Source of the DNA: a virus
DNA length: 49,826 nucleotides
IMG/VR virus record: IMGVR_UViG_3300022841_000022
Coordinates: 1 to 49,826 of that record
Reading direction: 5' to 3' (one strand)
Part shown: positions 1 through 49,826 of the stretch, piece by piece
How positions within the stretch are numbered: the stretch's first letter is position 1
How the letters are laid out: each line of letters starts with the position of its first letter
The notes under the pieces: generated by a model
Seen by the model: the letters and a program-made list of their open reading frames with translations, nothing else
The model's database searches: none
Told to the model about the DNA's origin: nothing
Position numbers and translations under genes: made by a program

Positions 1-221
1 TTTGCAATTTTTCAAGAATTACTTTATTTAAAAACAAGATTTGAAGTTGCTACCACACTACTAAAACAATTATCAAACGGAATAGATGATAAAATAGTTG
101 TGTTAAAGTACATTAATGCATTAAGAGTTTGGAAGTATAAAATAAACAAAGATAAGCCTTTAGATGAAGAATTAGATAGGATGGTTAATCAATTAAAAGC
201 TAGCACAAACAAAATACAGAT
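1..221. repeat. Terminal repeat, left copy (circular or permuted genome)
   Basis: Bases 1-221 match 49606-49826 except at one position (T95 versus C49700). The repeat runs through the middle of a gene that is only intact when the ends are joined. It is therefore assembly overlap of a circular or terminally redundant genome, not a biological duplication inside a linear map. The mismatch changes a codon (ATA Ile versus ACA Thr). Confidence 0.93.
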
Positions 222-417
222 AAAACAATCTGAACTAGAAGACTTAAATGTTAATAATAGTGATAAATTGTCTCTCATTGAGCAAGTTGTTAAACTTGAA
301 CTTGCATTAGGTAAAAACGAAATAGATATTAAAAAAACGGTAGTATCAAAATACATAGCTTTATTTAAAGAAGTAAAGCTTATTAACGAAGCAAGAAGTA
401 AACAAAACAATAAGTAA
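1..417 (+). CDS. Tail assembly protein upstream of the tape measure (C-terminal part)
   Basis: This is the 3' part of a gene cut by the window edge. Its 5' part lies at 49396-49826, and joining the two across the 221-base overlap gives one open frame of 208 codons. It sits directly before the tape-measure gene: its TAA overlaps the next ATG (TAATG). That is the position where tailed phages encode tail assembly chaperones (lambda gpG-like), so this role is inferred from position only. The product is charged and helical, with no motif I recognise. I saw no obvious slippery heptamer, but I did not test frameshifting rigorously. Confidence 0.8.
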   Translation, partial: FAIFQELLYLKTRFEVATTLLKQLSNGIDDKIVVLKYINALRVWKYKINKDKPLDEELDRMVNQLKASTNKIQIKQSELEDLNVNNSDKLSLIEQVVKLELALGKNEIDIKKTVVSKYIALFKEVKLINEARSKQNNK

Positions 418-3389
418 TGAGTAATTCGACAGAACAAGCAATAAAATTAGCAGCAGAAGGAATTGCTAGGTTAAAAACAGAAATGACTGGTTTAAATACT
501 GTTATTTTACAAGGTGCTACAAACTTAAACAGCATGTTGACTTCTGATAAGTCTTCTTTTAAGGAGTTAAATGAATTAATTTTAAAGGTAAATAACTCTA
601 CTGCTAAATTAAATGAGAACTCTAAAAAAAAGATTGCAGTTGATAGTCAAATAAAAGTTAAACAAAACGAATTAGCAAAATCTTTTCAGTCTTTACAAAA
701 ACAAAGAGAAAAAGAAGGTCAACAAGTAACAAAGTTAAACAAGGCAAGATTAATAGAAGCAGATGCAATTGAGCGGAATAAAAAAGCACTTCAAAATCAG
801 AAGAAAGCGGTCATTGAATTATCAAGACCTTTTAACCAACTAATAGCAAAACACAAACTAGCAAAAAAGGTTTTACAAGATTTAACAGTTAGTCAAGGAA
901 AAAACACTAGAGCAACTAAAAAGGCTCAAAAAGAGTACGATAGATTAAATGAAAAAGTAAACTTAGCTAATAAAGCAACGTCTAACTTTAGTAAAACAGG
1001 CTTAGGAGGAATGGCTCGTGGATTTAGAAATCTTTTAGGTGCGTTTGGAGTAATAGGAGGTATTCAGTTATTTGCACAATTTGCAAAACAAGGATTTGAT
1101 TTAGCACGTAAGTTAGATAGTCTTAATTTTACAATGAAGGCAGTTATTGGTAATGCTGAAATACTAAGAAGAACTCAACTATTTTTAGCAGAAACTGCTG
1201 AAAAATATGGAGCATCTATACTTACATTAACAGAAAGATATAATAAATTTTACACGGCAGCAAGGCAAAGTGGTGTTACATTAAAAGATACCGAAGCTAT
1301 TTTTAAATCATTTACAAAGTCAGCAGGTTTCTTGGGTTTACGTTCTCACGAATTAGAAGGGGTGTTTTTAGCATTAGAACAGATGCTTTCCAAAGGTAAA
1401 GTAACAACAGAAGAATTACGTAGACAGTTAGGAGAGAGGTTGCCAGGAGCATTTGGTGTAATGGCTCAAACCGTTCAAAAGTTAAATCCAGATATTGAAG
1501 TTACAGTTGCAACTTTAGATAAAATGCTTAGAGCAGGATCAATATTGTCAGCAGAAGTTTTACCTGAATTTGCAAAACAATATGAAAAATCTATTGGTAT
1601 TGAGCAAAAAGATGCTGTTGAAACCTTAAATGCTTCCATTGAAAGAATGTCTAATTCATGGGTTAAGTTTGTTGGTGATTTAACAAATAGTGAGGGAAGT
1701 ATAAGTAAAGTTCTAATGTTTACAATAGGACTAGTTGGTGGATTAGTTGATGGTTTAAACTTGTTAAATGAAACACAAGAAGACTTTAATTCATCATTAG
1801 AGAATAAAGCTTTTGTTAGTCAAGGTAAATATTTTGATGGTTTAGGTGAAAAAGCATCTAATTACGCTAAGATTACAAAAGAAAATGCAGAAAAAAGAAT
1901 AAAACAAATTACAAAAGAGATAGAGTTTAATAATAATTTACTAAAATTATTTAAAACAGATTACCCTGCTTATTATAAATTAAGTAGAGAGCATAATAAA
2001 TCAACAACACAGGCTAATAAAGAAAATAAAAAATTAAATAATAGACTAGCTACTCAAAACGGAATATTAAAAGCAGCTAATATTTACGCAACAGAATCTA
2101 ATGAGAATAAAGAAGATGCAATAAATAAAGACAGAACAATGGCTGTTGTTTTAGCTGAAAAACAAAAACTACAAGATTCTTTAAATAAATCAACAAAAGA
2201 AGAGGCACAAGGTATTTTAAATAAAATAAATATTTTAGATCAAGAATTAAAGGCTTGGACTAGACTAAAAAGATTAAAGGTAGAAAGTTTTGACTTAGAG
2301 GCTAATGGAATTGACCTTTCAGAAAAAAAATTATCAGCTTATCAAAAAACATTATTAAAATGGACTGATACTATGAAAAATGCAGAATCAGTCCCTAAAC
2401 TAGAGCCATTAACAGATAGGGAGCAATCTAAATTAGACGCATATAACAAAAGCCTAACTGAATCATTGGTTAGACTTGATGAATTTGAGCAGTATAAAGA
2501 TATTTTTAAAGGTGTTATGGGAACTTTTGGAGATGAATTTGACATAGATGTATCTAAGTTTGATTTTATATTTGATAGTTTAGGAGATAAAACAGATGAT
2601 TTGTTTGATACTGATAAAATTGGACAATGGGCGGATTTATCAAAAGAACTAATTGGAAGTGTTTTAGACGCTAGTTTACAGAGTTACGACATTGAACTAC
2701 AAACTGCTCAAAGAAATAGAGACTTAATTCTTGAAAATGATTTAGCAACATCTGAACAAAAAGAAGCTGCTAGAAAAAAGTTTGACGAGAAAGAAAGAGA
2801 TATAAACAACAGAAAGGCAAAACAAGAACGGAAAAACTCTTTAATTAAAATTGGTATAGATACATCTGTTGCAGTAGTAAAAACTTTTGCCGAAATGGGG
2901 TTTGTAGCGGGTCTTCCTTTTGCCGCCTTAATGGCAGGAGTAGGTATAGCACAGGCAGCAATAGTTGCGTCACAGCCATTACCACAGTTTGAAAAAGGTA
3001 CAGGAAATGCACCTAAAGGTATGGCAATTACAGATGAAAAAGGAGCAGAAATACATACAGATAAAAAAGGTAATATAAAAGATTTAGGAAGCAATAAAGG
3101 GGCAAGACAGAAATACTTAGAAAAAGGAGATAAGATATTTACAGCAGATCAATCTAAAAATATGTTAGAAGGTTTTGATGAAAACAACTTACAACAAGCT
3201 ATCTTTGAAATGAACATGTTTGGAAATGGAAACATACTAAACGATAACGTTGTTGACAAGGCATTATTAAATAAAATGGATGCATTAGCCTCTAGCAACG
3301 AAATGGTCTGGAGAGAAGTTAAGAAATTAGCATCAAGACCTATATCTATAAACAATAAAGTAGAAATTAAAAACGAAAGAGCGTATTAA
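417..3389 (+). CDS. Tail tape measure protein
   Basis: Sets tail length and helps DNA delivery; it lies inside the tail tube. The 990-residue product begins with a long helical, coiled-coil-like stretch (about residues 25-200), then a hydrophobic glycine-rich segment at about 200-222. A region at about 275-350 carries the typical tape-measure domain pattern, including SKGKVTTEELRRQLGERLPG. A second hydrophobic Ala/Gly segment lies at about 815-855, just before a glycine/lysine-rich tail. The ATG overlaps the upstream TAA by one base, and its own TAA overlaps the next ATG the same way. Length, order in the operon and domain make this assignment secure. Confidence 0.95.
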   Translation: MSNSTEQAIKLAAEGIARLKTEMTGLNTVILQGATNLNSMLTSDKSSFKELNELILKVNNSTAKLNENSKKKIAVDSQIKVKQNELAKSFQSLQKQREKEGQQVTKLNKARLIEADAIERNKKALQNQKKAVIELSRPFNQLIAKHKLAKKVLQDLTVSQGKNTRATKKAQKEYDRLNEKVNLANKATSNFSKTGLGGMARGFRNLLGAFGVIGGIQLFAQFAKQGFDLARKLDSLNFTMKAVIGNAEILRRTQLFLAETAEKYGASILTLTERYNKFYTAARQSGVTLKDTEAIFKSFTKSAGFLGLRSHELEGVFLALEQMLSKGKVTTEELRRQLGERLPGAFGVMAQTVQKLNPDIEVTVATLDKMLRAGSILSAEVLPEFAKQYEKSIGIEQKDAVETLNASIERMSNSWVKFVGDLTNSEGSISKVLMFTIGLVGGLVDGLNLLNETQEDFNSSLENKAFVSQGKYFDGLGEKASNYAKITKENAEKRIKQITKEIEFNNNLLKLFKTDYPAYYKLSREHNKSTTQANKENKKLNNRLATQNGILKAANIYATESNENKEDAINKDRTMAVVLAEKQKLQDSLNKSTKEEAQGILNKINILDQELKAWTRLKRLKVESFDLEANGIDLSEKKLSAYQKTLLKWTDTMKNAESVPKLEPLTDREQSKLDAYNKSLTESLVRLDEFEQYKDIFKGVMGTFGDEFDIDVSKFDFIFDSLGDKTDDLFDTDKIGQWADLSKELIGSVLDASLQSYDIELQTAQRNRDLILENDLATSEQKEAARKKFDEKERDINNRKAKQERKNSLIKIGIDTSVAVVKTFAEMGFVAGLPFAALMAGVGIAQAAIVASQPLPQFEKGTGNAPKGMAITDEKGAEIHTDKKGNIKDLGSNKGARQKYLEKGDKIFTADQSKNMLEGFDENNLQQAIFEMNMFGNGNILNDNVVDKALLNKMDALASSNEMVWREVKKLASRPISINNKVEIKNERAY

Positions 3390-5623
3390 TGGATAATTTA
3401 GAAAGGATTAGAAGCGTACAGTACGAGTTATTTTCTCAAAAATTTGGTAACTTAATTATTCAAGAACCTAAAGGTTGGAGTAGCGACACGGAAAGTTTTA
3501 AAAGAGATGCTGATAGTAGGGGTATTACTTCTAAAATAGATGTTGATTTAGAGTTTTTTGGAAACGCATCTAAATATTTAAGAGATGTTTATAACACTTT
3601 AGGAATTGAAGAACGAGTTGTTTTAACAAAATACGAAAAAAATAAGTTTTCTTTAAGTGAGGAGTGGGCTATAAAGTATGTTCAAGAGTTGGACTTAACT
3701 ACTTATAAAATAATATCAAGGACAGGAAACGTTAGTGTTAACGCAAGGGAAGGTGGTTTGTTTTCGGATATAAAAATTAGAGAGAGTGACGAGTATGATT
3801 TATTAGACAACTTATCCGCTGATGAAATTGATTTAGGGTTATTAAAAACACAGGTATTTCAACCACTAGGAAGAAAATTATTTGTAGAAAGCAAATTAGA
3901 GGGTGGTTATACTGGTTATCGTATAAATGGATTTCCTCACAAAGCAGTAAGTGGTACTAATGATGAAACATCAAGACCGATACCTTTAGAGGTAGTTTAC
4001 AATTCAAACCCTAAAGACCTTGTAAATCCTTTTAATTCTGATATAAGTTCAAACTTAACAACACCTCATACTTTGTCTTATGAAATTGGAGAAGAATTAC
4101 AAAGTAGTGATTTATTTTTCTTTAGAGCAGAGCAAGATATTTCCTTGAGTTTAAAGTTAGACTTAAAATATAAAATAACACAAATACAGAAATTAAGGTC
4201 TGAAATACAAGATTTTTCTGTAAACTTAATAAAAACAAATAAAGTTGTTGAATCTGATTTAATAAAATCTGTAACTACTTTAATGACTTTTACAGATTTT
4301 ACTTTAAACGTAGATAAGATTTATGATGATGTATTTGATGTTACTTTATTAAAAGATGAAAGTTTAGCGTTAGTATTTACTTTTAAATCATCTTACGATG
4401 GTGGTGGTTCAAGAGGGTTTGTAAACTTTTATTTAAACGTTTTAAAAAGTATTCTTGTAGTTCAAGATAAAACTAAATATGAAGATGATGTTACTATTAG
4501 TAGATGCATTAAACCTTTAGAGTTTTTTAATAGATTAATAGCTAAGATTACTGGTAAAAACGGATTAGTAAAGTCTAGTATATTTGAAAATGGAGGTGAA
4601 TATGAATTTACTGTTATTGATAATGGGTTATTTGCAAGAGGATTTCCTGATTCTTACCCAAATGGAAATGAGCAGGAGCAAAGAATACAGTTAAAATCTT
4701 CATTTAAAAATGCATTTGAAAGTTTTAATTACTTAGAGCCTTTATGTTGGTATACCGAATTTATAGGTAATAAAGAATATATTAGAATAGAGAAAGCCAC
4801 TTACACACAACAAAACTTTATAGGAATTAAATTAGGTAATGTAGATAATATAGAATACGAAAGTTCTAAAATGGATTACTTTTCCAAAATAGAAATAGGA
4901 CACGATAAAAGCCTAGATTATGAGGAAATAAATGGTTTAGACGAAACTAATGGTAAAAGCGAATTTAGTACCTTTGTAACTAAGAACATATCAGCTTACT
5001 CTGTTCTTTCAAAATTTAGGACAGATTCGGTAGGTTATGAATTAACAAGAAGATTGCCTTTTAAATTATACCCGAAAGAAGACAGTAAAAGAGATAGTGA
5101 TATTTGGATTCACGATGCTTATTCTCTGCCATCTGGGGTTATAACTCATAAAAAATGGGATTATGAAGGCAGATTCACAAGTAAACCAATAGGAATATAT
5201 GACCCTAATAGTGCATGGAATTTGTGGTTAAGTCCAATGAATAGATTGTACTATGGTCATTCCTATAGTGTAAAAAGAGGTCTTTACCATTACGGTAACA
5301 AAAGGATAAGGTTTAACTCTAGTAATGCGAATCAAAATCTAATAACGGAAAAAAACGGACTTGTTCTTTCTGAAAGCGGAAGTATTAAAATATCGGATAT
5401 TCCCAAAGCAAGAGTTGAAGCTACTATGATTAATTTTAACTTTAACATGAATCAGAGTATTGAAAATATGTTCAAGGGAACAACTAAAATTGAAGGGGTT
5501 AATATTAAAAATTACTTTGGTTTAATAGAGTATATTGAAAGAGGTGTGAAAAAATACGGAAGATTAGTTACTTTAGAAAGTTCTGATGAAGCTAAAATAA
5601 CATTAATAAAAGCAAGATTATAA
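3389..5623 (+). CDS. Distal tail / tail tip structural protein
   Basis: A 744-residue protein directly after the tape measure, overlapping both neighbours by one base (TAATG). In siphovirus order this slot holds distal tail or tail-tip proteins that join the tube to the host-recognition device. The sequence is mixed alpha/beta, aromatic and charged, without a signal peptide or membrane segment. I recognise no catalytic motif. The role rests on position and size, so it could equally be a tail hub or a baseplate-like protein. Confidence 0.75.
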   Translation: MDNLERIRSVQYELFSQKFGNLIIQEPKGWSSDTESFKRDADSRGITSKIDVDLEFFGNASKYLRDVYNTLGIEERVVLTKYEKNKFSLSEEWAIKYVQELDLTTYKIISRTGNVSVNAREGGLFSDIKIRESDEYDLLDNLSADEIDLGLLKTQVFQPLGRKLFVESKLEGGYTGYRINGFPHKAVSGTNDETSRPIPLEVVYNSNPKDLVNPFNSDISSNLTTPHTLSYEIGEELQSSDLFFFRAEQDISLSLKLDLKYKITQIQKLRSEIQDFSVNLIKTNKVVESDLIKSVTTLMTFTDFTLNVDKIYDDVFDVTLLKDESLALVFTFKSSYDGGGSRGFVNFYLNVLKSILVVQDKTKYEDDVTISRCIKPLEFFNRLIAKITGKNGLVKSSIFENGGEYEFTVIDNGLFARGFPDSYPNGNEQEQRIQLKSSFKNAFESFNYLEPLCWYTEFIGNKEYIRIEKATYTQQNFIGIKLGNVDNIEYESSKMDYFSKIEIGHDKSLDYEEINGLDETNGKSEFSTFVTKNISAYSVLSKFRTDSVGYELTRRLPFKLYPKEDSKRDSDIWIHDAYSLPSGVITHKKWDYEGRFTSKPIGIYDPNSAWNLWLSPMNRLYYGHSYSVKRGLYHYGNKRIRFNSSNANQNLITEKNGLVLSESGSIKISDIPKARVEATMINFNFNMNQSIENMFKGTTKIEGVNIKNYFGLIEYIERGVKKYGRLVTLESSDEAKITLIKARL

Positions 5624-8217
5624 TGGCAAGTACTTTAATTTTAACTTTTAGTGAAACTACGGATGTTTTATTAAATGAAACAATATTTGTAAGAATAAAT
5701 GACGGAGTTTCCGTAATTAACTTGCAAGAAGTCTTTAAAACACAAAGATTTAGAGTAGGTCAATCCCCTATACCAGACCCTTATGACCCTGTTATTGCGG
5801 CTCAAAACTTTTCATTTGCATGGAGGTTGGATTACTACAATACTGGTAGTAACGGCTCTTTAGACGCTACATCTGACTCCAATATTGTAACGATAACACT
5901 TAACAATAGTGATTGGCAAATAGAAGAACCAACAGGAACTTCAATTTCAAACAACAGCATTACCTACTCTATAAATAATGAAGCGGTAACTGTAGAGAAA
6001 TCATTAACCATAGATGAGTATGCAACAAATCCTTCAAATAAGTGTACTAAAGCAAATGTAACATTAACCGCTAAAGGGGGTGACAATTCATATAATATAT
6101 ACATAGATAATGTTTTAGTAGCTTCCGATGAAGAAAGCCCATTTACTTTAGTTGTAGATAGAGGTAGGCAAAGCTCTATTAGAGTTGTAGATATGTCAAA
6201 TACGAATATAGGGTCTGTTGTCACTCAATCTTTAAGGCGTTTAATCAGCAACGACATAAGTGCGTCTATATTGAACACTTCAAATGGTGCTACAATTAAC
6301 GTATCTGTTACATTTATATCTTCTGAAATATCATCTTACGAATACTCTTTAGACGATGTAACATATCAAGATTCAAATACATTTACAGGTCAAGAAAATG
6401 GATCTTATACTATTTACGTTAAAGATGGTTTTGGGTGTGTTACTGAAAGACAGATAATTGTTGACGGAAGTACTGCTGTTACAGAAACAATATTTGATGT
6501 TTCAGAGATAAACTCTTTAAGGTTTTCTAAGTATGATTTAGGTAAAAAGAACCAAAAAAACACATTAAGCAACAACGAGTTAAGGTTAAAAAACTACACT
6601 TATTATCAACAATTCTTAGAAAATGATGTTATTACAACTCAATTTAAAACAAATGCAAAGTATATAAACTGTTTTTCTTTTAATAAAAACACAAGAAAAA
6701 CATTATCTAAAGAAAACGAAATATTATGGAGTGGAGATAAGGAGAATGAGGTATGGTTTAATAAAGGATTAGATATAACAGATAATAGAACCGTAGCCAA
6801 CGGAGATAATCAACACTACTTAAGTCAGGATATTTTAAAAAACCAAGAAAAAACAATATACACTACTTCTTTTAGATTTAAACCACAGGAATACAATGTA
6901 ATATCTTTATTAGTAATAAATACAGAGGGTAGTAACGGTGATTATCAAACTAAATTCGATTCAAGAGATAATTCTTTTAATGAAGATTTTATTTTTGGAG
7001 GTATGACTTTTATAGAACAAGGTTTCTCGATAGAGGATGATGGATTTATAAGGGTTTTTGTAACCTTAGATATGGGTTCTTCTACCAAGTTTCAGTCTAG
7101 GTTTATGATAGCAGATGATTCTTATAGCACTTCTTTTTCAGGAACAAGTGTTAACGGTATTTATACTAGTGGTCTTTTAATGAAAGACTTTCAAGTTCAA
7201 ACAGGAAATCTAGGCGAGTATGTACAAACAGGCTCTAGTAAAATTAAGACAGAGTCTAGTTTTGGGGATTTATTGACTACTATTAAAAAAACCAATAATA
7301 TTGGTCTTAAACAAAAGTCTACAAGTACTTACTTTGACTTAGGTAACGGCAGAAGTGGAATATACTTTGGAGTTGTTGATTTATTAGATTATTTAACAGA
7401 CGAATTTGTAGAAACTGTTAATTATGGTTTTGCACTACCTCAATGGGCTAGTGTAGAAGGTGCTTTGGTAACAATAGATGGAATTGGTCAAGTACCAATA
7501 GATGGTATATCTTATTCAGAAACGTACAGTAGCTTTGTTTTGCAATTTAACATTGCATATACAGGAAGCAATATAAATAATAAAATAATTTCAGCAGAAT
7601 ATAATTTACAACCTTATGAGATTTACGAATTTAATGTAAATGTAACAGATGATTTTAATGTAGTTATTGAAGCAGGTGTTAGTAGCAATGATATAGATTT
7701 TACATACATATCTGAATGTGTGAAAAAGGTAGAAGACAGTGAGTTTCTTTTCGATATAACATATTGGGATGAAGAAAACAAAGGGGCAATGAACTATCAA
7801 ACAGGGATAAGACACAAGTTAAGACTTAATGGTTATCAAGACTACATAGGAGAACAGGAAACACAGGGCTATAATGGAGACAAGGAGTTTTACGTAACAG
7901 ATAATGTTGTTTATGATGTTCAGAAATTTACATTTAATAGACTAAGTAGTCAAATGGCAAGTAAGTTGAGATTGGTCGTTGCTCATAGTAACATACTTAT
8001 AAACGGTCTTTTTTATAAATTATCAGAAGCACCAGATGTAAGTGGAGATGGAAATTTTAATTTAAAAATATTTTCCGTAAATTTGAAGCAAAGTGGAGAG
8101 CAATTCTTGACAACGGAACAAGAGAATATTACAAACACACCAGAAGACGCAGAATTAATCATTGCATTAGCTTCTGCAAAAGAAAAAGGAATTTTATCTT
8201 GGACTAAAAATTATTAA
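5623..8217 (+). CDS. Tail protein with Ig-like / SprB-repeat-like domains
   Basis: An 864-residue, Ser/Thr/Asn-rich, beta-strand-rich tail protein. The region of about residues 240-285 (YEYSLDD, then YTIYVKDGFGCV) resembles the short Ig-like repeats of Bacteroidetes surface proteins such as the gliding adhesin SprB, whose repeats commonly end in a VxDxxGC pattern. A related stretch at about 140-205 may be a diverged copy. The rest has no motif I know. It lies between the tail-tip gene and the S74 fibre gene, so a role in the host-contact apparatus is likely. Start and stop overlap or abut the neighbours, indicating one operon. Confidence 0.75.
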   Translation: MASTLILTFSETTDVLLNETIFVRINDGVSVINLQEVFKTQRFRVGQSPIPDPYDPVIAAQNFSFAWRLDYYNTGSNGSLDATSDSNIVTITLNNSDWQIEEPTGTSISNNSITYSINNEAVTVEKSLTIDEYATNPSNKCTKANVTLTAKGGDNSYNIYIDNVLVASDEESPFTLVVDRGRQSSIRVVDMSNTNIGSVVTQSLRRLISNDISASILNTSNGATINVSVTFISSEISSYEYSLDDVTYQDSNTFTGQENGSYTIYVKDGFGCVTERQIIVDGSTAVTETIFDVSEINSLRFSKYDLGKKNQKNTLSNNELRLKNYTYYQQFLENDVITTQFKTNAKYINCFSFNKNTRKTLSKENEILWSGDKENEVWFNKGLDITDNRTVANGDNQHYLSQDILKNQEKTIYTTSFRFKPQEYNVISLLVINTEGSNGDYQTKFDSRDNSFNEDFIFGGMTFIEQGFSIEDDGFIRVFVTLDMGSSTKFQSRFMIADDSYSTSFSGTSVNGIYTSGLLMKDFQVQTGNLGEYVQTGSSKIKTESSFGDLLTTIKKTNNIGLKQKSTSTYFDLGNGRSGIYFGVVDLLDYLTDEFVETVNYGFALPQWASVEGALVTIDGIGQVPIDGISYSETYSSFVLQFNIAYTGSNINNKIISAEYNLQPYEIYEFNVNVTDDFNVVIEAGVSSNDIDFTYISECVKKVEDSEFLFDITYWDEENKGAMNYQTGIRHKLRLNGYQDYIGEQETQGYNGDKEFYVTDNVVYDVQKFTFNRLSSQMASKLRLVVAHSNILINGLFYKLSEAPDVSGDGNFNLKIFSVNLKQSGEQFLTTEQENITNTPEDAELIIALASAKEKGILSWTKNY

Positions 8218-8218
8218 T

Positions 8219-11032
8219 ATGGCAACAGACACTCAATTAGCACAAATATTACAAATAATTGGAAACTCTAAATTATTTAGCGAATTATCAGAACAAACTG
8301 TACTAACAGACGATAGTTTTTTTGCAAGTATAAATACGGGTACAGAAGATGCTAAGAAAATAAAAATACCTTTATTAAGAGGATTTAGCGGAGATTGGAA
8401 CGCAGATACAAATACACCTAATCTATCAAATGGATCAGGTGTTTCTGGAACTGTTTATAAAATTAATGTTGCAGGTAGTCAGGATTTAGGAAATGGAACT
8501 GTAGATTATGTTGTAGATCAACTTATATATTATAATAGTTCTCAATGGGTGAAACTAAGTCAATCTAAAATATCTGACATAACGGGTCTTCGAGAGGAAC
8601 TAGATACTCTTCAAGAAAATATTGACGCAGAAGCTATTACTAGAGGTGACGCAGATACAACTTTACAAACAAACATTAACAACGTAGAGCAAAGCCTTGA
8701 AGATAATGTTCAAGCTGAACAAGATGCAAGGATTGCAGAAGATATTGTTTTACAGGAAAACATAGATACAGAATCAACCACTAGAAGTGATGCAGATGTA
8801 GCCTTACAGGGCAATATAGATGCAGAAGCTTCTACTAGACAAAGTTCAGATACTACTTTACAATCTAACATTGATTTAAAAATAGATATTGCAAGTATTG
8901 TAGACAACGTAACCGCTGGGGGTTCTGGCGTTCCTTTATCAGCAGAACAAGGAAAAGTGCTAAAAGCTGAAATACTAGCCTTAGAGGGTTCTTTAATACC
9001 GCAAGGCAATTGGGATGCAGACACAAATACGCCAGATATTTCAGGAACGACTGAAACAGGTTATTTTTGGATAGTATCGATTGAAGGTTCCACAGATATT
9101 GGTGGAATTACTGATTGGAAAGTAAATGATTGGGTAATAAAAACCGCTGATGGTTTTGCTAAAATTGACAATACTGATAAAGTTATTAGTGTATCTGGTA
9201 AAATTGGTGAAGTTGTTTTAGCTAAAGCAGATGTAGGATTGTCTAATGTAGATAATACAACGGATGCAAATAAACCTATTTCAACCGCACAACAAAACGC
9301 CTTAGATTTAAAAGCAAATTTAGCGGGAGGTAACACTATAACAGGAGAACAAAAACATAATAATTCAGGAACAGGAACAGCAATAGATGTAAATAATACA
9401 AGTACAGGTACGGGTATTGATGTATTAAACAATTTAGGAGGTTTTGGTTTATATGTAAATAATAACGGAACAGGAAGTGCTATTGAGGTAGCGGGTACAA
9501 GTTCGGGTTTTAATTTCGTTGGAAAAGACAATGCGGTAAACACTTTTACAGTAGATAAAGAGGGTAATGTTATAGGTTTAAGTTTTTCTGGAGATGGTTC
9601 TTTATTGACCAATATGCCTGTAAGTTCGGCACAACAAACCGCTTTAGATTTAAAAGCAAATAAAGCTTCACCAAGTTTTACAGGAGATGCCACCTTTGAG
9701 AGTAATATTAATACTGCTGGTGACGGTAATTTTAACGATTTAATTGTTGGTAGAGCAGAAAGCGGTGGAACCGATAGTGGTAATTTATATTTTTCCGAAG
9801 ATAGGGATTTTGCTTGGGGGGTTGTTGGTTTTGGAGGTTTTCGTTTTAATTTAAATGGTGCAACAAACGACTTAAAATTTCAATCAAGGGTTGGCACATC
9901 AACGGCAAAAGATATTTTTACAGTTAATAGAGATAATGCTGACTTTCTTGTTCATAATGACTTCGAAACAACAGGCAACGCCACTTTTGGGGGTGATGTA
10001 GAAATAGACAAAGGTGATTTAAGTAGGTTGAGGATTTCAGGGAATGGAAATAATGGTGCTGATAACGAGTTTGGGACTATTGAATTTTTCAACAAAGATA
10101 CATCTGGTTCTTCTCCTAACGTAGCTTCTTCAATAAAAGCTTTATCTTCATCTTCTACAGGTTCAGGTGGGTTTTTAACCTTCTCTACAAGTGTAGGAAA
10201 TGAAGCGGAGGGAACTGATGCAATCGAAAGGATGCGTATTGATGCAAACGGCGATTTCGACTTCAAGTCAGGCAACGCCACTTTTGGGGGTGATGTATCT
10301 TTATTGTCAGGTTACACTTCTACAGGTGTATATCCTGTAGAAAAAGGTATTACGTTTCAAACAACGAACGGAAGTAGTGTATGGAAAACAGGTGAGATAT
10401 TAGGTTATGTAAAAGCAAACAATGGAACTACTTCTGATTTCCCTGGTGGTCTAGTTTTTAGAACAAAAATACCAGGTACTGCAACAGAAGGTATGTTAGA
10501 TGCTATGTTTTTAAGTTCTCAAGGTGATTTGGAAGCAGTAGGCAACGCCACTTTTGGGGGTGACACTTATTTCGGTACAACAGGAACACCAAACGGTACT
10601 TCTGTTTATGGTAGTTCTTTCGAGTCAGCTTCATCTAATAGAATGATTTTAAGATTAGCAAGTTCATCTTCAAGTTCAGCTGATTTAGCATACTTTATTA
10701 ATTCAAACGGTGTTGTTGGGACTATCAGAACAAATGGTTCTTCAACTTTATTTAGCACATCTTCTGACTACCGATTAAAAGAAGATTTAAAAGACTTTAA
10801 CGGTCTTCAAATGGTTTCTGATATTTCAGTTTACGATTACAAATGGAAAACTGACGAAACAAGATCTTTCGGTGTAATGGCTCACGAATTACAAGAAGTT
10901 TTACCCGATGCGGTTTCAGGAGAAAAAGACGCAGAAGAAATGCAAGGCGTTGACTATTCTAAAATAGTGCCTTTATTAATTAAATCAATACAAGAATTAA
11001 CCGCTAAAGTGCAAGCTTTAGAAAATAAATAA
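8219..11032 (+). CDS. Tail fibre with C-terminal S74 intramolecular chaperone
   Basis: A 937-residue fibre expected to form a trimer for host recognition. Two related modules share the pattern ADTNTP (about residues 60-115 and 260-310). Between them lies a repetitive coiled-coil stretch built from NI(N/D)xExxTRxDAD-like units (about 135-220). Glycine/asparagine-rich repeats follow, then three copies of GNATFGGD. The last ~90 residues carry the S74 signature: SSDYRLKEDL, with the expected self-cleavage bond between Ser849 and Asp850, then SFGVMAHELQEVLPDAV and a C-terminal coil. Known S74 domains assist trimer folding and then cut themselves off. The gene ends the tail operon just before the membrane-protein cassette. 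Confidence 0.93.
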   Translation: MATDTQLAQILQIIGNSKLFSELSEQTVLTDDSFFASINTGTEDAKKIKIPLLRGFSGDWNADTNTPNLSNGSGVSGTVYKINVAGSQDLGNGTVDYVVDQLIYYNSSQWVKLSQSKISDITGLREELDTLQENIDAEAITRGDADTTLQTNINNVEQSLEDNVQAEQDARIAEDIVLQENIDTESTTRSDADVALQGNIDAEASTRQSSDTTLQSNIDLKIDIASIVDNVTAGGSGVPLSAEQGKVLKAEILALEGSLIPQGNWDADTNTPDISGTTETGYFWIVSIEGSTDIGGITDWKVNDWVIKTADGFAKIDNTDKVISVSGKIGEVVLAKADVGLSNVDNTTDANKPISTAQQNALDLKANLAGGNTITGEQKHNNSGTGTAIDVNNTSTGTGIDVLNNLGGFGLYVNNNGTGSAIEVAGTSSGFNFVGKDNAVNTFTVDKEGNVIGLSFSGDGSLLTNMPVSSAQQTALDLKANKASPSFTGDATFESNINTAGDGNFNDLIVGRAESGGTDSGNLYFSEDRDFAWGVVGFGGFRFNLNGATNDLKFQSRVGTSTAKDIFTVNRDNADFLVHNDFETTGNATFGGDVEIDKGDLSRLRISGNGNNGADNEFGTIEFFNKDTSGSSPNVASSIKALSSSSTGSGGFLTFSTSVGNEAEGTDAIERMRIDANGDFDFKSGNATFGGDVSLLSGYTSTGVYPVEKGITFQTTNGSSVWKTGEILGYVKANNGTTSDFPGGLVFRTKIPGTATEGMLDAMFLSSQGDLEAVGNATFGGDTYFGTTGTPNGTSVYGSSFESASSNRMILRLASSSSSSADLAYFINSNGVVGTIRTNGSSTLFSTSSDYRLKEDLKDFNGLQMVSDISVYDYKWKTDETRSFGVMAHELQEVLPDAVSGEKDAEEMQGVDYSKIVPLLIKSIQELTAKVQALENK
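9973..9996 (+). repeat. Fibre-gene 24-bp direct repeat, copy 1
   Basis: First of three identical 24-bp copies (also 10270-10293 and 10540-10563) inside the fibre gene, all in frame and encoding GNATFGGD. Copies 1 and 2 match over 29 bp. Confidence 0.9.
10270..10293 (+). repeat. Fibre-gene 24-bp direct repeat, copy 2
   Basis: Second identical copy, 297 bases after the first. It marks the start of another beta-rich fibre module. Confidence 0.9.
10540..10563 (+). repeat. Fibre-gene 24-bp direct repeat, copy 3
   Basis: Third identical copy, 270 bases after the second, about 200 bases before the S74 domain. Confidence 0.9.
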
Positions 11033-11037
11033 AAATA

Positions 11038-11202
11038 ATGGAAAGAGTTTTTAAAAATTGGAAAACATCATTAATAGGAGTTATTATTTTAGGCGGTTTA
11101 TGTTTTAAAGCTTTTACCGTTGGCTTCTCAATTAGTGATGCACTTTTAGGTTTGATTTCTGCTGGTTTTATAGTAGCTAAAGACAAAAGAAATGACAAAT
11201 AA
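11038..11202 (+). CDS. Small membrane protein, holin-like
   Basis: A 54-residue product starting MERVFKNWKT. It has two hydrophobic stretches (about residues 11-28 and 31-47) split by a short polar turn, and a charged C-terminus (AKDKRNDK). It starts five bases after the fibre gene and overlaps the next gene by 11 bases. Position after the tail genes, size and topology fit a small holin, but no family is recognised. Confidence 0.65.
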   Translation: MERVFKNWKTSLIGVIILGGLCFKAFTVGFSISDALLGLISAGFIVAKDKRNDK

Positions 11203-11506
11203 GTTTTTACTCGAAGAAATACATAAGGAGCAAAGAGAGCAAGCTAAAAAGCAGTTGCAACTTTCTGCTGACTTTTCTAATTTTATGAATAAGCAAGAAG
11301 CTTTTAACAAAAGGATTACAAGTTTACTTTATAGCGACACAGACACCAACAGCACAGGGTACATTGAAAGTCATAACAAACTAAGTGAAAGAGTTTTGGA
11401 TCTGGAAGTGAAAAACAAAGTAACCGCTGGAAAGGTTGCAATTAGTGTGATTATTGTTTCCGCAATAGGAACTGCGGTTTGGAAATTAATATCAATTTTA
11501 GATTAA
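11192..11506 (+). CDS. XhlA-like coiled coil with C-terminal membrane anchor
   Basis: A 104-residue protein with a long charged helix (about residues 5-75) followed by one membrane segment near the C-terminus (about 80-100). This is the layout of XhlA-type lysis accessory proteins, which anchor a cytoplasmic coiled coil to the membrane next to holins. It overlaps the upstream small membrane protein and abuts the DUF5675 gene, so it is part of the probable lysis cassette. The family assignment rests on architecture only. Confidence 0.6.
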   Translation: MTNKFLLEEIHKEQREQAKKQLQLSADFSNFMNKQEAFNKRITSLLYSDTDTNSTGYIESHNKLSERVLDLEVKNKVTAGKVAISVIIVSAIGTAVWKLISILD

Positions 11507-11917
11507 ATGAAAATAGAAATATTTAGATACGAATACGAGGAAAAGCAAGTTTTAGGTGAGTGTGCTATAACAGAAAATGGAGAGGATTTGTTTTTGTCAA
11601 AATCAATAGAACGTGCTGACAATGATAATCAAATAAATATTAGCTGTATTCCTAGTGGGGAGTATTTGTGTGTTTTAGAATATTCTGCTAGATTTGATTG
11701 TAAATTATGGGAGGTAAAAGGAGTTAAGAATAGAAGCGAGTGCAAGTTTCATTCTGCTAATTATTGGCATGACTTAAACGGATGTATAGCTTTAGGTAGT
11801 CGTTTGTTAGATATTGACAATGACGGATATAGAGATGTGTTAAATAGTAAAAAAACTATGAAAGAATTTCACCAAGTTTTACAAGGATTAACAGAGATAA
11901 AATTAATTATACATTAA
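11507..11917 (+). CDS. DUF5675 family protein (candidate lysis enzyme)
   Basis: A 136-residue protein matching the DUF5675 pattern: N-terminal strands, an IPSGEYLC segment (about 48-55), then SANYWHDLNGCIALG (about 83-97). The His82/His88/Cys93 arrangement recalls the HxnSxGC core of L,D-transpeptidase-like (YkuD) enzymes, though I cannot establish homology. DUF5675 genes often sit beside phage holins in Bacteroidetes, and this one lies between three membrane-protein genes. No classical lysozyme, amidase or peptidase is visible elsewhere in the window, so it is the best endolysin candidate. The enzymatic role is inference. Confidence 0.7.
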   Translation: MKIEIFRYEYEEKQVLGECAITENGEDLFLSKSIERADNDNQINISCIPSGEYLCVLEYSARFDCKLWEVKGVKNRSECKFHSANYWHDLNGCIALGSRLLDIDNDGYRDVLNSKKTMKEFHQVLQGLTEIKLIIH

Positions 11918-11921
11918 AATT

Positions 11922-12368
11922 ATGAACATATTTGGAGTGATAGCAGATTTATTAGGTATTGGTAAAAACGCATTAAATAATAAAGCTAAATTAAAGCAAG
12001 CAGAATCAGAGCAGCGATTTAAAATAATTGAAGCCACTACAAATGCGCAAGTAGACAGAATTATGTCTAATACAGATGCAGATAACCAAATAGACTTAAT
12101 TACTACACAAGACAAGAAATACACTTTTAAAGATGAAGTAGTAACCTATCTATTTTTAGTACCAGTAATTGTCGCAACTGCCGTTCCATTTATAACGGCA
12201 TTTAAAACAGGAAATTGGACTAATTTAAACCTACTTGTAAGAGATAGTTATTTAGCTTTAGACCAATTACCTACTTGGTATAAATATGTTTTAGGTGCGG
12301 TGGTTGTAGATGTTTTAGGATTTAGAAGTTTTGCAAGAGGTTTTGTAGATAAATACTTTAAAAAATAA
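11922..12368 (+). CDS. Holin-like membrane protein
   Basis: A 148-residue protein with an amphipathic N-terminus (FGVIADLLGIGKNALN), a charged helix, and two hydrophobic segments at about residues 74-92 and 120-138. This resembles the three-helix holins (GTA_holin_3TM type) that follow endolysin genes in Bacteroidetes and alphaproteobacterial phages. It is the last rightward gene. Its TAA is immediately adjacent to the stop codon of the convergent leftward gene, leaving no room for a conventional terminator. Confidence 0.7.
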   Translation: MNIFGVIADLLGIGKNALNNKAKLKQAESEQRFKIIEATTNAQVDRIMSNTDADNQIDLITTQDKKYTFKDEVVTYLFLVPVIVATAVPFITAFKTGNWTNLNLLVRDSYLALDQLPTWYKYVLGAVVVDVLGFRSFARGFVDKYFKK

Positions 12369-12587
12369 CTACTTTTTAGCATTTTTAATCTTACCTCTAT
12401 CTTTTAATTTATCTAAATCGTTACCGTTCCATGATAGTACAAATTCATCAAGGAGAGATTCAGCTATTCTGTTATAGTTAACATCAAGTTCTTTACATTT
12501 ATCTAAAAACCTCTGTTTACAGATGTAAGTTACAGAAAGTGGAAAAGGTGTTTTTATTAAATGTGGTTCTTTTTTACGTTTTGGCAT
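12369..12587 (-). CDS. Small basic protein, unknown
   Basis: A 72-residue, lysine-rich protein (MPKRKKEPHL start, KDRGKIKNAKK end) with a helical middle (KQRFLDKCKELDVNYNRIAESLLDEF). The layout, a short strand followed by two helices, would suit a ribbon-helix-helix DNA-binding protein, but I cannot confirm this. It is the last gene of the leftward operon and abuts the convergent holin gene. Confidence 0.65.
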   Translation of the reverse strand: MPKRKKEPHLIKTPFPLSVTYICKQRFLDKCKELDVNYNRIAESLLDEFVLSWNGNDLDKLKDRGKIKNAKK

Positions 12588-12643
12588 ATCTATTTTTTGT
12601 ATTTTAATTCATTTTGCGTTAATGCAAAGTATAAGTTTTGTAA

Positions 12644-13117
12644 TTATATGTATTTATATCTTTTCCCATTCAAAATATCACTTATTGTTGATTTTGAGCA
12701 ATTCATAGAAATAGCTATAATGTATCTTTTTATTCCGTTTGAATCCATTATAAATATATCTTTTACTTGTTGTTTTGTAAATTTACTATTCCACAGTAAA
12801 TCGCCATTAGGTTTTAATTTAGTTTTATGAGCATGTATTTGATTTTCACTATTAGTACACCACTCTAAATTATCAACTCTATTATCTGACTTAATTCCGT
12901 TTTTATGGTTTACTTGTGGTTTGTTTTCTGGATTTGGAATAAAGGAAATAGCTACTAATCTATGTATATATTTTTGTATTTGAATACCTTGTATAGTTAG
13001 GGTTATTTTCATATAACCATTTCCGTTATTTTGAGGCTTTAAAGTTCTACTTGTTTTTTCATTAACAATATATCCACACTGAGTTACCAAGTATTTTGTT
13101 TTTCCTAATCTTTGCAT
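12644..13117 (-). CDS. HNH endonuclease (HNH_3 type, homing-like)
   Basis: A nuclease of the phage HNH group. The core runs from IHRLVAISFI through NHKNGIKSDNRVDNLEWCTN (about residues 51-90 from this start), with His71 and the conserved NLEWCT element. A C-terminal helix-turn-helix-like stretch (ISMNCSKSTISDILNGKRYK) is typical of the DNA-binding tail of homing endonucleases. I chose the ATG at 13117, with 157 codons; an earlier in-frame ATG at 13141 adds only eight residues. The start overlaps the end of the upstream gene by 13 bases, suggesting insertion at that gene's 3' end. Confidence 0.85.
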   Translation of the reverse strand: MQRLGKTKYLVTQCGYIVNEKTSRTLKPQNNGNGYMKITLTIQGIQIQKYIHRLVAISFIPNPENKPQVNHKNGIKSDNRVDNLEWCTNSENQIHAHKTKLKPNGDLLWNSKFTKQQVKDIFIMDSNGIKRYIIAISMNCSKSTISDILNGKRYKYI

Positions 13118-13440
13118 AATATTTCTTTTTGTTCTATACAAAAATACGTATTTTGAAAAGAATGAACAAATTTAATGTATTTTTTACAGCCGTTAAACCA
13201 ATAAAATATCCCATGAATATCTTTATTTATCCATTTAACGTTTTCAAACTTCAACAACCACTCTTCTGTTAATGGTATTGGTTCGCAATATTCAACATTT
13301 TCGGTCATTGGATGAACTTTTATTCCGTTAACCTCTATATTCATACAAGCTTTATTTATACTTTCCCACCAATCTATTTTAAGTAGTTTGCCTGCTCTAT
13401 CTGTTACATAGTTCCCAATTCTTAATTCGTTTGCTTCCAT
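13105..13440 (-). CDS. Conserved Bacteroidetes phage protein (RIGNYV...PLTEEWLLKF pattern)
   Basis: A 111-residue protein with the pattern RIGNYV, PIPLTEEWLLKF and a C-terminal KFVHSFQNTYF. This is a recurring but uncharacterised small protein of Bacteroidetes phages and prophages. It is a compact, beta-rich fold without a membrane segment. Its C-terminus overlaps the HNH gene start and may have been altered by that insertion. Function unknown. Confidence 0.75.
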   Translation of the reverse strand: MEANELRIGNYVTDRAGKLLKIDWWESINKACMNIEVNGIKVHPMTENVEYCEPIPLTEEWLLKFENVKWINKDIHGIFYWFNGCKKYIKFVHSFQNTYFCIEQKEILCKD

Positions 13441-13452
13441 ATCTATTTAGTT

Positions 13453-13635
13453 TTAATCATTATTATCTAATATTTCTTTTAACCTTAAAATCTCTTTATC
13501 TAATGAAGTTAAAGATTTTAAATACATGTATTTATCGTAATCTCCTTTTAGTGACAATAAATACCTAGAAGCATCCTTAGATTCTTTTGAGTTTGGTGTT
13601 TGTAATTTATTGGCGTATTCAGCAGTTATGTTCAT
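13453..13635 (-). CDS. Small helical protein, unknown
   Basis: A 60-residue, charged, helical protein (MNITAEYANKLQ start, LRLKEILDNND end). It sits between the conserved protein at 13105-13440 and the NinG gene, in the same direction with two-base spacing. No motif recognised. Confidence 0.6.
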   Translation of the reverse strand: MNITAEYANKLQTPNSKESKDASRYLLSLKGDYDKYMYLKSLTSLDKEILRLKEILDNND

Positions 13636-13637
13636 AG

Positions 13638-14318
13638 CTATATTTTAAATTCACAATATTCTTTTTTATAAATACCTAGAGCATCATTTGCTTTGTTTCT
13701 TAAATTTATTCTTTCATTTAAGTTATAAGCCATATCTATTTTTTTTATTTTATTGGATATTTCTAATGAGATGTAATATATTTCTTGATACTCTTTATTT
13801 GAGAACTTTAAAGGTTTATGGTTTCTTATGTTTTTAATGAAATCAAAATAATCCTGACCATACTCTAAAATCAATTCTTCTCTTAGTTTACCATCGTCAT
13901 TTAAAAACGTATTTGAATAAGCACTTTGCCTATGAATATTATGAATATTTAAAGCCATTGTGGAGTTCCCCCCCTTGGAAAATATGTGACCGCCATGAAT
14001 TTGACCAAATGTTTTTCTAGCTAAACATGGTAAATCCTTATCAATTAACCTAGAAATTAACTGAATATTTGTTTGAAGTTTTTTCCTCCAATTAACACTT
14101 TCTTCTTTTTTAGCCTTATAAACTAATTTATTGGTATTTGAAACAACTTTTTTGACTTTAGGAAGAAAAGACTTAGCATAATATATCTTTCCACGTTCGT
14201 CTTCTTGTGTCCAATTAAAGAAGCATTTTGAACATAATCCAAATTTATATCTTTTAAAAACATCTTTACCACAAGAATCAAAACCTCTTGTCTGTGAATT
14301 CGTTGATTTACATATCAT
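13638..14318 (-). CDS. ninG: NinG/Rap-like recombination protein
   Basis: A 226-residue protein resembling phage lambda NinG (Rap), which acts on branched DNA during recombination. Four N-terminal cysteines (Cys3, Cys16, Cys29, Cys32) likely bind zinc. The central region holds CLARKTFGQIHGGHIFS and LNIHNIHRQS (about residues 97-132), matching the His/Asn-rich core of the family. It belongs to the same leftward block as the annealing protein and exonuclease. A 35-bp repeat shared with the 5' side of another gene lies 20 bases upstream of its ATG. Confidence 0.85.
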   Translation of the reverse strand: MICKSTNSQTRGFDSCGKDVFKRYKFGLCSKCFFNWTQEDERGKIYYAKSFLPKVKKVVSNTNKLVYKAKKEESVNWRKKLQTNIQLISRLIDKDLPCLARKTFGQIHGGHIFSKGGNSTMALNIHNIHRQSAYSNTFLNDDGKLREELILEYGQDYFDFIKNIRNHKPLKFSNKEYQEIYYISLEISNKIKKIDMAYNLNERINLRNKANDALGIYKKEYCEFKI

Positions 14319-14338
14319 TTTTTATTATATTTTTCAGG

Positions 14339-14373
14339 GGTTCAATTTATTGAATGGAGTATATAAGTAGTTG
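14339..14373 (-). repeat. 35-bp upstream repeat, copy A
   Basis: Matches 20183-20217 at 33 of 35 positions. It contains the short inverted repeat TTCAA/TTGAA. Both copies lie immediately upstream of a leftward gene (ninG here), so a regulatory role is plausible but unproven. Confidence 0.8.
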
Positions 14374-14420
14374 GCAACAATAAAAAAAAGAAAAGGGCGT
14401 TTTGCTTCGTACCTCAGCAA

Positions 14421-15194
14421 TTAATCATTTTTACCTACTCGTTTTAATCCAATCGCTACAGCTTTTTCAGAAATATCACAACCTATAAAATTTCTATTTA
14501 AGTCTTTACATACTTCAGCAGTTGTAAAACTACCAGCGTAAAAGTCTGCAATTAAATCACCCTCGTTGCTACTTGCTTTTATTATTAATTCAACTAATGC
14601 TTTTGGTTTTTGTGTATTATAATCAACCTTTTCTTTACTTGTTCCCACCTTATAAATGTCACTAATCCAATCAAATGGTATTTTTCCTTTTTTTGCTTGT
14701 TTATTTTGCCAATCCTTAATATTATCCCCCTCTTTTAACCACTTATTGCCTCCATTTGGTTTTCCGTTTTTAAACGGCACTCTAATATCATCCTTATTAA
14801 ACTTCCATTTATTTGTTTTAGAATACCATAAAATAACATCGTGGGTTTTAGGGAATTGTTTTATATTAGGTGTAGATGCTGTAGAGTAGCACCATACAAT
14901 TTCATTTCTAAAATTAGAATAATTGAATATTTCATCAATTAAAACACGCATCCAATGGTTTATTTTTGTGTCCATTTGTAAATAAATACTTCCAGTATCT
15001 TTTAAAATACGGTGCATTTCTTTTATTCTTGGTATATAATGTTCTTCTATTATATTGCGTTTAGGTTTTAAATCTTGGTAATCTGTAAACTTCCTACCTG
15101 TTCCGTAAAGAATATCACAGTAAATCAAATCTACTGTATTATCTTCTATTTCTGCCATTAAATCTAAATTATCACTTAATCTTATATCTATCAT
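14421..15194 (-). CDS. DNA methyltransferase with variant DILY motif
   Basis: A 257-residue DNA methylase. The motif IV position (residues 27-30) reads DILY instead of the usual DPPY. The C-terminal SAM-binding motif reads ADFYAGSFTTAE, again a variant of FxGxG. The rest (HYIPRIKEMHRILKDTGSIY, then TQKPKALVELIIKASS) follows the N6-adenine/N4-cytosine layout in which motif IV precedes motif I. I chose the ATG at 15194 because it matches the start of the second methylase in this genome (MIDxRL); a longer frame from 15260 adds 22 residues. Because the catalytic motif is altered, activity and specificity are uncertain. Confidence 0.87.
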   Translation of the reverse strand: MIDIRLSDNLDLMAEIEDNTVDLIYCDILYGTGRKFTDYQDLKPKRNIIEEHYIPRIKEMHRILKDTGSIYLQMDTKINHWMRVLIDEIFNYSNFRNEIVWCYSTASTPNIKQFPKTHDVILWYSKTNKWKFNKDDIRVPFKNGKPNGGNKWLKEGDNIKDWQNKQAKKGKIPFDWISDIYKVGTSKEKVDYNTQKPKALVELIIKASSNEGDLIADFYAGSFTTAEVCKDLNRNFIGCDISEKAVAIGLKRVGKND

Positions 15195-15409
15195 TGTCTT
15201 TATTTGTGTTTTAAACAAAACCCACGCCCTTATCTTTGTTTTTAAAGTAGCCAACACCATATAAAGTTAAAAGCTATTTTAGGCGTGTTTAAGGTGTTTA
15301 TTAATTAATTCTTTAGTCTTTGTTTACTTATTAAATTCATTGCATTTTACACGCTTCAAACCTTATACAATTACGTTAGCAGTAATTATTGTTTATCCCA
15401 ACAATCTTT

Positions 15410-15580
15410 TCAGAAGACAGTTACTTTATCAGCTAAACAATTACAACTGCTAACAACGGGTATAGTTAATTGCTTTATTCGTTCTTCTAACCATTCTACG
15501 TAATATCCGTCATAACAACAGTTTATAGTGTTGTAAGACTTTCTTCCTGTTTCTTTATTAAATTGTTGTTCTAAATCCAT
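15410..15580 (-). CDS. Small conserved phage protein (ETG...YVEWLE pattern)
   Basis: A 56-residue protein with the pattern LEQQFNKETG and YVEWLEERI, seen in many small uncharacterised Bacteroidetes phage proteins. I chose the ATG at 15580; an upstream ATG at 15604 adds eight residues. The gene ends in TGA, rare here, and the frame stays open for seven more codons to a TAA at 15386 (adding KDCWDKQ). Confidence 0.6.
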   Translation of the reverse strand: MDLEQQFNKETGRKSYNTINCCYDGYYVEWLEERIKQLTIPVVSSCNCLADKVTVF

Positions 15581-15622
15581 TTTATTTTTATTTAATTTAA
15601 TCATTAATTAAAGAAACTAATT

Positions 15623-15757
15623 TTATCTGAATACGGTTGTAGTGCATTGCCAAGTAATCGAGTAAGTATATTTTAACCATCCGAGTGTTATTGTTCTTCC
15701 TTTGCCATTTTCCCATTCAAAAGCTAATAAGGGAAGTATTAATATTGTATTTTTCAT
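15623..15757 (-). CDS. Small hypothetical protein
   Basis: A 44-codon frame starting MKNTILILPLLAFEW and ending TTVFR. The N-terminus is hydrophobic and the remainder is Trp/Thr-rich. It lies in a spacer between two confident genes and has an ATG preceded by the AT-rich leader typical of this phage. Low-confidence coding call. Confidence 0.4.
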   Translation of the reverse strand: MKNTILILPLLAFEWENGKGRTITLGWLKYTYSITWQCTTTVFR

Positions 15758-15876
15758 AATTATTTTAATTTTAAACAAAATTAATGTGGCTTTTTTTTAT
15801 GAGCAGTAACCAACACCGCAAATAGTGCATTTGCATCACTCAAACGCTTTAGGCAAACACACTTTTTACGTATACG

Positions 15877-16674
15877 TTATGCTTTAAATTGTAAAACAAA
15901 ACTATTTATATTTTTTTCGTTGTGAAATAAGTTTCTAAAAAACTCTTCCAAAACCAATGTTTTGCATTTTCTCACAATTTCACCACCACTACCAACTTTA
16001 AAAAGTTTTAATTTAGATTTTATAGATTTTAATTCATCCATTGATGATGCTTTTTTACCACTATATTCTTGCGTTAGAAGATAAATTGCATCTTCTTTTA
16101 CAGAGTTTTTGTAATCTAAATCTTTATTCATTAAACCTCTTTTATCTAAAATATCATAGATATAAAAGTGTTCGTCTTCTATTAGTTTTTCTGTTTTGTA
16201 CTTTTCAATGAACCGAACCACTATTTCGTTCTCTTTTTTAATCTTTTCATCTTCGCTCATTGTTGGTTGCAATTTAACTGTACTTATATTGTTTTTTCGT
16301 TGAGAAACCTTCCAATTAACGTATTTGTCTAGTACTTGACTTATGTAATCTGCATTTATTAGCTGATAGTGTTGTGTTTTAGGAGATATCTGACCATATC
16401 TCTCTAGTTTGAAGGCATAAGACAACTCCTCCAACGAAAGCCCTTTATACTTCATGATTAGCATTTGAAATATATCAACCTTATTAATATCTAATATTGC
16501 TTCTTTAATCCCTAAGAAATTACAAGTTTTAGTAAAAAAAACAGCTATTTTGTTTTTAAATTCAGCACTATCTGTGTCTAAATCTCTAATTTTTAAATGA
16601 TTTTGAATGTCATTAACAAAAGATATTGGAGAAAGATTTATACTTTTTTCGTTGTATATCTGCAAATTGCTCAT
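15877..16674 (-). CDS. Hypothetical protein of the replication block
   Basis: A 265-residue soluble, mixed helical protein with no motif I recognise (MSNLQIYNEK start, NSFVLQFKA end). A basic central part (NWKVSQRKNN) and a C-terminal helical domain are visible. It heads a tight group with the genes at 16678-17365 (two- to four-base spacings) and sits between the replication genes and the methylase, so a DNA-metabolism role is likely but unproven. Confidence 0.75.
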   Translation of the reverse strand: MSNLQIYNEKSINLSPISFVNDIQNHLKIRDLDTDSAEFKNKIAVFFTKTCNFLGIKEAILDINKVDIFQMLIMKYKGLSLEELSYAFKLERYGQISPKTQHYQLINADYISQVLDKYVNWKVSQRKNNISTVKLQPTMSEDEKIKKENEIVVRFIEKYKTEKLIEDEHFYIYDILDKRGLMNKDLDYKNSVKEDAIYLLTQEYSGKKASSMDELKSIKSKLKLFKVGSGGEIVRKCKTLVLEEFFRNLFHNEKNINSFVLQFKA

Positions 16675-16677
16675 TGT

Positions 16678-17058
16678 TTATATTTTTTTAGCACCGTTTT
16701 CAATTAGTATCTTATCTGAAATTCTACCAATTCTATAAGGATCCAATGAGAAAGATACGCAAACTTCTTGTAATTTATTATACAATCCATGATTAAACTT
16801 TTTAAGCATCCAATCGACAAAGGTTAGTTTATTAGAAAATAATTTATCAGCCATGTTTTTTTCATCCATTTCATCGACTGCGTTATAAAAATGTTTTTCA
16901 ATGTGCATTAAGTGTTTTAGCGTTTTATTAACCTGAACTAATGCTGATTTCTCAAATACACCTGCCTTAACCGCTTCTTCTAAGTAGTGAGAGTGTTCAA
17001 ACCCTGTTAGTATCGCACCGCTTAAATTTTCTATTTGTTCTTTATTTAGTTTCTTCAT
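16678..17058 (-). CDS. Hypothetical helical protein
   Basis: A 126-residue, almost entirely helical protein containing EAVKAGVFEKSALVQVNKTL and a C-terminal KILIENGAKKI. No catalytic or membrane signature. It lies three bases upstream of the 265-residue gene and one base downstream of the next, clearly co-transcribed. Function unknown. Confidence 0.7.
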   Translation of the reverse strand: MKKLNKEQIENLSGAILTGFEHSHYLEEAVKAGVFEKSALVQVNKTLKHLMHIEKHFYNAVDEMDEKNMADKLFSNKLTFVDWMLKKFNHGLYNKLQEVCVSFSLDPYRIGRISDKILIENGAKKI

Positions 17059-17059
17059 G

Positions 17060-17365
17060 TTATTCTTTTATTTTTTCTAAATCTTCTTTTAATCTTCTAT
17101 GTAAGCTTTCTTCCCCATCATCTCCTGATAAATACCAATCTATTCTTTGAGCGTAAATGTAAGCTTCCTTTAACTTTTTTTTTGCTTCTTCAAAAACATT
17201 ATTAACTTCTATTGAGTATGATTCGTAATACTCTATTTCTTGTTTACCGTAATAATTGTTTTTCCATCCAACAACTTCTTTTCCTTGATTATCCAAATGC
17301 TCCTGAATATCCTCAGAAATATATAATAGTGATCTTTGCTTATACTCAAATGCTCCTCCACTCAT
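17060..17365 (-). CDS. Small phage protein starting MSGGAF
   Basis: A 101-residue, acidic helical protein starting MSGGAFEYKQRSLLYI. The MSGGAF start followed by helices and a C-terminal DWYLSGDDGEESLHRRL is a familiar pattern in small proteins of many phages, with no established function. Tight spacing to both neighbours. Confidence 0.75.
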   Translation of the reverse strand: MSGGAFEYKQRSLLYISEDIQEHLDNQGKEVVGWKNNYYGKQEIEYYESYSIEVNNVFEEAKKKLKEAYIYAQRIDWYLSGDDGEESLHRRLKEDLEKIKE

Positions 17366-17376
17366 ATCTTTAGCTA

Positions 17377-17724
17377 TTATTTGTTTTCATATATGTTTCC
17401 AATAACCTGTATTACCTGCTCTTGATAATCTAAAACAGATTCATATTTTTCTGGACAACGCAAATTATCTGCTCTAAATTCTAAATTCTCGTAAACAACA
17501 ATACCTATAAAAGAATCTAATTCCGAAGTATATAACCTCTTAACTATATCTCCCTCGTAGATATTAACACCGTTCTTATCTTTTAAACCTGTAAATTGCA
17601 TAATATTAATATCACTACTTGATTTAAAAAAATCATTTATTGATGAAGTTGATATCATTGATATTGGTTCTTCGTAATTCATTTTAAATCCATCCCACAC
17701 TCTAAATTTTATTTCTCTTCCCAT
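17377..17724 (-). CDS. YopX family protein
   Basis: A 115-residue protein matching the YopX pattern: REIKFRVWDG at the N-terminus, then MQFTGLKDKNGVNIYEGDIV (about 54-73) and a beta-rich C-terminus. YopX is widespread in phages and has no defined function. I chose the ATG at 17724 since it directly precedes the conserved start (MGREIKF) and lies just after the upstream stop; an ATG at 17748 would overlap the previous gene. Confidence 0.85.
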   Translation of the reverse strand: MGREIKFRVWDGFKMNYEEPISMISTSSINDFFKSSSDINIMQFTGLKDKNGVNIYEGDIVKRLYTSELDSFIGIVVYENLEFRADNLRCPEKYESVLDYQEQVIQVIGNIYENK

Positions 17725-17728
17725 GTCT

Positions 17729-18565
17729 TTAGTTTTTACCCCAACCACTTAAATTGCTTTCAATAACCGATTGAGTTTGTCTGTTAATAGTTTTTTCTTT
17801 TACTATTGCTTTGTTTTTATAATTGTCCTCTAATATTTTAATAAAATTACTTTGATTAAATATCCAATCAAAATTAGCACACCATTCTTTTACTTTTCCA
17901 TTTAAAAAATCACTTTCAGAAACTTTTTTTAATACATCTCCAATGGTCTGTAAATCGTATTCTTTTTCTCGTGCTTTAATTAATTTTTTTCTTTTTTCAG
18001 AAATAGTTTTTACTTTAGGTAAATCAATACAAACAGAATTAAATATATCCTTTACTTCTTCAAAATCAATTATTACTTTTTTTAAAGTAAATTCTTCATT
18101 TTTTAATTTAAGCCATTTATATAAATTATCATTTACCTCTTTATAGTTAGTGTTTAATAGTTTAATAGTTTCTTTATTTAGTTGTTTAGATAAGGTATCA
18201 CTACCATTACCACTACCATTACTACTACTTTTAACACTACCATTATCAGTACTATTATCAGTACCTTTATCAAATCTGTACAAGTGTATTTTACTGCCTA
18301 TTAATGGATTGTAAGAGGGTTTGTAGTTAATTAACTTATGATTATGCAATTCTTTTAAACATTTTGTATAGGTGTTTGCAGAACCTATTTTCGATAACTT
18401 CATAACGTCATTTCTATTCACAGATAAATCAGAATCAAAACCACACTCATTCCATATTAAAAACAAAGCATTATACAATGAAATATGAGTGCAGTTTAAA
18501 TTCATTTCTATTAGTTTTAAATTTATAGCCTTATGATGTTTTATGTAATTTACATCTTGTTTCAT
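17729..18565 (-). CDS. Winged-helix replication protein (DnaD-like role)
   Basis: A 278-residue protein with an N-terminal winged-helix region (HISLYNALFLIWNECGF, then VMKLSKIGSANTYTKCLKEL, about residues 22-73). A Ser/Asn/Gly-rich linker (about 105-125) and a lysine-rich helical C-terminal half follow. This architecture is that of phage replication organisers acting like DnaD/DnaT to load the host helicase, and the gene order supports it. The start overlaps the upstream TGA (ATGA). No helicase or ATPase motif is present. Confidence 0.7.
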   Translation of the reverse strand: MKQDVNYIKHHKAINLKLIEMNLNCTHISLYNALFLIWNECGFDSDLSVNRNDVMKLSKIGSANTYTKCLKELHNHKLINYKPSYNPLIGSKIHLYRFDKGTDNSTDNGSVKSSSNGSGNGSDTLSKQLNKETIKLLNTNYKEVNDNLYKWLKLKNEEFTLKKVIIDFEEVKDIFNSVCIDLPKVKTISEKRKKLIKAREKEYDLQTIGDVLKKVSESDFLNGKVKEWCANFDWIFNQSNFIKILEDNYKNKAIVKEKTINRQTQSVIESNLSGWGKN

Positions 18566-19092
18566 ATTTTAAATCCTTCATTATTTAATAAATATCCTGA
18601 TTCTTGCTTAAAAATTATTCCATTAACTTTATAATCGTAAGTGTAAAATTCTACATTTTCGTTGAAATTAGGAATAAAACAAAATGAACCAGAAGTATCT
18701 AATTCTTTTCCTATTAAAACAATTTTAAACTCAATTTCTTGTTTAAAGTTTCTTTTATCTAAATAAGACTCAATACCTCTAACGTACCTAAGAGCCTGTA
18801 AATAAGCTGATATTCCTATTTTTTCTTTTTTTAGTTCATAAACAGTAACGAATAGTTTTGGGATTACTTCTGTATAAGCAATAGCCTCTATAACACCATC
18901 TATTTCAAAAGGTCTATCAATCTCTGTGTTGAAATCATAACATTTATCAATTGTTACTAAATCAGCAATACCATAATTTCCAATTCTTAATTGTCGGTAT
19001 GTTTTACCATAAAAATATAATCCTCTTTTTCTTAATGTTTCACTAGGTGTTTCATTAATGATTTCTTCCAAATCTTTTTCTAAAAATGTCAT
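18562..19092 (-). CDS. PD-(D/E)XK-like nuclease, putative
   Basis: A 176-residue protein with the spacing of a PD-(D/E)XK nuclease core: Asp44 in YGIADLVTI, then VTVYELKKEKIGISAYLQ (Glu86, Lys88, Gln99), and a following helix LRYVRGIE. The ELKKxxI...Q pattern resembles restriction-endonuclease-like proteins that act on DNA ends. Function is inferred from this motif. It ends with a TGA overlapping the next gene (ATGA), showing coupled translation and that TGA works as a stop in this phage. Its leader contains an unusual hairpin pair and terminator. Confidence 0.6.
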   Translation of the reverse strand: MTFLEKDLEEIINETPSETLRKRGLYFYGKTYRQLRIGNYGIADLVTIDKCYDFNTEIDRPFEIDGVIEAIAYTEVIPKLFVTVYELKKEKIGISAYLQALRYVRGIESYLDKRNFKQEIEFKIVLIGKELDTSGSFCFIPNFNENVEFYTYDYKVNGIIFKQESGYLLNNEGFKI

Positions 19093-19118
19093 ACGTTCCG
19101 TATTTTAATTAAAACAAA

Positions 19119-19167
19119 AAACCTCTTAATTCATACAGGGTCTGATGCTGTAATCGTTAAAAGGTTT
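19119..19167 (-). terminator. Leader terminator/attenuator hairpin
   Basis: Read on the minus strand, AAACCTTTTAA (19167-19157) pairs with TTAAGAGGTTT (19129-19119) with one mismatch, followed by a T-rich run (TTTTGTTTT). Inside the loop is a second stem, TACAG/CTGTA, with apical loop CATCAGACC. It lies 27 bases upstream of the 18562-19092 gene, so it would attenuate rather than end the operon. Confidence 0.6.
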
Positions 19168-19180
19168 ATGTTAATTTTTA

Positions 19181-19203
19181 AGTTACCAATTTCCAGACCG
19201 TAA
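19181..19203 (-). promoter_or_regulatory. Upstream hairpin with loop complementary to the attenuator loop
   Basis: GTTAC pairs with GTAAC around a 13-base loop containing GGTCTG (19199-19194). That hexamer is perfectly complementary to CAGACC (19144-19139) in the apical loop of the downstream hairpin. A kissing-loop interaction is therefore possible. Confidence 0.5.
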
Positions 19204-19230
19204 CTAAGATTGCAATATACGTAAATTTAA

Positions 19231-19488
19231 TTAAACCACTTCATATAATAGTTCTAATTTATTCTTATCTATTGCTTTGTAACTATAAAAACTTCCTGAA
19301 TTACCAAACTTATTTGTAAAAGTATGCCTTGTTTTTTTAGTTATTATCCCGAATTTAAGTTCTATTTCACTTAATCTAGTTTGGAACTTATGGAATAATG
19401 AATCATTTATTACGTCTTTTAAGGTTAATTCATCCCAATTATAAAGATACCAAATTACTTGTTGCTTCTGTTTTTTCGGATTTTTCAT
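19231..19488 (-). CDS. Small winged-helix-like phage protein
   Basis: An 85-residue protein with the pattern LTLKDVINDSLFHKFQTRLS and a C-terminal FYSYKAI strand. It looks like a small winged-helix domain, a recurring pattern in Bacteroidetes phages near replication genes. It overlaps the upstream DnaA-like gene by 50 bases in a different frame. Role unknown; DNA binding is likely. Confidence 0.7.
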   Translation of the reverse strand: MKNPKKQKQQVIWYLYNWDELTLKDVINDSLFHKFQTRLSEIELKFGIITKKTRHTFTNKFGNSGSFYSYKAIDKNKLELLYEVV

Positions 19489-19936
19489 GTTTTTTGTTTT
19501 TAAGTTCTGTTTTTAAATTTTTTAAATCTTCAAGATCGTATGTTTTAATTATCTCTAATATTTCAGTTTTCTCCTTGAATATTAATAAAGCATCTCCACT
19601 TAATTCTGAAAGCAACTTTGCATCTTCACTTAAATCATTTACAAACTTTATTATTTGCTTATCGCATGTAAGAAAGTCTATAATTACATTTTTACTATGA
19701 AGAACGGATGCATGGTCTAAGTATTTATTAGTTCTACTAACAAATAAGTTACCTATTTCAACCGTAGACATAAATATATTTTTATGAATAAAATATATTG
19801 CAATTTGTCTAGGTATCATAACTGTTCTTTTTCTTGCATGTACATTGCACTCTACATTAAAATACTCATTAACTAATTTTATTATTTGATTAGCTTTGTA
19901 TCTTTTTTCTACTAAATTCAATCTTTTATTTAACAT
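19439..19936 (-). CDS. Protein with DnaA domain IV-like DNA-binding domain
   Basis: A 165-residue protein whose residues 38-86 match the C-terminal DNA-binding domain of DnaA: MIPRQIAIYFIHKN, then VEIGNLF, then the signature-like DHASVLHS (residues 74-81; DnaA proteins typically read RDHTTVLHA). The ATPase domain of DnaA is absent. The C-terminal half is a charged helix ending in a Lys/Glu-rich tail. A free domain IV could bind DnaA boxes at a phage origin, recruit or compete with host DnaA, or act as a regulator. The domain call is firm; the role is inference. Confidence 0.8.
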   Translation of the reverse strand: MLNKRLNLVEKRYKANQIIKLVNEYFNVECNVHARKRTVMIPRQIAIYFIHKNIFMSTVEIGNLFVSRTNKYLDHASVLHSKNVIIDFLTCDKQIIKFVNDLSEDAKLLSELSGDALLIFKEKTEILEIIKTYDLEDLKNLKTELKNKKHEKSEKTEATSNLVSL

Positions 19937-20181
19937 AATTTTTTTATTTTAATCTTATCTGCAATAAATTTACAACCAAATAATTCTATAATCTGGCGGT
20001 GGTTCTTTGCACCGTTGTATGAGATACCGTTATTCTTTGCGTAATTTGGTAAGGTTTTTAAATTTAAGTATCTATTAATACGTTCAGTTAATTGAACCAA
20101 TCCATTACAATCTAACTCATCTTTTTGAATTGATTTAAAAATGTATTCTTCAATTTTACCAATGTGGTGTTCATTTTTCAT
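19930..20181 (-). CDS. Hypothetical protein, helix-turn-helix-like
   Basis: An 83-residue protein starting MKNEHHIGKIEEYIFKS, with a C-terminal NYAKNNGISYNGAKNHRQII that looks like a small helix-turn-helix. I chose the ATG at 20181 because the upstream extension of the frame (to 20352) runs through a 35-bp repeat and hydrophobic low-quality sequence. It overlaps the DnaA-like gene by seven bases. DNA binding is plausible, not proven. Confidence 0.65.
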   Translation of the reverse strand: MKNEHHIGKIEEYIFKSIQKDELDCNGLVQLTERINRYLNLKTLPNYAKNNGISYNGAKNHRQIIELFGCKFIADKIKIKKLC

Positions 20182-20182
20182 A

Positions 20183-20217
20183 GGTTCAATAAATTGAATG
20201 GAGTATATAAGTAGTTG
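20183..20217 (-). repeat. 35-bp upstream repeat, copy B
   Basis: Second copy of the 14339-14373 repeat (33 of 35 identical). It ends one base before the ATG of the 19930-20181 gene. In the centre, TTCAAT-AA-ATTGAA is palindromic. Confidence 0.8.
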
Positions 20218-20373
20218 TATGCAATTAAAAAAGACATACAACAATAAATATAAGTAATAAGGCAGTGCCATTGCTTTTCGGTAATATACACAATGTACCC
20301 CCTTTGTGGGTAGCCTCGTTAAATAGCCGCACACATTTGCCTTACTACTCATATTCTTTGCCGTTGTAGGTAA

Positions 20374-20619
20374 TTACTTGCTGTTTTTCACATAGCTTTC
20401 TACCCAAGTATCAGATATATTCAAATGTAATTCATCCCTTAAAAACTTAGTGTAAGCAAGCAACTGTTCGCTTTGCCCCACAACATCTTTTAAAGTTAAT
20501 TGATCTTCAAGGTCTTTAATATAATCTTGTTGTATTTGCATTGCTTCTTCTAATACGTTTATCTGTATATCTAAAGGTATATCAACTTTAAACTCTTGGA
20601 ATTGATTAATTTTTTTCAT
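20374..20619 (-). CDS. Hypothetical coiled-coil protein
   Basis: An 81-residue acidic, helical protein starting MKKINQFQEFKVDIP and rich in Gln/Leu/Asp (LEEAMQIQQDYIKDLEDQL), probably a coiled coil. I prefer the ATG at 20619, which has the usual AT-rich leader; a longer frame from 20682 adds 21 residues. No family recognised. Confidence 0.6.
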   Translation of the reverse strand: MKKINQFQEFKVDIPLDIQINVLEEAMQIQQDYIKDLEDQLTLKDVVGQSEQLLAYTKFLRDELHLNISDTWVESYVKNSK

Positions 20620-20682
20620 ATCAATTTTATTATTTAATTTATCTATTCGCAAAAAACCATAAAAGTGTACGTTGTAGTGCAT

Positions 20683-20928
20683 TTAAGAAACTTCACCATC
20701 CCAATTTACGCTCACAACATTTAATACAATTAAGTCTTTGTATGTTAATTGGTTTTTATTGTCAATTATTGCAGTTCTTGCTTCTAATTCGCTAGTGTAA
20801 CTATAATCAAAACCAGAACACTCAGCCTCTTTAATGGTTATTAATTCCGTAGTTTTTATATGGTAGCCATCAGGCTCAGTACTTTTTAATATTTCTGGTT
20901 TTACTAATTCGTATATTTTGTAACTCAT
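20683..20928 (-). CDS. Hypothetical protein
   Basis: An 81-residue acidic protein (MSYKIYELVKPEIL start, VSVNWDGEVS end) with alternating strand-like segments. No motif recognised. The spacer upstream (20929-21078) is AT-rich and has no gene I can support. Confidence 0.65.
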   Translation of the reverse strand: MSYKIYELVKPEILKSTEPDGYHIKTTELITIKEAECSGFDYSYTSELEARTAIIDNKNQLTYKDLIVLNVVSVNWDGEVS

Positions 20929-21078
20929 CGCTTTAAACGCACTACAACAACGTATAAAAATAATAGCCTGTTGTAGTGTCTTTTTAGTAGCTATTACTCA
21001 CTTATTAATTATTTTTTTAACTCAATCTTTGTGCTTGTTTACTCGGCTAAAATTCTTATACGTATAGGTTCTAAACAA

Positions 21079-21312
21079 TTATTTGCTATTATATTTATTT
21101 AAAAAATCAATTACTACTTTTTCATGACCTTCTTGCGTAACCTCTTTTATTAGGTACTTACTAAACGCAATTAACTGTAGAGAGCTATCTGTATAATTAA
21201 TAGCTTCTTTGTGCTCATTTATAAATACATCAGACAGATAATTCAATTTTTTAGGCGTAGTGTCTACACTTAAACACCATTGCATTACGAATTTAATTTC
21301 TTCTTTGTTCAT
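21079..21312 (-). CDS. Hypothetical protein
   Basis: A 77-residue helical protein (MNKEEIKFVMQWCLSVD start, VVIDFLNKYNSK end). Soluble, no motif recognised. It lies directly downstream of the exonuclease-like gene in the same operon. Confidence 0.65.
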   Translation of the reverse strand: MNKEEIKFVMQWCLSVDTTPKKLNYLSDVFINEHKEAINYTDSSLQLIAFSKYLIKEVTQEGHEKVVIDFLNKYNSK

Positions 21313-21368
21313 CGCTTATTTATTTAATTATTGTTTAATCTATTCGCTACTAATCATACAGAACTACG

Positions 21369-22328
21369 TTAAATGCTCATTAAATACTCCCTTGAAACAT
21401 TTATTCTATCAATTAAATCATCAATAAAAAACTGATTATAAAAAGATTCTTTTTCAACTACCCTTCTGTCTAAAGGTATATCGTAATTGTTTTCCCTCCA
21501 TTCTGTTTTTGTTATTTCCATTTGATGTCCTGCATTTGCTTTTACAAATTCAGCATAATTAAAAATCAATCTAATCTCTAATTCCTTTGCCTTTTCAACA
21601 AATACATCATAATTCTTATCATCTGAATCTTGAGGTTGATTTAATGCGTAAAACCACTTCATTTTTTCTTTATGCAATAAATCCTCTGTAACATTTACTA
21701 AAACATACGTAGTTCTCCACTTTTTAGCGCCACTAAGCCACATATATACTTGGTTCTGACACTCGTAGGATGAGTCTAATTTATCTCCACTAAAAGGGAA
21801 TGTTTCTAGTTCCCATGAGCATTTTGTGTCAAATCCCTCGTTACAGTTTTCAAAATCATTTGTATCTGTAAGATCTGCTTCTCCACTTGTGTATTCGTTT
21901 GATAATCTTTTCTTGTTATTTACAAAAAACCCATTAATACCCTGAACTTCTTTTCTGTACCGTTGATACACCGATATAGCTTCCTCCTCTTGCTCCAACC
22001 CTTTTTGAACATATTTATTTGTAAAAGAGAAATTACGATTAAAGGTTTCTGCTCTATGAATCTTTCTTAACTCACTCTTCATTGTTTGAGGTAGTAAATC
22101 AAAATAAGGTGTGTTTTTTTTAACTAAAAGTTTAGCTAATTCATCTGATTTATTTTCAGTCCATTTAACTTTATTTCCGTTTGCATTTACTAATAAATCT
22201 CTTTCATTTTTTAATTGTAAAATTCTACTATTAAACTCGTTCTTGTCAGGCAATGATCCAGTCATTAACTTATGAACTTGACTTGCACGAAATTTATAAT
22301 TACTCCAATCTATTTTTTTATTTTTCAT
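21369..22328 (-). CDS. YqaJ-like / lambda exonuclease-type nuclease
   Basis: A 319-residue nuclease of the YqaJ/lambda Exo superfamily. The PD-(D/E)XK core is visible: a helix with KGLEQEEEAI (about 109-118), then GEADLTD with Asp152, then FDTKCSWEL with Asp167 and Lys169, followed by the conserved YECQNQVYMWL helix that carries the motif Gln. Such enzymes resect double-stranded DNA 5' to 3' and hand the single strand to an annealing protein; that partner is at 23321-24061. Its ATG overlaps the preceding gene's stop (TAATG). Assignment is strong. Confidence 0.87.
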   Translation of the reverse strand: MKNKKIDWSNYKFRASQVHKLMTGSLPDKNEFNSRILQLKNERDLLVNANGNKVKWTENKSDELAKLLVKKNTPYFDLLPQTMKSELRKIHRAETFNRNFSFTNKYVQKGLEQEEEAISVYQRYRKEVQGINGFFVNNKKRLSNEYTSGEADLTDTNDFENCNEGFDTKCSWELETFPFSGDKLDSSYECQNQVYMWLSGAKKWRTTYVLVNVTEDLLHKEKMKWFYALNQPQDSDDKNYDVFVEKAKELEIRLIFNYAEFVKANAGHQMEITKTEWRENNYDIPLDRRVVEKESFYNQFFIDDLIDRINVSREYLMSI

Positions 22329-22531
22329 TATTTTAGTTCTTTATAAACTTCTGTTAGTCTTTCATAATAGGGTATAAATATCTTTTTACCACTATTTGAT
22401 TTTAAATAACCTATATGAGTTAAAACAAATTTTTTTACGTTAGTAATTTTGGTAAAATGATTGAGTATTAATTCTTGCTCATTGAATTGGTAAGAATCAA
22501 AAAACTCAATCATTTTTTTTAAGTTAGCCAT
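22328..22531 (-). CDS. Hypothetical protein
   Basis: A 67-residue basic, helical protein (MANLKKMIEFFDSYQFN start, ERLTEVYKELK end). It lies tightly between the exonuclease and the DUF3127 gene, overlapping the former by one base and abutting the latter, so it probably serves the recombination module. No motif recognised. Confidence 0.65.
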   Translation of the reverse strand: MANLKKMIEFFDSYQFNEQELILNHFTKITNVKKFVLTHIGYLKSNSGKKIFIPYYERLTEVYKELK

Positions 22532-22897
22532 TTAAAAAGGAAGATCATCATCCTCTCCACCTACTGATATATTTTTATCAACGAGTAAATCTTCATCAAT
22601 TTTATTTTCTGACTGCAATTCCTCAATTCTCCATCCTTGAATAGAATTAAAATACTTTGCTTCTCCTTTTGGATTAATCCATTCTCTTCCTCCAATATTT
22701 ATAGAAACCTTTACTTCTTGACCTATTCCGTAATCATTTAGTAAATCTGTTTTATCTTGAATAAAATCAATGCAAATCATTTGCGGGTATTGATCGTATG
22801 TTGTAATAACTAATTCTCTTTTTTGAAAATTTTGTTTAGCACCTAATAATTGCACTTCTCCTATTAATTTAATTGTACCTGAAATTTCTTGACTCAT
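22532..22897 (-). CDS. DUF3127 protein (OB-fold, SSB-like)
   Basis: A 121-residue protein matching DUF3127, a family nearly restricted to Bacteroidetes and their phages. It starts with a beta-barrel-like region (ISGTIKLIGEVQLLG), then QKRELVITTYDQYPQ and a second strand group with VKVSINIGGREWINPKGEA. It ends in an acidic tail EDDDLPF, exactly like the C-terminal tip of single-stranded DNA-binding proteins that recruits partner enzymes. It lies between the exonuclease and the annealing protein, so it is very likely the phage SSB. Family known; SSB role inferred from tail and context. Confidence 0.85.
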   Translation of the reverse strand: MSQEISGTIKLIGEVQLLGAKQNFQKRELVITTYDQYPQMICIDFIQDKTDLLNDYGIGQEVKVSINIGGREWINPKGEAKYFNSIQGWRIEELQSENKIDEDLLVDKNISVGGEDDDLPF

Positions 22898-22920
22898 AAT
22901 TCTAATTTTTAATTATTAAT

Positions 22921-23142
22921 TTAACAATCGTATGATTTTGTAGTATTATTATATGGAATCATTCCTAATTTATTCTCATGTAAATCCTCAAACACAGATA
23001 CCCTAATTTCATCTATATCCTTTTCATTTTCAATACCAACACTTGAGTAAGTACATGCGTATGTAGTAGCTATATCCATTAATCTTTCAAAAGTAATAGT
23101 TATTTTTCTATCTAAAATTGTTTTTAGTTCTTTTTCTGTCAT
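22921..23142 (-). CDS. Hypothetical protein
   Basis: A 73-residue protein (MTEKELKTILDRKITITFER start). Helical N-terminus, acidic middle (ENEKDIDEIRVSVFEDLHE). No family recognised; part of the recombination operon. Confidence 0.65.
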   Translation of the reverse strand: MTEKELKTILDRKITITFERLMDIATTYACTYSSVGIENEKDIDEIRVSVFEDLHENKLGMIPYNNTTKSYDC

Positions 23143-23146
23143 TTTT

Positions 23147-23317
23147 TTAAATATTAAATTGTTTACGTTCTTTAAACTCTTGTATTACTTTATCGTTTAC
23201 TAGCTTCCACATAGCGTTCATACCATCAATAAAAGCGCAATGCTCACTTATTGTTCTATATTTTTCTTTGTTATAATCGCTTACTAATTTTTCTTGTTGT
23301 TCTCTTGTAATTATCAT
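23147..23317 (-). CDS. Small helical protein
   Basis: A 56-codon frame starting MIITREQQEKLVSDYNKEKY and ending FKERKQFNI, strongly helical and charged, with conserved-looking aromatic residues in the middle (HCAFIDGMNAMW). It fills the gap between the annealing protein and the 22921-23142 gene with four-base spacings, which supports coding. Function unknown. Confidence 0.6.
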   Translation of the reverse strand: MIITREQQEKLVSDYNKEKYRTISEHCAFIDGMNAMWKLVNDKVIQEFKERKQFNI

Positions 23318-23320
23318 AGC

Positions 23321-24061
23321 TTATTTTTTATTTAGTTTAATCTCCTGCAACTTTATCATTGCTTTATACGGCTCTTTACTAGCTTCTGATTGACTTTTAG
23401 CTTGATCCAAATCCTTTTGGTTGTCTATACCTTTTATAAACTCTAAAAACCTCTCTGTTTGCTCTTTTGGGACTTCAATTTCTTTTCTTTTTGCAGAAAG
23501 TAAGCTTTTAAGCACTAAATTAGTACTAATTCTTTCATCCGACTTGAAAATTACAGACAATTCCGATAATTCTTTTGCATTTTTTATTTTTTTAGAAATT
23601 TCTGAAATTTCAGATTCTGAAAGTTTGCTAAATTCTGCGGTAACTTCTTGAAGATATCTAACATCATCAAATTTACCCATAAAAATATCTGCATTAAAAC
23701 CTAATTTTGATATTGCCTTTGTCAATGCATCTGTTTCTATTTTTTTTGCAAAATTATCATCTAACATCGTTTTTGCATTATTCATAAAAAGCTTAGAACT
23801 ATTTATTATTTCAAATTCTCCTTTTGGAAAAAAGAATGTTCCTTTAAATACAATCATATCATATTTTTCTATTAAAGAGTAGTCTAATTCTATTTTTTTA
23901 AATCCCCATGTTTCTCCGTAAGTTCCAAATTGCTCTGTTACTTGCATTATTTGGTATTGTGGAGCAATTGCGGTAATTGCCATTCCTCCAATCTTTGCTT
24001 TTTTTGTGTATTTTGGATTAGTTTTTTCTACTTTATTCCAAAGTTTTAAATTTTCGCTCAT
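23321..24061 (-). CDS. Single-strand annealing protein (Rad52-like superfamily)
   Basis: A 246-residue protein. The N-terminal 140 residues carry the annealing-protein pattern YGETWGFKK (about 48-56), a strand pair with MIVFKGTFFFPKG, and KKIETDALTKAISKLGFNAD (about 106-125) followed by FMGKFDD. This resembles the Rad52-like phage recombinases that pair complementary single strands. The C-terminal 100 residues are a charged helical tail. With the exonuclease and DUF3127 protein it forms a complete Red-like recombination module. The exact subfamily is uncertain. Confidence 0.78.
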   Translation of the reverse strand: MSENLKLWNKVEKTNPKYTKKAKIGGMAITAIAPQYQIMQVTEQFGTYGETWGFKKIELDYSLIEKYDMIVFKGTFFFPKGEFEIINSSKLFMNNAKTMLDDNFAKKIETDALTKAISKLGFNADIFMGKFDDVRYLQEVTAEFSKLSESEISEISKKIKNAKELSELSVIFKSDERISTNLVLKSLLSAKRKEIEVPKEQTERFLEFIKGIDNQKDLDQAKSQSEASKEPYKAMIKLQEIKLNKK

Positions 24062-24068
24062 TGTTTAT

Positions 24069-24221
24069 TTATTTAATTGGGTTTTTTATTCTGTATTGTT
24101 TAATTCTTTCTTTTGCAATTTCTATTGTTTTCGCTGAATAGTCTACACTATTTCTAACAATACTTTTTGCTTCATAGAATTTAAACTTTTCCACATTGCT
24201 TACTTGAAATGATCCTATCAT
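24069..24221 (-). CDS. Small basic helical protein
   Basis: A 50-residue product (MIGSFQVSNVEKFKFYEAK start, RIKQYRIKNPIK end). The ATG overlaps the TGA of the upstream small gene (ATGA), a sign of translational coupling that supports both. Function unknown. Confidence 0.55.
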   Translation of the reverse strand: MIGSFQVSNVEKFKFYEAKSIVRNSVDYSAKTIEIAKERIKQYRIKNPIK

Positions 24222-24382
24222 ATTTTTTTTATTTTAAATTTAGTATTTAATTTATCTTCATCTGACATGCTTTTTTTTAACAATTTTTTATCTTCATTTG
24301 CTTTTTTTATAGTTGGCTTATAAATAGTTTCCTCTAAAACTCCATTTACATAAATTTCTAAATTACATTCTTTATTTGTCAT
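24218..24382 (-). CDS. Small lysine-rich protein
   Basis: A 54-residue product (MTNKECNLEIYVNGVLEE start) with an N-terminal strand pair and a lysine-rich helical C-terminus. It ends in TGA overlapping the next ATG by four bases. Function unknown. Confidence 0.55.
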   Translation of the reverse strand: MTNKECNLEIYVNGVLEETIYKPTIKKANEDKKLLKKSMSDEDKLNTKFKIKKI

Positions 24383-24482
24383 TTTTTATTTTTATTTGTT
24401 GCTGAATGTATAAAAACCATTTACTAAAATATTTATTCTTTTTTTCTTTTGGATAAATTTTTACTGTTATTAATGGTTTCAT
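24372..24482 (-). CDS. Very small basic protein
   Basis: A 36-codon frame (MKPLITVKIYPKEKK start), basic, with a hydrophobic KWFLYIQQQI stretch. It overlaps the next gene's start by 11 bases. Coding is plausible from position only. Confidence 0.4.
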   Translation of the reverse strand: MKPLITVKIYPKEKKNKYFSKWFLYIQQQIKIKNDK

Positions 24483-24487
24483 ACTTT

Positions 24488-24721
24488 TTACTCATTTATA
24501 AGGTTATTTAAAAACTTTCTCACAATTAAACATTGACTATCTGTTGGCGTTTCTTTATTTCCTAAATCTATATCAAATTCAACAAAAACCTCATTTGTAT
24601 AGTCATACAAAATGCTTAAATAATAATCTCCATCATCAATATTTAAAGACATTCTGCCACAACTTTTAAGATAATCGGATCTATCTAATAAATCTCTAAA
24701 TTGTTTGTTAGTTATTTCCAT
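24488..24721 (-). CDS. Small acidic protein
   Basis: A 77-residue acidic protein (MEITNKQFRDLLDRSDYL start) with a strand pair around YYLSILYDYTNEVFVEFDID, unusual among the mostly basic neighbours. Acidic small early proteins can mimic DNA or bind basic host proteins, but nothing here proves it. Confidence 0.6.
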   Translation of the reverse strand: MEITNKQFRDLLDRSDYLKSCGRMSLNIDDGDYYLSILYDYTNEVFVEFDIDLGNKETPTDSQCLIVRKFLNNLINE

Positions 24722-24725
24722 TTTT

Positions 24726-24923
24726 TTATGTTAAGTAAGTTAGTAATTTATTTAAGGCTTCATCTTTTGTAAAAGGTTTTTTTATTCCTTTGATTTTTCC
24801 CATTGCACCATTTTCGCAAACAGTAAGAGAATAACCTCCTTTTTTACATGGTTTTACATACCCTAATAAACTACCATCTTTTAAAACCTCTATTTTGTTT
24901 TCTATTTTTTTTACATGTAACAT
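24726..24923 (-). CDS. Small basic protein
   Basis: A 65-residue protein beginning MLHVKKIENKIEVLKDG, with a GGYSLTVCENGAMGKIKG stretch and a C-terminal helix DEALNKLLTYL. It looks like a small strand-strand-helix domain. Function unknown. Confidence 0.6.
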   Translation of the reverse strand: MLHVKKIENKIEVLKDGSLLGYVKPCKKGGYSLTVCENGAMGKIKGIKKPFTKDEALNKLLTYLT

Positions 24924-24929
24924 AGTTTT

Positions 24930-25175
24930 TTATTTTAAAAGGTTTCTAATTGATTTCATGTTTTTTTTTATCTGTACTCTTTCTTTTTTATCATGTTCTG
25001 TTATACTGTAACAGGTCATTGAGTCAATTACACCCACAGTAAAAGGTAAAGTACTAGAAATAAACATAGAACCAATACTAAATTTGCTCTTTATTCTTTC
25101 AAGCGATACAATTGTATTAAATTCTTTTTTTGATCCGTCTTGAAGTGTTACAGTTACTTTGTTTTTTGTTTCCAT
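24930..25175 (-). CDS. Small protein, unknown
   Basis: An 81-residue protein starting METKNKVTVTLQDGSKKEF, with a hydrophobic central strand (MFISSTLPFTVGVIDSMTCY) and a basic C-terminus. No family recognised. Confidence 0.6.
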   Translation of the reverse strand: METKNKVTVTLQDGSKKEFNTIVSLERIKSKFSIGSMFISSTLPFTVGVIDSMTCYSITEHDKKERVQIKKNMKSIRNLLK

Positions 25176-25178
25176 TTT

Positions 25179-25370
25179 TTATGATATTAAATAAGTTTTT
25201 ATTATTTCTTTTGAAAATTTATTATTGTTTACAAAATAATTAAATTCTATTTTAAATTTTTTATTATAAGGCTTTAAACTTATTGGGTTATACTCGTTTT
25301 TTTTTTGAAAATTTTTAATCCAATTAAAAATAATATCGTGTTTACATATTTTTTTTTTTGATGTTTTCAT
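25179..25370 (-). CDS. Small lysine-rich protein
   Basis: A 63-residue, strongly basic product (MKTSKKKICKHDIIFNWI start), rich in Lys, Asn and Phe. Composition follows the extreme AT bias of this region. Function unknown. Confidence 0.5.
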   Translation of the reverse strand: MKTSKKKICKHDIIFNWIKNFQKKNEYNPISLKPYNKKFKIEFNYFVNNNKFSKEIIKTYLIS

Positions 25371-25374
25371 AATT

Positions 25375-25575
25375 TTATTTTTTAGTTAATTTTTTTATTA
25401 TATCCATATACTTTGCAGCTTTTAAATAATTTTCTTTTTTTACTGCTTTAATACGTTTTTTATCTGCAATTTTTACTTGATCTTCAATGGTTAAATCTTT
25501 TTTTTCTTGCAGGTAGTAAATATGGATCCAACTTGAAAAAGGTTTTTTTTTATTACTTTCATCATCTTTTTCCAT
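25375..25575 (-). CDS. Small lysine-rich helical protein
   Basis: A 66-residue basic helical protein (MEKDDESNKKKPFSSWIH start). An early promoter module (25589-25633) lies just upstream of its ATG, so it may be the first gene of a sub-transcript. Function unknown. Confidence 0.6.
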   Translation of the reverse strand: MEKDDESNKKKPFSSWIHIYYLQEKKDLTIEDQVKIADKKRIKAVKKENYLKAAKYMDIIKKLTKK

Positions 25576-25588
25576 AATTTTATTTTTA

Positions 25589-25633
25589 CAAATTTAATAT
25601 TATTGTTATTATAATACGTTAAAGAAATGTTAA
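25589..25633 (-). promoter_or_regulatory. Early leftward promoter module, copy 3
   Basis: On the minus strand, TTAACATTTCTTTAACG (25633-25617) is followed after 20 bases by TAAATTTG (25596-25589), a match to the Bacteroidetes -7 consensus TAnnTTTG. The same upstream element and spacing occur at 29836-29881 and 28850-28894. It lies 14 bases ahead of the 25375-25575 start. Confidence 0.65.
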
Positions 25634-25941
25634 TTTTTATAATGTTGTTCAAGCATTTTATTAATGTTTTCAAAAAGATTTTCTTTATTTTTATTTTCTA
25701 TTTTTAACAATTCAATATATAATTCTTTTTTCATTAAATTGTAAGGTTCTAAATCTAAACCAAATTCAAAAACATAACCTAATTTTTTAACTTTTTTTAA
25801 CCATTTTTTACAATCCTTAAAATTTAATCCTTTTTTTTCGTGTTTTTTTTCAAATTTTATGCAAATTTTATTTAGATTTTTTTTTCTTAAATCATAATTA
25901 ATTATTAAACACTTATTTTCATATATTTTTTTTAATTCCAT
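25630..25941 (-). CDS. Lysine-rich helical protein
   Basis: A 103-residue, Lys/Glu/Asn-rich helical protein starting MELKKIYENKCLIINYDL. Possible coiled coil at about residues 20-50. No motif recognised; it ends where the promoter module begins. Confidence 0.55.
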   Translation of the reverse strand: MELKKIYENKCLIINYDLRKKNLNKICIKFEKKHEKKGLNFKDCKKWLKKVKKLGYVFEFGLDLEPYNLMKKELYIELLKIENKNKENLFENINKMLEQHYKN

Positions 25942-25945
25942 TTTT

Positions 25946-26128
25946 TTATTTTTTTACATAGTTATTAAAGTATTCTTTTGCTGTTTTTTCTGCATCATGT
26001 AGGTTTTTAAATTCCCATTGTATATGCTCGTTATCTGTTGGTTTCCCAGTATTTACAAAGAATTTATTGTTGTTTTTTTCAATATAACAGATAATTTTAT
26101 TTTTATTTTTTAGTTTTTTTATAATCAT
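25946..26128 (-). CDS. Small protein, strand-helix layout
   Basis: A 60-residue product (MIIKKLKNKNKIICYIEK start) with the stretch IQWEFKNLHDAEKTAKEYF near the C-terminus, a strand followed by a helix. Unknown function. Confidence 0.55.
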   Translation of the reverse strand: MIIKKLKNKNKIICYIEKNNNKFFVNTGKPTDNEHIQWEFKNLHDAEKTAKEYFNNYVKK

Positions 26129-26133
26129 GTTTT

Positions 26134-26232
26134 TTATTTTATTTTTATTATTATTAAGCTTACTGCAAAGAATACAATAAACCAGAAGAAAATTAATTTT
26201 AAAATTTCTATTGTTTTTTTATGATCTTTCAT
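26134..26232 (-). CDS. Single-pass membrane mini-protein
   Basis: A 32-codon frame: a charged N-terminus (MKDHKKTIEIL), then one hydrophobic helix (KLIFFWFIVFFAVSLIII). Expected to sit in the inner membrane. The clear membrane helix and the fit between neighbours support coding. Confidence 0.5.
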   Translation of the reverse strand: MKDHKKTIEILKLIFFWFIVFFAVSLIIIKIK

Positions 26233-26244
26233 GTTTTTTATTTT

Positions 26245-26499
26245 TTAATTAAAGAATTGAAAAAATCCTTTTTCTGTTTTTAGTGTTACTTTTTTATTTT
26301 TATGTAAAATCATTTTAAAAACTTTTTTTATAGTTTTAATATTTAGTTTTTCACTTTTATATGTTTGCGAACCATTACCAGGAATTGAATTTTGACAATA
26401 AGAAACAAATATAAACTGTTTTTTAAGCTGTTTTAATGTTATTTTAGGCAACAAATCACAATAATTTTTTAAATCGTTTAAATCTAAATTTTTAGTCAT
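26245..26499 (-). CDS. Small basic protein
   Basis: An 84-residue basic protein (MTKNLDLNDLKNYCDLLPK start) with a central FVSYCQNSIPGNGSQTYKSE segment and a C-terminal KKVTLKTEKGFFQFFN strand region. The hairpin at 26519-26565 lies just upstream of its start. Function unknown. Confidence 0.55.
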   Translation of the reverse strand: MTKNLDLNDLKNYCDLLPKITLKQLKKQFIFVSYCQNSIPGNGSQTYKSEKLNIKTIKKVFKMILHKNKKVTLKTEKGFFQFFN

Positions 26500-26518
26500 T
26501 TTTTTATTTTTTAGAATG

Positions 26519-26565
26519 AAAAATCATTCACTAATTGCCTTTTTTATAGCTAATGAATGATTTTT
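26519..26565. terminator. Perfect 12-bp hairpin in the early operon (possible attenuator)
   Basis: AAAAATCATTCA (26519-26530) and TGAATGATTTTT (26554-26565) are perfect inverted repeats around a 23-base loop. Each strand ends in a run of T, so it could act as a weak terminator in either direction. It separates two blocks of the early operon. Confidence 0.55.
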
Positions 26566-26576
26566 AAGGCTTCTTT

Positions 26577-26816
26577 TTACTGCTCGTATGCTATTAGATC
26601 GTAATTATCTGAATAAGCCAGAAACCCGCCTTTTTTTGATGGAATTATTTTTACATAATGAGATAATTTTTCCCGTAATTCCGTATTTAATAAATTACTA
26701 TTTTGTTTTTTTATGTTAATTATTGAAGAAACTAAATTTTCTATTAATGAATAAGAATTATAATAAGTTTCTTTTTCTTCTGTAATTACGTTTTTTACTA
26801 TTGTAGTTTTTTTCAT
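26577..26816 (-). CDS. Small protein, unknown
   Basis: A 79-residue protein starting MKKTTIVKNVITEEKETYY, helical in the middle, with a C-terminal strand pair KGGFLAYSDNYDLIAYEQ. Unknown function. It is the last gene before the hairpin at 26519-26565. Confidence 0.55.
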   Translation of the reverse strand: MKKTTIVKNVITEEKETYYNSYSLIENLVSSIINIKKQNSNLLNTELREKLSHYVKIIPSKKGGFLAYSDNYDLIAYEQ

Positions 26817-26826
26817 AATGTTTTTT

Positions 26827-27015
26827 TTATGCGTTTATATCTGTTAAATAATATTGATTTACATTACTAATGAAATTATAAATAATTATTCCATTTTGCT
26901 CTAAAATCATATTCCAGTAATGATTTTTATTTGCCAATTCTAAATTTTCAGTTTTAGTGTAATTTTTTGTATTAAAAACACTGTAAAACGTTTTTTCTGT
27001 TACTTCTATATACAT
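26827..27015 (-). CDS. Small protein, unknown
   Basis: A 62-residue protein (MYIEVTEKTFYSVFNTK start) rich in Asn and Tyr, mainly strand-like. Function unknown. Confidence 0.55.
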   Translation of the reverse strand: MYIEVTEKTFYSVFNTKNYTKTENLELANKNHYWNMILEQNGIIIYNFISNVNQYYLTDINA

Positions 27016-27027
27016 GATTTTTATTTT

Positions 27028-27363
27028 TTATAGTTCTAAATATTTAATTTCTCGCATTGATTGAAGCAATATAATTTGTTTTATTTGGTATTCAGTAGCA
27101 GTCAATTTTTTAGAAGCAATATTTAATGCTAATTTATCGTTAAATTGTAAATTTTTTACATTATTATACAAATCAATATTTTCTAATTGAGAAGAAGAAA
27201 GAAATTTTTTTACATGATTATAATAAAAAGTATAAATTATATTATTTTCTTTATTTTTTAATAGTGTTTTTAGTGTTAATTTTGTATATTTTTTGTCAGG
27301 AGTAAGGCAAACAATAAATTTATAATTTTTATTTATTAGATTTTTAATTTCTGTATTTTGCAT
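27028..27363 (-). CDS. Small protein, unknown
   Basis: A 111-residue product (MQNTEIKNLINKNYKFIVCL start), Lys/Asn/Leu-rich, with a C-terminal helical part ending LQSMREIKYLEL. No motif recognised. Confidence 0.55.
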   Translation of the reverse strand: MQNTEIKNLINKNYKFIVCLTPDKKYTKLTLKTLLKNKENNIIYTFYYNHVKKFLSSSQLENIDLYNNVKNLQFNDKLALNIASKKLTATEYQIKQIILLQSMREIKYLEL

Positions 27364-27374
27364 GATGTTTTTTT

Positions 27375-27548
27375 TTATATGTTTTTAACGTATTTTTTTA
27401 GTCCTGTTAATGTTTTAAATTGTTTAGTTAAGTTGAAGCCTATTAAATGAAATAATTTGTTATTAGGTGTATAATGTACCATAAAACCGTTTTTTATATA
27501 ATAATTTCTTTTAGACTGTTTTAAAATTTTAGCTATTGGATTGAACAT
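27375..27548 (-). CDS. Small basic protein
   Basis: A 57-codon frame: MFNPIAKILKQSKRNYY at the start, VHYTPNNKLFHLIGFNL in the middle, KKYVKNI at the end. It fits the gap before the tRNA-like element. Function unknown. Confidence 0.5.
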   Translation of the reverse strand: MFNPIAKILKQSKRNYYIKNGFMVHYTPNNKLFHLIGFNLTKQFKTLTGLKKYVKNI

Positions 27549-27585
27549 GTATTTTTATTTTTTAAATTAATATTTATTTTATTGT

Positions 27586-27643
27586 GCCTTATAAAAGAAT
27601 CGAACTTTAACAAACTATTATTTTATTTGCTACCATATAAGGC
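27586..27643 (-). other. tRNA-like element without a D arm (58 nt)
   Basis: On the minus strand, a perfect 7-bp acceptor-like stem GCCTTAT/ATAAGGC closes a 58-nt element. It contains a canonical T arm: four pairs plus loop TTCGATT, with G53-C61 and the conserved TTCRA. A D-loop-like GGTAGC remnant and a possible five-pair anticodon-like stem (GCAAA/TTTGT) with an oversized loop remain. It is about 15 nt too short for a normal tRNA. It may be a decayed tRNA gene or a minimal tRNA mimic. Confidence 0.6.
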
Positions 27644-27687
27644 AAATAAACAGTTTTAAAACATGTTTAGGTTTTTTTTGTATAACT

Positions 27688-27933
27688 TTAATACTCTGAT
27701 ATTAAATTTGTTTTTTGATCCTTTACAGTACATTTGTAGCCGTCATATTTAAATGCGTAACTCATGGAGTTACTTGTCTTATTCATAAACCATTTTAAAA
27801 CGCAAAAATCATTTTTTTGATCTTTGAAATAAATTATTTCTTTATGATCTTGAAAAACTGTATAAGTGTATAACATAGTTTTATTTTTAGGATTATTTTT
27901 GGGTTTTGTTGCTGCTGCTATTTTTTCGAACAT
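27688..27933 (-). CDS. Small basic protein
   Basis: An 81-residue protein starting MFEKIAAATKPKNNPKNK, with strands (YTYTVFQDHKEIIYF) and a C-terminal KYDGYKCTVKDQKTN segment. Function unknown. Confidence 0.55.
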   Translation of the reverse strand: MFEKIAAATKPKNNPKNKTMLYTYTVFQDHKEIIYFKDQKNDFCVLKWFMNKTSNSMSYAFKYDGYKCTVKDQKTNLISEY

Positions 27934-27936
27934 ATT

Positions 27937-28224
27937 TTAGTTTTTAGTGTTATTAATTTTTATTGTTTCAATAATTATAGGAGAATCAGAATAGGCAAAA
28001 GTTATTTTTTCACCTCTTAAATAAGCATAAAACTTTGCACCTGTTAAATTATTTTTGTTTTTTAATGTTAATTTATGCAAATTATATTTTTTAGAAAAAC
28101 GAGGTTTTGAAACAGGTATTAAAATGGTTTCTTTAGTTGTTAAGCTGTTAAAAGCTGATGAAAAAGTAATTAAAATTGTATTTTTATTTGTAATTTATAA
28201 AAAAATTTTTTTTGTAATTGTCAT
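27937..28224 (-). pseudogene. Small gene interrupted by an in-frame TAA near its start
   Basis: From ATG at 28224 the frame reads nine codons (MTITKKIFL), then TAA at 28197-28195. It stays open for about 85 further codons to a TAA at 27939-27937, ending ETIKINNTKN. The downstream part has protein-like composition (SSAFNSLTTKETILIPVSKP). Shifting the frame by one in the A/T runs does not help. It is either a nonsense-broken gene, a sequencing variant, or a gene that uses a non-ATG start. Confidence 0.45.
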
Positions 28225-28227
28225 GGT

Positions 28228-28623
28228 TTAGTTTTTTTGTAACATTAATTTAACATTTTCTTTAATTTTGTTTTTATGATCGTAGCACGTTAATAATATT
28301 TCTAAATTGTTAATAGTTAGATGATGTTGGCATGTACCATTAATATGATATTTAATTAAATGTAAAACAGAATTTAATTTTTTTTGAATATCTTTTTTTG
28401 TGTGTACATCTTTATCAAAAGTAATTTTAAGACAGTTTTTAACGTGATCTTTGCCATTGGTTAAAATCCTTACTTTTGCCTTCTTGTAATCGTAAGCATA
28501 TATGCGGGGTAAATAAATCCAGTTTTCGTCATATTTAAAATTGTCTACATAGCATGTAGATACTTTTATGGATTGATTTTTTAATAACTCCTTTGCAAGT
28601 GAATTGTAGCTAGTATGTTTCAT
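28228..28623 (-). CDS. Hypothetical early protein
   Basis: A 131-residue protein (MKHTSYNSLAKELLKNQSIK start), basic, with a strand-rich first half (STCYVDNFKYDENWIYLP) and helical second half. One of the larger genes in the AT-rich early block. No family recognised. Confidence 0.6.
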   Translation of the reverse strand: MKHTSYNSLAKELLKNQSIKVSTCYVDNFKYDENWIYLPRIYAYDYKKAKVRILTNGKDHVKNCLKITFDKDVHTKKDIQKKLNSVLHLIKYHINGTCQHHLTINNLEILLTCYDHKNKIKENVKLMLQKN

Positions 28624-28645
28624 GTTTTTAGTTTTTAGTTGTTTA

Positions 28646-28834
28646 TTATTGTTTAAAATCGTTTGTACATCTTTGAGAAATGTATATGTTTGAGAAAAAA
28701 GGGATTATTCTATAATTTAAAAGCATAGATTTTTTTTCTTTTCTATATTCTTTAAAGGTTTTAAAATCTTCTGAATTTATAATATCTACAGTTTCAATAG
28801 ATGAGTTATTTTTAATATTAAAGTATTTTACCAT
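28646..28834 (-). CDS. Small early protein
   Basis: A 62-residue product (MVKYFNIKNNSSIETVDI start, ISQRCTNDFKQ end). A promoter module (28850-28894) lies just upstream. Function unknown. Confidence 0.55.
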   Translation of the reverse strand: MVKYFNIKNNSSIETVDIINSEDFKTFKEYRKEKKSMLLNYRIIPFFSNIYISQRCTNDFKQ

Positions 28835-28849
28835 GTTTTTAGTTTTTTG

Positions 28850-28894
28850 TAAATTTAGTTATAAATGTATTGTTAATCGTTAAAGAAGTGTTAA
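28850..28894 (-). promoter_or_regulatory. Early leftward promoter module, copy 2
   Basis: On the minus strand, TTAACACTTCTTTAACG (28894-28878), then 20 bases, then TAAATTTA (28857-28850), one base off the TAnnTTTG consensus. Same architecture as the modules at 25589-25633 and 29836-29881. It lies in the short spacer ahead of the 28646-28834 gene. Confidence 0.6.
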
Positions 28895-28897
28895 AAA

Positions 28898-29107
28898 CTA
28901 ATTAGATAAATAAAAACTAATTAGATGAAAATTTGAGTTTCTAACCGTTTTACAATAATCTAAATTGTATTTTTTTAGTTCGTTTCTGTAGACAAATAAA
29001 CAGTTATTAATATATAATTTTTTGTGAATTTTAGCCATATTTAAAGGCAGTTTACAAAGTATGTTTCTAATTGATAAACCATTGTAAATAATTTTATTAG
29101 TATTCAT
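28898..29107 (-). CDS. Small basic early protein
   Basis: A 69-residue protein (MNTNKIIYNGLSIRNILCKL start), basic and Asn/Tyr-rich. Unknown function. Confidence 0.55.
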   Translation of the reverse strand: MNTNKIIYNGLSIRNILCKLPLNMAKIHKKLYINNCLFVYRNELKKYNLDYCKTVRNSNFHLISFYLSN

Positions 29108-29119
29108 TTTTTTGTGTTT

Positions 29120-29488
29120 TTAAAGTTTATTTTTAATACTTAAAAGTTCACTTAAATAATAAACATTTGATTTTTTAATGTTTAGATTAATTAAATTTTT
29201 AAAATCTAATTGAGATAAATTTATTTGATTTTTTAAAATGTTTCGGTAAAACTCTGCAAAAGAATAAAGTTTAGATCCTTCGCAAAGTTTAATTTGTGAT
29301 TTTAAAAATATATTTAAATTGATAAATTTTATTTTATCTTCAATTTCTAATATCTCAAGTTTTAAAGTTTTTAAAACACCATGTAAAAAAGGAGGTGTAT
29401 TTTTTAAAGTTTTAAAATTTTCTAATTCTTTGCTTTTAATATCTTTAAAAGTGTTTAGATCCGTTAAACTGTAGTTTTGTAAGTTCAT
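29120..29488 (-). CDS. Helical early protein
   Basis: A 122-residue, Leu/Lys/Asn-rich helical protein starting MNLQNYSLTDLNTFKDIKSK, with probable coiled-coil character. I chose the ATG at 29488 because the longer frame to 29539 would overlap the upstream mini-gene. Unknown function. Confidence 0.6.
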   Translation of the reverse strand: MNLQNYSLTDLNTFKDIKSKELENFKTLKNTPPFLHGVLKTLKLEILEIEDKIKFINLNIFLKSQIKLCEGSKLYSFAEFYRNILKNQINLSQLDFKNLINLNIKKSNVYYLSELLSIKNKL

Positions 29489-29511
29489 TTTTGAGTTTTT
29501 AAAGTGAATAA

Positions 29512-29622
29512 TTATATTTTCGCGCCATTGATAAAGCAATCAATTAAAACAGCAGCAACAGCAACAGCAATAAAAGAAATGCAAATAAATTTTAATACGT
29601 GTAATAAAGTAATTTTGTACAT
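29512..29622 (-). CDS. Membrane mini-protein, first gene of the early operon
   Basis: A 36-codon frame (MYKITLLHVLKFICIS start) that is essentially one hydrophobic helix with an Ala/Val-rich centre (FIAVAVAAVLI). It is the first reading frame downstream of the early promoters. A CATTGATAA motif overlaps its 3' end. Confidence 0.5.
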   Translation of the reverse strand: MYKITLLHVLKFICISFIAVAVAAVLIDCFINGAKI

Positions 29623-29644
29623 GATTTTTAATTTTAAGTTAATT

Positions 29645-29722
29645 TAGTTACCTGAAAGGGAAACGATCCCAATTTTATACCATACAGGCAAACGTTTGCT
29701 TTTTCGGTTTCCTACTAAGCTA
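29645..29722 (-). other. Degenerate tRNA-like sequence
   Basis: On the minus strand TAGCTTAGTAGG resembles a tRNA D arm, and about 45 bases later GGGATCGTTTCCC resembles a T arm. No matching 7-bp acceptor stem closes it. I read it as tRNA-derived or chance resemblance, not a working tRNA. Confidence 0.3.
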
Positions 29723-29730
29723 CAAAGATT
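29723..29730 (-). promoter_or_regulatory. Possible leftward -7 box beside an inverted repeat
   Basis: Minus-strand AATCTTTG differs from TAnnTTTG in the first base. It lies immediately downstream of the inverted repeat at 29731-29754, which would then occupy the spacer of this promoter. Confidence 0.35.
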
Positions 29731-29754
29731 CTGTTTTGATCATTGACAAAACAG
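29731..29754. promoter_or_regulatory. Perfect inverted repeat, operator candidate
   Basis: CTGTTTTG and CAAAACAG form a perfect 8-bp inverted repeat around the 8-base centre ATCATTGA. There is no T run next to it, so a terminator is unlikely. Its place beside a -7 box suggests a repressor or activator site. Confidence 0.5.
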
Positions 29755-29835
29755 CTTTAAGTACAAAGGAGGCTAAAACCTGACAAACCCAATAAGAGAA
29801 AGAACGAAGTAAAAAAGTAAATCTTAATTACATTA

Positions 29836-29881
29836 CAAAGATACAACAGTAATACAGTTATAAACGTTAAAGAAATGTTAA
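29836..29881 (-). promoter_or_regulatory. Early leftward promoter module, copy 1 (main early promoter)
   Basis: On the minus strand, TTAACATTTCTTTAACG (29881-29865), 21 bases, then TATCTTTG (29843-29836), a perfect TAnnTTTG. It is the best match of the three modules and lies upstream of the first leftward gene. The upstream element contains two TTAAC half-sites 11 bases apart. Confidence 0.7.
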
Positions 29882-30063
29882 AATATATAATAATATTACT
29901 AAATAAGTAAATTAAAACCTTATAAGACAACAAAACAAACTAAATCTATAACATAATGTTTAATTTTAAACAAATAACACTACTTTTACACTAATAAATA
30001 AAACATGAATAAATAAATAAAAAATAGTAAAAAGTTTTAATTTGTATCTTTCCTGCTCCTGCT

Positions 30064-30074
30064 CATTGATAAAG
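30064..30074. repeat. CATTGATAA motif in the control region
   Basis: One of four exact copies of CATTGATAA (29526, 30064, 30206, 30448), plus a near copy CATTGACAA at 29741, all within about 930 bases. A further inverse copy overlaps the ATG at 49396. Possible binding site for an initiator or regulator. Confidence 0.45.
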
Positions 30075-30355
30075 GTTAAATTATAAGAAGGTAATAAGAC
30101 AAATAAACATAAGAGTAAAAAACAATTTAAAACAGAACCACAACCAGTAAAACAATTAGATCATAATTAAAGCAACAAAATTAAAAAGGTATAAAACATT
30201 CCGCCCATTGATAACTGTTAAACAACCATAAGAGAGAGAAGAGACAAACAAAACATAAAGAGAAACAACACAACAAAAAACAAAGCAAACGTTTTAAAAG
30301 TTTTCTCCTGCTGCAATTCTCCTGCAATAATAAAATAACTTAATTAATCAAATAT

Positions 30356-30979
30356 ATGAAGAAGACACAAAAACACACAAACAAACTACAAACCTCAAAA
30401 AATACGGGTGCTGCCGTCAAGTCAATAACAGACAGGGATAAACTGATCATTGATAACTATTTAGAGACTTTTAACAAGTCAAGGAGTGTTATGGATGTAA
30501 TGCCAGAGATGAAGCACCAAAGCCAAGCCAACCACCTGTTTACCGCCATATGGGATAAGAAGGAGGTACAAACATACATCAAGGAGCGAAGATCATACCT
30601 AACAAGCCAACGGCCAGGCTTAACAATTTACGAGGTAGCGCAGGAACTACAGAATCAAGCTTATAACGATGTCACAGAGGTACTAGCATGTAAGACCGAG
30701 GAAGAGCTCAAAGACTTACCAGCAAGCACGCGTAGACTTATACAAGATTACAAGATTACAGAGCGAACAGAGACAGACAGAGCAGGAAACCAGATTAAAA
30801 CTAAAGATTTCACCTTTAAATTTGTAAATAAATTAGATGCACTAAAGGAATATAACAAAGTTACTGGCATGTATGCAATCGATAATAGCCAAAAACAAAG
30901 CAATATAGACTTATCAAAGCTAGATCCTTCCTTACAATTAGCATTACTTAAGGCATTTGAACTGCAAAAAGATAGTTAG
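30356..30979 (+). CDS. terS: Terminase small subunit
   Basis: A 207-residue DNA-recognition subunit of the packaging motor. The N-terminal part contains DRDKLIIDNYLETFNKSRSV, a helix-turn-helix-like region, then LTSQRPGLTIYEVAQELQNQ, the oligomerisation region typical of Bacteroidetes TerS proteins. The C-terminal region (KLDALKEYNKVTGMY) matches the conserved end that precedes a short tail. It is first in the rightward cluster. Its codons favour C-ending forms (ATC, ACC, GCC) unlike the T/A-ending codons of neighbours, and its sense strand is T-poor. No other TerS candidate is present. Confidence 0.82.
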   Translation: MKKTQKHTNKLQTSKNTGAAVKSITDRDKLIIDNYLETFNKSRSVMDVMPEMKHQSQANHLFTAIWDKKEVQTYIKERRSYLTSQRPGLTIYEVAQELQNQAYNDVTEVLACKTEEELKDLPASTRRLIQDYKITERTETDRAGNQIKTKDFTFKFVNKLDALKEYNKVTGMYAIDNSQKQSNIDLSKLDPSLQLALLKAFELQKDS

Positions 30980-31242
30980 ATTACATAATCCGCAACAACC
31001 GACCGAGCCAGTACACGAATAACGCAATAAAAAGTACAAAATACACACAATAAAGCAAAGTAAGACCCAAAACAACACAAAACAACACAACAAACAGAAC
31101 CAACACACACAAACAAAGATCCAAAGCATGACGAACGAAGGGAAAGAGGACATACCCCACCCTGAAACGTGGGAGAGCGAGCGTCTTCACCCCCACACAT
31201 TAATTTTTTTTCTTTTCCCAATTTCATATCGTTTTTTTTTAT

Positions 31243-31250
31243 TATATTTG
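31243..31250 (+). promoter_or_regulatory. Rightward promoter -7 box
   Basis: TATATTTG matches TAnnTTTG exactly. A terminator follows 40 bases downstream, so a transcript from here would be only about 60-65 nt long unless antitermination occurs. Confidence 0.5.
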
Positions 31251-31289
31251 TAACATAGTTTTTCATATCTTTATTTTTATTTTAGTTTT

Positions 31290-31320
31290 CCCAATCTATT
31301 TATTTAGGTTGGGTTTTTTT
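31290..31320 (+). terminator. Intrinsic terminator
   Basis: CCCAATC (31290-31296) pairs with GGTTGGG (31307-31313), including one G-U pair, with a 10-base loop and seven T residues following. It would end transcripts from terS or the promoter at 31243. Confidence 0.8.
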
Positions 31321-31372
31321 GTATTCTGAAAAATTTTTTGGGTTACTTGTAGGATTGTTGGTGTAAAAGTAA

Positions 31373-31380
31373 TATATTTG
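31373..31380 (+). promoter_or_regulatory. Rightward promoter for candidate ncRNA
   Basis: TATATTTG matches TAnnTTTG. The expected start site, about 5-8 bases downstream, falls right at the 5' end of a 10-bp terminal stem (31393). Confidence 0.6.
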
Positions 31381-31392
31381 TGATTATTATAT

Positions 31393-31586
31393 AAGTTCTT
31401 TGCTTGAAGATAAACGATAACGTGTTCTAATGTCGCGAGTGATGCAAGTTAAATTCTTGTGGTTATCAAACTGTATCAGCAGTTGTGTTTATTGTAGAGG
31501 TATTGATGACCATAACAAAACTTAATCACGCATAAGGTCAAAGGAGATGTGAGGTATTCCATAACTGAAATTTGGACAAAGAACTT
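31393..31586 (+). ncRNA. Candidate structured RNA, about 194 nt
   Basis: The ends pair perfectly over 10 bp: AAGTTCTTTG (31393-31402) with CAAAGAACTT (31577-31586). Inside are GATAAC/GTTATC (31416-31421 with 31462-31467), the nested hairpin GCAAG/CTTGT (31444-31460), AACTG/CAGTT (31469-31484) and CTTA/TAAG. A promoter sits just upstream, and the base composition is higher in GC than flanking spacers. Length and closed ends recall 6S-type RNAs, but I cannot identify a family. A 31-codon frame overlaps it. Confidence 0.55.
31430..31525 (+). CDS. Possible 31-residue peptide with CxxxCxxC motif
   Basis: ATG at 31430 opens a short frame containing NCISSCVYCRG and ending DDHNKT. CxxxCxxC is the iron-sulfur motif of radical SAM enzymes, but the peptide is far too short to be one. 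It could be a leader peptide, a gene fragment or chance. The overlapping RNA structure is the competing explanation. Confidence 0.2.
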   Translation: MSRVMQVKFLWLSNCISSCVYCRGIDDHNKT

Positions 31587-31613
31587 TTAAATTAACAATT
31601 AAATATAAATAAG

Positions 31614-31793
31614 ATGAGTAAAGATTTGAAAAAAGTAGAGGAAGTAAAAGATCTATTAAGTGAAGAGCAAAAAAGAGCGTTAGGTGTTTTAATTCAAGCA
31701 GTTAAGATTGCAACAACAAAAGGTTGTTTTGAATTAGATGATGCGGTTGTTATTGGTAATGCAAAAAACTTTTTAGAAGAACTAACAAAATAA
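31614..31793 (+). CDS. Small acidic/basic helical protein
   Basis: A 59-residue product (MSKDLKKVEEVKDLLSEEQK start, NFLEELTK end), two helices. It is the first protein gene after the candidate RNA and lies three bases before the next start. Function unknown. Confidence 0.6.
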   Translation: MSKDLKKVEEVKDLLSEEQKRALGVLIQAVKIATTKGCFELDDAVVIGNAKNFLEELTK

Positions 31794-31796
31794 CTT

Positions 31797-32120
31797 ATGA
31801 GTATAGTAAAAGTTTTAGACTTTTTTAGATACGAGTTAGCTTTGGAAGATACTAGTGGTGAGGATTTCGCTACTAGTATTGGAATGAGTTACGCAAGTTA
31901 CAAGAATGTAATTCGAGATGGCTCTTTGGTAGTTCCTAAGTGGGTTTTGGCTTATTTGTTGGGTAAAGGGTATTACTTTGAGGGTAATTGTTTGTTGGAA
32001 AAAAAATCCGATGCTTCGCATCAGGTGTGTGTTTGTAATGCAGATGACGAGTTGGTTTCGGATTTCAGTAGCGATGCTTATGATTCTGCTAAGTATGATT
32101 ATAAATACGATAACGAGTAG
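31797..32120 (+). CDS. Small protein, HTH-like N-terminus
   Basis: A 107-residue protein whose residues 20-55 (FATSIGMSYASYKNVIRDG, then VPKWVLAYLLG) look like a Cro/XRE-type helix-turn-helix. The C-terminal part is Asp/Ser/Tyr-rich and probably disordered. It might be a regulator of late genes. The DNA contains a short hairpin (GATGC-TTC-GCATC) at 32009-32021. Moderate confidence in the fold, low in function. Confidence 0.65.
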   Translation: MSIVKVLDFFRYELALEDTSGEDFATSIGMSYASYKNVIRDGSLVVPKWVLAYLLGKGYYFEGNCLLEKKSDASHQVCVCNADDELVSDFSSDAYDSAKYDYKYDNE

Positions 32121-32123
32121 TTA

Positions 32124-32330
32124 ATGAGGGTGTTTGTTTTAGTTTTATTATTTACATTTTCATCATGCCTTACGGCAGAAGAGGATGTTGTTTATTGCGA
32201 CTGTACGGAGGTAATGTATTATTTAGACAAAAGAGCCACCGTTACTGAATTAGAGGGTTGTTATAGTGATTTTGAGATACAAGACTTTAACTACCTTGAT
32301 GGTAGGATTAAAAGAATAACATGTAAGTAA
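32124..32330 (+). CDS. Small lipoprotein-like protein
   Basis: A 68-residue protein with an N-terminal signal sequence (MRVFVLVLLFTFSSC) whose Cys15 is placed like a lipobox cysteine. The mature part has four more cysteines (in VYCDCTE, GCY and the C-terminal ITCK). Expected to be exported and lipid-anchored. Phage lipoproteins of this kind can block superinfection or act as outer spanins, but there is no direct support for either. Confidence 0.65.
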   Translation: MRVFVLVLLFTFSSCLTAEEDVVYCDCTEVMYYLDKRATVTELEGCYSDFEIQDFNYLDGRIKRITCK

Positions 32331-32334
32331 AAAT

Positions 32335-32412
32335 ATGAATATGAACGGAATAGTTTTAATATTAGCAACACTTTTAGTTATAGAGTTTTTAAGATGTTAC
32401 CAAGATAAATAG
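32335..32412 (+). CDS. Membrane mini-protein
   Basis: A 25-codon frame: MNMNGIVLILATLLVIEFLR then CYQDK, i.e. one hydrophobic helix. It lies between the lipoprotein-like gene and the next gene with 4- and 2-base spacers, which supports coding. Role unknown. Confidence 0.45.
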   Translation: MNMNGIVLILATLLVIEFLRCYQDK

Positions 32413-32414
32413 TT

Positions 32415-32639
32415 ATGACTGTAGAAAAAAAAGCGAAAGATTTAGTAAATAAGTTTTTAAGATTATCTGAAACATGTAGTTGTTTAGAGTATAATTGTAT
32501 TTGCTTTACTGTTTATAAAGATAAGGCAAAGAAAATGTCTTTAATATCAATAAAAGAAATAATGGAAACACAGGATAATGTTTGGGAGAATACAATAGAA
32601 TATTGGAATAGTGTTAAAAAAGAGGTTGTTAAATTGTAA
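32415..32639 (+). CDS. Small helical protein, paralogue of 35818-36030
   Basis: A 74-residue protein sharing with the 70-residue product at 35818-36030 the pattern KxKxLVxxFxRL, AKKxxLI, EIxxxQ and a C-terminal WxxVKKExxKL. The family is uncharacterised. The two copies flank the large structural gene and the nucleotide-related cluster. Confidence 0.7.
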   Translation: MTVEKKAKDLVNKFLRLSETCSCLEYNCICFTVYKDKAKKMSLISIKEIMETQDNVWENTIEYWNSVKKEVVKL

Positions 32640-32699
32640 TATTAATATTTATTTGCCATTGTTTTTAATAAATTAAAAATACAACAAATAAAAAAATTA

Positions 32700-32707
32700 T
32701 ATCTTTG
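32700..32707 (+). promoter_or_regulatory. Rightward promoter -7 box
   Basis: TATCTTTG, a perfect TAnnTTTG, 22 bases ahead of the ATG of the 624-residue gene and after a gene-free gap. No clear -33 TTG at the usual distance. Confidence 0.6.
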
Positions 32708-32729
32708 TTCAAAATAATACAAAGCAATA

Positions 32730-34604
32730 ATGGCTAAAAAAATTTATATTTCAGGTGCTTCATTTATAGTGCAAGACACTATTAATAATGTTGTAGATAT
32801 CAATGAACCATCAAAAGACATATACTTTGACAATAGTATGTTGAATCGTGGATTTATTTCAATTACACAAAAGGATGGCTCAAGGAGCGTAGATAGTTCA
32901 ATTGGTGCTAAGATACTAATTAGTGATGCTCAAGATGAATCAGGTAACGAATTTACATTAGATTCTTTTAGAGAGTTTATGAACTCCGAAGTAGTTTTTA
33001 CAGGAGATACTGTTTATAACAAAATTAGTAAATCTAACAGTACCGCTACGTTGTTGGATTCCAACGAAGAGTTTATAGGTAAATGGGAAAACGTAGTTGC
33101 ATGGACTTCTGTTTCTATTGCAGTATTAGGAAGCATGGAGACTGATGGTACTTTGTTTTTTGACTTATCTACAAATGGTGGTGAAACTTTTGTTCCTTTA
33201 GCAACACCAGTAGCTAATACAAACTTTAATTTACCTAAGATTCTAAATATTGTAGAATCACATGTTAGAATTAGGTACGTTAATGGAACAACTGAACAAA
33301 CAGGTTCTTTCTCAATTCAAACAAAATATAGTAAGGGTCAACAAATTGCGTTACTAGAAACTGTTGATGGATTGGTTAATGGTGAAACACCAACAACTGT
33401 AATAAAATCAGTAGGAGTTGGTCAAGAGCCAAATAATAGCTACTCTAATAGCAAAAGTACAGGTGTAGACCCTTCAAATAGCACTATAGTAGCACTAGGT
33501 TCTAACGAAGTATTTACTGGTGAATGGATTTCTACACAAGGTTTTCATGGAGTAATTGTACAAGCTTCTGGAACTGTAGATGGACAAGGTGGTGTGTTGA
33601 ATTTAGAGTTTTCTAACGATATGGTAAATCTGACAGGTGGTGCTGGGATTTCAATTAAAGTTGTTGATTTAACAACAAACAGACCAAATACTGTAGGTGT
33701 AGTTGATAAATTCTTTAGGGTAAAATACGTAAATAATGGCATTGCTCAAACAACTTTCTCTATAAACACAATTTTAAGTACAGAAAGGTATGATTTAACA
33801 TCTAATACCAAGCAAATATTAAATGATAATGAAGACGTAAGATTAGTTAGAACTGTATCTGATTTAAATACAGATAGAAACACTGGTCTATTAAGCTATG
33901 AAGAATCAAAAAGAAAAACAGGTATTAACAATGCAGTAGGTATATCACCTCAAGCTATTTGGAGTTATAGTGAGAATTGGATTCCAAATGAAATATCCAA
34001 TGAGAAATTAAGAGTGAAATCAGGAGGTAACTTAAACGATACTAGTGACGGATCTGGCGCAAGAACTATTGAGGTTACTTTCCTTGATGAAAATTTATTA
34101 GAAGTTACAGAAACATTAACATTACAAGGTTCTTCTGCAAGTGCAACAACTTCTGCTAATTGCTTTAGACTAAATGAAGGGATTGTAAAAACGGTAGGTA
34201 CTTATACAGGAGCAAATACAGGTGATATTGTTTTAGAACTAACAGGAGGTAATATTATGGGTAATATTGCTGCTGACATAGGAAACTTGCATCAAGCGAT
34301 AACTACAATACCATCTAACAAGACGGTTTACATAACAGATATTTATGTATCGGTTGGTCAATCGAATAGTGCTGATGTTAAATTGTTTTTTGCAAATCAA
34401 TCTGATGATGTTACATCTCCTTTTAACTCTAAAATATTAGAATGGAGTATTTCTGATTTTTCTGGTGCTGAATTATTTAAGTTTGACACACATTTAAAAG
34501 TTAATCCAAAAACAGATATATGGTTTGAAGGACTTAGAATCACAGGAGGATTAACCGCAAGAGTAAGTGTAGGTATTAATTATTACACTATATTAAATAA
34601 TTAA
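32730..34604 (+). CDS. Large beta-rich virion protein with duplicated domain
   Basis: A 624-residue protein, Ser/Thr/Asn/Gly-rich and predicted beta-rich. Two related domains are visible: residues 103-201 (LLDSNEEFIGKWE ... RIRYVNGTTEQTGSFSIQTK) and 250-350 (ALGSNEVFTGEW ... RVKYVNNGIAQTTFSINT). The C-terminal third resembles capsid- or fibre-associated sandwich domains. It has its own promoter and terminator, i.e. a separate transcription unit upstream of the packaging genes. It is probably a virion surface or fibre protein, but a non-structural role is not excluded. Confidence 0.65.
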   Translation: MAKKIYISGASFIVQDTINNVVDINEPSKDIYFDNSMLNRGFISITQKDGSRSVDSSIGAKILISDAQDESGNEFTLDSFREFMNSEVVFTGDTVYNKISKSNSTATLLDSNEEFIGKWENVVAWTSVSIAVLGSMETDGTLFFDLSTNGGETFVPLATPVANTNFNLPKILNIVESHVRIRYVNGTTEQTGSFSIQTKYSKGQQIALLETVDGLVNGETPTTVIKSVGVGQEPNNSYSNSKSTGVDPSNSTIVALGSNEVFTGEWISTQGFHGVIVQASGTVDGQGGVLNLEFSNDMVNLTGGAGISIKVVDLTTNRPNTVGVVDKFFRVKYVNNGIAQTTFSINTILSTERYDLTSNTKQILNDNEDVRLVRTVSDLNTDRNTGLLSYEESKRKTGINNAVGISPQAIWSYSENWIPNEISNEKLRVKSGGNLNDTSDGSGARTIEVTFLDENLLEVTETLTLQGSSASATTSANCFRLNEGIVKTVGTYTGANTGDIVLELTGGNIMGNIAADIGNLHQAITTIPSNKTVYITDIYVSVGQSNSADVKLFFANQSDDVTSPFNSKILEWSISDFSGAELFKFDTHLKVNPKTDIWFEGLRITGGLTARVSVGINYYTILNN

Positions 34605-34630
34605 TACAGTACAATTAATTATTATTTATT

Positions 34631-34676
34631 AAAAAAGGTTGTTTTTGTTGCTTTATGTAACATAGCGACCTTTTTA
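34631..34676 (+). terminator. Intrinsic terminator
   Basis: AAAAAGGTTG (34632-34641) pairs with CGACCTTTTT (34666-34675), with one G-U, and a nested GTT/AAC stem in the loop. It ends the transcript of the 624-residue gene. Confidence 0.75.
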
Positions 34677-34722
34677 TTGTTATATAAGTTAAGTTTTTTC
34701 TTTTTTTATTGAATTATTCTGC

Positions 34723-34730
34723 TAACTTTG
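34723..34730 (+). promoter_or_regulatory. Rightward promoter -7 box
   Basis: TAACTTTG matches TAnnTTTG; 67 bases ahead of the ATG at 34798 and directly after the terminator at 34631-34676. It would drive the accessory and packaging genes. Confidence 0.6.
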
Positions 34731-34797
34731 TATTTGTAGAGATATGCTACTTATTACAATCTGTTAATATTCAAATATTTAAACTAAAATATAAACT

Positions 34798-35196
34798 ATG
34801 AAAATACTTTGGTTAGATGATTTAAGAAATCCTTTTTTAAATGACGAAGGAAGACTACCAAAAGAAAAAGGAACTATTTATTGGGTGTTAGATTACAATC
34901 AATTTGTTTCTTGGATAGATAAAAACGGACTTCCTGATATTATATCTTTTGACCATGACTTAGCAGAAGAACACTACACCCCCGAATACTTTTGGAACGA
35001 TTACGATGAAAGCAAAAAGTTTCAAGAATGGAAAAGTGGTAATTACAAAGAGCATACAGGAGAGATTTGCGCTAAATGGCTTGTTCAGTATTGCGTTATT
35101 AATAAATTACAACTTCCTAAATGCTATGTTCACTCTGCAAACCCTGTAGGTGCTGATTTTATTTTAAATGCTTTAAAAAACTATAAAAATGATTAA
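34798..35196 (+). CDS. Receiver-like (cREC-type) protein
   Basis: A 132-residue protein with MKILWLDDLRNP at the N-terminus, ISFDHDLAEEHYTPEYF in the middle (about 45-61) and a C-terminal CYVHSANPVGADFI. The W(L/I)DDLR ... FDHDL ... HSxNPxG pattern belongs to small receiver-like proteins common in phages and conflict islands, which I recall as the cREC group. Biochemical function is not established. It begins the operon that leads to the large terminase. Confidence 0.7.
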   Translation: MKILWLDDLRNPFLNDEGRLPKEKGTIYWVLDYNQFVSWIDKNGLPDIISFDHDLAEEHYTPEYFWNDYDESKKFQEWKSGNYKEHTGEICAKWLVQYCVINKLQLPKCYVHSANPVGADFILNALKNYKND

Positions 35197-35488
35197 GAAA
35201 CTATTTAATTGGATTAAAAAATTAATTAAAGAGAAAGATGGTAAGATTCATAATTATCATCAATTTAAAAATACTTATGTTAAATATGGTAATAACCAAC
35301 CTAAAATAAAGTTAAGGTCTCATTTATCTAAGTTGGCAAGTAATCTCAATGACATAAACTACAAAGGATATGCTCAAAACAGAATAAGTCTAATTGAAGA
35401 GTTTGAGTACGGAGGTTTAAAATCTGTTGGTAAGTTTGCGGATAACGAAATAAACATATTTGTAGAGAAATCTAAAGAAAAAAGATAA
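35189..35488 (+). CDS. Hypothetical basic protein
   Basis: A 99-residue, lysine-rich protein (MIKKLFNWIKKLIKEKDGK start) with an amphipathic N-terminal helix. It overlaps the previous gene by eight bases and the next by one. Function unknown. Confidence 0.65.
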   Translation: MIKKLFNWIKKLIKEKDGKIHNYHQFKNTYVKYGNNQPKIKLRSHLSKLASNLNDINYKGYAQNRISLIEEFEYGGLKSVGKFADNEINIFVEKSKEKR

Positions 35489-35814
35489 TGGGAAACATAC
35501 AAAATGATTTTTTTGACAAGGTAGTTACGGACACTTTAGTTGATATAAAGGAATTGCTTTTAGTAAAAGGAAAGGAATACCAAAGAAACAACGATGTTTA
35601 CCATAACTTTAATCAAGGAGCAAGAGTTAAGGGCATTACACCAGAAAAAGCACTTGATGGATTTCTTTTAAAACACGAGATTTCTATTATGGATATGACA
35701 AACGATATAGATAAAGGAATACTGCCATCTATTGAAAAGGTAGAAGAGAAATTTAATGATAACTTAATTTATTTGCTTATAAAAAAAGCAATGATACTAA
35801 ACAGACTAAGATAA
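35488..35814 (+). CDS. DUF1599-like (nucleotide modification associated) protein
   Basis: A 108-residue protein with KGKEYQRNNDVYHNF, then GITPEKALDGFLLKHEISI, matching DUF1599, which is named as associated with nucleotide modification. The fold of this group is helical and related in pattern to MazG-type enzymes. A MazG-like gene follows two genes later, so the pair may act on nucleotides. Substrate unknown. Confidence 0.75.
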   Translation: MGNIQNDFFDKVVTDTLVDIKELLLVKGKEYQRNNDVYHNFNQGARVKGITPEKALDGFLLKHEISIMDMTNDIDKGILPSIEKVEEKFNDNLIYLLIKKAMILNRLR

Positions 35815-35817
35815 GGT

Positions 35818-36030
35818 ATGACACCAAAACAAAAATCAAAACAATTAGTTGATAGTTTTTTTAGATTAACAAGTGTTAAAGACAATATAGTAGATGTTAT
35901 AAAAGACTCGGCTATAGCAAAAAAATCTGCTTTAATATGTGTAAATGAGATAATTCAAAGTCAAGAAGATTATGGAGGAAATAACATCTATTCTTGGAAA
36001 AAAGTTAAGAAAGAAATAATTAAACTATAA
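35818..36030 (+). CDS. Small helical protein, paralogue of 32415-32639
   Basis: A 70-residue protein starting MTPKQKSKQLVDSFFRL and ending WKKVKKEIIKL, clearly related to the 74-residue product at 32415-32639. Uncharacterised family. Confidence 0.7.
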   Translation: MTPKQKSKQLVDSFFRLTSVKDNIVDVIKDSAIAKKSALICVNEIIQSQEDYGGNNIYSWKKVKKEIIKL

Positions 36031-36041
36031 ACAAGTTACAA

Positions 36042-36398
36042 ATGGAGAACAATTTTAAAGAATTAAACGAAAGAGTAATTAATTGGGCAGATGGAAAAGG
36101 AATTTTACAGAAAGCAACACCAATATCACAGATTCATAAAACAATAGAAGAGGTTGAAGAGACTTTAGAAGCCCTTTATGCACAATCTTTAAATCAGGAA
36201 ACTTACATAACCCACAAAGGAGATAATAAGTCAACAAAGGAAGAGATTTTAGATGGATTTGGAGATATTTTAGTTACAATTCTTATTGGTTGTAAGATGC
36301 AAGAAATAAACCCCTTAAAAGCACTTGAATTAGCTTTAGATATTATCGAGAAAAGAAAAGGCTCTATGAAGAATGGAGTTTTTGTAAAACAAGATTAA
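36042..36398 (+). CDS. MazG-like nucleotide pyrophosphohydrolase
   Basis: A 118-residue protein with the metal-binding pattern of the MazG/all-alpha NTP pyrophosphatase group: IEEVEETLEAL (acidic residues 36-41) and KEEILDGFGDILVTI (Asp71, Asp75). These enzymes hydrolyse (d)NTPs or alarmone-like nucleotides; in phages they are thought to influence host nucleotide or ppGpp levels. Size fits a single-domain version. Confidence 0.82.
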   Translation: MENNFKELNERVINWADGKGILQKATPISQIHKTIEEVEETLEALYAQSLNQETYITHKGDNKSTKEEILDGFGDILVTILIGCKMQEINPLKALELALDIIEKRKGSMKNGVFVKQD

Positions 36399-36399
36399 T

Positions 36400-36519
36400 A
36401 TGATAAAGTTTATAAAAGCATTTAGATTTAAGCCGTTTTTAATACTGTTATACCCTTTAATATGCGTAATTTACACAACGGCTAGTTTATTACTTTATTT
36501 ATACAGTAAAATTATTTAA
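36400..36519 (+). CDS. Membrane mini-protein
   Basis: A 39-codon frame (MIKFIKAFRFKPFLILLY start) with a basic N-terminus and one long hydrophobic helix (LILLYPLICVIYTTASLLLY). It fits precisely between two genes (1- and 2-base gaps). Expected inner membrane protein of unknown role. Confidence 0.55.
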   Translation: MIKFIKAFRFKPFLILLYPLICVIYTTASLLLYLYSKII

Positions 36520-36521
36520 CA

Positions 36522-36719
36522 ATGACAGAAAATATTAAAGAAGATTTATATCAGATTTACAGAGAGAAATTTGGAGTTGAAGATTTTATAATTTGCCCTT
36601 TGAAAAAAGAGTTTGATAAAATCATGTTATTAAAATACGAAATGATGCCGTACTTTTTGGTCTGTGAATTAATAGATATGGGGGTTGACATTACAGACGG
36701 AAATGACGAATTGTTTTAA
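36522..36719 (+). CDS. Small acidic protein
   Basis: A 65-residue acidic protein (MTENIKEDLYQIYREKFG start, ITDGNDELF end), helical. It directly precedes the large terminase gene. Function unknown. Confidence 0.65.
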   Translation: MTENIKEDLYQIYREKFGVEDFIICPLKKEFDKIMLLKYEMMPYFLVCELIDMGVDITDGNDELF

Positions 36720-36727
36720 AAATAAAT

Positions 36728-38236
36728 ATGAATAACGATATTAGTCAACTACTTAACACATTAGATCCTTTGTCATTGAGAATTAATCTTTTCAAGCAAG
36801 GGGTTTTTGATTTTATTGTAGAAGGTGTTGCTGCTAATAGCGAAGGTGATTTTCAAGAAGGTAAAAACGCTTCACACGAAAAACAACGTAGAGCCTTAGA
36901 GATATTAACAGACAATGAGCATGATGAGTTTTTATATGGAGGTGCAGCAGGAGGTGCTAAGTCTTGGACAGGTGCTTCTTGGTTAGTATTTGCTTGCTTG
37001 GCATATCCTGACACTAATTGGTTTATTGCACGTAACCAATTAAAAGATTTATTAGATTCTGTATTGAAAACAATAAACAAAGTTTGTAAAGAATACGATA
37101 TTGAAGATTACAATTTTAATGCACAAAAAAATTACATTAAGTTTGGAAACGGAAGCGTTATTAATTTTATAGAGGTAAAGTACAAGCCATCAGATCCAAT
37201 GTATGAAGATTTAGGTTCAACAGAATACACAGGTGGATGGATAGAGGAGATTGGTGAGGTTCACGAAATGGCTGCTATTGTTTTAGGCACAAGGATTGGA
37301 AGACACTTAAATTCAAAATACGGATTAAAGAAAAAAATGTTTATGACCTGTAACCCTAAACAGAATTGGGGTAAAATTAAATTTTACGATAAGCATAAGA
37401 ACGGAAGTCTTTATGAAGAGAATAAAATATTAATGGACAATGGTAGAAAAAGGATTCAAAGAATATACTTAAACTGTCTTGTTGTAGAAAACCCTTTCAT
37501 TGAGCAAGATTACATTGATGGATTAATGGCAAAAGCATTAGACCATAAACCTACTTTTGAAAGGCTTTTTAAAGGTAATTGGGATTATGAGGACAATCCA
37601 TATCAATTAGCGGAACAGGAAATGATTGAAGCAATTTACAACAATGACCATGTTTCTAAAACAAAAGTAAAAGGATATATTACTGCGGATATTGCAGGTC
37701 AAGGTAGTGATAAAGCGGTCATTGGGTATTGGAAAGGGTGGGAATTAGTAGAAATTGTTGAGTTTGATAAATCTACTGCATCTGAATTAATAAATGCAAT
37801 TAAAGTATTAAGGTTTAAATACAGAGTTCCTCAACATAGAGTGGTTGTAGATGCAGATGGTTTAGGATGGGGTGTTGTTTCGTCTATCGGAGCAAAGTCT
37901 TTTAAAAACAACGCACAAGCAATTAAAGTAGGTAAAGAAGTGCCTAATTACAAAAACCTACAGACACAATGTCTTTATTTAGTTGCTGATAAGATAAATC
38001 AAGGGGAACTATATATAAGTGCTGATTTAAGTACAGACCAAAAACAATACATTAATCAAGAATTGGCACAAATACAAGCAAAAGGAGACCATGACCCTGA
38101 AAAGAAACTAGAATGTAAGGGTAAAGCACAAATAAAGCAAGACATAGGTCGTTCTCCAGATTATAGAGATATGATATTTATGAGAGTATTTTTTGATTTA
38201 AAGAAAACTATAAGTTTAGTTACTAATTGGAGTTAA
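36728..38236 (+). CDS. terL: Terminase large subunit
   Basis: The 502-residue packaging ATPase/nuclease. The Walker A-like loop GGAAGGAKSW is at residues 71-80, the Walker B-like GGWIEEIGEV is at 169-178 (Glu173/174), and the coupling motif FMTCNPKQNW is at about 205-214. The RNase H-like nuclease domain begins with ITADIAGQGSDKAV (Asp321), followed by VVVDADGLG (Asp375/Asp377). All motor and nuclease elements are present, so the gene looks intact. Confidence 0.96.
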   Translation: MNNDISQLLNTLDPLSLRINLFKQGVFDFIVEGVAANSEGDFQEGKNASHEKQRRALEILTDNEHDEFLYGGAAGGAKSWTGASWLVFACLAYPDTNWFIARNQLKDLLDSVLKTINKVCKEYDIEDYNFNAQKNYIKFGNGSVINFIEVKYKPSDPMYEDLGSTEYTGGWIEEIGEVHEMAAIVLGTRIGRHLNSKYGLKKKMFMTCNPKQNWGKIKFYDKHKNGSLYEENKILMDNGRKRIQRIYLNCLVVENPFIEQDYIDGLMAKALDHKPTFERLFKGNWDYEDNPYQLAEQEMIEAIYNNDHVSKTKVKGYITADIAGQGSDKAVIGYWKGWELVEIVEFDKSTASELINAIKVLRFKYRVPQHRVVVDADGLGWGVVSSIGAKSFKNNAQAIKVGKEVPNYKNLQTQCLYLVADKINQGELYISADLSTDQKQYINQELAQIQAKGDHDPEKKLECKGKAQIKQDIGRSPDYRDMIFMRVFFDLKKTISLVTNWS

Positions 38237-38245
38237 AATAAAATT

Positions 38246-38974
38246 ATGATAGATTTAAGATTAGGCAATTGCTTAGAAGTAATGAAAACGATTGAAAGTG
38301 GTTCTATTGATTCTATTATAACAGACCCACCATATGGAACAACTGCTTGTAAGTGGGATAGCGTTATAGACTTTGATTTGATGTGGGAACAACTTAACAG
38401 AGTAATTAAACCGAACGGTTCAATTGTTTTATTTGGAAGTGAACCTTTTAGTTCTGCTTTAAGAATGAGTAATATTAAAAATTATAAATATGATTGGGTG
38501 TGGGAAAAAACACAAGCGACAGGACATTTAAACGCTAAAAAACAACCATTAAAAAGTAATGAATTAATATCTGTATTTTATAAAAAACAATGCACTTACA
38601 ATCCTCAAAAATCACAAGGACACAAACCTATGAATAGTGGTGTTAGAAAACTTTTGGTACAAAATAAAACAGAAGTTTATGGCAAAGCAACAAAAGAATT
38701 ACCTTTTGGTGGAAACACAGATAGATTTCCAAGAACAAATATAATTTTTAAAAGCGATAAACAAACAAACTACAAACACCCAACACAAAAACCTTTATTA
38801 TTAATAGAGTATCTTATAAAAACATACACCAACAGAAACGAAACGGTTTTAGATTTCACTATGGGAAGTGGAACAACTATGGTAGCATGTAAAAACTTAA
38901 ATAGAAACGGTATTGGCATAGAAATGGATAAGGATTATTTTAATATAGCAAAAGAAAGATTAAATAATGTTTAA
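38246..38974 (+). CDS. DNA methyltransferase with DPPY motif
   Basis: A 242-residue DNA methylase. The catalytic DPPYGT is at residues 27-32, and the SAM-binding DFTMGSGTTMVAC lies near the C-terminus, i.e. the beta-class order of N6-adenine/N4-cytosine enzymes. Region TQKPLLLIEYLI is the usual motif X. No restriction partner is nearby. It sits between terL and portal, so it is expressed late and probably protects packaged DNA. Its start (MIDLRL) parallels the early methylase at 14421-15194. Confidence 0.92.
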   Translation: MIDLRLGNCLEVMKTIESGSIDSIITDPPYGTTACKWDSVIDFDLMWEQLNRVIKPNGSIVLFGSEPFSSALRMSNIKNYKYDWVWEKTQATGHLNAKKQPLKSNELISVFYKKQCTYNPQKSQGHKPMNSGVRKLLVQNKTEVYGKATKELPFGGNTDRFPRTNIIFKSDKQTNYKHPTQKPLLLIEYLIKTYTNRNETVLDFTMGSGTTMVACKNLNRNGIGIEMDKDYFNIAKERLNNV

Positions 38975-39018
38975 TTTTAAAAAATATGTATTAAATCTAT
39001 ACATTAAATAATTATTAC

Positions 39019-39026
39019 TATCTTTG
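39019..39026 (+). promoter_or_regulatory. Rightward promoter -7 box before portal
   Basis: TATCTTTG, a perfect TAnnTTTG, 20 bases ahead of the portal ATG. It suggests a separate head-gene transcript. Confidence 0.6.
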
Positions 39027-39046
39027 TAAGATAATAGTACTCTTAT

Positions 39047-40771
39047 ATGTCTAAAGAATTTATTGAAGCTAAATATAATAGTAATTCGCTTGACGTTGCA
39101 GTTAGGCAATATAATCAACTCTCATATTTTCTTCAATCACAGGTTTCAGAAGATGTCAGAGAGGATTACTTTGAAAAATATGTAGAAAGAGGTCACTATA
39201 CTAATGATATATTTCTTAATTGGGTAAAAAGCGTTTTCAAGACAGATAACTTTTTGTCTTTCGCTAAATATTACAGAAACCCAAACCCATCATCTAAACT
39301 TATTAATACAAGAATAAAAGAACCATTAAGTAGAGTTTTCTTTTCAGAAGACAGTTACTTTAATTACGTTGTTAATCAACAGTATATTGAGTTCCCACAA
39401 GAATTAAATGATAATTTTGAAGAAAGACTATTTGATGCTGTATTGTTTAGATACAATGATATAATTGTACACGATTTATTTGAAAACAACAATCCTTACA
39501 GAGAGTTTGTTTCTATTAAAAATGTTGTTTCAATTAAAATGAACCATCAAAAAATATCACAAATAGCTTACACCGCTACTGCAAACATTGACGGAGAAGA
39601 GGTTGTAGGTTATGCATACATTGATGATAATAAATATTGCTTTTTTAACAAAGAAAAAGATTTAGTTAAAGAAGAAAATCACGATTTAGGTTTTTGCCCT
39701 GCTACATTTGTGGTAGATAGTTCTTTCGGGAACGATATGATAATAAAAGAATCTACTTTTTCTTATTTAAAAGCTGACTTTGAAGAGTATTGCTTTTTAA
39801 AGACTTTACAAAGAATGGTAGATGCTAATGGTACTTTGCCTATAACCGTAAAGATAAAGACTAATGAAAAGTCTAATCAATACGAAGACTTTGATAACAG
39901 AAGTGGTGAGCCAATGTCTATAGACCAAATAGGTAGTCAGGTTTCTAATGAAGTACGTTCTACATCAGGTAGTGGAAAAGGCTCTGTTTTACAGGCAGGT
40001 AGTGTTATAGAAACACCTCCTATTGAAAAGACAGATGGAAGCATAGATACTGAATTTAACAAGAACTTTTTAACCTTTCATTACGCTCCAATTGAAGCAT
40101 TAGAGTTTTTGGATAAAAGGATAAAATCTGTAGAAAAAGATATTATATTAAGTTCTATCGGAGATTTTTCAGAAGGTTCTGCTAAGGGTTCGAAAAGTGA
40201 TGTAGAGATAAAATCTAGTGATATTGTTTCTAAACAAGATAAATTAAGGTTTTTATCTAATACTTTAAGTTCTTCTAGGGCTTTAAGTGATAAAGTAATG
40301 TTATCTTTAGCTTACGGTAAAGACAATGTAAAAGTAGATGTGTTTTATGGAAGTGATTTCTTTTTAGAAACTCAAGACAAGCTTTATGAGATGTTTCAAA
40401 ACTCTCCCAATGCTATTGAGCGTAAAAACATTTTAATTAGATTGTCGCAACGTAGAAACATGTTTAACAAGGAGAAATCAAAGAGAGAAGTGTTGCTTTA
40501 TAAGTTAATGCCATATACGAGTGATAAAGACTTTGAATTAGCAGTTGATAATGGAAGAATATCAGATGTTAACTTTGAATACCAATCAAGATTTTCTTAT
40601 TGGGTTTCAAAGTTTGAATCTACTTATGGGAATATAGTTATATTCTATGATAATTTAGGAAAAGCAAAAGAAAGTGAAAAGATTATCTCAATAGATAATT
40701 TAATAAACAGTTTAATAATAACTAATACTAATTTTAATAAAATAACCAATGGGAAAGAAACCAATAGTTAA
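39047..40771 (+). CDS. Portal protein
   Basis: A 574-residue protein in the portal position, directly after terminase and methylase and ahead of scaffold and capsid. The sequence shows the portal-like layout: a helical N-terminal part, a beta-rich region (about 150-260), a flexible Gly/Ser stretch (SGSGKGSVLQAG, about 306-317), and long helices at the C-terminal end including LDKRIKSVEKDIILSSIG. No other portal candidate exists. Assigned on position, length and these features. Confidence 0.8.
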   Translation: MSKEFIEAKYNSNSLDVAVRQYNQLSYFLQSQVSEDVREDYFEKYVERGHYTNDIFLNWVKSVFKTDNFLSFAKYYRNPNPSSKLINTRIKEPLSRVFFSEDSYFNYVVNQQYIEFPQELNDNFEERLFDAVLFRYNDIIVHDLFENNNPYREFVSIKNVVSIKMNHQKISQIAYTATANIDGEEVVGYAYIDDNKYCFFNKEKDLVKEENHDLGFCPATFVVDSSFGNDMIIKESTFSYLKADFEEYCFLKTLQRMVDANGTLPITVKIKTNEKSNQYEDFDNRSGEPMSIDQIGSQVSNEVRSTSGSGKGSVLQAGSVIETPPIEKTDGSIDTEFNKNFLTFHYAPIEALEFLDKRIKSVEKDIILSSIGDFSEGSAKGSKSDVEIKSSDIVSKQDKLRFLSNTLSSSRALSDKVMLSLAYGKDNVKVDVFYGSDFFLETQDKLYEMFQNSPNAIERKNILIRLSQRRNMFNKEKSKREVLLYKLMPYTSDKDFELAVDNGRISDVNFEYQSRFSYWVSKFESTYGNIVIFYDNLGKAKESEKIISIDNLINSLIITNTNFNKITNGKETNS

Positions 40772-41267
40772 GTTAAGAGTGTTTAGAGGTAAATCTCTAA
40801 GTTTTAATGAAGATAGAACAATTCAAAATGAAAACCAACTAATATCCGTAGAGCATGGAACTATACTATGGAAATTAACAATGAAAAATCTACCTATCAA
40901 TGGTTACTGTAAAGTATCTGTAGAGAAAGTATTTATTGATGATAATGGTGAGTGGAAAGAAGATGTTGATAATGTAGGTATTTATGAAGCAGAGATTAAA
41001 TCCGCTTTAAACCCTAAGCCAGATGTTGCTAAAACAGTAGACCAATTAAGAATTGAGGAATTAGAATCTCAAAACAAAGCTATGATGGCTAAAATGGATG
41101 CTTTTATGAAATCATCTACTTCTAATAAAAAAGAGCCTTTAGTTGAAGATAATTCTAATCTTAAAGAGTTGCAGTTGGAGTATTTTACTTTAAAAGGTAA
41201 AAAGCCACATCACATGATGAAAGAAGAAAAGTTAATTGAAGAAATTGACAAATTAAAAAACGTATAA
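40749..41267 (+). CDS. Head-region protein with coiled-coil C-terminus
   Basis: A 172-residue protein overlapping portal by 23 bases. It is beta-rich at the N-terminus and has a long charged helix at the C-terminus (RIEELESQNKAMMAKMDAFM), then KLIEEIDKLKNV. It could be a scaffold partner, head protein or small connector. No family recognised. Confidence 0.65.
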   Translation: MGKKPIVKLRVFRGKSLSFNEDRTIQNENQLISVEHGTILWKLTMKNLPINGYCKVSVEKVFIDDNGEWKEDVDNVGIYEAEIKSALNPKPDVAKTVDQLRIEELESQNKAMMAKMDAFMKSSTSNKKEPLVEDNSNLKELQLEYFTLKGKKPHHMMKEEKLIEEIDKLKNV

Positions 41268-41294
41268 TAACAATTTAGATACATAAAAAGAATT

Positions 41295-42188
41295 ATGGAA
41301 TTTACACAAGAATTTATTACAGAAAACGGATTAACAGAAGAGCAAGTAACAGCAGTTACTGGGAAGTTTACAAGCGAATTTATACCAAACTTGAAAAAGG
41401 AGTACGATGGAGTTGCTAATACAAATGCAGAAGGCATCTTAACTGGTGCTAGTAATTATGCAAAAGAGAAATTAGGATTTGATTTTGATAGAGATCAAGG
41501 AGAGAAAGTTGGAGATTATTTAAAAAGAGCATTAGATTCTAAATTTAGTTCAACTCAATCAGCTTTAGATTTAAGGCAAACTGAAATCAATGAAAAGTTA
41601 GCAAACTTTAAAGGTGGTGATGAATACAAGTTGCAATTGGAAGAAATGAAAAGTTCAAAAGACTTGTTATTGCAAAGAGTTGCTAAGTTAGAGCCTTTAG
41701 AGGGTATGGATGAGAAGTATCAAGGAGCAACAACTGAATTAAGTAAGTTAAAAACAGAAGTAGCTTATGGTTCGGTTAAGCCTAATTTTCCAAGTGACGT
41801 AAATAAGTTTGAAGCAAAAGCACAATGGGATTCTTTTAAGAAAGATATTGAGCAAAAGTACAATATTGAATTAGTAGACGGAAAGCCCGTTGCTATTGAT
41901 AAAGAAAACGAACACAAAAGATTTGACTTAGAAGAATTAGTAAGTCAAGATAAAAACATCTCTGAATTGTTAAAGGGCAGACAACAAGGAGGAACGGGTG
42001 CAAGACAATTAGATTACAAAGAGGTAGAAGGAGTGCCATTTAAGATTCCTGAAAACGCTACTAGTGAAGATTTAAGTTTAATAGTGAGAGAACAAGTATT
42101 AAAAGAAGTCAGCGATATCACAAGTAAAGAATACTCTAAGAGATTTGGTGAATTGTACGCAAAAGTGAGATTAGCCCAAAAAAAATAG
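41295..42188 (+). CDS. Scaffold-like capsid assembly protein
   Basis: A 297-residue, highly charged, mostly helical protein (MEFTQEFITENGLTEEQV start, LYAKVRLAQKK end) directly before the major capsid gene. Coiled-coil stretches and acidic/basic alternation are typical of scaffolding proteins that shape procapsids. The central KGGDEYKLQLEEMKSSKDL and the position fit well. It is inferred from location and composition. Confidence 0.72.
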   Translation: MEFTQEFITENGLTEEQVTAVTGKFTSEFIPNLKKEYDGVANTNAEGILTGASNYAKEKLGFDFDRDQGEKVGDYLKRALDSKFSSTQSALDLRQTEINEKLANFKGGDEYKLQLEEMKSSKDLLLQRVAKLEPLEGMDEKYQGATTELSKLKTEVAYGSVKPNFPSDVNKFEAKAQWDSFKKDIEQKYNIELVDGKPVAIDKENEHKRFDLEELVSQDKNISELLKGRQQGGTGARQLDYKEVEGVPFKIPENATSEDLSLIVREQVLKEVSDITSKEYSKRFGELYAKVRLAQKK

Positions 42189-42238
42189 CGAAAGACCGCA
42201 AATAGTGAACATAATTATTAATTTTAAATTTTAAACAA

Positions 42239-43312
42239 ATGAGTTTTTTAAACGGAACATTATTGAATGACTTGCAGTCTGACCAAGCTACAAATGAAAA
42301 GTATTTTTCAGAACTTGGTGTTATTGATGCAGTAAAAGCTTCAACACCAAGCGCAAATTACATTCCACCAAGTATTAAGGCTTCTTTAGCTAGTATGTCT
42401 TCATTGAGAAATGCAGAAATACCAGTTATTAAAGACCAAGCAGTAACAGTTGTTACAACTCCAGGATTTGAGTATATTCCTTCAAATCTTCCAGAAAGTG
42501 ACAAGTACTTTTTCCAACCATACGATGTATTTAGTGGAATGAGACATTATCCTTCTGCAAATGCAAACAACATGTTGGATTCTGAATTTCAAAGTAGAGA
42601 GGTACTTAAAAACGTACTTTACGAAATGGGTAACACAGTTGAAGGTATTTTATTGACAAGCCTTGATTCTCGTAAAACACAAGTATTAGGATCTACTGAA
42701 CAAGTTTCGGCTTCAACAGGAGATTATGCTTTTGATACAACACCAGATATCTTAAAGGTTAAAAAAGCAGCACAAGAAGAAACTATGTTTTATTCTTTGG
42801 AAGCTTTAATGGCTGCTAACGAGGTTGCAGGTAACTATAGAATTGTTACTAACAGAGCAGGTTTAGCTAGACAAAAAGCAGAAGCTTTAAAGTACGGAGC
42901 AGGAAATGAGAAAAACCTACAAGCTTTAAACTTTTTTGGAGCAGACAGGATGCATGAATCAGGTAATATTTCTTCATCAGCTAAATTTGATGGGTATTTA
43001 TTAAGAGATGGTTCTATTGGATGTGTAGAGAACTTTCCAGAAGACTTTAGAGCAGGAACAGAATTTTCAGGTAAAAAATGGAGTGTTTCTGATATGGATT
43101 TACCTTTCGTAAACATGAGAGCAAATATCTTTACAGACAAAAACGCTACTGATGCAACATCTTTAATTACAAGCGGTACAGATTCTAACTTAATTATGAC
43201 TCATTTCGAGGAAATGGCTATTTGGGTAAGATTTTACGTTGTTTACAGATATAACTCTGATTTAGGTACTAGAGTTAACGACATCGTTAAGGTTCAAGGT
43301 CTTTTATCATAA
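42239..43312 (+). CDS. Major capsid protein
   Basis: A 357-residue protein with a mixed alpha/beta composition, a hydrophobic core and low charge, between scaffold and decoration genes. It has no signal sequence. Size and position fit an HK97-fold capsid protein. Key stretches include GFEYIPSNLPESDKYFFQPY (about 79-98) and a C-terminal MAIWVRFYVVYRYNSDLGTR. A fold-level search would confirm the subfamily. Confidence 0.85.
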   Translation: MSFLNGTLLNDLQSDQATNEKYFSELGVIDAVKASTPSANYIPPSIKASLASMSSLRNAEIPVIKDQAVTVVTTPGFEYIPSNLPESDKYFFQPYDVFSGMRHYPSANANNMLDSEFQSREVLKNVLYEMGNTVEGILLTSLDSRKTQVLGSTEQVSASTGDYAFDTTPDILKVKKAAQEETMFYSLEALMAANEVAGNYRIVTNRAGLARQKAEALKYGAGNEKNLQALNFFGADRMHESGNISSSAKFDGYLLRDGSIGCVENFPEDFRAGTEFSGKKWSVSDMDLPFVNMRANIFTDKNATDATSLITSGTDSNLIMTHFEEMAIWVRFYVVYRYNSDLGTRVNDIVKVQGLLS

Positions 43313-43336
43313 TTATTAATTTTAAAAACATAAACA

Positions 43337-43756
43337 ATGAGTGCAAATTATAAAACAGACGTATTAGGTAGTAATGCACCTATTAAAAAGTCTTTAATAG
43401 AAACAATTGTAGCAAGTGTTGCTTTAAATGCAACAGATGGTGGTACTAAGTTTTTGGTATCAACAGATGCGTTAGTAATAACGCTTCCTGCTACTAAAAA
43501 AGGAGTTGAGTTTACAATTATAAATAGTGGTGCAGACGGAAACAACGTTGTTACTATTTCTCCACAAGCTGGTGATGCTATTATTGGTAGTATTGCAAAT
43601 TCTGCTGCTGATTCAGTTTCGGGTGGTGCAGATGGTAAGGACATTATAAACACTAAGTCTACTGCTAATAAAGGTGATAGAATCACTTTAATTGGAGATG
43701 GAGATGCAGGTTGGTATATTGTTGATGGAGTAGGGATTTGGGCATCACAAGCATAA
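43337..43756 (+). CDS. Head decoration-like protein
   Basis: A 139-residue, Ala/Gly/Ser/Thr-rich, beta-rich protein directly after the major capsid gene. The repeat-like pattern (FTIINSGADGNNVVTISPQA, then KGDRITLIGDGDAGWYI) recalls small surface or fibre-head domains in other phages. The position strongly suggests a decoration or head-fibre protein. Its family is not recognised. Confidence 0.65.
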   Translation: MSANYKTDVLGSNAPIKKSLIETIVASVALNATDGGTKFLVSTDALVITLPATKKGVEFTIINSGADGNNVVTISPQAGDAIIGSIANSAADSVSGGADGKDIINTKSTANKGDRITLIGDGDAGWYIVDGVGIWASQA

Positions 43757-43779
43757 CTAGTAAATAACAAATAGGTCAC

Positions 43780-44910
43780 ATGGTTTTAGGAATTTCAGAA
43801 GATTATACAGTAGATATCGAGTTTGACTCAAATTTGACAAATATCCCAAGTTCGGGATTGTATATAAATAGTGGGGTACATCCATCTATAACTAATGAAA
43901 ATATTTTGGAATTTCTACCAAAGACCGTTATTACTTTTGCTGAATGGAGCAGTTCAAAAACCTATGCAGTCTTTACTGAAACACGAAACAAAAAGGACAT
44001 TGTTTTACATGACAGTAAAATTTATCAATCTATAAAATCAGGAGTTAATCAAAATCCAAGTGATGAAGATTCTGAATATTGGTTAGAAAGCAATATGGAA
44101 TCTTTAAAGATTAAGAATTTTATAGAAAAAGTAAAAGACAGAGTTTATACTGATTTATCATTAGATAAAAGGTTAATAAATAACCAATTTATATATGATA
44201 ATGGTAAAAACCCTACTACTTTACTGAACAACTATGCAGGTTGGGTAATTGAACCGAAAGGAAGCGACTATGTTTCTTTCAGGATAAATCAAATATCAAT
44301 ACAAAAAGACGGAACGACACCGATTAATTTGTATATTATTAATCAAAACACCCTTGTAGATACAATAACAATAACTCCGAATAATGGTGAGTTAAATTTT
44401 GTTAATACAGATATCGTTTTAAGCGGTAAAGGTGCTTTTAAATTATTAATAGATAGTACTGATGTTTATGTAGGTAATGGAAACGTAGACCCTAAAAGGT
44501 TTGATGGATTTGTTGCATACACTGCAATCGGAACAGGAGATTCACCTGAAAGTTCTAAATACACTTATAGCACTTATGGCAATGGCATAGGGTTAAATAT
44601 AACAGCGTATTTAGATTCTAAAGTTTATATTGATAATAACTTGTCTAATTTCGGCTCATTTATAAGGGCTACATTTGAGTATATGGTTTTCCAAATGTTT
44701 ATGCATAATTCTAGTAACGCAAGTAATAGAGTGCAAAGACTACAGATGGCTGACAATATTCTTATGGCTGAACTAAAAGAGGTTAAAGCAGATACGGTTG
44801 TTAGTAGATATATGAATGAAAAAAGTAAAGCGATTAAGATGTTAGAAAAAACATTTGACACGCAATTAAAAGGTCAAGGAGGATTAACCACAGAAATAGG
44901 CTCTTTATAA
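43780..44910 (+). CDS. Head/connector protein with CBM5/12-like segment
   Basis: A 376-residue protein. About residues 53-107 resemble a CBM5/12 (chitin-binding-like) module: EWSSSKTYA, then IVLHDSKIYQSI, then GVNQNPSDEDSEYWLE. The remainder is beta-rich with a helical C-terminus (LQMADNILMAELKEVKAD). It lies between decoration and connector genes, so it could be a virion protein that touches host polysaccharide, or just use the module for stability. Similarity is by eye. Confidence 0.6.
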   Translation: MVLGISEDYTVDIEFDSNLTNIPSSGLYINSGVHPSITNENILEFLPKTVITFAEWSSSKTYAVFTETRNKKDIVLHDSKIYQSIKSGVNQNPSDEDSEYWLESNMESLKIKNFIEKVKDRVYTDLSLDKRLINNQFIYDNGKNPTTLLNNYAGWVIEPKGSDYVSFRINQISIQKDGTTPINLYIINQNTLVDTITITPNNGELNFVNTDIVLSGKGAFKLLIDSTDVYVGNGNVDPKRFDGFVAYTAIGTGDSPESSKYTYSTYGNGIGLNITAYLDSKVYIDNNLSNFGSFIRATFEYMVFQMFMHNSSNASNRVQRLQMADNILMAELKEVKADTVVSRYMNEKSKAIKMLEKTFDTQLKGQGGLTTEIGSL

Positions 44911-45486
44911 ATGAATAATCTATTAACGTCAGCAGAGGGATTAAGTTTAGCTATTCAATCAATTCAAGAAGAATTGTATGATGCTTTACCTGATTTTTGG
45001 TCAGGAGATATTGAGGGATTTGGAAAGGTATATAAAAACATTGAGAATAGTTTTAATGATATACCCACGTACTACAAATCTGCTAAAATATTTATTCCAG
45101 AAGTTTACAATTCTAATACTGGTAATTATGAAGATGTTTATTACAATGACAGAAAATCTTGTGTATTTTGCTTTTTAATAAGCGACAAAGACGAAACGGA
45201 AGACCAAATTTTATTTAAAAATAAGGTTAAAGTTGTTTTCATGGTAGACTTGAAAAAGATATACCCAAGTGAAAAAGAAAGGCAAGACGCAAAAGCACAA
45301 AAAGATGTTATTGATATATTAAGGAATATTAATGGTAGTTATGAAATAAATGAAATAGAAAGAGGTATTGATAATGTTTTTAATCAATATACTACTTCTA
45401 AAATTAGGTTTAACGACCTTCAACCTTTGCATGCTTTTTCTGTAAACATAGACCTAGAATATTATTTAACCGATAAATGCATATAA
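44911..45486 (+). CDS. Head-tail connector / tail completion protein
   Basis: A 191-residue protein abutting the previous gene. Order relative to capsid and tail tube suggests a tail completion or tail terminator protein. It contains a beta-rich core (KNKVKVVFMVDLKKIY) and a C-terminal HAFSVNIDLEYYL strand, consistent with the fold of tail terminators, but I cannot verify the family. Confidence 0.6.
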   Translation: MNNLLTSAEGLSLAIQSIQEELYDALPDFWSGDIEGFGKVYKNIENSFNDIPTYYKSAKIFIPEVYNSNTGNYEDVYYNDRKSCVFCFLISDKDETEDQILFKNKVKVVFMVDLKKIYPSEKERQDAKAQKDVIDILRNINGSYEINEIERGIDNVFNQYTTSKIRFNDLQPLHAFSVNIDLEYYLTDKCI

Positions 45487-45487
45487 T

Positions 45488-45697
45488 ATGGAGAAAAAGA
45501 AAGGTTCTACAGTAACTAAATCAAAACCAAAAAAGGTTATTGAGAAAGTTGTAGAAAAAGTAAGACCTAAATTAGTTAAGAAAAAGTACACTTTAATAAA
45601 TAATATTTCTGTAAATGGAAGTGTTTATAAAAAAGGTAGTACATTTGAACTAACCAAAGAAGGGAAACAATATTTTAAACAACAATTTTATATTTAA
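45488..45697 (+). CDS. Small basic protein with SH3-like tail
   Basis: A 69-residue lysine-rich protein. Its C-terminal part (YTLINNISVNGSVYKKGSTF) looks like a short beta-barrel segment found in phage head-tail joining proteins. It lies between connector and tail tube genes. Function unproven. Confidence 0.6.
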   Translation: MEKKKGSTVTKSKPKKVIEKVVEKVRPKLVKKKYTLINNISVNGSVYKKGSTFELTKEGKQYFKQQFYI

Positions 45698-45703
45698 AAA
45701 ACA

Positions 45704-46630
45704 ATGGCAACAATAGCACAAATAACAAATTTAATAGATTGCGGTTTAGCTGCAACTTATGGTACAGGTAGTATTGGTTGTAAGGCATTTTTCAGAAATG
45801 TATCTTCGGCTTGGCTAACCCAAAGAGGTTTTAAATTCGATAAAGCAGAGGTTTTAGACGAAGAGTATATTCAAAAATTACAGGCAGAAGGAAAATTGGT
45901 AATCCTAAAAGGAATTACTGCTTTTACTGATAATTCAGAGGATATGGTTACAGAAACCTATGACGATGGAACAGAGCAATTAGTAAGAAAAGGAAAGTAT
46001 AAATTCTTAATTGAGTTTGTAAATGGACTTTACTACCAAGCTGCTTTAAATTCTTTAAACTCACAAGAAGTTTATGATGTTTCTTTAGTTGATAGCGATA
46101 ACAACATTTTAGGAACAATGGCACAAGATGGATCTGTTAAAGGTCTTTCAGCAGGTATGATTCAAGTATCTAAATATACTTTTGCAACAGGTTCAGCGGG
46201 TTCTAAACAAGGATTAAATATTCAGTTAACAGACCCTAATGAATTAGATGATGAATTTTCTTTTATTAGCGGAAAGTCTTTAGCACCTTACAAACCTAAA
46301 AATGCAGATGGTATTAATGAAGTTGTATTGGCTTACACAACTGCACCAGCAGACGGGGCAACTTCTTTAGTAGTTAAAGCAACTATCAAACAAGGCGGTG
46401 GTTCTTTTAGTGGAGCAGTAGTTGGAGATTTCTTACTTACAGTAGACGGAGTAACTACAAACCCAACTGCACTATCAGAGGTTTCAGGAACATATACGTT
46501 AACCGTATCTTCTAAATCTACAAATGAGGTTTTAGATTTAAGCATATATGATGTTTCAGAAAACAGAGATGTAATTGAGTTAGATAACGCTCTTTACAAG
46601 TCAAATACTTTATCTGCAACCGTAGTTTGA
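45704..46630 (+). CDS. Major tail (tube) protein with C-terminal Ig-like domain
   Basis: A 308-residue protein. The first ~205 residues form the tube domain (IAQITNLIDCG start; central LLNGLYYQAALNSL-type helix region), and residues ~210-308 form an Ig-like domain (VVLAYTTAPADGATSL ... TYTLTVSSKSTNEV). The frame ends in TGA at 46628-46630. It remains open for another 237 codons that encode a LamG domain, with no ATG before LamG residue ~90, so a readthrough product is likely. Position between connector genes and tail genes, and the domain layout, support the tail-tube assignment. Confidence 0.82.
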   Translation: MATIAQITNLIDCGLAATYGTGSIGCKAFFRNVSSAWLTQRGFKFDKAEVLDEEYIQKLQAEGKLVILKGITAFTDNSEDMVTETYDDGTEQLVRKGKYKFLIEFVNGLYYQAALNSLNSQEVYDVSLVDSDNNILGTMAQDGSVKGLSAGMIQVSKYTFATGSAGSKQGLNIQLTDPNELDDEFSFISGKSLAPYKPKNADGINEVVLAYTTAPADGATSLVVKATIKQGGGSFSGAVVGDFLLTVDGVTTNPTALSEVSGTYTLTVSSKSTNEVLDLSIYDVSENRDVIELDNALYKSNTLSATVV

Positions 46631-47341
46631 GTTCCAGTTCCAACTTTGCTTGATGCTGCGATAGCTTACTATAAGTTCGATGAAACTTCTGGAACGTCAC
46701 TAAAAGACGAAAAAGGAAGTCACAACGGAACTATTAATAACAATCCAACATTAAATGAAGACGGACTAATTGGTAGGGCTATTCGCTTCGGCAATGGTTC
46801 TAGCGACCAATCGGTTAGCTTGTCAGATAGTAATGACTTTAGCTTTACGAATGGGGTGAGCGATAAGCCTTTCAGTATTAGTACTTGGGTAAAACCTTCT
46901 GCTAGTTTCGGAAGTATGGTAGCTAAGTATTCTAATACTAATTCTGATAGAGAATATAAATTATACGCTTCAAGTGGAACCGTATTCTTTACTATTCATT
47001 CGGAAGGTTCTGAGTCTGATAGACTACTTGTTAGGACAGACGATTCTCCTTTTGCATCAGATAGTACTTGGAGAAACATAATAGTTACTTATGATGGAAG
47101 TAGTTTAGAAGGTGGTTTATTAATGTATTACAACGGAGGTCTACAGGAATCAGGATTCGCTATAGGTAATTACGTTAAAATGATTAATACCAACCAAGAT
47201 GTTATTATAGCAAATCAAACAGGAAATTCAAATGTTAGCTTGAACGCAGAAGTTGATGAGACAGCTATATTTAATAGAGTATTAACTCAATCAGAAGTTA
47301 ATGAGATTTACAATGGGGGTTCAGGAATGAGTCTTGACTAA
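46631..47341 (+). CDS. LamG domain extension of the tail protein (reached by TGA readthrough)
   Basis: A same-frame continuation of the tail-tube gene after its TGA. It reads VPVPTLLDAAIAYYKFDETSG and continues as a complete LamG/concanavalin-type domain (SISTWVKPSASFGSMV, then IIVTYDGSS, then VDETAIFNRVLTQSEVNEIY at the end). The only in-frame start before the domain core is a TTG at 46646, with the first ATG around residue 90, so independent translation is doubtful. LamG domains typically bind sugars. A terminator follows immediately. Translation mechanism is inference; the open frame and domain are seen directly. Confidence 0.75.
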   Translation, partial: VPVPTLLDAAIAYYKFDETSGTSLKDEKGSHNGTINNNPTLNEDGLIGRAIRFGNGSSDQSVSLSDSNDFSFTNGVSDKPFSISTWVKPSASFGSMVAKYSNTNSDREYKLYASSGTVFFTIHSEGSESDRLLVRTDDSPFASDSTWRNIIVTYDGSSLEGGLLMYYNGGLQESGFAIGNYVKMINTNQDVIIANQTGNSNVSLNAEVDETAIFNRVLTQSEVNEIYNGGSGMSLD

Positions 47342-47360
47342 TGTTGTAATTTTAATTTTT

Positions 47361-47392
47361 AAAGCACCTAATTAACGTTAGGTGCTTTTTTA
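47361..47392 (+). terminator. Intrinsic terminator after the LamG region
   Basis: AAAGCACCTA (47361-47370) and TAGGTGCTTT (47379-47388) pair perfectly over 10 bp around an 8-base loop, followed by T residues. It ends the head/tail-tube transcript. Confidence 0.9.
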
Positions 47393-47405
47393 TGTAAAAA
47401 TGTTA

Positions 47406-47413
47406 TATCTTTA
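47406..47413 (+). promoter_or_regulatory. Possible rightward promoter -7 box
   Basis: TATCTTTA differs from TAnnTTTG at the last base; it lies 13 bases ahead of the ATG at 47427 and after the terminator. Confidence 0.4.
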
Positions 47414-47426
47414 TAAAAAATAATAC

Positions 47427-48758
47427 ATGAAAAAAATTCGTAAAAGACTTTACCCTAATGAAGCAACTTTATTAGGATTAGATTTAAACAACAATGACAT
47501 AGGAAGAGAAACTGCCAGATATCGTTTAGAGGTTTTTCAAGTAGAAATAATAGATAATTTAAGAAAAGAACAAAAATGCAAAAAACAAAAAGTTACACAA
47601 AAAAATCAAAATCAACTAAACCAAAACCAAAACCAAAACCAAGTAAAAAATACTAGTAAGACAAGTGCAAACGATTATAAAGAAGAAGAGTTTTTCTTAT
47701 CTGCATACGATAGAGAAACAAAGAGCATTTTAAGTATTGAGGATTTCTGTAAAAAATACAATCAACCTTTTGAGAATTTAAGTTCTCATAAATTTTTACC
47801 GTACCACTACAAAGAACCTTCTTACAATATTGTTTTTAAACCTCAATTAGCAATAAATGATCAATTAGATACTTTTGATTTTGATGAAATTATAAAAAAA
47901 CATATTAAACCCATAAAGCAAAAACAATATTTTGCAAAAATAGGTGACAAAGATTTTGATTCATTAACTGTCACAGATGTTCATATAGGTATGGATTCTG
48001 ACATTGACAACAATACAATGTATGAAAAGGAGTGGAATAAAGAGGAGTTACTTAAAAGTGCTGACTTAGTCATTAAGGAAACATTAAAGGAGCAAGAAAG
48101 TAGTATTTTATACTTAGATGATTTAGGAGATTTGTTAGATGGTTTTAATGCACAGACAACAAGAGGAGGACATGAATTACCTCAAAACATGACAAATGAG
48201 CAATGCTTTGATGCTGCTTTAGAATTTAAACTTAGAATACTGTATGGTTTAATAAATAATTACGATACTATACATTTTAACAATATTTGCAATGACAATC
48301 ATTCAGGAGCGTTTGGGTATTTTGTAAACGAAGCATTTAAAAAAATAGCAGAGATACAATTTAAAGATAAAGTTACTGTAACAAATCATAGAAAATTTAT
48401 AAACCACTATTTCGTAGGAGATATTTGTTTTTTAATTTCACACGGTAAAGATGACAAAAGTTTGAAGTTTGGTTTTAAACCTCATTTAGATTTAAAAGGT
48501 GCTGATAAGATAGACCAATATTGTAAGCAATACGGTATTTACAAGACCGCTAAGCTAATAATATTTAAAAAAGGTGATAGTCATCAAGCGTTATTTGATA
48601 TGTGTACTTCTGACGATTTCTATTACTTTAATTACCCTGCATTATCACCAAGTTCTAATTGGATTAAAAATAATTTTAAATTAGGTAGAAGAGGATTTAT
48701 AAATGAATCTTTTAAAGGCTTAAAAAACTATTTAAAACCTAATTTTATAATAAAATAA
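47427..48758 (+). CDS. Metallophosphoesterase (calcineurin-like)
   Basis: A 443-residue protein. Phosphoesterase motifs are in order: VTDVHIG (Asp184, His186), LDDLGDLLDG (about 230-239), NDNHSG (289-294) in place of the usual GNHD/E, and SHGKDD (His339). The first ~100 residues contain a low-complexity Asn/Gln stretch (about 59-72). Such enzymes cleave phosphodiester or phosphomonoester bonds. The gene sits between tail tube and tail assembly genes in its own transcription unit, a placement with no structural explanation. The substrate is unknown, with DNA ends or a signalling nucleotide as candidates. Confidence 0.8.
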   Translation: MKKIRKRLYPNEATLLGLDLNNNDIGRETARYRLEVFQVEIIDNLRKEQKCKKQKVTQKNQNQLNQNQNQNQVKNTSKTSANDYKEEEFFLSAYDRETKSILSIEDFCKKYNQPFENLSSHKFLPYHYKEPSYNIVFKPQLAINDQLDTFDFDEIIKKHIKPIKQKQYFAKIGDKDFDSLTVTDVHIGMDSDIDNNTMYEKEWNKEELLKSADLVIKETLKEQESSILYLDDLGDLLDGFNAQTTRGGHELPQNMTNEQCFDAALEFKLRILYGLINNYDTIHFNNICNDNHSGAFGYFVNEAFKKIAEIQFKDKVTVTNHRKFINHYFVGDICFLISHGKDDKSLKFGFKPHLDLKGADKIDQYCKQYGIYKTAKLIIFKKGDSHQALFDMCTSDDFYYFNYPALSPSSNWIKNNFKLGRRGFINESFKGLKNYLKPNFIIK

Positions 48759-48808
48759 CCCTATAATTAAGTTTATCGTGTTAAAAACCGAATTTAACAA
48801 TACATATT

Positions 48809-49264
48809 ATGACAGTTGTTGAGCCTTATTTAATTAATCTTGATGTTATTGAGCGAGAACTTCCCAATGTAGCTAAACAAGCGGTCATTGAAAACAAGGA
48901 AAATATAATGAATATTCTTAAATATTCTCAATTGGAATTAGGAATAAAGTCAGACGGAAGTGATGCAGGTGTGTATAGTAATTTAACATCACAGTTTGCA
49001 ATTGGGCAAGATGTTGTTAAGCCCAAAAATGCAGGAGATCCATATAACTTTCAATGGAGTGGAGGTACTTTTGCCTTTATGGATGTTAAAACCGATGGTA
49101 AAGGAGAGTTTGACATATTTTCTACAAGTGGAAAACAGGAATTACTTGAAGAAATATACGGAGAATTGTTTGATTTAACAGAAGAACACAATGAATTTGT
49201 TAATATGCAGATAATATTACCATACCTACAAGAATATATTTTAAAAAATATAGTAAAAGTTTAA
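48809..49264 (+). CDS. Tail-region hypothetical protein
   Basis: A 151-residue protein (MTVVEPYLINLDVIERELP start) with a helical N-terminus, a beta-rich GGTFAFMDVKTDGKGEFDIF centre and a helical C-terminus. It lies ahead of the gene before the tape measure. No family recognised; a tail component is the likeliest guess. Confidence 0.65.
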   Translation: MTVVEPYLINLDVIERELPNVAKQAVIENKENIMNILKYSQLELGIKSDGSDAGVYSNLTSQFAIGQDVVKPKNAGDPYNFQWSGGTFAFMDVKTDGKGEFDIFSTSGKQELLEEIYGELFDLTEEHNEFVNMQIILPYLQEYILKNIVKV

Positions 49265-49280
49265 TGTTGTAAATTTTACC

Positions 49281-49288
49281 TATCTTTG
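49281..49288 (+). promoter_or_regulatory. Rightward promoter -7 box
   Basis: TATCTTTG, a perfect TAnnTTTG, about 107 bases ahead of the ATG at 49396. It would start the long tail operon running into base 1. The leader is AT-rich; an inverse CATTGATAA motif overlaps the start codon. Confidence 0.6.
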
Positions 49289-49395
49289 TTTTTAGCAAAT
49301 CATTTTAAAGGATTTACGAATCTATTACAATTTAAAATATTTAACGACTCTAGTTAAAGACTGCTATTCTTATTAAAAAACCTAAAAACTTATCA

Positions 49396-49826
49396 ATGAG
49401 CGAAACACGTTATTACAGAAATTGTAATGAATTATCTGTTTACAATTTTCATAAAATATTAGAAACAAATAACTACGCATATTTAGTGGTAGGATTTGAC
49501 GAATACGAGAAGATTAATATAAATGAAAAAGAAGCAAGTGATGTTTGGAATTTAATTTACGAAGAATACTGCAAACTAACAGAGGACAATAAGAGTTTAT
49601 TATATTTTGCAATTTTTCAAGAATTACTTTATTTAAAAACAAGATTTGAAGTTGCTACCACACTACTAAAACAATTATCAAACGGAATAGATGATAAAAC
49701 AGTTGTGTTAAAGTACATTAATGCATTAAGAGTTTGGAAGTATAAAATAAACAAAGATAAGCCTTTAGATGAAGAATTAGATAGGATGGTTAATCAATTA
49801 AAAGCTAGCACAAACAAAATACAGAT
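49396..49826 (+). CDS. Tail assembly protein upstream of the tape measure (N-terminal part)
   Basis: The 5' part of the gene that continues at base 1-417. It begins MSETRYYRNCNELSV, and 103 codons precede the point equivalent to position 100. The joined product is 208 residues, acidic and helical. Its place before the tape measure fits a tail assembly chaperone, inferred from position only. Confidence 0.8.
   Translation, partial: MSETRYYRNCNELSVYNFHKILETNNYAYLVVGFDEYEKININEKEASDVWNLIYEEYCKLTEDNKSLLYFAIFQELLYLKTRFEVATTLLKQLSNGIDDKTVVLKYINALRVWKYKINKDKPLDEELDRMVNQLKASTNKIQ
49606..49826. repeat. Terminal repeat, right copy
   Basis: Repeats bases 1-221 with one mismatch (C49700 versus T95). See the left copy: it is overlap of a circular or permuted genome. 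Confidence 0.93.

Follow-up and report, generated by a model that had tools for sequence, protein, structure and literature searches.

In the ColE1 system the 7-nt loops of RNAI and RNAII pair over their full length. The put RNA of phage HK022 consists of two hairpins at the start of the phage early transcripts and affects termination; to our knowledge it acts on the polymerase at later terminators, and a loop-loop pairing is not known for put. In addition, the attenuator of plasmid pT181 controls the plasmid replication gene repC. In attenuators of this type, whether transcription terminates is decided by loops that kiss with an antisense RNA (PMC4878617). Two mutually complementary loops within a single phage RNA are found in the pRNA of phi29 (PMC6765105).

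The window analysed here is a stretch of 49,826 nucleotides of viral DNA (IMG/VR record IMGVR_UViG_3300022841_000022). It contains a leader on the minus strand at 19207-19111, in the intergenic region between a small gene ending at 19231 and a gene starting at 19092. The leader comprises a 5' hairpin (P1), a linker, a second hairpin (P2) and a T-run, and a promoter-like site is located 5' of P1. This site, the Bacteroidetes -7 promoter-like element TATATTGC (19212-19219, minus strand), is an imperfect match to TAnnTTTG and places the predicted RNA start at about 19207. P1 (19181-19205) is formed by a 6-bp stem with the arms AGTTAC (19205-19200) and GTAACT (19186-19181) and a 13-nt loop which opens with GGTCTG (L1, 19194-19199). 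After an unpaired linker (19168-19180) follows P2 (19119-19167), composed of an 11-bp basal stem with the arms AAACCTTTTAA (19167-19157) and TTAAGAGGTTT (19129-19119), a 4x4 internal loop and a 5-bp apical stem, TACAG/CTGTA, closing the loop CATCAGACC (19147-19139). CAGACC at the end of this loop (L2, 19139-19144) is the perfect complement of L1, and the extended words GGTCTGG/TCAGACC form seven pairs including one G-U. The T-run TTTTTTGTTTT (19111-19121) begins with six uninterrupted T at 19121-19116, the last of which lies 23 nt short of the ATG at 19092. P2 thus represents the hairpin with T-run that marks an intrinsic terminator, and both hairpins are predicted by RNAfold (19110-19210). 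The internal loop of P2 reads CGAT/TGAA (19153-19156 and 19130-19133, minus strand) and in relatives often TGAA/GGAT, where tandem sheared G-A pairs are possible.

The original prediction, made from the letters of the window, had described just these parts: a small minus-strand hairpin GTTAC/GTAAC with GGTCTG in its loop, an apparent terminator with T-run carrying CAGACC in its loop, and perfect complementarity of the six bases. All of them were found again in the sequence, and the two hairpins in the RNAfold structure. The single sequence is inconspicuous. The fold z-scores of the window site were -0.85 and -2.13 in comparison to shuffles, energies that fall inside or close to the range of the shuffled sequences. 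When the window was scanned loosely for pairs of hairpins with complementary loops, such pairs were no more numerous than in its shuffled versions. The L1/L2 match in the window sequence alone is not beyond chance; when relatives are compared, the complementarity of L1 and L2 is far beyond it.

Homologues of the 18562-19092 product are encoded at 78 viral loci. At the majority of them a directly upstream hairpin, or a free 5' strand, complements the loop of a hairpin with T-run; a few distant homologues lack the leader upstream. The layout is constant among these loci, while the loop words are unrelated between phages and keep their complementarity. Six variants (L002, L037, L027, L047, L056, L074) show no clear P1; the partner of the terminator loop is instead a free 5' strand, 7-12 nt in length. 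At least seven complementary nucleotides between both regions exist in 79 % of 53 distinct leaders, compared to 10 % of mismatched leader pairs, and the observed complement sum of these leaders was attained by none of 20,000 permutations. A lack of conservation of both loops among relatives had been named beforehand as an outcome that would speak against the element; the complementarity is conserved, the loop sequence is not.

Covariation was determined on MAFFT alignments built without regard to pairing. In 14 type I leaders (alignment A3) the loop-loop helix was paired in 90.7 % of the cells and the covariation score of the whole structure was 0.626, compared to 0.215 after shuffling and at most 0.19 when the structure was slid by 1-3 columns. 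For 14 type II leaders, the window among them (A2), 88.8 % of the cells of the loop-loop helix were paired and the score was 0.504 vs. 0.208 shuffled. An alignment of 27 leaders (A4) reached 95.4 % for the loop-loop helix, with two-sided changes in all four helices (P1, loop-loop, P2 basal, P2 apical). The covariation score of the leader alignments was attained by none of 500 shuffles. These are covarying complementary hairpin loops as expected of a kissing RNA element.

Furthermore, viral contigs were searched with promoter and P1 fixed, the six loop bases free and everything downstream unspecified. This unconditioned search gave at least 88 distinct leaders with at least 20 different loop words. 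Among the matches listed, 87 of 88 distinct leaders carry the exact 8-nt reverse complement of their loop word downstream, and the remaining one forms eight of eight pairs, one of them a G-U; among the same matches the gap between L1 and L2 is 43-49 nt, and a T-run stands behind the second hairpin in all 88. Because the partner was left unspecified in the search and was present in 88 of 88 leaders among the matches listed, selection on the loop-loop pairing can be regarded as settled at the level of sequence comparison. The core positions of the T-run are T in 94-99 % of distinct relatives. Among 102 distinct leaders, partly chosen on these same loop bases, the unpaired bases A-N-Y-A-T-A 3' of L1 and G-A before L2 are nearly constant. 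Structure and conservation of the leader are near certain.

A loop-loop helix is always also an inverted repeat at the DNA level, and the complementary words might therefore serve as an operator with no RNA structure involved. However, the words lie within two hairpins whose stems covary separately and which are followed by a T-run, and constant unpaired bases stand beside them. The gap varies between 43 and 49 nt among the matches listed, so that DNA phasing is not strictly kept. An operator is hardly conceivable under these circumstances.

With a covariance model, exactly one copy of the leader was found in 26 of 30 phage records and none in the other four; in an earlier model, one record had a copy before a homing-endonuclease gene. 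With the window left out of its construction, a sequence model matched the window solely at 19200-19116 (E 7e-4). The cultured Flavobacterium phage FL-1 possesses the complementary loop pair CGTCTCAC/GTGAGACG, and a complementary pair is also found in the cultured phages Nekkels_1, Freya_1, phi13:2, elemoA and FCV-1. The leaders of Freya_1, phi13:2, elemoA and FCV-1 were located by reading intergenic DNA, where model searches gave weak matches. As these cultured phages carry it, the leader is directly testable. No leader was seen in the regions read of Riemerella phages. The GGTCTCAC form, the one loop variant sought there, had no match among the genomes of 84,980 bacterial and archaeal species, and no homologue of the 18562-19092 protein was found in bacterial genomes. 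Judged from these sequences, the leader looks widespread in phages of Flavobacterium and relatives.

The first gene behind the leader (18562-19092, minus strand) encodes a candidate PD-(D/E)XK nuclease resembling NucS/EndoMS. The NucS_C domain match is weak and occurs in 2 of 19 homologues; the top PDB matches of the predicted fold include NucS/EndoMS 2vld and 5gke (E 0.02-0.06), and no Pfam or PHROG family was assigned to the product at threshold. The product is conserved, and its N-terminal EKDLEEII is invariant among the 19 aligned sequences. The second gene (17729-18565, minus strand) encodes a putative replication initiation protein or DnaD-like helicase loader (PHROGs 19658, 10469). Just upstream of the leader, the product of 19439-19936 (minus strand) contains a DnaA-type helix-turn-helix (Bac_DnaA_C), and a similar protein is located directly upstream of the leader at locus L290. 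GC skew, used to place the origin, gave no signal at the leader.

That the leader belongs specifically to the nuclease gene was considered and rejected, because the same element precedes many other genes, among them small ORFs, HNH/NUMOD4 and GIY-YIG endonucleases, a DEAD helicase and a ParB-like methyltransferase. HNH/NUMOD4 and GIY-YIG homing endonuclease genes stand directly behind the leader at five loci (L117 1501-1592, minus strand; L120; L144; L229; L314), as if they had been inserted between the leader and the replication genes. In the operons read, PHROG match or resemblance assigns the first larger gene to the replication initiation or DnaD-like proteins; behind it lie helicase, NinG-like, ERF-like and YqaJ-like genes, the latter three named from sequence reading. 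In the operons examined, which are examples and not a count over all leaders, the leader heads the replication operon. The link to the 18562-19092 gene that had originally been proposed does not hold in this form, and the element is much larger than could be seen from the window.

Another small hairpin, ATAC-GGAAC-GTAT(G), was read by eye across the start codon (19091-19103, minus strand). Relatives of the 18562-19092 gene show the variants ATAAC-GGAAT-GTTAT(G) and AATTC-GGAAT-GAATT, hence a GGAAT-type loop on stems that differ complementarily (ATAC/GTAT, ATAAC/GTTAT, AATTC/GAATT) at many loci, e.g. L004 and L010. It is confined to leaders that lie further from the ATG. As a general part of the leader this motif was rejected, since a search gave unrelated matches elsewhere and only L084 and L102 as new homologue sites.

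TAnnTTTG is the Bacteroidetes promoter consensus (PMC6847099). Of 47 leaders selected by protein, 41 have it no more than 45 nt upstream of L1, compared to 6 of 158 background windows. A second promoter motif between terminator and gene is present in 2 of 88 leaders among the matches listed. From this near absence of a second promoter together with the upstream motif, the genes behind the leader appear to depend on read-through of the terminator, starting from the leader promoter or from one further upstream. A terminator between the promoter, assigned by motif, and the gene of one unit, combined with this dependence, is the layout of an attenuator. The suggestion of a kissing loop acting in an attenuator-like way is supported by the covariation of the loops, the constant T-run, the upstream promoter motif and the scarcity of second promoters. 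The alternative naming as an RNA sensor is conjectural.

We regard the leader as probably an attenuator of transcription that acts in cis, the kissing helix engaging its terminator. Transcription of the approximately 90-nt leader RNA before the replication operon would begin at the adjacent upstream promoter, and the 5' end of the transcript would fold into P1. Once P2 emerges, its loop would pair with the P1 loop and a loop-loop helix of 7-8 bp would be formed. The majority of transcripts would then stop at the T-run, with the replication genes expressed by read-through only. The kissing helix would help or lock the terminated state, and freeing or masking of a loop, with a protein, an RNA or the polymerase speed as the trigger, would let the polymerase pass. 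We infer attenuation in the cell, a kissing that favours termination and the existence of a trigger.

The direction of the effect could also be the reverse. L2 leaves the polymerase ahead of the 3' arm of P2, so that L1 might capture it before this arm exists, delay the terminator and cause read-through; with about -12 kcal/mol as a plain duplex, L1:L2 is strong. However, the pairing resides in the loops and not in the stem arms, so the terminator need not be excluded, and the two hairpins are energetically ahead of the plain long-range L1:L2 helix in 138 of 149 leaders. We therefore hold this order of events to be highly unlikely. Since loop pairing and terminator stem can coexist, are conserved together and the hairpins win by energy, it is most likely that the kissing helix aids or locks termination. 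An antiterminator, with the linker pairing to the 5' arm of P2, gave a weak Watson-Crick signal (3 of 5000 permutations) that was gone when G-U was allowed.

The own loop words of 19 phage genomes occur elsewhere in these genomes 3 times vs. 3.4 expected. As they are not enriched, action in cis, within the molecule, is favoured; within these genomes neither trans targets nor a second loop-word site for an antisense partner of the pT181 type was found beyond expectation. Two L1-L2 partners on different molecules are nevertheless imaginable: leaders could join, or a finished leader could act on a nascent one, whereby the leader concentration, and with it the genome copy number, would set read-through. 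L1 and L2 are mutually complementary within one RNA like the loops of the ring-forming pRNA (PMC6765105), and a control of copy number like that of the pT181 attenuator (PMC4878617) would agree with the position before replication genes. Against this, the narrow gap of 43-49 nt among the matches listed and the length of the linker fit a pairing in one molecule, which is expected to prevail over pairing in trans, and such a contact between leaders seems quite unlikely.

A simply strong terminator would make the leader a small RNA and not a switch. The terminated RNA of about 90 nt would then be the product itself, a small or protein-binding RNA, and the operon would be expressed by leak or from elsewhere. 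The complete unit from promoter to terminator with T-run, as well as the nearly constant unpaired loop bases (A-N-Y-A-T-A, G-A) reminiscent of a protein-binding site, would agree with such a product. However, a gene follows directly behind the leader with almost no second promoter between, and the loop words are without a target elsewhere in the phage genome, which makes a free-standing RNA unlikely.

The leader points to an RNA-level control of phage replication. With Rfam 15, the window was without a match at the gathering score, the region 19060-19260 gave no more than weak matches at chance level, and nothing was found at E up to 0.5 in ten other leader-carrying loci; that the element was not recognised as a known class thus holds against this collection. 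In the open-access literature, with most subscription papers and preprints outside its scope, no description of the element was found. It has the look of an RNA element that controls phage replication, is widespread and has so far gone undescribed. In our judgement it is fairly likely that these phage leaders form a new RNA class, widespread among the phages of Flavobacteriia: P1 would kiss the loop of the terminator within one molecule and thereby control how the replication operon is transcribed, with loops that diverge but stay complementary. If so, phages of abundant Bacteroidota would possess a structured RNA family with exceptionally clean covariation evidence; two hairpins, loop-loop helix, T-run, promoter motif and one copy per genome are established by comparison of the relatives. 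In addition, RNA engineering could draw directly on the naturally varied loop pairs as a collection of kissing pairs.

Among the known systems, HK022 put is likewise an RNA of two hairpins, but in the leader the second hairpin is itself a terminator. The type I leaders share 7-nt loops with ColE1 RNAI/RNAII; in contrast to these two RNAs from opposite strands, which lack a terminator, the leader is one RNA with a terminator. In their logic, phi29 pRNA and the attenuators of the pT181 type come nearest to the leader. As in phi29 pRNA, both complementary loops reside within one phage RNA. However, pRNA forms an intermolecular ring and serves DNA packaging, whereas the leader has a terminator at its end and is placed at the head of replication genes. 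The leader resembles that of the Staphylococcus plasmid pT181 in its 5' hairpin, its intrinsic terminator and its kissing loops. It differs in that the loops of the phage leader share one strand, whereas pT181 uses a separate antisense RNA as partner and an antiterminator switch. We know of no case among pT181, pRNA, ColE1 and HK022 put in which a leader hairpin kisses the loop of a terminator on the same strand, and the phage leader suggests such a kissing loop in cis as a means of setting termination.

Follow-up and report, generated by a model that had tools for sequence, protein, structure and literature searches.

Comparative evidence for a phage RNA family with a conserved hub and exchangeable arms

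The window, that is the whole stretch of DNA analyzed here, comprises 49,826 nucleotides of viral origin (positions 1 to 49,826 of IMG/VR record IMGVR_UViG_3300022841_000022). The RNA described below lies between its small (30356-30979) and large (36728-38236) terminase subunit genes, the product of the latter being 73% identical to the large terminase of Polaribacter phages P12002L and P12002S, the closest named relatives. The original prediction of a compact structured RNA rested in part on a perfect 10-bp terminal stem, and this stem (AAGTTCTTTG / CAAAGAACTT) is present exactly as claimed when window positions 31393-31402 and 31577-31586 are read against each other. A U-rich stretch follows directly 3' of the stem (31586). 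The putative promoter box upstream, TATATTTG (31373-31380), fits the Bacteroidota -7 consensus, TAnnTTTG, and is accompanied by an imperfect -33 element (TTG at 31355-31357 or 31347-31349). A similar box follows the small terminase gene of P12002L, but without such an RNA. The sequence CGACCGAGC is found shortly after the small terminase gene in both the window (31000-31008) and P12002L (L098 827-835; L numbers denote loci throughout) and is possibly a packaging or termination site.

Folded as a single sequence, the segment reaches -44.8 kcal/mol (z -2.14; 4 of 200 shuffles as good), a fold energy only modestly better than chance. Since single-sequence folding was mildly unusual at most, comparison with relatives was needed. 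When named phages were searched by blastn, three Cellulophaga phages, phi4:1, phi17:2 and phi14:2, shared a short core with the window (31468-31503). A 25-mer at the heart of this core has exact matches in 32 IMG/VR stretches, and an 18-mer inside it in 66. The first alignment comprised 33 copies and yielded the covariance model R1. Applied to 96 sources, most of them chosen because they contain a piece of the core, R1 gave 87 matches at E <= 1, of which 80 also reach E <= 1e-8. When the whole records of 50 carriers were searched with R1, 44 had one match and six had two. A blast hit in Polaribacter phage Leef_1, located in a 43-nt gap between genes, was judged a probable chance match.

A search with RNA family models and a check for covariation had both been proposed: no Rfam 15 family matches the window at its gathering score (at 31300-31700 a single unrelated match, E 3.9, appears when the threshold is relaxed to E 5), and covariation was found in 51 related copies. 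No paper describing the RNA was found in the literature searched, which consisted of open-licence papers. We conclude that this is a new RNA family, absent from Rfam 15, of a kind already known, the stand-alone phage RNAs.

Table 1. Features of the structured RNA and its surroundings (window coordinates)
Feature	Position	Strand	Remarks
Putative -7 promoter box TATATTTG	31373-31380	+	12 nt before the RNA; read in the sequence
Structured RNA, whole (P1 to P1')	31393-31586	+	Match to model R1, 167.3 bits (the window is one of the 33 sequences used to build R1)
P1, 5' strand	31393-31402	+	Pairs with 31577-31586; 97.5% of cells paired, 10 of 10 pairs with changes on both sides, 51 copies
P1b, 5' strand	31403-31405	+	Pairs with 31497-31499; outer pair A-U in 23, C-G in 21 and U-A in 1 of 51
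Pa, 5' strand AUAAAC	31410-31415	+	Pairs with 31487-31492; 99.7% of cells paired, U-A to C-G in 3 copies
P2 arm, hypervariable cassette	31416-31467	+	Closing pairs 31416-31421 / 31462-31467
P3 hairpin AACUG-UAUCAG-CAGUU	31469-31484	+	99.2% paired; 2 pairs with changes on both sides
Pa, 3' strand GUUUAU	31487-31492	+	Structure count, 51 copies
P1b, 3' strand	31497-31499	+	Structure count, 51 copies
P4 arm, hypervariable cassette	31500-31557	+	Closing pairs 31500-31504 / 31553-31557
P5 hairpin beside P1'	31558-31576	+	4 of 4 pairs with changes on both sides
P1, 3' strand	31577-31586	+	Followed by a U-rich stretch

In the consensus fold (Table 1), the closing stem P1 encloses a P1b-Pa helix that ends in a three-way junction with P2 and P3, followed by P4 and by the hairpin P5, which adjoins P1. 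Comparison of the 51 copies supports the compact, discrete RNA of ~190 nt with a closing stem that had been predicted. The nested stems drawn from the single sequence fared less well: the interior is indeed structured, but most of those stems differ from the conserved ones (31410-31415/31487-31492 and 31416-31421/31462-31467). P1 varies freely, including wholesale replacement in L014, L015 and L058, and Pa is nearly invariant across the 51 copies. P1b and Pa are joined by a GAAG/UGUA internal loop, which in the sequence of phi14:2 can be read as a continuous helix. The 5-bp stem of P3 is kept despite replacement in L072 and others, and the 4 bp of P5 are formed by several pair types across copies. 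The G-U pairs of the helices are consistent with the RNA being the + strand.

As far as aligned sequences can show, the comparative evidence for this structure is decisive. Changes on both sides were seen in 15 of 31 pairs of the first structure (33 copies), with 0 of 500 shuffles as high. The refined structure was scored on alignment A2, in which 51 copies were fitted to R1 (P1, Pa, P2, P3, P5), with P1b and the loop contact, which are not in R1, added; here 25 of 38 pairs changed on both sides, and on all five measures 0 of 500 shuffles did as well. Cells with both-side changes numbered 165 versus 67.3 in shuffles (51 copies), and the 89.4% of cells paired in the refined structure dropped to 36-55% (at most 55.1%) when partners were slid. 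A strict tree-based null, which is conservative, retained only two pairs at E <= 0.05, and eight of its ten best-scoring column pairs belong to the proposed structure. The script behind it selected the P2 register, the 5' strand of P5 and the P5 loop motif sequence by sequence, using complementarity or motif, so that its counts for P2, P5 and the loops lean toward the structure; eight rows of odd length were left out, as were L012, L030 and L007. Thermodynamic folding recovered P1 and P3 in most copies, Pa at a probability above 0.5 in 16 of 51 and P1b in 5 of 51. Because of this poor recovery of Pa and P1b, the hub may need either the loop contact, which is outside the scope of such folding, or a protein.

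The loop contact in question joins P3 and P5. In the window, UCAG in the P3 loop (31476-31479) is complementary to CUGA in the P5 loop (31565-31568); taken more broadly, UAUCAG faces CUGA(A/U)A with complementarity over 4-6 bases, and 98.0% of the loop-loop cells are paired in the 51 copies. The sole clean compensatory change is in L085 (UUAG with CUAA), L087 and the second copy of L034 have altered, rearranged loop sequences that keep the complementarity, and L007 breaks it. The complementarity, together with the one clean compensatory copy and the two rearranged ones, strongly suggests that pairing of the two loops, UCAG with CUGA, locks the hub. P5 (4 bp), the contact (4-6 bp) and P3 (5 bp) could then be stacked as a rod, about as long as P1b, the internal loop and Pa combined (13 layers); with lengths matching in this way, the hub would consist of two parallel rods with P2 leaving from one end and P4 from the other. 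The second base of J2 (31494) is further associated with the fifth base of the P5 loop (31569), G occurring with CUGAAA in 33 of 40 rows and C with CUGAUA in 6 of 40, which may reflect either a tertiary contact or shared descent.

Carriers include the crAss-like Cellulophaga phage phi14:2 and the Lightbulbvirus phi4:1, which are placed in different groups by their records; judged by these matches, the RNA family is carried by unrelated phages. It belongs to phages of Flavobacteriia, and perhaps of other Bacteroidota too. In bacteria the RNA is rare. An exact 20-mer was found in one stretch of the genome_contigs collection, from a Lutibacter metagenome-assembled genome (MAG), and the same MAG was the one positive both among 395 genomes of one bacterial order and in a phylum sample of 395 genomes, which overlaps the order sample and was filtered more strictly. 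A large terminase gene (named from sequence) adjoins the RNA on the contig of this MAG. No match was found in the plasmid records searched, in the first 7 kb of P12002L and P12002S (a stretch that includes the slot occupied in the window), or in the stretches of phi10:1, Versailles and cr112_1 searched, which are partial genomes. Partial and degenerate copies were also seen. In L106 a second, degenerate tandem copy (~1400-1570) lies behind the first (1127-1345); it retains the P3 core and a P5-like hairpin, and its P1 has diverged. L108 has a solitary 5' half of the hub (950-1053; P1 5' strand, J1 and Pa 5' strand), the rest of the RNA being absent, directly before a possible gene start. Such a half would be a remnant or a re-used leader; similar cases occur in L084, L089 and L093, L108 being the one that was read.

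The position at the start of the late region, pointed out in the original prediction, is not general, and neighbour genes differ among copies. The most common neighbour gene family is present in 6 loci only, and no PHROG occurs in more than 3 of the 121 neighbour ORFs scanned (of 156 listed). A cis-leader role or an operon partner was rejected, as there is no common neighbour gene. The RNA's direction is shared by 125 of the 156 neighbour ORFs; at some loci the RNA follows an OmpA-domain gene and at others it lies among unrelated genes, and some copies stand immediately behind a gene. In L014, L016, L042 and L053 a tRNA gene flanks the RNA on either side, 1-5 nt from the ends of the model match, and for these copies tRNA processing would give discrete RNA ends. 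They belong to a minority: a tRNA lies within 500 nt in 6 of 53 copies, according to an ARAGORN script, which overlooks some tRNA-like sequences that inspection reveals upstream of L034 and L073. The RNA had also been credited with its own promoter, which is plausible in the window and not general, since 8 of 53 copies have a TAnnTTTG box whose end lies 0-25 nt upstream of P1 (~1 expected, the motif being present in 2.1% of random 33-nt windows). Given this count and the varied contexts, most copies are probably made within longer transcripts.

Some of the surrounding stretches contain other RNA genes. L014 and L017 combine tRNA arrays with the RNA, a GOLLD RNA overlapping a tRNA match, and tmRNA in one stretch. 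In phi14:2 a phage tmRNA with the tag GSSVQKLAMVA was predicted by ARAGORN (L002 4031-4500), ~2.5 kb from the RNA. Hypothetical proteins are annotated over the RNA in phi14:2 (L002 1321-1434) and phi4:1 (L003 3941-4099), and in the RefSeq copy of phi14:2 a feature there is marked as removed. The ORFs annotated there (phi14:2 gp003, phi4:1 gp168) are probably not genes.

The P2 and P4 arms are hypervariable, with 43 P2 and 47 P4 arm types among 68 copies (L072, which did not parse, was left out of the arm comparison). A closing helix of at least 4 bp is formed in 29 of 40 P2 types and 41 of 45 P4 types, and mean closing helices are 4.92 (P2) and 5.36 (P4), versus 3.08 and 3.87 with shuffled partners. 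The sister loci L078 and L081 have 95.8% identical upstream and 98.0% identical downstream flanks and 100% identical P4 arms, and their P2 arms are 49% identical, the background median for arm identity being 52%. The P2 arm of L081 is identical to that of both copies in another record (L079 and L103b), without upstream similarity; L103b and L081 share 138 similar bases downstream, and L079 and L103b themselves combine identical P2 arms with 39% identity in P4. L019 and L038, with flanks at 88.3% and 88.7%, likewise have 100% identical P4 and 37% identical P2 arms, and L019, L021 and L038 share P4 and the downstream flank while having three different P2 arms. Between phi14:2 and phi4:1 the P2 arm is 91% identical and 372 bases downstream match at 94.6%. 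From such alignments, it is apparent that arms are exchanged between phages as cassettes. The P2 arm of the window is shared, at 94% identity, with L013 alone, a locus that is otherwise dissimilar, and has no meaningful relative among named phages.

The content of the arms provides some indication of constraint. When the P2 arms of L063 and L073 are compared, differences fall on 19 of 46 paired positions and on 7 of 45 unpaired ones; 9 of 23 pairs are compensatory with none broken. By this sequence criterion (preserved pairs, and fewer changes among unpaired bases), at least one arm type is under selection as a fold. No motifs common to arms were found beyond those in shuffled arms. The longest matches and complements of the window's arms to the window are 12 nt, with shuffled arms reaching 14-15 nt, and a role of the arms as guides to the phage's own genome was rejected on these grounds. 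It could be that arm swapping follows simply from recombination between short identical hub segments, without selection on arm content. Nevertheless, we consider a hub with selected, exchangeable arms probable. To our knowledge, based on a non-exhaustive search, paired and swappable arms of this kind have no described parallel.

Several known kinds of RNA share features with this family. 6S RNA is a single rod with a central bubble mimicking an open promoter; it binds RNA polymerase and templates product RNAs. On account of its size and closed ends, the RNA had been likened to 6S-type inhibitors of RNA polymerase, and it does share with 6S and 6S-Flavo a similar size class and paired 5' and 3' ends. 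In contrast to the 6S rod, the conserved fold is a multi-branched hub (P1, P1b-Pa with P2 and P3, P4, P5) with a loop-loop contact. There is no Rfam match, and 6S-Flavo (RF01685) was detected in none of the 48 phage records carrying the RNA and not at the window locus up to E 5, versus 11 of 20 host-order genomes matching at E <= 0.01, below the curated cut-off, in the control. We consider the 6S reading very unlikely. A short coding gene for a 31-codon peptide (31430-31525) has a negligible chance of being correct: the frame is open in the window and 7 of 50 distinct copies have an ATG frame of at least 25 codons through the hub in the peptide frame, but 43 of 50 do not, so that this alternative, named along with the original prediction, fails, and conservation follows base pairs. 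ARAGORN finds no tRNA or tmRNA in the window, and Rfam no match. Retron ncRNAs (msr-msd) have short inverted ends and variable inner hairpins, as does the RNA here, but an RVT_1 reverse transcriptase was found in 0 of 48 carrier records (control positive in 3 of 14 genomes), and this candidate was rejected. The RNA might also be a riboswitch-like leader acting in cis on the next gene, as a 59-codon ORF starts 28 nt after P1' in the window and L018 and L073 have ORFs of one family beginning 1 and 13 nt beyond the match; with downstream genes differing between phages and a tRNA at 1-5 nt in several copies, this is very improbable. Hardly better placed is a packaging RNA made beside terminase genes and acting in DNA packaging. 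The phi29-type pRNA has a closing stem, junctions and complementary loops, all of which recur here, and the window copy lies between terminase subunit genes and the L037 copy near a large terminase gene. Against this, the RNA appears not to be tied to packaging genes, showing no general terminase neighbourhood, the relatives P12002L and P12002S have no match in their first 7 kb, and there is no Rfam match; we regard such a role as very unlikely.

An RNA-only assembly like those of GOLLD and ROOL, with P3 and P5 loops pairing between molecules, is unlikely as well. GOLLD and ROOL are described as phage RNAs (ROOL also of prophages) of unknown function, often near tRNA islands (PMC12286853). Like GOLLD (RF02032), the RNA is phage-encoded, stand-alone and structured, with a conserved and a variable region; some copies lie inside tRNA arrays, and the loop complementarity is compatible with pairing in trans. 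However, its ~190 nt are far below the size of GOLLD, many members of which exceed 800 nt (PMC12286853), and it carries two variable arms on a small invariant hub. ROOL is a large nanocage-forming RNA, and when the window was searched with Rfam neither family gave a sequence or model match. L014 and L017 contain GOLLD as a separate RNA, more than 6 kb away, so that it is not replaced by the one described here. The length match of the stacked rods would also favour pairing within one molecule. We hold it similarly improbable that the RNA is a selfish or hitch-hiking element spread among phages by recombination without benefit to the phage. Unrelated carriers, variable insertion sites and cassette exchange would fit such an element, but there is usually one copy per record (44 of 50), no associated mobility gene was seen, no reverse transcriptase is present in the 48 records, and the hub is under strong constraint.

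The constant fold, changing neighbours, tRNA-like excision sites and lack of a conserved frame (7 of 50) argue that the RNA acts in trans, and almost certainly this is a real, structured, trans-acting RNA family. What it does is addressed more tentatively. We propose, with slightly more doubt than confidence, a stand-alone trans-acting RNA of ~190 nt in which an invariant hub serves one partner and exchangeable arms serve variable targets. The hub (P1; P1b and Pa via the GAAG/UGUA loop; P3; P5) would bind one partner common to all these hosts or phages, probably a protein or ribonucleoprotein. An invariant hub would imply one constant partner, and cassette arms either variable partners or loose constraint; variable partners may be favoured, given that the fold and the loops of one arm type at least are conserved. 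The arms would be exchangeable payloads meeting variable targets, as decoys or base-pairing segments, and arm swapping would allow the RNA to be retuned, whether to the host, to its defences or to competing phages. That the arms are aimed at host or competitor targets is possible, with doubt clearly prevailing, and the full picture of a modular, retargetable phage RNA, whose kissing-loop hub sits on a conserved partner and whose two traded arms act against host-defence or competitor targets, is somewhat unlikely.

The known families of stand-alone phage RNA are few, and the most familiar of them, GOLLD and ROOL, are still without a function (PMC12286853). The RNA described here is small, usually single-copy and present in cultured phages (Cellulophaga phi14:2, phi4:1 and phi17:2), and its naturally swapped arms on a fixed hub offer a handle for testing function in laboratory phages. 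If the proposal is true, the RNA would serve in phage-host conflict as a natural RNA display scaffold with two slots.
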